A stretch of DNA of 27,930 nt from a virus. Below are positions 1 to 27,930 of this stretch, in pieces. The DNA is taken from positions 1-27,930 of IMG/VR virus record IMGVR_UViG_3300009285_003368. One strand, written 5' to 3'. The notes under the pieces were generated by a model that did no database searches, had not been told where the DNA came from, and worked only from the letters and a program-made list of their open reading frames with translations. Both the position numbers and the translations under genes were made by a program. Position 1 is the stretch's first letter. Each line of letters starts with the position of its first letter.

Positions 1-1
1 C

Positions 2-118
2 GGCTACGGCTACGGCGACGGCTCCGGCGACGGCTCCGGCTACGGCTACGGCTACGGCGACGGCTCCGGCGACGGCTCCGGCAACGGCTACGGCTACGGC
101 TACGGCTACGGCTACGGC
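2..118. repeat. GC-rich minisatellite of ggctac / ggcgacggctcc units
   Basis: The DNA is built from 6-base units ggcNNc (ggctac, ggcgac, ggctcc, one ggcaac). A 36-base stretch at 5-40 recurs perfectly at 47-82, offset by 42 bases, and the end (86-118) is six ggctac-type units. The period is a multiple of three, so expansion or contraction keeps the reading frame. The contig beginning inside such a repeat suggests that an assembly broke here. Confidence 0.9.
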
Positions 119-121
119 TAA
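2..121 (+). CDS. Gly-Xaa repeat protein, C-terminal end (partial)
   Basis: An open frame enters from the left edge and stops at taa 119-121. The 39 visible residues alternate strictly between Gly and Tyr, Asp, Ser or Asn, so every second residue is glycine. The pattern is two blocks of GYGYGDGSGDGSG type followed by a pure GY tail. Such Gly-Tyr/Asp/Ser tails are low-complexity and flexible and often end phage or secreted proteins; no function can be assigned from them. All glycines use ggc and all tyrosines tac, which points to recent expansion of a short DNA repeat rather than selection on the protein alone. The next gene starts 2 bases after the stop. The N-terminal part, which would identify the protein, lies outside the window. 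The frame is convincing because the repeat is uninterrupted and ends in a clean stop, but a noncoding minisatellite cannot be fully excluded. Confidence 0.6.
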   Translation, partial: GYGYGDGSGDGSGYGYGYGDGSGDGSGNGYGYGYGYGYG

Positions 122-123
122 AT

Positions 124-333
124 ATGCCTTCAAGGACCCTTACAGTAATACAATTACTTTCCTGGCGAGAACAAGGAAGAACTCCCAGTACACGTACAAC
201 ACTATTTAATGCCGAATGGGAGTCACTCTGTGATTATGCTATCTTAGCAATTGAACAAACAGAAGAGCTTACAGAGCTAAGAAACAAAGTAGAGAGGCTT
301 GAATATGAGCTTCTCTCAAAAGGCTCTACCTAA
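124..333 (+). CDS. small hypothetical protein with C-terminal coiled coil
   Basis: A 69-residue protein that I do not recognise. The C-terminal third (about residues 42-66) is rich in Glu, Lys and Leu with heptad-like spacing (ELTELRNKVERLEYELL), so a short coiled coil and oligomerisation are likely. There are no cysteines forming a zinc site and no membrane segment. The ATG lies 2 bases after the stop of the repeat protein and has no clear Shine-Dalgarno sequence, which suggests reinitiation. Base composition is clearly more AT-rich than the neighbours (many aca, tta and aat codons), a sign of separate origin. A hairpin at 355-375 follows the gene. Confidence 0.6.
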   Translation: MPSRTLTVIQLLSWREQGRTPSTRTTLFNAEWESLCDYAILAIEQTEELTELRNKVERLEYELLSKGST

Positions 334-354
334 GCAACAAGCTAGTCTGCATCT

Positions 355-375
355 AAGCCCGCCATGAGCGGGCTT
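355..375 (+). terminator. probable intrinsic terminator hairpin
   Basis: The 8-base stem aagcccgc (355-362) pairs perfectly with gcgggctt (368-375) around the loop catga. It sits just after the gene ending at 333. Only a short T run (three T, 374-376) follows, so termination may be partial. The rest of the 334-515 gap shows no convincing gene. Confidence 0.5.
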
Positions 376-515
376 TGGCAGTAGGAGATCCCCTCTTTCT
401 CCGAGTCCCGGGCGATTGAGCCTCTACTGGGGCGGGTATGCGGCAGGCGGAGCACGCGGCTGAAAGATGCCGGGCTCCGCCAGCAACCTTCACCGAGGCT
501 CGATTGGAGGCTCTT

Positions 516-680
516 ATGAAACGAACATCTCACCTGTATATAAAAGGCGACGGGCGCATAGATAGGCTCCCGGAAACAGAACTGCCGGAGAACGAACTCT
601 GGTGGTTGCTGGCGGCAATCTTCGCCGTCGGCTTCATCTCCGGCATCGTGGCCGGCGTGCTTGCGATGGTGGAGCTATGA
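516..680 (+). CDS. small single-span membrane protein
   Basis: A 54-residue protein with a charged N-terminal half and one clear transmembrane helix at about residues 29-51 (LWWLLAAIFAVGFISGIVAGVLAM). By the positive-inside rule the basic N-terminus (KRTSHLYIKGDGR) should be cytoplasmic. The start at 516 is chosen over an upstream in-frame ATG at 438 because it is preceded by ggagg (506-510) at 5-base spacing, and because the extra 26 residues are low-quality sequence. The stop overlaps the next ATG by 4 bases, so the two are translationally coupled. No family is recognised; small phage membrane peptides of this sort can be superinfection-exclusion or host-interaction factors, but nothing here proves that. 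Confidence 0.6.
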   Translation: MKRTSHLYIKGDGRIDRLPETELPENELWWLLAAIFAVGFISGIVAGVLAMVEL

Positions 681-904
681 GCATCCTTCGCTGTACTAAG
701 TGTGACGCCGCTGTGGATACAGACTTCTACAGCGAGGGCCACACAGACGACGCCGGCGACTACATCTGCGCAGAATGTGTCGCAGACGGGCTGGATACAG
801 ACGCCGACTACGACCGTCAGGACGCAGAGGCTCGCGGGGAGGAAAATGAAGACGAGCGGCTGGACTGTCCACGGCACGGTCAGGCGGATAGAAAGAGGCC
901 GTAA
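677..904 (+). CDS. small acidic zinc-ribbon-like protein
   Basis: A 75-residue, very acidic protein. It has an N-terminal CTKC (residues 6-9) and a second CAEC at about residues 32-35, the spacing of a small zinc ribbon. The tail is dominated by Asp and Glu, with an isolated Cys-Pro-Arg-His near the end. Such proteins may bind nucleic acid or a host protein; no specific family is recognised. The ATG overlaps the upstream stop by 4 bases (ATGA). A promoter-like sequence follows the gene at 930-959. Confidence 0.6.
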   Translation: MSILRCTKCDAAVDTDFYSEGHTDDAGDYICAECVADGLDTDADYDRQDAEARGEENEDERLDCPRHGQADRKRP

Positions 905-929
905 TCTGGGGAACTTTATTCTCAGGCTG

Positions 930-959
930 TTGTCAAATCAATCATGCGCGGGTTATGAT
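930..959 (+). promoter_or_regulatory. candidate sigma70-type promoter
   Basis: In one of the few gaps of the rightward operon, ttgtca (930-935) and tatgat (954-959) match the -35 and -10 consensus at 5 of 6 positions each, with an 18-base spacer. The next gene starts at 991 behind ggagg (983-987). The position fits an internal promoter driving the genes from 991 onward. Confidence 0.45.
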
Positions 960-990
960 CCCATAACGGACGCGCTTTTCTGGAGGCTCT

Positions 991-1155
991 ATGTCACTCA
1001 AGCCACACATTCGCTACATCAAGGTTCCGCTCACCTTCGAACTTCCCAATCGAAACTGGATCAAAGGCGAAAATGGCCTGTGGTCCAGCATTGAATGGAC
1101 GCAGGCGGAGAGAAAGGTCGCCGAGGCAGCACGGTACAAGTGGAGGCGAGCATGA
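991..1155 (+). CDS. small hypothetical protein
   Basis: A 54-residue basic protein beginning MSLKPHIRYIKVPLTF and ending in a Lys/Arg-rich helix (AERKVAEAARYKWRRA). It has four tryptophans and no cysteine. The start is supported by ggagg with 5-base spacing, as part of tggaggctct directly before the ATG, nearly identical to the leader before 516. The stop overlaps the next ATG by 4 bases. It is short but its ribosome-binding site and coupling make it convincing. Function unknown. Confidence 0.6.
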   Translation: MSLKPHIRYIKVPLTFELPNRNWIKGENGLWSSIEWTQAERKVAEAARYKWRRA

Positions 1156-1742
1156 TCGAACTCGACGACATCTGGCGGGAAGCCAAGGCCCACATCCTGG
1201 TCGAGCGGAAGGCGAAGGCCGCCGCTCAGCTTCGTAAGACCGCCGAACCGGAGAAGGCCTCCACCCAGGCGCTGTTCCTCGACGTAAAAAACTGGACGCG
1301 GACAAGGGGCATTGCACTGATTCATGAGGAGACTGAAACGCTCCTCGGCAATTTCAGCGAGTACGTCCACAACTCTGTGGCAGAATGTCGCAAGCTGATC
1401 CGGGAGGAGACTCCTATTGCTGTCTCCGCCAGCGAGCGTGTAGCAGGCAGCTGGTGGCTCGGAGAGGCTCGCCGCCCGGAGCCAAAGCAGGTCTGGCACG
1501 AGCAGCGACCCTGCATTATCCACTTGCACCTTGACAAGCTTTTCGTTCACTCTCCTATCTGTGAGCTGACCGTGCACCTAAGCTACGGCGGGATTGCTCG
1601 CGTAGAGCTGACGCTGGATACGCAGTTCGCCGCCGAGGAGGGTCACGGAGAGCAGCTACTCTTCCTGCCCGCAGGCACAAACGTGTTGGAGGTTATGTCG
1701 CTCGACAGCAAGCTGGCGGTAAGAAAAGAGCTAGGGATATGA
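1152..1742 (+). CDS. hypothetical protein
   Basis: A 196-residue protein that I do not recognise. The N-terminal half (about 1-90) is strongly helical and charged (IWREAKAHILVERKAKAAAQLRK), and the C-terminal half (about 110-190) alternates hydrophobic residues as in beta strands, with short His-rich strands such as IIHLHLDKLF and ELTVHLSYGG. No signal peptide, membrane helix or cysteine cluster is seen. The start at 1152 is chosen over an in-frame ATG at 1095 because ggagg (1142-1146) precedes it at 5 bases and it overlaps the upstream stop by 4 bases. Its own stop overlaps the lipoprotein gene at 1739 in the same way, so it belongs to the early operon. Confidence 0.65.
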   Translation: MIELDDIWREAKAHILVERKAKAAAQLRKTAEPEKASTQALFLDVKNWTRTRGIALIHEETETLLGNFSEYVHNSVAECRKLIREETPIAVSASERVAGSWWLGEARRPEPKQVWHEQRPCIIHLHLDKLFVHSPICELTVHLSYGGIARVELTLDTQFAAEEGHGEQLLFLPAGTNVLEVMSLDSKLAVRKELGI

Positions 1743-2056
1743 GACGCCCACTTCTCGCCGCTGCCCTTTTGTCCTCTTGCGCCACTTTCTCGCCCGGCGA
1801 GTATTGGCAGCGCAGCACTGCCCCACTCCCTCCTCCCCGCGTGGAGTATCAAGACAAAGTGGTCTGTCAAGGTCGCGAGGCTTGGGGCTGCGCTGACTAC
1901 GCCGCCAGCACAATCCGCATCAGTCGGGCGGCCCCTTTCCAGTTATGGCGCTGCATTGAGGAGCACGAACAGACCCATTTCAAGGGATACACGCATCCAG
2001 CCAACGCAGGTCTCGCCGGCGTCTGGTGTAACCTGACGGAATTCCAGCCGCTATGA
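1739..2056 (+). CDS. lipoprotein with HExxH putative metallopeptidase motif
   Basis: A 105-residue protein with an N-terminal lipobox: MRRPLLAAALLSSC gives Leu-Ser-Ser-Cys with Cys14 as the lipidated residue, so it is probably anchored to the periplasmic side of a Gram-negative membrane. At residues 76-80 it has HEQTH, the zincin HExxH signature, preceded by IEE in a predicted helix and followed by FKGYTHP, whose His could supply a third zinc ligand. Four further cysteines (43, 51, 72, 97) could form disulfides. The protein is much shorter than classical zincins, so it may be a minimal peptidase or only a metal binder. It overlaps its neighbours by 4 bases on both sides. Its place among early genes rather than with the lysis genes argues for a role in envelope modification or exclusion, but that is inference. 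Confidence 0.65.
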   Translation: MRRPLLAAALLSSCATFSPGEYWQRSTAPLPPPRVEYQDKVVCQGREAWGCADYAASTIRISRAAPFQLWRCIEEHEQTHFKGYTHPANAGLAGVWCNLTEFQPL

Positions 2057-2202
2057 CCTTTAACGAACACTCCCCCGAAGTTCTCGAAGCGATTCGCTGC
2101 CTTTACCACAAGGCCGTCGGCGGCTCGATCTCCGCCGCCTTGCTAGAAGCAATCCGCTTCGGCTACGAGCTGGCCAAGCGGGAACAGGAGCCGATTCAAT
2201 GA
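2053..2202 (+). CDS. small hypothetical protein
   Basis: A 49-residue helical protein (MTFNEHSPEVLEAIRCLYHK and on), amphipathic throughout, ending in a charged tail. It overlaps the preceding lipoprotein stop and the next start by 4 bases each (ATGA at both junctions), which is the main support for it being translated. No motif is recognised. Confidence 0.55.
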   Translation: MTFNEHSPEVLEAIRCLYHKAVGGSISAALLEAIRFGYELAKREQEPIQ

Positions 2203-2384
2203 TCCTCCTCCGCGCGACCAACGAGTCTGTCGGTGCAGAGGACTGCACCGAGGTCTCCTTCGCCGGCGAGGACGAAGAGACTCTCGCCCAAATCCTAGCC
2301 GCGACACTGGTGCGGCTCAGCTGGACAGTTGAACTGGCCCAAGATGGAGAAGACTTCTCCGTGCTTGGGGAAAAGGAGGAATGA
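2199..2384 (+). CDS. small acidic hypothetical protein
   Basis: A 61-residue acidic protein with a beta-strand-like start (MILLRATNESV), a helix around TLAQILAATLVRL and an acidic end. No cysteine pair or membrane segment. It is coupled to both neighbours by overlapping stop and start codons. Function unknown. Confidence 0.55.
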   Translation: MILLRATNESVGAEDCTEVSFAGEDEETLAQILAATLVRLSWTVELAQDGEDFSVLGEKEE

Positions 2385-2668
2385 TGAGTCGCCGGCCTAA
2401 TATCGTTCCATCAGTCATGCTGAACCTCGCCCTTCCTCAACCGGTTCACACTCAGCTTACCTTGCACCTGTTCAGCGAGCTCGAAGGCCGCGTGCCACTA
2501 GGCGCTTACCAACGTTTCTTCAGCGAGCGCATCAATGAGTTCTTCCGGCATCGTCGGCTGGATCTCGCGCCCTGGGCCAACACGGACCCGGGTGCTTTTA
2601 TGGTGAGTGGATCGCCGGAGACCCTTAAGGTACTCGAACGTACGTTGAAAGGAGAATTGCCGACATGA
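2384..2668 (+). CDS. hypothetical protein
   Basis: A 94-residue protein (95 if the adjacent ATG at 2381 is used) that I do not recognise. It has hydrophobic beta-like stretches (VMLNLALPQPVHTQLTLHLF), then an Arg-rich helix with FFRHRRLDLAPW, and a C-terminal segment ending in ERTLKGELPT. The start at 2384 is preferred because aaggagg (2373-2379) then lies 4 bases upstream; the ATG at 2381 would be too close to it. The stop overlaps the next start by 4 bases. Confidence 0.6.
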   Translation: MSRRPNIVPSVMLNLALPQPVHTQLTLHLFSELEGRVPLGAYQRFFSERINEFFRHRRLDLAPWANTDPGAFMVSGSPETLKVLERTLKGELPT

Positions 2669-2859
2669 AACTGAAATTCACGATCGAAGTTGAGGTTAGA
2701 ATCTACAGCGAGGAAGAACTCGTTAACTACTACCAGGCCACCACGTTAGAGGAAGCTGTCGAGCATCAGCAAGCGTGGTGCGACGACGGAAGCTGTGATA
2801 TCGCAGAGCTAGTCTGCAACGCCGAGGAGATTAACGTGACGGTAGAGGGCATAAAATGA
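2665..2859 (+). CDS. small acidic hypothetical protein
   Basis: A 64-residue acidic protein. The opening strand (MKLKFTIEVEVRIYSEEEL) is followed by a helix (TLEEAVEHQQAW) and a strand near the end (EINVTVEGI), giving a probable compact alpha/beta fold. Three Cys (in CDDGSC and VCNAE) are present but not in a typical zinc ribbon. An aaggag sequence lies about 10 bases upstream; start and stop overlap the neighbours by 4 bases. It resembles small conserved phage proteins of unknown function. Confidence 0.6.
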   Translation: MKLKFTIEVEVRIYSEEELVNYYQATTLEEAVEHQQAWCDDGSCDIAELVCNAEEINVTVEGIK

Positions 2860-3077
2860 CCTCCCCCGTTTCCCTTGAGTTACAGCAAAAGATCGCCACT
2901 TGGCGAATGCGGGCGAACGAGGGCACACTGACGCTGGAAGAGATGCGCGAGGCAGTCTTGGTCCTGCGCGCAGGTCGCGTAAATGCTCAGAACGCTTCGG
3001 CGGCGAGCAAGAGGAAAAAGGCTGTCGCGGAGATTCCTTCGGCGGCGGACATGCTTAGCGACCTAGAAAACATGTAA
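2856..3077 (+). CDS. conserved phage-type helical protein
   Basis: A 73-residue protein beginning with LQQKIATWRMRANEGTLTL followed by EEMREAVLVLRAGR and a basic patch (SKRKKA), then a helical tail. This arrangement is familiar from small uncharacterised proteins of proteobacterial podoviruses, a recollection rather than a search result. Two amphipathic helices and the basic patch make nucleic-acid or protein binding plausible. The start overlaps the upstream stop by 4 bases. A tiny membrane peptide gene follows at 3079. Confidence 0.6.
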   Translation: MTSPVSLELQQKIATWRMRANEGTLTLEEMREAVLVLRAGRVNAQNASAASKRKKAVAEIPSAADMLSDLENM

Positions 3078-3078
3078 C

Positions 3079-3144
3079 ATGACCGCAGTCGTTGCGGTCG
3101 TAGTCGTACTCCTGGCCATTCTGGTCTGGGAGACACTGAGATAG
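3079..3144 (+). CDS. micro-peptide, single membrane helix
   Basis: A 21-residue frame, MTAVVAVVVVLLAILVWETL plus Arg, consisting almost entirely of one hydrophobic helix. It sits 1 base after the stop of the preceding gene and 10 bases before the next start, filling what would otherwise be a gap. No strong Shine-Dalgarno is seen (upstream is gaaaacatgtaac), so reinitiation would be needed. Its composition is very unlike random sequence, and small transmembrane peptides are common in phage operons, but there is no direct proof of translation. A gaccgca/tgcggtc hairpin (3081-3099) lies inside it. Confidence 0.4.
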   Translation: MTAVVAVVVVLLAILVWETLR

Positions 3145-3154
3145 GAGGCTTGAG

Positions 3155-3433
3155 ATGGAAAAGACTGTTTATATTACTTCGCACTGGAGCAGCTACAGTA
3201 AAGAGTTTCAGTATAGTGTTCAAGGTTACGCACCTTCCCCCGAAGGTGAATTTGTGCTTGTGGAAGAGCGCGTGCTTCACTTTGAAACGCCCAACGATAT
3301 AGAGCTACGCGTGCAGGTAGCTGCCGCTTTGCGCCGGAAGAAAACCAAGGTCCTTGCCGACGCGCACGTCGAGGTAAAAGAGATCGAAGAGCGAATTCAA
3401 GAGCTGCTCGCGCTTGAGGATAAATCAAAATGA
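3155..3433 (+). CDS. conserved phage hypothetical protein
   Basis: A 92-residue protein. Residues 1-45 look like a beta sheet with aromatic residues (VYITSHWSSYSKEFQYSVQG then FVLVEERVLHF), and residues 50-90 form a long charged helix with heptad character (VEVKEIEERIQELLALE). The layout resembles small conserved proteins in early regions of podoviruses, but I cannot name a family. The ATG is preceded by taggagg (3142-3148). The stop overlaps the nuclease gene by 4 bases, so it is co-translated with it and could belong to the same process. Confidence 0.6.
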   Translation: MEKTVYITSHWSSYSKEFQYSVQGYAPSPEGEFVLVEERVLHFETPNDIELRVQVAAALRRKKTKVLADAHVEVKEIEERIQELLALEDKSK

Positions 3434-5265
3434 AGCCCTCTTTCCCAACCGTCCTCGACAGCACCATCATTGCTGCCGCCCGTTCCTGCTTGCAGAAAGC
3501 AAACCTTGAGTTCTTCGAGCATTGGAAACCTCGCGAGCCCTCTGTGCATCTCCACGCCGGCGCAGCTTATGCCGCCGGGATGGAAGCCGCTCGGACAGCT
3601 TTCTACCTTCAAGGCCACTCCGAAGCCGACTCGGTCGCCGCTGGCGTCCAAGCGCTACTTGTACACTACGGCGACTTCGAATGCCCGCCTGACTCTGCCA
3701 AGTCCCTCGAACGCACCGCAGGTGCCCTGGAGTTCTACTTCTCCCGTTATCGCCTCGGCGAGGACAAAGCGATCCCAATGACGCTCCCCGGCGGCAAGCG
3801 TGGGATTGAGTTCTCCTTCGTCGAGCCTCTCGACATCAACCACCCTGAAACAGGAGACCCTCTCCTGTACAGTGGCAGAATGGACATGCTCTGTGACTAT
3901 GAAAATATGCGTCTTGGCGAGGACGATAAGACAGCAAGTCAGCTTGGCGCTTCGTGGCCAAGGCAATGGGACTTGCGCAGTCAGTTTACCGGCTACTGTG
4001 TGCATCCTTCAACCGAAGTGCTAACAGAAGTAGGCTGGCGAGCAATCGCTGCCCTTCGAGAGGGCACCAAGATAGCTACCTGGAAAGACGGAGAAATACG
4101 CTTCGATTTGCCTAGTCAGCTAATAGAAATAGATTTCGCAGGAAACCTCACAGAATTTAACGGAAAGGTACACTTGCTCGCAACACCAGAACATCGACAA
4201 GTAGTGTTTGATCAATACAGCCAAACCTACAAAACATTCACGATAAACAAACTGCCGAGAAACAGCGGAGCTTTACGCTTTGTATCGGCTGGAATAAAAC
4301 GAGGAGGAGTAGACCTTGACAAAAACTTTATTCGCTTATTGGTAGCATTTCAAGCGGATGGGTACTGGAAAGGAACCGCAGCGCAATTCCATTTTCGGAA
4401 AGCGCGAAAGGTAGAAAGGTTACGAAGCATCCTCACCGAGCTTGAGATAGAATTCAAAGAGCGCGAAGAAGCCGACGGAACAGTTCGGGTGTACACTTAT
4501 ATGACAAGTGAAGTGTACATGCTCATGCTCTCTTTTTTAGGAAAGAAAAAAGAGTTCGACAACTGGCTACTTTCTTTGTCGCAGGCCTGTTTATCTACAT
4601 TCATAGAAGAACTTAAGTACTGGGACGGAACTGATTATGGAACAAAGAAGGCTCCATTGTACTTTACGACAAACCCAATAAATGCAGACTGGGTGCGAAC
4701 TGCTGCTGCTTTATGTGGAAGGCACACATCAATGCACGTTCAGCATGACACTCGAAGCAATTCAACTCAATACAGAGTTGTTCTGAACTATGACTGCAAG
4801 CATTCAGTTCATCTTACGCCTACAGAACAAATCCCCTACGTAGGAAAGGTATATTGTGTAACTGTTCCAGACAGCTATTTTTTAATTAGATCTGGAGGCA
4901 GAACGCTTATTACAGGGAACTGTTGGGGAGCAGCTCGCGCAGGTATCAAGCTTGATGGTTTCTTGGTACGAGGAGTTAGCATCCTCAAAACTAAGTATGA
5001 CACTTTGGAGGCGATCACTTACCGCCCAGAATGGCAGCTGGACCGCTGGTACGGCCAGCTAATGCGAGACATTAGGCGGATGATCGCGGCTTGGGAAGAA
5101 GGATACTTCGACTTCAACCTCGATCACGCCTGCACGGAGTATGGCGGATGTCCCTTCAAGGGAGTATGCCAAATGCGCGAGCCGGAGCAGCTCCTGCGAA
5201 TGCAATTCCAGCGCAGGAAGTGGAACCCAGTTACACGGATGGAAACACTTGTGGAGGAAACATGA
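3430..5265 (+). CDS. RecB/Cas4-like PD-(D/E)XK nuclease, intein-containing precursor
   Basis: A 611-residue precursor: N-extein residues 1-189, intein 190-497, C-extein 498-611; the spliced product would be 303 residues. The extein fits the RecB/Cas4-type PD-(D/E)XK family. Asp152 in GRMDML and Asp165-x-Lys167 in GEDDKTAS are the metal-binding residues, followed by the Q-x3-Y motif (Gln185, Tyr189). Cys20 plus a C-terminal Cys568, Cys574, Cys580 (C-x5-C-x5-C) suggest an iron-sulfur cluster as in Cas4 and AddB. The intein starts directly after Tyr189, so precursor activity should depend on splicing. The likely role is a 5'-3' or end-resecting exonuclease in phage recombination, with the Sak4-like ATPase (8220-9074) and SSB-like protein (9543-10022). 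Start and stop overlap the neighbours by 4 bases. Confidence in the nuclease fold is high; the exact polarity is unknown. Confidence 0.85.
   Translation: MKPSFPTVLDSTIIAAARSCLQKANLEFFEHWKPREPSVHLHAGAAYAAGMEAARTAFYLQGHSEADSVAAGVQALLVHYGDFECPPDSAKSLERTAGALEFYFSRYRLGEDKAIPMTLPGGKRGIEFSFVEPLDINHPETGDPLLYSGRMDMLCDYENMRLGEDDKTASQLGASWPRQWDLRSQFTGYCVHPSTEVLTEVGWRAIAALREGTKIATWKDGEIRFDLPSQLIEIDFAGNLTEFNGKVHLLATPEHRQVVFDQYSQTYKTFTINKLPRNSGALRFVSAGIKRGGVDLDKNFIRLLVAFQADGYWKGTAAQFHFRKARKVERLRSILTELEIEFKEREEADGTVRVYTYMTSEVYMLMLSFLGKKKEFDNWLLSLSQACLSTFIEELKYWDGTDYGTKKAPLYFTTNPINADWVRTAAALCGRHTSMHVQHDTRSNSTQYRVVLNYDCKHSVHLTPTEQIPYVGKVYCVTVPDSYFLIRSGGRTLITGNCWGAARAGIKLDGFLVRGVSILKTKYDTLEAITYRPEWQLDRWYGQLMRDIRRMIAAWEEGYFDFNLDHACTEYGGCPFKGVCQMREPEQLLRMQFQRRKWNPVTRMETLVEET
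3997..4920 (+). mobile_element. full-length intein with LAGLIDADG homing endonuclease
   Basis: Encodes precursor residues Cys190 to Asn497 (308 residues). Block A begins CVHPSTEVLTEVGW; block B has T-x-x-H (Thr252, His255 in LLATPEHRQVV); the end reads KVYCVTVPDSYF, then GGRTLITGN, with Cys498 as the +1 residue. The penultimate residue is Gly rather than His, a known but less common variant that can slow splicing. Between the splicing blocks are two LAGLIDADG-type motifs, LLVAFQADGY (303-312) and FIEELKYWDGT (391-401), with the catalytic Asp310 and Asp399 intact, so the homing endonuclease may be active. Codon use is visibly more AT-rich than the exteins (many aaa, tta, aca and gta codons), which points to separate origin and horizontal movement. 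Confidence 0.9.
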
Positions 5266-5897
5266 GCGACACACCAGAGATCGACAAGATCGTTTTCGAG
5301 GAGCGAGGACTGCCAGGATCACAGGTAGTTCACGTAGATGCAGCACGGCGACTTCAGCGGGAGGCTAACTCCCTTCGAGACGAGCTTGAAGAGGAAGTCG
5401 CCGCCGGCGTCCGACTCAAGCTCGCACTCGCGGACGCCGAAGAGCTACAAGCCAAGACAGCTCAGATGCTGGAGAAGCAGAAAATGTATTCTATCGCCCT
5501 CCAAAACATCATCGCCGCTTTGTGTTATGACAAGCCTCCTCCTAATGAGGCTGCCGCACCAGAGCAGACCAAGCTCGCCGCCGGCTTCCATAAACGCCAG
5601 CTTCAAGATGAAGCAAACCGAATCGCCGAGGCCGGCAGACAAGACCGCGCCCTTGCCGATGAGCGCCGTGTCAACAAGGAACACATCGACGCTTGGACAG
5701 AAAAGTTTGAGCGTCTTTCTGCCCTCTACAGCGAACTCGAAAAGCGCGCGAACACCGCGATGCAGCGTGCGGCGGAGATTGAGGCGTACACAGACGAGAT
5801 GGCAGCCCTGCTTCAGCAAAAGCACGCGCCAGAGCAAGCAGTCACAGCACTTGAAGCGTGGCAAGAGTTTCGGGTTAAAACTGCGAGCACAGAATGA
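5262..5897 (+). CDS. coiled-coil hypothetical protein
   Basis: A 211-residue protein dominated by charged heptads. Helices run at about 28-72 (AARRLQREANSLRDELEEEV onward), 110-150 and 150-190 (EKFERLSALYSELEKRANT). The N-terminus (SDTPEIDKIVFEERGLPGSQ) is short and non-coiled. No catalytic motif is seen. A rod-like structural or scaffold protein, or a partner of the nuclease, is possible. The start at 5262 is supported by ggagg (5253-5257) and the 4-base overlap with the nuclease stop; upstream in-frame sequence is an extension without support. The stop overlaps the next gene by 4 bases. Confidence 0.6.
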   Translation: MSDTPEIDKIVFEERGLPGSQVVHVDAARRLQREANSLRDELEEEVAAGVRLKLALADAEELQAKTAQMLEKQKMYSIALQNIIAALCYDKPPPNEAAAPEQTKLAAGFHKRQLQDEANRIAEAGRQDRALADERRVNKEHIDAWTEKFERLSALYSELEKRANTAMQRAAEIEAYTDEMAALLQQKHAPEQAVTALEAWQEFRVKTASTE

Positions 5898-6175
5898 CTC
5901 CCATTCAGCCGCTTCAAGTGATCCCTCGCAGTGAGCCTGTATCATACATCCTGCGGCACCTGATCCTGGGAACCGCGCTCGGCGTCACCGCGACAGCGGC
6001 GTTCATGTGGCCAGATCCTGACGCGAAAAGGATAGAGAGGATCATCGCGAGGATCGGCGACCACGTTTGCCAAGGGCGACTGGGGTTTGTAGCGATCACG
6101 AAACTTACTGATCGCCGCTTTCGGTTCGAGTGTGGGAGCGGGGTGGTGATTGAGCACGATATGGTGATAAGATGA
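5894..6175 (+). CDS. small membrane-anchored hypothetical protein
   Basis: A 93-residue protein with one hydrophobic segment at about residues 19-39 (YILRHLILGTALGVTATAAFMW), followed by a soluble domain of about 50 residues with beta-like strands (LGFVAITKLTDRRFRFECGS). Basic residues before the helix suggest a cytoplasmic N-terminus, leaving the C-terminal domain in the periplasm. Two cysteines (in HVCQG and FECGSG) could form a disulfide there. The gene overlaps its neighbours by 4 bases on both sides. No family recognised. Confidence 0.55.
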   Translation: MTPIQPLQVIPRSEPVSYILRHLILGTALGVTATAAFMWPDPDAKRIERIIARIGDHVCQGRLGFVAITKLTDRRFRFECGSGVVIEHDMVIR

Positions 6176-6987
6176 CCGACAAAGAAACCGTGATCTGGGG
6201 TCCGATACAGCAACAGCCGGGTGGTCAGCTATACCGTGTAGGGTCATCAACAGGCGCGACTTTGCCCGATCAACCAGAATCCAGCGGCGGGGAGAGGGGC
6301 AAATTAACGTCAGACGAGAATTCACAGTCTGAGGCCGCTAGCGACAATACTCCCCAGACCGCTGGACCCGATGCGCTGACTCCGAGGACGGATGCAGCGC
6401 TAAAAAGCAATTCAGTGCCGATATCAGCGCAAGGATTTGTTGACTTCACCCGTCAACTCAAACGCGAACTCGCGGAGTTGGAGCGAAACCATTTAGGCGA
6501 AGGAACGTTTACTTGCACCTGTAACAGTTATCCACATGCACCAAATTGTGGGCTAGATGAGCGACTTATTGCACTCACCGAGCAGCTTGCCGAGGCGAAT
6601 GCGCGAGCAGAAGATTGGAACATAGTCGCCACAAGCGCGGCACATGATCTCGCCGACGAGCGCAAGGCGCGGGAGGAGGCAGAAGGCAAGTTAGCGGCGT
6701 GGCTTCAATTACATGACGCTATTGCTGAAATGCTTGGTACAACCTCTGCGGCATGGCCGGAGCATCGAAATGCTCCATTGGCTATTGCAGCGTCGTTTGC
6801 GCTACGCGAATCTGCCGAGTCCCGCGGCGCGCAGATGTTCGAGCAGACGAAGGAAAGAGCGGCAACGATATGTCGTAACTTTCACAGTCAGCATTATTCT
6901 GTAACTCGTTACGCGCTAGATGCTTGCGCCGAAGCCATCGACGCCCTCCAGCCAGAGCCCGAGCAGGGCGGGGGAAAGCATGAATAG
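6172..6987 (+). CDS. hypothetical protein with disordered N-terminus and coiled coil
   Basis: A 271-residue protein in three parts. Residues 1-80 are low-complexity and polar (QPESSGGERG, DENSQSEAASDNTPQT) and probably disordered, and contain LTPRTDAAL, a phrase I associate with modular hypothetical proteins of proteobacterial phages. Residues 85-165 form charged helices around a small Cys cluster (CTCNSYPHAPNC) and GLDERLIALTEQLAEANARAE. Residues 195-262 form a helical domain ending YALDACAEAIDALQ. The end, EPEQGGGKHE, is echoed at the end of the next gene by a DNA repeat. The stop overlaps the next start by 8 bases. No enzymatic motif; function unknown. Confidence 0.6.
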   Translation: MTDKETVIWGPIQQQPGGQLYRVGSSTGATLPDQPESSGGERGKLTSDENSQSEAASDNTPQTAGPDALTPRTDAALKSNSVPISAQGFVDFTRQLKRELAELERNHLGEGTFTCTCNSYPHAPNCGLDERLIALTEQLAEANARAEDWNIVATSAAHDLADERKAREEAEGKLAAWLQLHDAIAEMLGTTSAAWPEHRNAPLAIAASFALRESAESRGAQMFEQTKERAATICRNFHSQHYSVTRYALDACAEAIDALQPEPEQGGGKHE

Positions 6988-7184
6988 CTGGCCCGGCGGT
7001 CGTCGTCACGCCATGCCGCAAAATGTGCACGAGGAATGGAATGTTCGACATTATCCAGGCACACGTCAACTTTGCAGCAAGTGCGAGCAGCCAACTGGGC
7101 GCTGTGAGGATGACTCGCTATTCGTTTTCGATCTCGGTCCGCTGTGTGAAGAATGCTGGAAAAGTAAAGAGCCCGAGCAGGGCG
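6954..7184. repeat. 17-base direct repeat at two gene ends
   Basis: The sequence agagcccgagcagggcg occurs at 6954-6970 and again, identical, at 7168-7184. Both copies encode the same Glu-Pro-Glu-Gln-Gly phrase near the C-terminus of successive genes and sit 10-13 bases before the next gene start. The coordinates span both copies and the 197 bases between them. Confidence 0.8.
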
Positions 7185-7195
7185 AGGAGAAATGA
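6980..7195 (+). CDS. small zinc-ribbon protein
   Basis: A 71-residue protein. Its core is a clear Cys4 zinc ribbon: CSKC (about residues 32-35), a lone Cys in TGRCEDD and CEEC (about 56-59). Between them is a short beta segment (LFVFDLGP). The C-terminus EPEQGEEK resembles the end of the preceding protein. The start at 6980 follows gggggaaag and overlaps the upstream stop by 8 bases; the in-frame sequence before it overlaps the previous gene and lacks support. Small zinc ribbons in phage early operons often bind DNA, RNA polymerase or another protein; no target can be named. Confidence 0.6.
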   Translation: MNSWPGGRRHAMPQNVHEEWNVRHYPGTRQLCSKCEQPTGRCEDDSLFVFDLGPLCEECWKSKEPEQGEEK

Positions 7196-7196
7196 G

Positions 7197-7391
7197 ATGG
7201 GAACGATCAGCAAGAAAATTGCAGATGATGTTATTGCGGGCAAGTGTGACGATGACGACCCTGTGCGAATCGTCAAGTACACAAATGCGTGGGGCGGCGA
7301 AGCCTATGGATTAGAAGTACGCCATGAACGAGGCCGCTACCAAGAATCAGAGTATGTCATCAATCCTGTTGTGTATTGGGAGCGGCCATGA
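7197..7391 (+). CDS. small hypothetical protein
   Basis: A 64-residue protein (MGTISKKIADDVIAGKCDDDD and on). It has an N-terminal helix, then strands rich in aromatic residues (VRIVKYTNAWGGEAYGLEV and YVINPVVYWERP), giving a plausible small alpha/beta fold. The start is supported by gaggag (7184-7189) and lies 1 base after the previous stop. The stop overlaps the next ATG by 4 bases. No family is recognised. Confidence 0.6.
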   Translation: MGTISKKIADDVIAGKCDDDDPVRIVKYTNAWGGEAYGLEVRHERGRYQESEYVINPVVYWERP

Positions 7392-7846
7392 CCCCCAACC
7401 GCACAGACGACAAAGCCGGCCAGCCGGTGGCGTGGTATGCCACACTGATGCCCGGCAGTAGCATTTTCAAATTTTCTCAGTCCCAGAAACCTGGATACGA
7501 ACCCCTCTACTCCGCCCCACCCGACAGCCTTGCCGTCGCGCAGGCGCTGGAAGAATGGGAAAGTACGTTTGACTGTAACAGTCCGCGAGAGGCCTATGCA
7601 GAGATGAAGCAGGCAGTACTCGCCCACGCCAACGCAGCAGCCGCGCGGGCGCTGGAAGCGGTGAAAAAGATTGGGCGTGATTTACAACTTGAGCCTATCC
7701 CTGAATGGAGCCAACCGTTTAGAGATGGCTATCGAGAAGGAATATCCGAGTACGTACATCGAATCAATGCCTTCGCTCTTACCAGCGCAGCCGAGACGCG
7801 GAGGCAAGTGAAAAAACGAAGAGCCGCCCGGAAGCAGGCAACGTGA
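7388..7846 (+). CDS. Ea22-like modular hypothetical protein
   Basis: A 152-residue protein whose N-terminal third has the phrase pattern QPVAWYATLMPG followed by EPLYSAPP. Comparable 'PVAW...PLY(T/S)APP' segments occur in many enterobacterial and other proteobacterial phage proteins of the Ea22-like or ead type, which are mosaic early proteins of unknown function. The rest is helical (AVAQALEEWEST, AYAEMKQAVLAHANAAAARALEAV) and the C-terminus is strongly basic (RRQVKKRRAARKQAT), suggesting nucleic-acid contact. The ATG at 7388 is preferred over a TTG 12 bases upstream because it overlaps the previous stop in the ATGA form used across this operon. The stop overlaps a GTG start. Confidence 0.6.
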   Translation: MTPNRTDDKAGQPVAWYATLMPGSSIFKFSQSQKPGYEPLYSAPPDSLAVAQALEEWESTFDCNSPREAYAEMKQAVLAHANAAAARALEAVKKIGRDLQLEPIPEWSQPFRDGYREGISEYVHRINAFALTSAAETRRQVKKRRAARKQAT

Positions 7847-8223
7847 GTGAGTGGTGGACTGACGAAGATGGAACTATGCACGAGTACTACCGCGCAATCG
7901 TACTGGTCGGCGGCGACTTTCTCGGAGAGTTCACCTTTGACTCCGGCGCCTGGAACTGTTTTAAGTACCGACGCGCTGGTTATGCTTACTACTGCGGAGA
8001 CTGTGGCGACATCTGGGCGCGGATAGTGTGCTACAACTCCAGCGGGCAACAGTTGCACCTTAAACCTGAGATTGTATCATGCGAGAAGCACTACGATCAA
8101 TGGAACATCGCAGGATCGCTGGTGAGATTTTTTGAGGAAGAGCTGCTACAGCTGCTTCCTGAGGCCGCTGTAAGGCGGGAATTCAATCTGTTAATACAGA
8201 AATTTGAAAAGGAGTTAATATGA
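7843..8223 (+). CDS. hypothetical zinc-binding protein
   Basis: A 126-residue protein starting at GTG, which overlaps the preceding stop as GTGA. The N-terminal half is rich in aromatic residues in strand-like runs (YYRAIVLVGGDFLGEFTF). A cysteine group CGDCGDIWARIVC with a later CEKH (about residues 51-81) suggests one zinc site. The C-terminal 40 residues are an amphipathic helix (LVRFFEEELLQLLPEAAVRR). It immediately precedes and overlaps the Sak4-like ATPase by 4 bases, so it may belong to the recombination module. No family recognised. Confidence 0.6.
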   Translation: MSEWWTDEDGTMHEYYRAIVLVGGDFLGEFTFDSGAWNCFKYRRAGYAYYCGDCGDIWARIVCYNSSGQQLHLKPEIVSCEKHYDQWNIAGSLVRFFEEELLQLLPEAAVRREFNLLIQKFEKELI

Positions 8224-9074
8224 CTGAGCAAACAACATCAAAACCGTTATCAGGCCCTAACATCCTCCTCATGGGCCCTTCTGGCACTGGCAAGACCTTT
8301 GCTATCGGCACGCTCGTTGACTGGGCGGCCGCAAACGCGAAGGAAGTCTTTGTCCTCTTCACAGAGAACGGATTGGAGACCCTCCTTGGCTACTGGCGAG
8401 ATCGCGGCAAGGAGGTCCCGGCTTGCCTTTATTGGCATCAACAACTCACCGTTCCCCTTGGCCTCAAGGCTATAATGACCGGCGCCGAGATCGTCGGCAA
8501 GTCCAGCTACGAGATGCTCACCAAGATGCAAGACGCTAACCGTAGCGGGGATAACAATTCGTTCTGGAAGATCCTTCAGTCCTGCGCCGACTTCGCCGAC
8601 GACCGTACCGGGAAGACCTTCGGCCCGGTAGACGCCTTTGGGCTCGACAAGATCTTCGTGATCGACTCCCTAAGCGAGCTCTCCATCGCCGCGATGAAGA
8701 TGCAAGTAGGCATCAAGCCGATGGCGGCGCCGCAGGACTATGGTGTAGCACAACAGTACATCATCGGGTTCCTGCGACTCGTGACGCAAGGCGTTCCTTG
8801 CACCTTCGTCATCACCGCCCATGTAGACCGCATCCTGGACGCCGTGACGCAGGAGACCAAAACTATGGTCAAGTCCGCTGGCAAGGCACTCGCCGACGAG
8901 ATTCCGCCGCTCTTCTCCGATGTGATCTACACGGTCAGAGAAGGGGATAAATTCTATTGGGACACCGCCAAATACGGTGTGGACTGCAAGACGCGCTCAT
9001 TGGGATACAGAAGCAAGATCGACCCGAACTTCGGGCAGATTATGGAACTGTGGGTGAAGCGAGGTGGAAAATGA
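8220..9074 (+). CDS. AAA_24 / Sak4-like RecA-fold ATPase
   Basis: A 284-residue P-loop ATPase. Walker A is GPSGTGKT (residues 19-26), Walker B is KIFVIDSLSE (144-153) with Asp149, and VITAH (197-201) occupies the position of the sensor strand. Length and motif layout match the phage AAA_24 family, which includes Sak4, a Rad51-like protein that anneals single-stranded DNA with an SSB partner. The likely role is homologous recombination or replication restart of phage DNA in the cytoplasm. The context agrees: a RecB/Cas4-like nuclease lies upstream and an SSB-like gene lies two genes downstream, the usual partners. The start follows aaaggag (8207-8213). Both ends overlap their neighbours by 4 bases. 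The annealing role is by family analogy. Confidence 0.8.
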   Translation: MTEQTTSKPLSGPNILLMGPSGTGKTFAIGTLVDWAAANAKEVFVLFTENGLETLLGYWRDRGKEVPACLYWHQQLTVPLGLKAIMTGAEIVGKSSYEMLTKMQDANRSGDNNSFWKILQSCADFADDRTGKTFGPVDAFGLDKIFVIDSLSELSIAAMKMQVGIKPMAAPQDYGVAQQYIIGFLRLVTQGVPCTFVITAHVDRILDAVTQETKTMVKSAGKALADEIPPLFSDVIYTVREGDKFYWDTAKYGVDCKTRSLGYRSKIDPNFGQIMELWVKRGGK

Positions 9075-9286
9075 GTTACTGTCCAAAATGTGGAGCGTAT
9101 CTTGTTACGGAGCTAGATAGCCTTCCAACTGCAGTACAAGCTGCAATTCATGTAGAGTTAAGGGCAATTTCAGTAGGGCACCTTGTAGCCGACGACCACA
9201 TAAATACTTCATTAAATGACTTTTACAAAAACATGAGCGCTGCCTTTACACGTGTAGCTATTGTGGCGGAAAGGAACAAAAAATGA
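9071..9286 (+). CDS. small hypothetical protein with N-terminal CxxC
   Basis: A 71-residue protein starting MSYCPKCGAYLV, with a single CPKC knuckle (residues 4-7) and no second pair, so any zinc site would be incomplete or formed in a dimer. The rest is helical (SLPTAVQAAIHVELRAISVG; NDFYKNMSAAFTRVAIVAE). Codon use is more AT-rich than in the flanking ATPase and SSB-like genes, suggesting a later insertion. It overlaps both neighbours by 4 bases, so it is fully integrated into the operon. Confidence 0.6.
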   Translation: MSYCPKCGAYLVTELDSLPTAVQAAIHVELRAISVGHLVADDHINTSLNDFYKNMSAAFTRVAIVAERNKK

Positions 9287-9486
9287 CCCGCCGCTCCTCT
9301 ACCACCCTTACTATTTCCATCCAGCTTCGCATTCCGGCGGGAAGCAATGCGAAGCAGGTGTTAGGCTTTATACACGATGCGTTATCGGAACATAAAACGC
9401 GCGTGAATCAACAAGCTCCAATTTCTGCTATCGCCCTTAACTCCGCCGTCCTGCGCGTGACGAAGCGGGAGACTGTCTACCTTTAA
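9283..9486 (+). CDS. small hypothetical protein
   Basis: A 67-residue protein with a beta-alpha-beta look: a Ser/Thr-rich strand (SSTTLTISIQLRIPAG), a helix (NAKQVLGFIHDALSEHK) and a final strand (ALNSAVLRVTKRETVYL). The ATG overlaps the upstream stop by 4 bases. A 56-base gap follows, which holds the ribosome-binding site of the SSB-like gene and no other gene. Function unknown. Confidence 0.55.
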   Translation: MTRRSSTTLTISIQLRIPAGSNAKQVLGFIHDALSEHKTRVNQQAPISAIALNSAVLRVTKRETVYL

Positions 9487-9542
9487 CGAGCCGAGGGACT
9501 CGACATTCCCTCACAACCCTACCATCCTAAAGGAGTATCACA

Positions 9543-10022
9543 ATGAGTATCTTCGACCCTAACACCTTTCTAGATGCAGTACAAACGGAAGTCAACGAGA
9601 AGCGCGCTACAATCCCCGCCGACAATCCTGACGCCTCCGACGGTCTCTACTTCGCCGTAATCGGCGAGATCAAGACCGCCTCTGGTATCATCGGTAAGGG
9701 GGAACGAACCGGCCAACCCTGGCTGCAAATGGTCGTACCGCTGAAACTGCAGCTCCCGCCCCAGGTGCAGGCGCTTGGGCTCAGCGCGGAGTTTCAGCTC
9801 ACCGACAGGCCGATGCTCGACCTCACGCCCCAAGGCAGCATCGACAACGCGAAGGGCAAGAACAACGCCCAGCGGCTCTACCGTGAGGCGACAGGGCTGA
9901 ACAAGCCTGGTGAGACGTTTGCGTGGCGGCAGATGCAGGGGATGCAGGTGAAGGTTAAGGTGCAGCATGAGCTGTACAATGGCAACGTCGTCGAGAAGGT
10001 CGGCGGCGTGTTTCCGGCCTGA
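9543..10022 (+). CDS. SSB-like OB-fold protein
   Basis: A 159-residue protein starting MSIFDPNTFLDAV. It has strand-rich segments in the middle (LYFAVIGEIKTASG; WLQMVVPLKLQLP), then DLTPQG..IDNAKGKN with RLYREATGLNKPGE (residues 93-124) and a closing strand MQVKVKVQHELYNGN. This layout matches the phage single-stranded-DNA-binding-like proteins found beside Sak4/AAA_24 ATPases and DUF669-type recombination proteins; the assignment rests on remembered family patterns and context. It would coat single-stranded DNA and assist annealing. The ATG follows aaaggag (9530-9536). A strong terminator lies directly after the gene, so it probably ends a transcript. Confidence 0.65.
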   Translation: MSIFDPNTFLDAVQTEVNEKRATIPADNPDASDGLYFAVIGEIKTASGIIGKGERTGQPWLQMVVPLKLQLPPQVQALGLSAEFQLTDRPMLDLTPQGSIDNAKGKNNAQRLYREATGLNKPGETFAWRQMQGMQVKVKVQHELYNGNVVEKVGGVFPA

Positions 10023-10032
10023 GTTTGATGTA

Positions 10033-10063
10033 CCTCCCTCCTTAAAGGGAGGGAGGGCTTTTT
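10033..10063 (+). terminator. intrinsic terminator after SSB-like gene
   Basis: A 9-base GC-rich stem, cctccctcc (10033-10041) with ggagggagg (10048-10056), has the loop ttaaag and is followed after gc by five T (10059-10063). This is the clearest rho-independent terminator in the window and separates the recombination genes from the ParB-methyltransferase gene. Confidence 0.85.
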
Positions 10064-10074
10064 AGGAGCACGCT

Positions 10075-11400
10075 TTGAACCTCATCGAAATCTCCGCGAT
10101 CAAGATCGCCTCGAACCGTCAGCGCCGGCAATTCGACGCCGCCAGCTTGCACGAACTCGCTGACAGCATTCAGTCTCGCGGCCTGGACCACCCAATCGTC
10201 CTCCGCGTCGATGGCGACGATTACGTTCTTGTCTCCGGCGAGCGCCGCCTGCGGGCGGTGACTGACATCCACGCGCTCGGCGGCGAGTTCACTCACGATG
10301 GCCAGCCTGTTCTTGCTGGCTGCATTCCTTACACCACAAAAGGACAACTCAATGCTCTCGAAGCTGAAGAAGCAGAACTTAGTGAAAACATCCACAGGGA
10401 CGACCTCACGTGGGCAGAACGAGCTGCTGCTCATCTTAGACTCGACAAGCTTCGGCGAGGCCAGGCCGAAGCCAGAGGGCTGCCTGCTCCTACCATCGCC
10501 GATCTTGCGCTTGAGGTTAGAGGATCATCAAAGGGCATTAATCAGGAAACTACCCGACGAGAGCTTATCGTTGCGAGTCATCTCGACGATCCTGAAGTCA
10601 AGTCCGCCGCCAACGTCGATGACGCCTTCAAAATCCTCCGCCGGAAAGAGTCCTCGGCGAAAGACCGTCTACTCGGCGAGCAAGTGGGGCGCACATTCAC
10701 AGCTGATCTACACCGAGCGCTTAACGAGGATGCGCTAGAGTGGCTTGCAAAATGCCCCGCCGAGGCGTTCGACGTGATTCTCACTGACCCTCCCTACGGC
10801 ATGGGCGCGGATGAGTTCGGGGACAGCGGCGGGCTGGCGCAGGGGGCGCACAGCTACACAGACACCCCTGAAGTGTATTCACAGATCCTTACAGTTGCAT
10901 TCAAAGAGTTTTACCGCATTGCGAAGCCGCAGGCGCATCTGTATTGGTTCTGTGATATAGATGCGTTCACGCATACAAGGGAAATGTTCGAAGAGGGCGG
11001 CTGGTCCGTATTCCGCACTCCCCTTATCTGGTACAAGCGCAACGGAATGCGCGCACCTTGGCCTGAATATGGGCCGCAAAGGAAATATGAAACTATCCTT
11101 TACGCTACAAAGGGCAAACGCCCTGTTCTCAAGATGGCCGGTGATGTACTTGATTATCCTCCCGACATCAATCTTGGCCACGCAGCTCAGAAACCCGTGG
11201 CCTTATTCGAAGATCTTCTACGGCGTTCATGTCACCCTGGAGATACAGTACTTGACCCCTTCGCTGGTACAGGAACGATATTCCCTGCGGCTCACGTGCT
11301 CAAGTGCCGCGCGACTGGCGTGGAACTTGATCAAGCAAGCTACGGGATCGCGGTCAAGCGATTGGAGCAATTGAAGGCGCAAAAGGAGTTAGGACTATGA
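10075..11400 (+). CDS. ParB-domain / DNA methyltransferase fusion
   Basis: A 441-residue two-domain protein. Residues 1-130 are a ParB/Sulfiredoxin-like N-terminal domain: the opening NLIEISAIKIASNRQRRQFD aligns with the usual ParB start, and GERRLRA (55-61) is its signature. Residues 205-435 form an amino-methyltransferase with the catalytic DPPYGMG (238-244), GHAAQKP (368-374) and the S-adenosylmethionine-binding DPFAGTGT (394-401). This motif order is the beta class, which modifies N6 of adenine or N4 of cytosine. The TTG start fits the conserved N-terminus and has aggag (10064-10068) 6 bases upstream. The gene follows a terminator, so it needs readthrough or its own promoter. Roles could include protection from restriction or marking phage DNA. 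No cognate restriction enzyme is seen, so it is probably an orphan methyltransferase. Confidence 0.85.
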   Translation: MNLIEISAIKIASNRQRRQFDAASLHELADSIQSRGLDHPIVLRVDGDDYVLVSGERRLRAVTDIHALGGEFTHDGQPVLAGCIPYTTKGQLNALEAEEAELSENIHRDDLTWAERAAAHLRLDKLRRGQAEARGLPAPTIADLALEVRGSSKGINQETTRRELIVASHLDDPEVKSAANVDDAFKILRRKESSAKDRLLGEQVGRTFTADLHRALNEDALEWLAKCPAEAFDVILTDPPYGMGADEFGDSGGLAQGAHSYTDTPEVYSQILTVAFKEFYRIAKPQAHLYWFCDIDAFTHTREMFEEGGWSVFRTPLIWYKRNGMRAPWPEYGPQRKYETILYATKGKRPVLKMAGDVLDYPPDINLGHAAQKPVALFEDLLRRSCHPGDTVLDPFAGTGTIFPAAHVLKCRATGVELDQASYGIAVKRLEQLKAQKELGL

Positions 11401-11807
11401 GCAAACCACCAAGATCAGTAAAAGGCCTCAACGCATGGCTACTTACAACCTTTCAATGCTTGGAAGGTGTGCAACGTTCATGGCTTAGCTTTCCGTTATC
11501 GCTTAAAGTTGAAACGAGCGAGCTGTATTTCGAGCACCGCATAGCGTTTGTTACACTTGCGTTACGTGGACAGATCGATTTATGCTGCAAGGAGATTGCG
11601 TTCCTGCTATGTGATCTTCCCACAAGGGAAGAATTACAGGACCACACAGCACTGCTGTTTATTCGACAAGAGTTCACACGCTCAGATGATTTTGTTTATG
11701 GGCGTGTAGCGTTCTGGCATAACACCCTCAACGAAAAGTTACGAGCATCTCGTTGTTACAAAGCTGAAGGAGCTATACCAAACAGGGCGCTAGAAGAGGA
11801 AGCATAA
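11397..11807 (+). CDS. hypothetical protein
   Basis: A 136-residue protein that I do not recognise. It is predicted mostly helical, with LNAWLLTTFQCLEGVQRSWL, a strand-like LYFEHRIAFVTLALRGQIDL and a segment CCKEIAFLLCDLPTREELQD. Four cysteines are present without a regular zinc pattern. Codon use (many tta, aca and gtt) is more AT-rich than in the methyltransferase and polymerase genes around it. The start overlaps the methyltransferase stop by 4 bases; a 2-base gap separates it from the polymerase. Confidence 0.55.
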   Translation: MSKPPRSVKGLNAWLLTTFQCLEGVQRSWLSFPLSLKVETSELYFEHRIAFVTLALRGQIDLCCKEIAFLLCDLPTREELQDHTALLFIRQEFTRSDDFVYGRVAFWHNTLNEKLRASRCYKAEGAIPNRALEEEA

Positions 11808-11809
11808 TA

Positions 11810-14326
11810 ATGGGAATCTTAGGGCATGGCATAGGTCCAATTCCCGCTAGAGTGATGTTGGTCGGCGAAGCATGGGGCGAGAACGAAGAGCGTGAGCGGC
11901 AGCCCTTCATTGGCGCTTCAGGGCAAGAACTCAACAGAATGCTCCATGAAGCCGGCATCATGCGCTCGGAGTGCTACGTCACGAACGTAGTCAACGCTCG
12001 CCCGCCGAACAATTATCTAGGCGCGTGGATTGCTACCAAGAAGAAAGACATCACCCCAGCGCACCGCCTTCTCCGCGACAAGTACTGTCTCCCCATCATC
12101 CACGAAGGCTACGCTGCGCTGCTCGCGGAGATCGAGATGGTGCAACCTAACATCATCGTCGCCTTTGGCAACCTCGCGATGTGGGCGCTGACAGGGAACT
12201 GGGGGATATTGAAGTGGAGGGGAAGCCAGCTACGCTGGGACCCTTATAGTTACCTTCCAGTAGAGGGCACTAAAGATATTTTACAGCACCCCAAGGTTAT
12301 CCCCACCATACATCCCGCCTCCATCCTTCGTGAGTGGAGCCAGCGCGCTGTGGTGCTAAACGATTTGCGCAGGGTCAAGCGGCACATGACCTCCCGCGTC
12401 TATGATAACGAGCCAGAGTGGCGCTTTATAACGCGGCCGAGTTTTTCTACTGTGCAAGGCGTGCTTACCATGCTGCACGCTTGGCTTACTTCCGGCAAAA
12501 AGGTCTGGCTTGATTTTGACATTGAAACAGTCAGCGGCCACATAGACTGTATTGGATTAAGCTGGTCACGCGAAGATGGAATCTGCATTCCATTTATAAC
12601 GCGAGGAAACCGTGAAGGTTATTGGTCAGCCGCCGAGGAGGTTCAAATTGTCTGGTGGCTGTACCTTATCCTTACACACAAAAATGTCAACATACGCTGG
12701 CAAAACGGTCTCTACGACGCCCAGTATGTCTACCGTCACTGGCACTTCATTCCTCACGGCGCGCAGGACACCATGATCAGCCAGCACAGCATGTTCTCCG
12801 CCCTCCCAAAGGGCCTCTCCTTCCTCGCCTCCATGTACGCAGACTGGTACGTCTACTGGAAAGAGGAAGGTAAGATCTCCTCCGGCGCACCAGAGGACCA
12901 GCGCTGGCGGTATAACCTTCAAGACTGTGTGTACACACGCGAAGTCGGCGAGGTCCTCACTGAGTCCCTCACCGCGATGGGCCTCTCCCAAGTCGATGCG
13001 TGGCAGCAGGAGCTTTTCTGGCCTGTCCTTAAGGCGATGCTTCGCGGCGTGCGAGTGCGCCCAGAAATCAAGCAGCAGATGGCCCTTGATATTCAGGAGG
13101 AACTATCCCACCGCGAAGCCTTCCTCTTCAACGTCCTCGGCCACTCTATCAACCCACGTTCGTCACTTCAAATGCAGGCCCTGTTCTACGACGACCTAAA
13201 GCAGCCGACGATTCTCAAGCGCACCCAGATCCAAGGCCGCTTCGTCATGCGCCCGACCTGCGACGACGAAGCCCTCACCAAGATCGCCGCCCGCGAGCCG
13301 ATCCTCCGCCCGATCTGCCACGCCATTGCAGACATACGCACCCTTGAAAAGTTCCTCAACGATTTTGTCCTGATGCCTCTCGACGAGGACGGACGGATGC
13401 GTTGCTCTTTCAACATTGCAGGAGATGCCGGTGGTAAATCAGCCCCTTACTCGTACAGGCTTAGTTCATCCAAGAATCCGTTTGGCTCGGGAGGCAACCT
13501 TCAGACGATTCCGTCGGAGAAATCCAAGTCGGTTAACAAAGCTGCAACGCGAGGTTCGATGGAATTCACACTCCCAAACATACGAACCATCTACGGACCA
13601 GACCCTGGATTTACGTTTTTCGACATGGACCTTGACAGGGCGGACCTTCAAGTAGTAGCGTGGGAGGCCGACGATCCGACGCTCAAGGCGGCGCTGAAGA
13701 TGGGCGCGGATGTACACCTTCTCAACGTGTTCGTCCTCGACAATCAGGAACCGCCACCGTTAGAAGAGCTGGTCGAGACACATCCAAAATACTGGGATTA
13801 CCGAAGTCCTCGTAAGGCGAAGCGAGAGTTCGCCAAAACCTTCGGTCACGCAACAGATTATGTTGGCCAAGCCAAGACCGTCGCGGCCCACACCGGGAGA
13901 TTAGTTCATGAAATCGACAGAGCACAAAAGATCTATTTTGGAAAGTATCCAGGCATTCTTCGCTGGCATGAAAGGGTCAAGGACCAAATCACCAAGTATC
14001 ATTTCGTCGAAAACAAGTTCGGCTACCGATGGTACATCTTTGACAGATTGGAAGGACTCCTCCCCGAAGCCTGTGCCTGGATTCCACAATCAACTGTCGG
14101 AATTGTCATCAACAGAGTCTGGATTAACTTCCATCGTGCGTTGCCAGAAGTGCAGACACTCTTACAGGTTCACGATTCGCTGGCCGGCCAGTTCCCCACT
14201 CATCGTAAAGAGTACCTACTGCCCAAAATGCGGGAGTGCTCAAGAATACACATACCATACGACGACCCTCTGATCATACCGACAGGAATTAAAACGTCGG
14301 AGATTAGCTGGGGCGATTGTGCCTAG
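11810..14326 (+). CDS. uracil-DNA glycosylase-family A DNA polymerase fusion
   Basis: An 838-residue protein with three domains. Residues 1-193 resemble the type 4/5 uracil-DNA glycosylase superfamily: VMLVGEAWG (15-23), PFIGASGQ (32-39) and the HPAS motif (168-171); only two cysteines occur here, so the usual four-Cys iron-sulfur site is absent. Residues 230-400 are a DnaQ-like 3'-5' exonuclease with Asp237-x-Glu239, Asp303 and Asp372. Residues 400-838 are family A polymerase. Motif A is DLDRADLQVVAW with catalytic Asp607. In motif B, Arg672, Lys676, FG (678-679) and Tyr684 occupy the O-helix positions. Motif C is VHD (787-789). There is no 5' nuclease domain, as in T7 polymerase. It is surely the replicative polymerase; the attached domain may remove or sense uracil during synthesis. 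ATG is preceded by agaggaag. Confidence 0.9.
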   Translation: MGILGHGIGPIPARVMLVGEAWGENEERERQPFIGASGQELNRMLHEAGIMRSECYVTNVVNARPPNNYLGAWIATKKKDITPAHRLLRDKYCLPIIHEGYAALLAEIEMVQPNIIVAFGNLAMWALTGNWGILKWRGSQLRWDPYSYLPVEGTKDILQHPKVIPTIHPASILREWSQRAVVLNDLRRVKRHMTSRVYDNEPEWRFITRPSFSTVQGVLTMLHAWLTSGKKVWLDFDIETVSGHIDCIGLSWSREDGICIPFITRGNREGYWSAAEEVQIVWWLYLILTHKNVNIRWQNGLYDAQYVYRHWHFIPHGAQDTMISQHSMFSALPKGLSFLASMYADWYVYWKEEGKISSGAPEDQRWRYNLQDCVYTREVGEVLTESLTAMGLSQVDAWQQELFWPVLKAMLRGVRVRPEIKQQMALDIQEELSHREAFLFNVLGHSINPRSSLQMQALFYDDLKQPTILKRTQIQGRFVMRPTCDDEALTKIAAREPILRPICHAIADIRTLEKFLNDFVLMPLDEDGRMRCSFNIAGDAGGKSAPYSYRLSSSKNPFGSGGNLQTIPSEKSKSVNKAATRGSMEFTLPNIRTIYGPDPGFTFFDMDLDRADLQVVAWEADDPTLKAALKMGADVHLLNVFVLDNQEPPPLEELVETHPKYWDYRSPRKAKREFAKTFGHATDYVGQAKTVAAHTGRLVHEIDRAQKIYFGKYPGILRWHERVKDQITKYHFVENKFGYRWYIFDRLEGLLPEACAWIPQSTVGIVINRVWINFHRALPEVQTLLQVHDSLAGQFPTHRKEYLLPKMRECSRIHIPYDDPLIIPTGIKTSEISWGDCA

Positions 14327-15560
14327 GAACTTTCCTGATTTCATTCCAGCCTATCTGGAATATGCTTCGGTCACTGAGGCACCGAAGAGGATGCACTTTT
14401 GGAGTTGTGTTGGGATTATTGCAGGTGCAATGAGGAGACGTGTATGGATAGATATGAAGCGTTTCCAGTGGTACCCGTCATTCTACATTATCTATGTGGG
14501 ACCGCCCGGCATCGTGGCCAAGTCAACTACGATAGACATAGCTATGGACCTACTCCGGCAAGTGCCGGGAATCAAGTTTGGACCCAATGCAATTACTTGG
14601 CAAGCGCTTGTAACTGCGTTTGCCGCGGCATCGGAAAGTTTCGAGTGGAGGTCGGAGTGGCATCCTATGAGTCCACTGACCTTAGCCGCATCAGAACTTG
14701 GTTCATTGCTGAACTTGCAAGACAGGGATATGGTGAACCTCCTGATTGAGCTCTGGGACGGAAAGAAGACTTATGAGAAGATCACCAAGATGTCTGGCAA
14801 TGACATAATCGAGGCGCCCTGGATCAATCTCCAGGCCGGCACCACCCCACATTGGGTCGCTGATAACATGCCGCAGGCCATGATCGGCGGCGGACTTTCC
14901 TCTCGCTGCATCTTCGTTTACGGAGACACAAAGGAGAAGTACATTGCTTACGTTGATGAAATGGTTGGGAAGGGCGATGATAAACTTCGCCTTCGTCTTA
15001 TTCAAGATCTCGAACAGATCGCTATGCTTGTTGGTCCCTTTATCATCGACCCTGCTGCGCGCGAGTGGGGCAAGGCGTGGTACGAACGCTTTTGGAAGGA
15101 TGCAACGTCAAGGATGGATGACACCATGCTCGAAGGCTACGCCGCCCGCAAGCAGACCCACCTGCACAAGACCGCAATGGTTCTGTCCGCTTCCCGAGGC
15201 GCCTCCCTTACGATCACCAAGGAGGATCTAGAGCTGGCCAACGTGATGCTGGAAGATCTCGAGGCCGACATGCATCGTGTCTTTTCCCGTATTGGCCGCA
15301 CGGAGGACTCCATGCAGGCAGAGCGCTTCATCGAGTTTGTACGCCGAAAGGGAAGTATCCCCTACGCCGAGGCGTACAAGATGATCCATATCTACTTCCC
15401 CGACTTTCGAGATTTCGAGGGGATCTTGAGCGGGGCTATCAACAGTGGGCAGCTTCGCATCGCTAACACGGCCGCCGGGATCGTCTTGCAGGCGGCCGCG
15501 TCGCTTGCGACTCCCTTAGCGTCAGTGATTTCAATTACTCCAGACACACAAGTGGGATGA
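14319..15560 (+). CDS. P-loop primase/helicase-like protein (DUF3987-like)
   Basis: A 413-residue protein whose start, FPDFIPAYLEYASVTEAPKR, and central blocks resemble phage DUF3987-like or DnaB-like helicases: FYIIYVGPPGIVAKSTTIDI (55-74) is the P-loop region, LTLAASELGSLL (120-131) is in the Walker B position, and INLQAGTTPHWV followed by GGGLSSRCIFVYGD (169-203) corresponds to the sensor and arginine-finger area. The Walker A is unusual because GPPGIVAKST has one extra residue and no Gly before Lys. The C-terminal part is helical. The likely role is ATP-dependent DNA unwinding at the fork; adjacency to the polymerase supports this. The start is GTG with an 8-base overlap with the polymerase stop and no strong ribosome-binding site. 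It could instead be a regulatory ATPase. Confidence 0.65.
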   Translation: MPRNFPDFIPAYLEYASVTEAPKRMHFWSCVGIIAGAMRRRVWIDMKRFQWYPSFYIIYVGPPGIVAKSTTIDIAMDLLRQVPGIKFGPNAITWQALVTAFAAASESFEWRSEWHPMSPLTLAASELGSLLNLQDRDMVNLLIELWDGKKTYEKITKMSGNDIIEAPWINLQAGTTPHWVADNMPQAMIGGGLSSRCIFVYGDTKEKYIAYVDEMVGKGDDKLRLRLIQDLEQIAMLVGPFIIDPAAREWGKAWYERFWKDATSRMDDTMLEGYAARKQTHLHKTAMVLSASRGASLTITKEDLELANVMLEDLEADMHRVFSRIGRTEDSMQAERFIEFVRRKGSIPYAEAYKMIHIYFPDFRDFEGILSGAINSGQLRIANTAAGIVLQAAASLATPLASVISITPDTQVG

Positions 15561-15778
15561 ACATGAGAAAAAACTCTATCGCCTGGCTAATCACCATGCC
15601 GCCAATGAGCTACTGTTGCGAGTGGAAATTTTTCTCCCTCTACCACGACTGCGAGATGATCGCCGCCCGCCTCGGCGTTACAGCCCGCGCAGTCCGCTAC
15701 CACAAGCTGGCTTACGAGAACTACGAGATAGAGTGTGAGGGGTGCGAGAACTGTATGAAAACAAGGAGACCAAAATGA
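15557..15778 (+). CDS. small helix-turn-helix-like protein
   Basis: A 73-residue protein. Residues 32-51, CEMIAARLGVTARAVRYHKL, match the pattern of a helix-turn-helix (helix, Gly-Val turn, recognition helix), so DNA binding is plausible. The C-terminus has three cysteines in CEGCENC and a basic end (KTRRPK), possibly metal binding. The ATG at 15557 overlaps the upstream stop by 4 bases; a second in-frame ATG lies 6 bases downstream. The stop overlaps the next gene. A small regulator of phage transcription is a fair guess, not more. Confidence 0.55.
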   Translation: MNMRKNSIAWLITMPPMSYCCEWKFFSLYHDCEMIAARLGVTARAVRYHKLAYENYEIECEGCENCMKTRRPK

Positions 15779-15954
15779 GTTATACAAGTGCAGCTACAGA
15801 AACATATATAAAGAAGCTTGAAGAAGAAAATGCGCGTTTGAAAGAAGACATCGGTTCTATTATACGCACTCTAAACAGGATGGTCCCAGGGACTACACTT
15901 AAAGGCTTTGATAGAGCATTATCGACTTGGACCATTATTAAAATGACAGAGTAA
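15775..15954 (+). CDS. small coiled-coil protein, last rightward gene
   Basis: A 59-residue protein with an early coiled coil (YIKKLEEENARLKEDIGSII, about residues 11-31) and no other motif. The start follows aaggag (15763-15768) and overlaps the upstream stop by 4 bases. Its AT-rich codon use (tat, aca, aag) contrasts with the polymerase and helicase genes. The stop (15952-15954) lies 2 bases from the stop of the convergent lipoprotein gene. Confidence 0.6.
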   Translation: MSYTSAATETYIKKLEEENARLKEDIGSIIRTLNRMVPGTTLKGFDRALSTWTIIKMTE

Positions 15955-15956
15955 CG

Positions 15957-16259
15957 TCAAAGCATCAAAAACAGGTTCCATCCCGCTAGTCCGCACAGCA
16001 CTCCGCTCGCGGTCCCCGTGATCTTAGGTTCATCCAGCCAGTTGATCAACAACACACCAGCAATAGTTGCTAGAATAAATGCCGCCGGATGCCCCGCGTT
16101 GACTGAGGCAGCCCAGATAGGATTAGCCTCCTTGATCAAGCCCATCTTCACTCCAACCAGCGTCGTGCTTACATCGGCGGCGGCGCAGGCAGTAAGGGTC
16201 TCCGGCTGTTGAAGCGTGGCGCAGCCGGAGAGAAGCAAGATGATTAAAAGGCGTTTCAC
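15957..16259 (-). CDS. small membrane lipoprotein at lysis cassette end
   Basis: A 100-residue protein. The start MKRLLIILLLSGC contains a lipobox (Leu-Leu-Ser-Gly-Cys, Cys13), and residues 60-77 (AAFILATIAGVLLINWL) and 85-99 are hydrophobic, so it is both lipidated and membrane-embedded. EANPIW in the middle recalls the Glu-Ala-Asn-Pro phrase of small membrane proteins of the DUF5658 type, a weak resemblance. The GTG start at 16259 overlaps the holin stop (GTGA) and begins the signal sequence exactly; a longer frame to 16319 lies inside the holin gene and is rejected. Position after the holin suggests a lysis role such as an outer-membrane spanin partner, but no classical proline-rich Rz1 pattern is seen. 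Confidence 0.6.
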   Translation of the reverse strand: MKRLLIILLLSGCATLQQPETLTACAAADVSTTLVGVKMGLIKEANPIWAASVNAGHPAAFILATIAGVLLINWLDEPKITGTASGVLCGLAGWNLFLML

Positions 16260-16822
16260 GAGCCGGGTTGCTTCTGGCGATTCCTTGTACCGAACCACCA
16301 CAGCGTAACTGTAGTCCACACATAAACAATAGTTCCAAGCACAAGCTTAAACAGCTCCAGCGCTTGGTCGTTGCTTAGATCCTCTGCACGTAACTGTATT
16401 CGCGCCTCAATCCAGATCGCTGTGACGAGGATACAAAGATACAATGTAAGTGCAGGCCGAACAGCTCCACGGAAGAAGTCAAGCAGCACCATTAGCCACG
16501 TCTGGTTCGGCGTCAGCTTTGCCCCTTCTGCGTAGCGTTGCGGCTCCATCCCAAAGCTGGCGGCGAAGGCTTTCGACTCCTCCACATCGCTTGCGCCAGC
16601 AGTCTCAACTTCAGCTACCTTTGTCCTCGCTGCCCACTCTTGCGCCATGATCTCAGCGTCTACTCGACGCATCTCCACTTCGTTCGTGTGCTTGATCTTC
16701 AGCGTTTCGATGTCAAGCTGCTTGTTCTTGTAGTCTGCGAATCGCTGCAGCGCCACACCGATTAACCCACTTGCGCCGCCGGTTAAAATTCCGCCTACGA
16801 TTGTACCTAAAATTTCAAGCAT
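16256..16822 (-). CDS. holin, 3TM-type
   Basis: A 188-residue membrane protein. Residues 5-25 are a Gly-rich hydrophobic segment (LGTIVGGILTGGASGLIGVAL), residues 28-70 a charged coiled coil (FADYKNKQLDIETLKIKH onward), and residues 108-135 and 160-178 are two transmembrane helices (with RPALTLYLCILVTAI and LGTIVYVWTTVTLWWFG). The end GTRNRQKQ is basic. This architecture, with RPALT before a membrane helix, matches the three-TM holin family typified by GTA holins. It would form inner-membrane lesions that release the lysis enzyme. The start overlaps the upstream DUF5675 gene by 8 bases and the stop overlaps the lipoprotein start. No gene beside it is a recognisable endolysin. Confidence 0.7.
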   Translation of the reverse strand: MLEILGTIVGGILTGGASGLIGVALQRFADYKNKQLDIETLKIKHTNEVEMRRVDAEIMAQEWAARTKVAEVETAGASDVEESKAFAASFGMEPQRYAEGAKLTPNQTWLMVLLDFFRGAVRPALTLYLCILVTAIWIEARIQLRAEDLSNDQALELFKLVLGTIVYVWTTVTLWWFGTRNRQKQPGS

Positions 16823-17240
16823 ACAGTACCTCCAACATAAAGGGTTTTTGATTCATCAAGCTTTCAAACCGTCGCACCGCGGGCCGCGACAGCAACACCG
16901 CACGCTGTCCTTTCATCACCCCAAGCCTTTCCCCAAGCACGATACATCCTTGTACTTGACACTTCCAGCCCAAGGCCACGTCGCCCACATAGTTGGCAGA
17001 ATGAAAAAGCACCCCACTGCGATTTGCCACGTTATAAAGGCGATAAGTGTTACGTCGAAAACGTGGACTGAAAGTCCATCGACATTCGTAGGAGCCTTCT
17101 GGGATACAACTAATTCGAGCGGCATTTTCCCTCCAAGGAAGTTCGCCGGCGAAGCAGATGAAGTTGAGTACGTACAGCTTACCAAACGTTCCCTGTGCAT
17201 CGTCGCCGGCAGTTCGGCGGATGAGTTGAACCTTAAGCAC
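16815..17240 (-). CDS. DUF5675 family protein
   Basis: A 141-residue protein. LPWRENAARISCIPEGSY (34-51), the following SPRFRRNTYRLYNV and GVLFHSANYVGDVALGWKCQVQGCIVLGE (76-104, shortened here by its key residues GVLFHSANY and QGCIVLGE) are the signature blocks of DUF5675, found in many phages and type VI or contractile-injection loci. His80 and Cys99 lie in the strand that resembles L,D-transpeptidase-like His...Cys catalytic pairs, so a peptidoglycan role has some appeal, but this is inference. It sits directly upstream of the holin with an 8-base overlap, the place where an endolysin would normally be. Start ATG 17240, 1 base from the tail-fibre stop. Confidence 0.7.
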   Translation of the reverse strand: MLKVQLIRRTAGDDAQGTFGKLYVLNFICFAGELPWRENAARISCIPEGSYECRWTFSPRFRRNTYRLYNVANRSGVLFHSANYVGDVALGWKCQVQGCIVLGERLGVMKGQRAVLLSRPAVRRFESLMNQKPFMLEVLYA

Positions 17241-17241
17241 G

Positions 17242-18069
17242 TTAAAGCTGGTAAGAGAACTGATTGGTCGTCAGCCCTTTCTCCGCTGAGGCCGTCCACG
17301 CACCTGAGGCTGCCGTTGTGTACAGCGTCATTGTTCCTGTGCTAGCCAACACTCCATGTCCAGTGTAAAGTCGTCCTCCGTTATCAGTTATTGCAAGGCT
17401 GGTAAACAGCCTGTTATTCGCTGGCGTGATCTCGGCGGGGAAGCCTGTTACTGTAAAGGTCGTTAAATTTGATGTGCCGCCAAGTACGTTCCCTGAATAT
17501 GCTTGCACCTGCACTGAACCGTTCACTACATTGTAGTACCAAGTCGCCGTGACGCCGGCGGTGAAGCCAGTTCCTGTTGCGGTGAAGCTGCCGCTTAGTC
17601 CGTATTCCAGCATGAATGTAGTCGTGGAGAGAGCAGTCACATCGACGAAGGCGTTCTGTCTCATTGTCACCGTCGTGCCGCTTGCGATGCCTCGGATCAG
17701 CAAACTGGCGCCAGCTGTGAACGCACACGCTCCGGCGCAGATCAGCCGCCGACGAGTCCCGGCGACGGTGGCGGTCGGGAAGGCCGTTGTCGTCGCAGTC
17801 CCTGTCCAGTTAATTGAGTTTCCAGCCGACCAAATGTCAGCAGTCGTAGCGTGGCTGGCGACAGTCTCGAGTGTGTCGTCTATCGGCCCTGTCATGGTGC
17901 CGCCGGCGAGGGGGAGATTTACCCCTGTTGCATCTACACCCAGCGCAGTCCTCGCCAGCGCCGCCGTGGTAGCCTCGCTGAAAAGCGTCACATAGAATGC
18001 GTCAATCGCATTCAGCCAATCCGCGTCGATCGTCGGCGCGCTGCTGTCTACAAAGCCTTGCAAAGCCAT
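17242..18069 (-). CDS. tail-fibre-like virion protein
   Basis: A 275-residue Thr/Ala/Gly-rich protein with a beta-structured composition. Residues 1-45 form a conserved-looking head (DSSAPTIDADWLNAIDAFYV), and NLPLAGGTMTGPID (51-64) is a phrase typical of phage tail fibres and appendages. The remainder consists of strands with repeated Thr, Gly and Ala (TATTTAFPTATVAGT, SFTATGTGFTAGVTATW, TSNLTTFTVTGFPA). It probably forms a trimeric or capping fibre on the virion. Start ATG at 18069 follows aggag. It lies between the zinc-ribbon gene and the lysis genes, separate from the tailspike at the other end of the leftward block. Confidence 0.65.
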   Translation of the reverse strand: MALQGFVDSSAPTIDADWLNAIDAFYVTLFSEATTAALARTALGVDATGVNLPLAGGTMTGPIDDTLETVASHATTADIWSAGNSINWTGTATTTAFPTATVAGTRRRLICAGACAFTAGASLLIRGIASGTTVTMRQNAFVDVTALSTTTFMLEYGLSGSFTATGTGFTAGVTATWYYNVVNGSVQVQAYSGNVLGGTSNLTTFTVTGFPAEITPANNRLFTSLAITDNGGRLYTGHGVLASTGTMTLYTTAASGAWTASAEKGLTTNQFSYQL

Positions 18070-18078
18070 CTTGTGCTC

Positions 18079-18405
18079 CTAGTAAGTAACGTCGGGGTCG
18101 TACATTGGGCTGATGTAGCCAGGTGTCGCGCAGCCAGGAATCGCTGTGCCAGGATAAGCGCTGCTTCCGTTCGGGCTGCACCGGGCGGCGAAGGTGTTCG
18201 CCGGCATCGGCTGGACCCAAGGGGGAGTCTGGTTGTCGGCGACGGCGCGGACGAAGTCCTGCGGCTGTCTCGCTTCCCAGTGTTCAGGGCACACATAATA
18301 CCCCTGCCAATGCCTGACGAGGGTTGATGCCTTTCGCTTCCTGCCACATTCATAGCAGACAGCGTTCCAGTCGCCCAGTTCAAGGTAATCAGCTCTGCCA
18401 GTCAT
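18079..18405 (-). CDS. conserved zinc-ribbon phage protein
   Basis: A 108-residue protein. The N-terminal CYECGRKRKASTLVRHW and VCPEHWEARQPQDFV carry the CxxC and Cys-Pro-x-His of a zinc ribbon (Cys17, Cys20, Cys39, His42). The phrase 'RQPQDFVR' is characteristic of a small protein regularly found among podovirus structural genes, known to me by pattern and not by a search. The C-terminal half is Pro/Gly/Ser-rich and probably extended. The start overlaps the stop of the giant gene by 4 bases. Function in the virion or in assembly is unproven. Confidence 0.65.
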   Translation of the reverse strand: MTGRADYLELGDWNAVCYECGRKRKASTLVRHWQGYYVCPEHWEARQPQDFVRAVADNQTPPWVQPMPANTFAARCSPNGSSAYPGTAIPGCATPGYISPMYDPDVTY

Positions 18406-21400
18406 CTCTTTCTCCTCTTCTTAATCCTCTGCTGCGTAGCACGCTGTTTCTTCAGCGCTTTTTTCTCCGCATAGGTCTTCCCATAAATTGGCGCCCCTAA
18501 CATACTCGCGACTGCCTTTTCCGGATTAGCAGCTTCAAACCCCTGCGCAGAGATCGGCGTGAACTGTCGAGCTGCGTGACCTACACGTGTTGGCAAGCTT
18601 ATATCCTGTGCCTTTGGCGTATCACCCATTCTGGGCGCCCCATGTGTGCTTAAATACTCCGCGTCAAGTATCTGCGCAAGTGGCTCTTTAATGATAAAGC
18701 TTGCCTTGTTAAGAGCCTGTTGACGTGGCGCAACTAGCCAGTGAATCGGCTCCATGAAATGCTTCGACACCTGCATTGTCCGACCATCACCAAGGTCCAG
18801 TCGTGTTGGATCTTTGTTGTCCCAGATATGATGACCAGACAGCTGTACATTGATGGTGTCTACGATAGAGGTATAGATAAGAGCGCTTCGCAGGACATAC
18901 TGACGGTGGAGATCTGCAAGCTCTGTAGGCCGTACTAGGCCACGAAGCCCTGTACCACCTGTTCCTTTTATCCCTGCCATCTTCGCAACGCCGACTCCCG
19001 TAAGGCCTCCAAGTATCCCACCAATGATCTTGTGTTCTGGGTCAACCTGCGTGCCAAGAACAGCTCCAGCACCAACAGTGACACCCGCAGGACCAAAAGC
19101 CTTTACGAAGGCTCGCGTAGTGGAGATCGTCCAGTCAGGAGCAAACATAAGCAGGCGCATTCCTAAACGTCCCGAAGGTGAAAACGCCGCCGATGCTATC
19201 TCGTGTCCCCAACGCGACTGAAACTCTCCGGTCAGCGCTTGCCAGTCCAAGCCGCCATAGATGTCGTTAGTGAACGAGGCTGCCATCTTGCCGATCTCTT
19301 CGCGAGACTTTAACTGAGCACGACCGGCGGCAATGTCGCGCGCGTTATTGCGGGATAACTCGCTTGTCTTTTCCAGGAAAGTTTCCAGCTTGTTCGCAGA
19401 ATGGAACCTTCCCCACATCGCCCTATCGAACATACGATTAAGCGCAGCGAGCGCACCTGTAGTCACTTTGCCTAAGCCGGGGATAGTGTTATTAAGAAAC
19501 TTCGTCGTGGAGTCCAGCGCTTGATACAGAGGCATCCTCTCTTCTGCTATCGTTGGAAGCGCCCGTTCAAAGCCAATCTGCACCCCGCTCTTCAATGCGT
19601 ATTCTACTCCATCTCCAGCGCCTCCTTCTCGGATCATCTTGATTGCAAGGTTCTCTCCAAAGATCGCTGGCGCGAAGCTTTGTGCGAAGATGCGCGCTCC
19701 CCTTACAGGGGCCTTAAATATCGACGTAGCACCAAGCATTGCATGCTCAAGCGCCATTGCATGAAAGAGGGACAGAGAAACTGCAAGGCGCTTCTGTGTC
19801 GTGTTGATTGCATCCAGTGTACCGACAATCGCGCCGTGGTTCTTTGAGTCAAAGATAAACCTGAGGTCGGCGGCGATGTCAGGATGCACTACGTAGTTCT
19901 TCATCTGTGGATGGCTGATCTCTACGTAGCCGCCTGGCGACTTCATCTGTTTTGTGATTAAAGGCGTGCTGTCTGCTAGAGTAGACGCGCGCAGGGTATT
20001 TATCAGTCGCCGATTCTCTACTGCGTTGACGATCGAGTTGCCGTAGATGTCTATAATCTGCGCAATGTCTGTGGTGACTGGAGTGTAACCTGCCGCTTCT
20101 GCTTCTGCCCTTGTTTTGTACCCGCGGTGCTTGCCGAAAGGCGACGTAGTGGGCATTCCGCCGACTTGCTTGCCTTCCAACAGCCCCCGTGCTGGCTTGC
20201 CGTAAAAGCGTGTAGCGTAGTCATCCAGCATCTCTCGAATCACGCCAGCGTCTTTGGCGAGCTTGCCAAGACTGTCGTAGAAGGAGCGCACTTCGTCGGC
20301 GACCTGGCGCTCGGCGGCTGTCAAGACCGTTACTCGTTCCCTTTCTAGGTAATCATAGATCGCCTCTCTGCGTGCCGCGTCAGGTACAGCACGAAGGATC
20401 TTCTCCTGCATCTGGTAAATTGCGCGCCCAGCAACCTTCTTGGCGGCGGTGCTGTCGGCGATGAACTGCGTGATGCTGACGATTGGTCGAGGGCTCTGAG
20501 CGCGTTTGATCGCTGCAACCCAAGCACGCGGACGAGCATTAGCAAGGAGAGCTACAACACCGACACCGCCGACTCCGCCCTTGAGAGCACTGGTGATAGG
20601 GTTCTTAGGATCAAGGTAGGCCCCAAGGGCTGCACCGCCAAGGCCGGCGGCAATGGCTGCCATCGTGGTGAGATCGGCGGAGCCGCGCTGGCCCTTACCT
20701 AAAGTCTCTGTAAAGGCTAGAAAAGCTGCTGGGTCTGCAAAGCGTCCAAACTTAGCTTCAGCTTGCTCCATTCCAGCTTTTGTCCATTCTACAGGTCCAC
20801 GCTGCCCCATTCTAGAGTTACGAACATCTACAAGCCCCGTTCCTTCCAGATCCCCCACTTCTCCCCACTCGCCCTCCTTCACAAAGTCCTGCACATACGG
20901 CAGATACTGCGCCGCCGGGGCACGATTGGACTTACCTTTGATTTGGGTGATGCTTGCTGGCTCTGCCGCAGCGTCCGCCTCCATTTCTTCTAGCGTTACT
21001 CCCTCAGGGTATTCTAGAGCATCAGGATCTCTTACCCCTTCTGGCTTCACCTCCATCGTCACATGCGGCTCACCCTTCTTATCCACCAGCGTGTAGATCT
21101 TTGCATCGCCCCGCTTGATCGCCTCCCATCCACCTAGGCCATAGCCGGGGTGGCCGGAGTCGCCGGAGGCTTCGATCCAGTCGGGGTGAGCTTTGGGTAT
21201 AGCATCATCACTTCCAGGCCATTCACCAGAGCGGCGATTATAAGAAGTAGATGGGCGCCTCGGCGGCTCATACCCCCTCACCGAGTGTCCCATCCTCTCG
21301 CTATTCCAAGCGAACTGCCCCGGTTTATTCAGTTGAATCCACCTCATCCCATCCCCGTAGTCTTTGTACACAGGTGCATCGCCGATGAGCTTCGCGGTGG

Positions 21401-23045
21401 ACTTTGCCGCCTTCGCTGCCAGCTCTTTGTCCCACTTCGCCGTCTCTTGCACCGCCCAAACAAGGTCTTTCTGTTGAAGCTTTTCCAGCGTAAGCTTGCC
21501 TTCAGCCATTAGGGATTGCAGGCGATCACCAACATGGGAGAGGTAAGACGTAATGGCCTGCAATTCTATACGCCCTGCTAATGACCCGTTCGCGCTATAA
21601 GGCTGCGCCACATCCCAAATCGGCTCCCCGATCTCTGCCTTCCCTTCCTTCAGCATCTCCAGTCGCTTCGGAATGCTCGTCGTCACGAAGGCTTTGTCGG
21701 TCAGATCTTCCCACCGCGCCACTCCTTCGCCGAAGGGAATCTCTACATCCTTCAGGCGGTCGGTCGGCGAGCCGGCTTCCTTGTTGAGCCATTTTGTCAT
21801 GCGGTCTTTGGCCCAAGCAGCGCCAGCTTCTGTTTGCGCTTCAGGAATAGTACGGCCTTCGGCAGCGGCAGCTGCACGAGAGGCTCCCCCAAGTTTGTCA
21901 GCGAGCGGCCTCGCCAGCGTCTCCACTGCCCCCTTCGTCCACACTCCCCTACCAGGAATCCGCATCGCGCCTACTGCACCAGCTGCCCCCAACGCTGCCG
22001 TATAGATCGGATTCCCCTTTGAATCTGTATCACTTGGCTGCGGCTCCTCTTTCTGCTCCAGTGGCGTGTCCTTTGGCTCCTTCACAAACTTGTTATAGAG
22101 CATCACGAGTCCACTCGCCGCCGCGAAGGTGCCGGCGAACTTTCCAAAAAGTCCCAGCAGCTCTGGATCAATCGCGCCCTTGTTTTTCAGTGCGTTCGCG
22201 AAGAAGTCCTTTACTGTCTGCACGTCCTCTGGGAGCGCGTCCTTAGCCTTCTTCGCTTTCTCAAAGATCGCTTCTACTTGCTTCTCTGTCACCACGCCAA
22301 GCTTTTTATTTGAAATTGGCTTTGACACGTCCTCCCACCCAGACAGCCGCCCCTCTGCATTATACTGCGGGCGATAGCGAGCAGGGTCAGGATTCTCTAG
22401 TGGCACCTCTGACATCGAACGGATAGTCGCCTTGGTACTCTCAGGCACCTTCACGTTAGAGAGAACCTCCTTCACCATCTTCGGCCCGGCGCGCACAAGG
22501 GCCATCTGCATAGCGCCATCTACAAGTCGGCGGGCATCATATTCTGTTAGCGCACCACCAGTGTACTTTTCTACTGCCTTGCTGCCAGCCTCGATTGCGT
22601 GCTCGACAATAGACTGGTCGTAAGGGTCCTCGCCGGAGACGATTTTCAGGGCGCTTTGAAGGGGAGTCTTGAGCACCTCCAACGGAATGGTAAGGTCAGT
22701 TCCGGGAATAGGAATAGATGGCAGCTCCTGCGCAAGCTCCGCCGCCGACCCTTGCACCTGTCGCGTTTCCCCTTTCGCAAGCGCATACAGCTGTGTGCCA
22801 GTTCCCTGGAGCCATCCTGCCAATCCAGCTGGAGCGCCAAGAAACATATCGGCGGCGGCGAGTGCACCTTTGCCAAGCCCCTTTGCCGCTTCCCTAACTG
22901 CCCCCAGCACGCTTGGGCCGCGCTCTGCTTCCACTTCAAAGTCGGTCATCCCACGGGCAGTGTTCCAGTTAATCAAACCTTCCCCTGTCGGCGCTTCTTC
23001 TGTCGGCGGCTTTATAGCTTCGTCCCAACTCAGCATAGCCATCAT
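18402..23045 (-). CDS. giant polyvalent internal-virion/ejection protein
   Basis: A 1547-residue protein, the largest gene here. Residues 50-90 are Ala/Gly-rich and amphipathic (LGKGALAAADMFLGAPAGLAG). Residues 565-667 hold GDGMRWIQLNKPGQFA, MGHSVRGY and GLGGWEAIKRGDAKIY with HVTMEV, the PcfJ-like block of phage polyvalent proteins. Residues 790-835 are a Gly-rich hydrophobic zipper. Residues 940-1110 (YGKPARGLL, DIYGNSIVNAVENRRLINTL) and 1200-1400 are a long helical domain with hydrophobic patches. The end (KKALKKQRATQQRIKKRRKR) is strongly basic and may hold DNA. Polyvalent proteins are packaged and injected with the genome, so membrane channel formation or early action in the host is likely. 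Start: two adjacent ATGs (23045, 23042) behind gaggg, overlapping the upstream stop. Assignment to a virion role is inference from position and architecture. Confidence 0.75.
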   Translation of the reverse strand: MMAMLSWDEAIKPPTEEAPTGEGLINWNTARGMTDFEVEAERGPSVLGAVREAAKGLGKGALAAADMFLGAPAGLAGWLQGTGTQLYALAKGETRQVQGSAAELAQELPSIPIPGTDLTIPLEVLKTPLQSALKIVSGEDPYDQSIVEHAIEAGSKAVEKYTGGALTEYDARRLVDGAMQMALVRAGPKMVKEVLSNVKVPESTKATIRSMSEVPLENPDPARYRPQYNAEGRLSGWEDVSKPISNKKLGVVTEKQVEAIFEKAKKAKDALPEDVQTVKDFFANALKNKGAIDPELLGLFGKFAGTFAAASGLVMLYNKFVKEPKDTPLEQKEEPQPSDTDSKGNPIYTAALGAAGAVGAMRIPGRGVWTKGAVETLARPLADKLGGASRAAAAAEGRTIPEAQTEAGAAWAKDRMTKWLNKEAGSPTDRLKDVEIPFGEGVARWEDLTDKAFVTTSIPKRLEMLKEGKAEIGEPIWDVAQPYSANGSLAGRIELQAITSYLSHVGDRLQSLMAEGKLTLEKLQQKDLVWAVQETAKWDKELAAKAAKSTAKLIGDAPVYKDYGDGMRWIQLNKPGQFAWNSERMGHSVRGYEPPRRPSTSYNRRSGEWPGSDDAIPKAHPDWIEASGDSGHPGYGLGGWEAIKRGDAKIYTLVDKKGEPHVTMEVKPEGVRDPDALEYPEGVTLEEMEADAAAEPASITQIKGKSNRAPAAQYLPYVQDFVKEGEWGEVGDLEGTGLVDVRNSRMGQRGPVEWTKAGMEQAEAKFGRFADPAAFLAFTETLGKGQRGSADLTTMAAIAAGLGGAALGAYLDPKNPITSALKGGVGGVGVVALLANARPRAWVAAIKRAQSPRPIVSITQFIADSTAAKKVAGRAIYQMQEKILRAVPDAARREAIYDYLERERVTVLTAAERQVADEVRSFYDSLGKLAKDAGVIREMLDDYATRFYGKPARGLLEGKQVGGMPTTSPFGKHRGYKTRAEAEAAGYTPVTTDIAQIIDIYGNSIVNAVENRRLINTLRASTLADSTPLITKQMKSPGGYVEISHPQMKNYVVHPDIAADLRFIFDSKNHGAIVGTLDAINTTQKRLAVSLSLFHAMALEHAMLGATSIFKAPVRGARIFAQSFAPAIFGENLAIKMIREGGAGDGVEYALKSGVQIGFERALPTIAEERMPLYQALDSTTKFLNNTIPGLGKVTTGALAALNRMFDRAMWGRFHSANKLETFLEKTSELSRNNARDIAAGRAQLKSREEIGKMAASFTNDIYGGLDWQALTGEFQSRWGHEIASAAFSPSGRLGMRLLMFAPDWTISTTRAFVKAFGPAGVTVGAGAVLGTQVDPEHKIIGGILGGLTGVGVAKMAGIKGTGGTGLRGLVRPTELADLHRQYVLRSALIYTSIVDTINVQLSGHHIWDNKDPTRLDLGDGRTMQVSKHFMEPIHWLVAPRQQALNKASFIIKEPLAQILDAEYLSTHGAPRMGDTPKAQDISLPTRVGHAARQFTPISAQGFEAANPEKAVASMLGAPIYGKTYAEKKALKKQRATQQRIKKRRKR

Positions 23046-24034
23046 TTACCCTCGATAAGCTTGAATACTGGAAGCCCGTCTTTGTCCATGCCAACAGCAT
23101 ACACCTTGCGGCCATCGGGCAGCTTGTACGTGTTCTTACCACGCTCGGTGACAACATCTTCAGGATTACTAGGCAATGGCGGAAACTCCTTACGTTCTCT
23201 TGCCTCACGGGCGTCCCTAGAAGCTTCGATTAGCTCTTTTCGCCGCTGTGCAGTTGTCGGCGACCCTGGTCCATCATTCTTCACTGAGTCTTCGTAGGCC
23301 TTTTCCACCACCTTCAACCGCGCGCCGGAGAGCTTCGCCGCCGCTTCATCTCGCGCACGTTGAGATGCACGGCTGCGCCGCTGGTCTGCATCCTCGATCT
23401 CTTTCTGCTTCACATCTAGCTGCTCCTTTGCCGAGAGCGCCCGGTTAAACACAGGCCGAAGCATCTGTTGGGCTTCTGCGAGGGTCTCTGGCAAGTCAGC
23501 TATATAATCGGGGTCCATGCTTTTCCCGATCAGATCGTATTTTAAGTTGGCATACTCTTGTTCTGTCTTCATGTTCAAGATCATACCTGCATCTGACGCA
23601 GCTTGCTGGATTTGTTTCCTCTGCGCGTCGATCTTGTGCAGAAGCTCGTTCGAGCGGGCAGTAGCAGCAGTCTGTTGCTTACCCTGAATATCAAACCCCT
23701 TCGTGACCATCTCAGCGCCTGCCTTTACCTGCCCGGCGCCTAACATTAGCCCGCCCGACTTGATCAAGAACTCATCCGGCGGCAAGCCCGCAAAGCGGTT
23801 ACTTGCGATCTCAGTCAGGCTGGACACACTCGCCGCGGAAAGTGCTGCAGCTTCCTTCTCCGCTGCCAGTGCATTTGCTTGTCGTGCCTGCGCAGCCTGC
23901 AATGCAGCTTGCCCTGGCTGCATCCCAATCTTGCCCATCGTCTCTAAGGCAGTAAGGCCGCCGAGAACATTCTTCCGCGCTGCATCTTCTGCGGCGTTGA
24001 TCCCGATCGGAGCGCCGAACATTCCGCTTGGCAT
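23042..24034 (-). CDS. internal virion / ejection-associated coiled-coil protein
   Basis: A 330-residue Ala/Gln/Glu-rich protein with long helices: about residues 40-65 (QPGQAALQAAQARQANALAA), 130-165 and 190-240 (AKEQLDVKQKEIEDADQRRS). The C-terminal 50 residues differ, with NTYKLPDGRKVYAVGMDKDG as a possible beta hairpin. There is no signal peptide. Position immediately upstream of the giant gene (4-base overlap) and after the Gly-rich gene matches internal core or DNA-ejection proteins of podoviruses, which are helical and oligomeric. The ATG is preceded by aggagaagg. No motif gives an exact family. Confidence 0.6.
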   Translation of the reverse strand: MPSGMFGAPIGINAAEDAARKNVLGGLTALETMGKIGMQPGQAALQAAQARQANALAAEKEAAALSAASVSSLTEIASNRFAGLPPDEFLIKSGGLMLGAGQVKAGAEMVTKGFDIQGKQQTAATARSNELLHKIDAQRKQIQQAASDAGMILNMKTEQEYANLKYDLIGKSMDPDYIADLPETLAEAQQMLRPVFNRALSAKEQLDVKQKEIEDADQRRSRASQRARDEAAAKLSGARLKVVEKAYEDSVKNDGPGSPTTAQRRKELIEASRDAREARERKEFPPLPSNPEDVVTERGKNTYKLPDGRKVYAVGMDKDGLPVFKLIEGK

Positions 24035-24043
24035 AACCTTCTC

Positions 24044-24922
24044 CTATTGCAGCCAGGACGGTACTTGATTAGGCTGCGTGCGCTGGACTCCATAACCAAG
24101 GGTGGCAAGGGAGCGGGAGGCAACGTCAGTTCCCATACCCATTCCTGACAATGCGAGCTGCTGCGCAGCCGCCGGGTTCGCGTTTGCTCCGGCAAGGCCG
24201 CCGAGCTGTGACAGTGCGTTGTTGTAGAAGTTCCCTCCATACTCCGACAACGCTGACATCATGTTGCCAGAGCCTGGCATGGTACCCATCTTACGTTGGA
24301 CAGCCTGGAGTCCGGCCTTCCATCCTGGCATGGAGGTAACCATGTTGGGGTCTTGGAGAAGTTGTTGCAGCTGTCCGCCGGCCATCGCTCGCCCACCAGA
24401 AGCCCCCCAAGGATCAGCTTGCTGTTGGGCGAGCATGGCCATCTTCTTGAGCTTATCCGCTTCCATCAGCCCATAGATGCCGCTGCCCATAGACATAAGA
24501 TTGCTTGACGACCCCCAAGGCTGCACGCCGGTGTTCTGCGCCCAGCCTTGCAGTGACTTCAGCGGACTGTTAAACAGCCAGTTGCTTGTATCGCGTCCGC
24601 CTGCTTCCATGCCATATCCTCCAGCGCCGCCTGCCCAGCCCCCTAAGTCTGGCGCGCCGTAGTCCATTCCGTAGGTGAGCCCTTCTTGCCCGCCACCGAC
24701 CAGCGAGTCATAGGCGGTCCCGTAGTTAGCCATGTTACCGGTAGCTCCGCCGGCGATGCCCCCGCCAAGCATGGCCAGTTGGCCAATGTCCGAGCCGAGA
24801 TGCTCCTGCGCGCCCTCGCTAACAAGGCGACCTGTAAGCATTCCTGAGCCAGGGTAGAAAAAGTTTCCTACTCCAACCGCGACAGCTTCGACTGCATCTC
24901 TTATGTTTGTCCACCAGCTCAT
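24044..24922 (-). CDS. Gly-rich virion/ejection-type protein
   Basis: A 292-residue protein rich in Gly, Met, Ala and Gln. Residues 1-65 hold amphipathic helices with glycine spacing (VEAVAVGVGNFFYPGSG, LAMLGGGIAGGATG). The middle (75-145) is Gly/Tyr/Trp-rich and flexible, and residues 150-292 are helical and Met-rich (GLMEADKLKKMAMLAQQQ). This composition is typical of small internal virion or ejection proteins that insert into membranes, and the gene heads a run of three such genes. The start is supported by ggagg 6 bases upstream. No annotated family is recognised with certainty. Confidence 0.6.
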   Translation of the reverse strand: MSWWTNIRDAVEAVAVGVGNFFYPGSGMLTGRLVSEGAQEHLGSDIGQLAMLGGGIAGGATGNMANYGTAYDSLVGGGQEGLTYGMDYGAPDLGGWAGGAGGYGMEAGGRDTSNWLFNSPLKSLQGWAQNTGVQPWGSSSNLMSMGSGIYGLMEADKLKKMAMLAQQQADPWGASGGRAMAGGQLQQLLQDPNMVTSMPGWKAGLQAVQRKMGTMPGSGNMMSALSEYGGNFYNNALSQLGGLAGANANPAAAQQLALSGMGMGTDVASRSLATLGYGVQRTQPNQVPSWLQ

Positions 24923-24940
24923 TTTATACCTCCAGCTTAG

Positions 24941-25222
24941 TTATATCGATCTCACCCGGCTGAATATACTGATCGGCCAGGACATGACCGTAAGATCATC
25001 AAAGTACATAGACACGATGCCGACATTATTGAGACTCCAGCAGCCCTCGAATTCTCCGCTCGCGTCTTTCCACGTCACCCTGCCCGGCAGGTTTTTTACT
25101 GCATGCAAAGCACACGGCTCCGAATACAGCACAACGCGAGTGCCTTCCCTCTCGACCTGCGCCAGCGGCTCGGCGTGCGCGAGCGATGCGGACAGGAGCA
25201 GGGCGAGGAGGAGCGGTTTCAT
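24941..25222 (-). CDS. secreted small phage protein
   Basis: A 93-residue protein with a Sec signal peptide: MKPLLLALLLSASLAHA, with probable cleavage after Ala-His-Ala (residue 17). The mature part of about 76 residues has two cysteines (EPCALHAV and EGCWSLNN), likely disulfide-bonded in the periplasm, and ends FDDLTVMSWPISIFSRV. Similar secreted proteins with 'SEPCAL...NLP...FEGCW...YFDD' are familiar from phages of beta-proteobacteria, which hints at the host. The start at 25222 is chosen because it begins the signal peptide; the frame upstream to 25288 is inside the next gene. It overlaps the upstream stop by 4 bases. Function unknown, perhaps exclusion or envelope interaction. Confidence 0.65.
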   Translation of the reverse strand: MKPLLLALLLSASLAHAEPLAQVEREGTRVVLYSEPCALHAVKNLPGRVTWKDASGEFEGCWSLNNVGIVSMYFDDLTVMSWPISIFSRVRSI

Positions 25223-25365
25223 TTTCGTTCCTGCGTCCGTGGATTCCAGCAGTGCGCCTGCTGCTGGTATTCGGCCATAATCAAACACTGCGGCAGTTCA
25301 TGCGGACCTGACGTCATCGGTACACCGTGGAACATGAACACGAGAATCCAGACAGGCAGACTCAT
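25219..25365 (-). CDS. small hypothetical protein
   Basis: A 48-residue frame starting MSLPVWILVFMFHGVPMTSG, so the N-terminus is a short hydrophobic segment, and ending in a polar part (AEYQQQAHCWNPRTQERK) with two cysteines. The ATG and stop overlap the neighbours by 4 bases, the common junction in this genome. It may be a signal-anchored or secreted peptide. No family is recognised. Confidence 0.5.
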   Translation of the reverse strand: MSLPVWILVFMFHGVPMTSGPHELPQCLIMAEYQQQAHCWNPRTQERK

Positions 25366-25517
25366 TTACGCTTCGCCTTCGCTCTGCACTCATTGCACTG
25401 CTCGCCGGATTTCGGCTTGCGTGTTTGCTCTCTGAACTGCGGCCATACACGCGGCCACCAGCGGCATTCTGGAATCCAGTGCCACACGTCCGACTTCACG
25501 CGGCGCCGGTAGGTCAT
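25362..25517 (-). CDS. conserved small Cys-containing phage protein
   Basis: A 51-residue basic protein, MTYRRRVKSDVWHWIPECRW and on, with a CNEC near the end. It resembles a small phage protein in which 'SDxWHWCxxC' and a terminal CxxC form a zinc site; here the first cysteine of the WHWC pair is replaced (WHWIPEC), so only three cysteines remain and the site is incomplete. The start at 25517 overlaps the upstream stop by one base (TGATG); the longer frame to 25706 is inside the upstream gene. Confidence 0.6.
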   Translation of the reverse strand: MTYRRRVKSDVWHWIPECRWWPRVWPQFREQTRKPKSGEQCNECRAKAKRK

Positions 25518-25843
25518 CACAGCACCCCGAAACTCTTGGCCAGCGATGCTGCTGCCGCCACGGCGACAAGCAGGCTCAAAATCATGGCCCACAGCAATTT
25601 GCCAGTGCTGAAAAAGTGCGACAGCCTCTGTGTGATTTCCCACATTTCCTTGTGCTGATATGACATCCCGTCTTTGGGATTCCCGTTCCCAGTGAGCGTT
25701 AGCCATACCTCGGTCATCAATGCGGCGCGTTCTTCTTCCTGTTCCATGTGCGGAATCATCACTTCCTCCAGCCAGCGCACAAATACGCCGACAGTCATCG
25801 TGGCGTTGGGATCACCGAAAACAAGGGGCTCGCGTTTGCTCAT
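25517..25843 (-). CDS. membrane protein with C-terminal TM helix
   Basis: A 108-residue protein. Residues 1-80 are acidic and helical (VRWLEEVMIPHMEQEEERAA) and residues 83-101 form one transmembrane helix (LLWAMILSLLVAVAAAASLA). The end KSFGVL is short. A tail-anchored topology with a cytoplasmic N-terminal domain is likely. No strong ribosome-binding site is visible. It could be an accessory holin-like or regulatory membrane protein, but with one helix and no motif this is only a possibility. Confidence 0.6.
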   Translation of the reverse strand: MSKREPLVFGDPNATMTVGVFVRWLEEVMIPHMEQEEERAALMTEVWLTLTGNGNPKDGMSYQHKEMWEITQRLSHFFSTGKLLWAMILSLLVAVAAAASLAKSFGVL

Positions 25844-25857
25844 GTCGTTTTCGCTTG

Positions 25858-26394
25858 CTAGTTAGTTCTGTTGGTAGCTACAAACTGCGCGCTACATGCC
25901 CCTCTGTCACTTGCCCGGACGTTGATGTAATAGGCTTGCCCCGGCGTGAGCGGCACATCAATGTTCGGAAGTGGAATGCCCCAGAATGTACGCGGGCGAA
26001 TCGGACCGAAACGACAGTAGATCGGCCCGCCTGTGCTCCCACTTCCCGGCTTTGTAGCCTGTGGCGACACAGGGGTAAAGTCGTACGGGGTCGCAGAGAT
26101 TACAAAGTCCTTCCCCTTTGATGGCTGAGACTCGTCAACCAGACCTATCTCCACGCCGTTTGGGAATCTTGTGGCGTCAGCAATGAACTGAACACTAATC
26201 CCTCTATCTCCTGATCCGGTCAAAGGCGGAACGGGCCACAAGCTTACGGGATGCAAGTCCCATCGCAAGATTCCACTTGGGGGCGGCGTAGGAATGGTAG
26301 GGCCAGGAACCGGCGTAGGGTTAGGAATCTGCCCTGTTACAGGTTCAACACTGCCTGCATACTGCACCCCACCTAGCGTCAGTTCAATTAGCAT
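25858..26394 (-). CDS. hypothetical protein with Pro-rich linker, probably virion-associated
   Basis: A 178-residue protein. A short strand (MLIELTLGGVQYAG) is followed by a Pro/Thr linker (IPNPTPVPGPTIPTPPP, about residues 23-39) and a beta-rich domain of about 135 residues with GISVQFIADATRFPNG and PLTPGQAYYINVRASDRGAC. Linker plus beta sandwich is common in accessory virion or fibre proteins. The start at 26394 follows ggagg with 6-base spacing and lies inside the end of the preceding coiled-coil gene (11-base overlap). No family recognised; its place directly after the tailspike suggests an adsorption role. Confidence 0.55.
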   Translation of the reverse strand: MLIELTLGGVQYAGSVEPVTGQIPNPTPVPGPTIPTPPPSGILRWDLHPVSLWPVPPLTGSGDRGISVQFIADATRFPNGVEIGLVDESQPSKGKDFVISATPYDFTPVSPQATKPGSGSTGGPIYCRFGPIRPRTFWGIPLPNIDVPLTPGQAYYINVRASDRGACSAQFVATNRTN

Positions 26395-26548
26395 CTTGGG
26401 CCTCCGGTTCTTTGGCCGCTTTGGCCACAGCAAGTTCTTCCTGCAGTCCTGCAATCTCGGCGGCGAGTTGCGCTATCGCGTCTTGCGACTGATTGCGCTG
26501 ATTGGTCAGCATTTGAATGTACGCCTTCGTTCTTGTGTCGAGTTCCAT
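26384..26548 (-). CDS. small coiled-coil protein
   Basis: A 54-residue protein, MELDTRTKAYIQMLTNQRNQ followed by a helix with heptad pattern (AQLAAEIAGLQEELAVAK). Short proteins of this type ('MELDTRTKxYIQ') lie beside tailspike or tail genes in several podoviruses, by recollection. The ATG follows aggagacctc, a good ribosome-binding site. The stop overlaps the next gene by 11 bases. It may be a chaperone or a connector of the tailspike; not proven. Confidence 0.6.
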   Translation of the reverse strand: MELDTRTKAYIQMLTNQRNQSQDAIAQLAAEIAGLQEELAVAKAAKEPEAQDAN

Positions 26549-26556
26549 GAGGTCTC

Positions 26557-27930
26557 CTATTGAACGATGTTAATAGTGTTCGTTCCGGCTGTGTTCGATG
26601 TGTTTTGATTCCCAGTCCCAGTGTCGTTGAAGTTGGCAGTGTTGCCTTGCAACACGTTTCCGGCAAACATGTTGTAATCACCAGTCACTTCAATGCCGTA
26701 ATCTCCAACTCCGTTAACTCCTGTCACGATATTGCCAGTGATTGAATTGTAGTTAGACACAATCTCAATTCCATTAAGACTGCAAGGCCCTACAACAGTA
26801 TTTCCGGTAACGGCCACGTAGTTTCCTTCTCGTATATCAATTCCTCGCGTGAACACATTAGACCCGTCACTCTTGATTGTGTTTCCTGTAACAGCAACAA
26901 ATTTCACTGTCGAAGTTGCGTTAAGGCCGGATATATAAATTCCTTGAAGACATCCTGTGTGTCCAGCCACAATTGTATTGTTCGCTACTACTATGTTGAA
27001 TCCATCATTGTTAACTGGCGTTGTCGTATCCGTAGATACGCCATTGACAAAAATCCCTGATCCTCCATTGCCGACTACAGCAACATTGTTTGCGATAACT
27101 GCATGTGAGGGTCCATCCCAGTTATCGTAGGCACAGTTGATGCAGCCATTGTTGTAGTTGTTTGTGACTCTATAGTATTTTGATTTCAAGAAAGCACATG
27201 TATCAGGACCGCCATCTGTGTAGCAGTGATGGACACTACAATCGGTAGTATTCATGAAAAAACAGCCGTGTGGTTGCGTCCCAGAAGTGTATGTAAATCT
27301 TAGGTGACAAATCTCAATGTTCGTATCTACAGTTCCAGAACGTTGATGCCCGTTTTCGTTCAGAACCATGAAATACTCTGTTCCTGAGCCTCCTCCATTG
27401 ACCCAGTTAACGGTCACTCCACCTGTACCAGCGTAAGAAATCTGGCTGGCATATCCAGCACCGCTCATCTTGATGTTGCTGCCAATACGGATAGCGTTTG
27501 TGATCTTGTACGTACCAGGCGGAAAATACACGTGCCCTGATGTACCAACAGCATCTATAGCTGCTTGTATTGCAGATAATGAATCAGCAGAACCAGTAGG
27601 ATCAGCGCCATAAATAACTACACTGATCCCTCCCGCATCCTGCCAAGACATAATCGCAGAGCTATCGGTATGTAGCGCGTAACCTTTCGTTCCATCCGCG
27701 CTAGGTAACGTGTACGTTGCAGAAGCTGTTATCGCCGCTGGAGCTTTGAATCCCACATAATCCGATCCGCCTCCTGTCTCCGTCAGTCTCAACGCAGTAC
27801 TCAGCACGACATTGTGCGAGGTGTCAATTACGAGGTCGGTCAAAGTGGAGTTTGTGCCAAATCGCAGCGCAGTTGCCGCCGACGTGTACATATCTATCCC
27901 GCCGACACCATCGGAATAGATGAGCGTTTT
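26557..27930 (-). CDS. tailspike, pectate-lyase-like beta-helix (partial)
   Basis: The frame is open to the right edge, so the N-terminus is missing; 457 residues are visible. The first visible residues, KTLIYSDGVGGID, and TALRFGTNSTLTDLVID are a fibre-like stretch, followed by ATYTLPSADGTKGYALHTD. About residue 107 begins ISVVIYGADPTGSADSLSA with IQAAIDAV, the opening of the Pectate_lyase_3 family, followed by a right-handed parallel beta helix with repeated rungs (VAVTGNTIKSDG, VAVTGNTVVGPC, NSITGNIVTG, NMFAGNVLQGN). Such spikes bind and often cleave surface polysaccharide, capsule or O-antigen. The end is Asn/Thr-rich (NQNTSNTAGTNTINIVQ). Substrate cannot be predicted. Confidence 0.85.
   Translation of the reverse strand, partial: KTLIYSDGVGGIDMYTSAATALRFGTNSTLTDLVIDTSHNVVLSTALRLTETGGGSDYVGFKAPAAITASATYTLPSADGTKGYALHTDSSAIMSWQDAGGISVVIYGADPTGSADSLSAIQAAIDAVGTSGHVYFPPGTYKITNAIRIGSNIKMSGAGYASQISYAGTGGVTVNWVNGGGSGTEYFMVLNENGHQRSGTVDTNIEICHLRFTYTSGTQPHGCFFMNTTDCSVHHCYTDGGPDTCAFLKSKYYRVTNNYNNGCINCAYDNWDGPSHAVIANNVAVVGNGGSGIFVNGVSTDTTTPVNNDGFNIVVANNTIVAGHTGCLQGIYISGLNATSTVKFVAVTGNTIKSDGSNVFTRGIDIREGNYVAVTGNTVVGPCSLNGIEIVSNYNSITGNIVTGVNGVGDYGIEVTGDYNMFAGNVLQGNTANFNDTGTGNQNTSNTAGTNTINIVQ

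Follow-up and report, generated by a model that had tools for sequence, protein, structure and literature searches.

The window analysed here (27,930 nucleotides, positions 1 to 27,930 of the IMG/VR virus record IMGVR_UViG_3300009285_003368) contains a gene for a 611-aa protein in which a nuclease is interrupted by a 308-aa in-frame insert directly after the tyrosine of its Q-x3-Y motif. We are highly confident that an environmental tailed phage here carries a mobile class 1 LAGLIDADG intein in its Cas4/RecB-like recombination exonuclease, an element predicted to splice constitutively and to act as a homing endonuclease. The junctions read QFTGY/CVHPSTEVLT and LITGN/CWGAA, and taking the 308 codons (190-497) out of 611 gives a computed spliced product of 303 aa. 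The intein coordinates and residue numbers proposed in a first-pass annotation of the sequence (C190-N497, i.e., 3997-4920) proved exact. The features of the gene are the following:

3430-5265, plus strand: precursor gene (611 aa), an open frame with start and end positions equivalent in homologues
3430-3996, plus strand: N-extein (189 aa), the nuclease core, with key residues invariant in intein-free homologues and a model (intein-free homologue L036) matching RecE, AdnA, SSO0001, and MGME1
3883-3885, 3922-3924, 3928-3930, 3982-3984, and 3994-3996: N-extein residues D152, D165, K167, Q185, and Y189, respectively; C20 also belongs to this part
3997-4920, plus strand: intein spanning C190-N497 (308 aa), whose terminal residues (Cys1 ... 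Gly-Asn / Cys+1) place it in class 1, delimited by the family alignment, a model (pLDDT 95) matching solved inteins, and its precise absence in 85 homologues
3997-4026, plus strand: splicing block A, CVHPSTEVLT, with C1, E7, T10, and G13 invariant in the family
4174-4209, plus strand: splicing block B, LLATPEHRQVVF, with T63 (conserved in at least 90%) and H66 (invariant)
4333-4362, plus strand: first LAGLIDADG motif, RLLVAFQADG, with D121 (invariant in alignments; model helix 109-121)
4600-4629, plus strand: second LAGLIDADG motif, FIEELKYWDG, with D210 (invariant in two alignments and at least 90% in another; model helix 196-206)
4849-4920, plus strand: splicing blocks F and G, VYCVTVPDSYFLIRSGGRTLITGN, with block-F Cys287, penultimate Gly307, and Asn308 (NCBIfam TIGR01443 intein_Cterm, 14.9 bits, cut-off 15.6; GN in 57/64 relatives)
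4921-5262, plus strand: C-extein (114 aa), beginning with Cys+1 (4921-4923); its cysteines are invariant in homologues, and +1 is Val in 60/85 intein-free homologues
5131-5133, 5149-5151, and 5167-5169, plus strand: C-extein cysteine cluster C-x5-C-x5-C
5263-5265, plus strand: stop codon of the precursor gene

The insert is beyond chance, because related sequences occur in 296 phage records, homologues of the host protein lack exactly these 308 codons, and two further IMG/VR phages (L095 and L096) carry inserts at the identical codon. The first-pass annotation had suggested searching for an intein-free allele at this codon; 85 such homologues (23 close ones, more from a wider search restricted to the top 80 loci, and three from isolated or circular phage genomes) align contiguously through QFTGY-x-WGA, and together with the junctions they support its placement of the intein directly after Tyr189. 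The proportion of three intein-bearing to 85 intein-free alleles is not an estimate of frequency, as the top-80 list is biased against intein-bearing alleles, whose matches are split.

By terminal residues and family membership, the insert is a class 1 intein. All the splicing residues are present (C1, T63, H66, block-F Cys287, N308, and C+1), and the relatives, many of them full-length down to E about 1e-23, reside in genes annotated as NrdA/NrdB, primase, RtcB ligase, phosphoesterase (RDF), PhoH, and nicotinamide phosphoribosyltransferase. Class 3 inteins are marked by a WCT triplet and lack a nucleophilic first residue; here the nucleophile Cys stands at position 1 and block B (LLATPEHRQVVF) contains no Trp, and we assign class 1 rather than class 3 because each of the 64 full-length relatives examined begins with Cys. 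The intein model matched the folds of TliVMA (7qsu, E 1e-16), PI-SceI, PI-PfuI, and I-DmoI (Foldseek), and its endonuclease part combines two motifs bearing D121 and D210 with an alpha-beta fold. The family alignment, the fold matches, and the absence of the insert in homologues thus agree with the earlier reading of a LAGLIDADG intein that has kept both motif aspartates. The window sequence on its own scores below the curated NCBIfam and Pfam cut-offs (for intein_Cterm, 14.9 vs. 15.6 bits), as might be expected of a non-splicing insertion such as a domain fusion or a Hint-type autoprocessing domain, while its relatives match Pfam LAGLIDADG_3 and Intein_splicing, with hits at E ≤ 0.1 to intein_Nterm in 11/23 and to Intein_splicing in 7/23 (cut-offs not shown). 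We give next to no credence to such an insertion, considering the terminal Cys and Asn followed by Cys+1, the position exactly between invariant residues, the intein-free alleles that restore a perfect enzyme, and the full-length match to the fold of inteins with an endonuclease. As a side observation, two PHROGs, 12229 (labelled 'ribonucleotide reductase') and 32482 (labelled 'PhoH'), hit the precursor gene solely by virtue of the inteins embedded in them (window positions 3997-4920), and automatic annotation by either would misname the nuclease.

The host protein is a PD-(D/E)XK exonuclease of the Cas4/RecB/RecE type, 303 aa long without the intein. Both the D...(D/E)xK and the Q-x3-Y motifs of Cas4/RecB-like PD-(D/E)XK nucleases are present, and D152, D165, K167, Q185, and Y189 are invariant in the alignment of intein-free homologues, as are C20, C260, C266, and C272 (numbering of the spliced protein). 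A model of the intein-free homologue L036, built from 35 intein-free sequences (pLDDT 91), matched the folds of RecE (E 7e-7), AdnA (9e-7), SSO0001 (1e-5), AddA (4e-4), and also MGME1, with weaker matches to the Cas4-Cas1-Cas2 complex and lambda exonuclease. The exonuclease family phrog_1218 was matched by 33/35 intein-free members, and PDDEXK_1 by 19/35 at E ≤ 0.01, although L036 itself did not reach the cut-off. We assign the protein to the Cas4/RecB superfamily of exonucleases because of these fold matches and phrog_1218, and the motifs point the same way, in line with the first-pass annotation. For a Cas4 proper of a CRISPR system, no cas gene was found among the window genes read, nor any PADLOC match. 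By their conservation, the four cysteines C20, C260, C266, and C272, the last three in C-x5-C-x5-C spacing, are probable ligands of a putative Fe-S cluster. Since the genes downstream encode a Sak4-like annealing/recombination ATPase, a protein with a weak match to ssDNA-binding proteins, a ParB-methylase fusion, and a UDG-PolA protein, and the gene order in MW202489 is similar to that of the window, the enzyme likely takes part in recombination or replication of the phage. Three other genes of the window deserve a separate mention: positions 10075-11400, with a TTG start, encode a fusion of the N-terminal domain of ParB and an N6/N4 DNA methylase domain (L095 has a similar fusion); the 838-aa product of positions 11810-14326 begins with a uracil-DNA glycosylase domain (PF03167, residues 7-183) and has a family A DNA polymerase domain (PF00476) in its C-terminal part; and positions 18402-23045 on the minus strand encode a 1547-aa protein amid likely virion genes.

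In the L036 model, the Q-x3-Y residues and the intein site lie within one helix (181-192). Because the intein interrupts this catalytic helix and keeps the C-terminal cysteines apart from the core, the precursor is predicted to be probably inactive. Translation would yield a single 611-aa precursor in which the nuclease core is parted from the putative Fe-S partners of Cys20; Cys1 would then attack the Tyr189-Cys190 bond, the chain would be transferred to Cys+1, and Asn308, preceded by Gly instead of His, would cyclise, releasing the 303-aa nuclease and a free 308-aa intein.

A penultimate His is usual in class 1 inteins, though not universal, and from the Gly at this position the first-pass annotation had deduced slower or conditional splicing. 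The end GN is found in 57/64 full-length relatives and Gly-Asn is invariant in the 9-member family alignment. To our knowledge, the intein of the RDF of A1 mycobacteriophages is the only family member that has been tested experimentally. It is homologous to the window intein over its full length (hhalign E 3e-32, ~24% identity), and its representative used here, the Gandalf20 RDF intein (317 aa), has Gly316. In Bethlehem, this A1 intein splices completely with the native Gly316, and exchanging Gly316 for His leads to accumulation of the precursor (PMC5050341). Slower or conditional splicing does not follow from the Gly, since it is a family trait and the RDF relative splices fully with it; the window intein most likely splices efficiently and constitutively. 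Gly-Asn is the normal ending throughout this large family of phage inteins, and slow splicing should not be read from it. The broken catalytic helix does mean that splicing must precede activity, conditional splicing is known from other inteins, and Cys1, block-F Cys287, and Cys+1 could in principle confer redox sensitivity, all of which would suit a switch that withholds the nuclease early in infection. Such a switch, also put forward in the first-pass annotation, appears improbable: besides the behaviour of the tested Gly relative, the 85 homologues without an intein imply that the nuclease can perform its role without such control, the scattered distribution of the intein is more in keeping with a parasite than with a regulator, and no positive support emerged. 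More speculatively, these three cysteines in a putative Fe-S nuclease could make splicing dependent on redox state or stress, so that active end-resection nuclease would be released only at one particular stage, and the inteins at this site would be kept for that purpose, a scenario that we consider highly doubtful.

Splicing would free an intein that is predicted to home, and the two other phages with an intein at the same codon bear on its mobility. L095 was recovered with a degenerate junction pattern and L096 with a relaxed version of it; the window intein protein as sole query gave no match in the collection, and an alignment of nine family members proved too diverse as a query, while the junction patterns and a three-intein alignment succeeded. 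A looser junction pattern matched four additional loci (L171-L174) that had no open frame and were dismissed as chance, and no match to the junction pattern was found in the bacterial and archaeal genomes searched. The pairwise identities of the three same-site inteins are 45.9, 46.6, and 45.2%, and those of the exteins in the set of window, L095, and L096 are 56.3, 36.5, and 37.2%. The three inteins form one clade (FastTree, support 100), whereas their host proteins do not group, and the L096 intein (~46% identity) is more similar than the enzyme that carries it (37%). As the inteins group, the exteins do not, and the L096 intein exceeds its enzyme in similarity, these comparisons indicate lateral homing at a fixed site: the free intein would cut intein-free alleles at the conserved QFTGY site and be copied into the cut allele during co-infection.

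Degeneration of the endonuclease is the usual course of the homing cycle once an intein is fixed, and the presence of the motif aspartates does not prove activity, so the window intein might splice while its endonuclease is dead, a relic on its way to loss. We regard this as possible yet unlikely, given that the frame is intact across 308 codons, that all three same-site inteins keep the two motif aspartates together with the K/R residues around them, and that the intein could not have reached distant host alleles without activity at some time, if only in the past.

The residue at +1 is Cys in 3/3 intein-bearing alleles, as compared with Val in 60, Cys in 13, Thr in 9, Ala in 2, and Gln in 1 of the 85 empty ones; in the subgroup to which the window protein belongs (65 intein-free rows), Val occurs in 59 and Cys in 2. 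Cys in all three intein alleles fits a splicing requirement, and the intein may either have entered a rare Cys allele or have brought the Cys codon along. One intein-free locus (L013, 3001-3903) carries a +1 Cys although the rest of its clade has Val, and may be a permissive target or the scar of a lost intein. The three same-site alleles, in hosts down to 37% identity, and the 85 empty alleles form a natural set for homing tests, and the same set poses the question of how an intein that requires Cys+1 enters alleles with mostly Val at this position.

The intein also differs from its exteins in base composition (GC 44% vs. 58% and 54%; GC3 41% vs. 66% and 61%), and a two-segment GC scan of the gene placed an AT-rich stretch at codons 214-526, with a log-likelihood ratio of 19.6 where 30 codon shuffles reached no more than 6.4. 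The insert is therefore AT-rich, as had been noticed from the sequence alone, where it was taken as a hint of recent homing. Lateral arrival was upheld, but recency was not, as the nearest intein-free allele has only 79% protein identity to the window and the L095 and L096 inteins are likewise AT-rich relative to their own exteins. AT-richness is weak evidence for recency because of this sharing, and may be a trait of the intein type instead.

Inteins in Cas4-like nucleases are already known; relative to the open-access papers searched, the Q-x3-Y site and class 1 are new for this kind of host protein. Kelley et al. 2016 described Cas4/RecB-like exonucleases with inteins from C1 mycobacteriophages, 40 in number and all inserted at a single site within the PD-(D/E)XK motif, and treated these inteins among class 3 (PMC5050341). 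In the open-access literature, we found no report of an intein at the Q-x3-Y site of Cas4-like nucleases. As cluster C1 representative we used IkeLoa gp206 (L170, 22441-24204), taken to be the exonuclease of Kelley et al.; it is annotated 'HNH endonuclease' but resembles a Cas4-like nuclease that contains an intein of class 3 type. Its intein follows ELK(S) and ends in HN/T, with the E-x-K lysine ~20 residues before the Q-x3-Y position. The C1 nuclease matches the window nuclease family weakly at the profile level (hhalign probability 0.6%), and this comparison was used for no more than anchoring the motifs D and D/E-x-K. The C1 inteins and the window intein share a LAGLIDADG-type endonuclease and a location at an active-site motif of a phage PD-(D/E)XK nuclease, but the former are class 3, end in His-Asn/Thr, and lie after the E-x-K (ELKS), whereas the latter is assigned to class 1, has Cys1 and Gly-Asn/Cys, and lies after the Q-x3-Y Tyr.

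The A1 RDF inteins (gp51-type phosphoesterase) belong to the same family (~24% identity, full-length) and share the Gly-Asn end, but reside in another host protein and have Ser, not Cys, at +1. Those in NrdA/NrdB, primase-helicase, RtcB ligase, PhoH, and NAMPT of T5-like, Silviavirus, Vibrio, and other phages are also members (24-30% full-length identity, GN end), in other host genes and less similar than the L095 and L096 inteins (45-47%). PI-SceI, PI-PfuI, and TliVMA, the best fold matches, have the same architecture of a splicing domain with an inserted two-motif LAGLIDADG endonuclease, although their host proteins differ and sequence identity is 8-16%. Cas4-like phage nucleases hence gain both an insertion site, after the Q-x3-Y Tyr, and an intein class, and because site and class differ from those of the C1 inteins, inteins have entered the active centre of this type of nuclease at two places, independently of each other.
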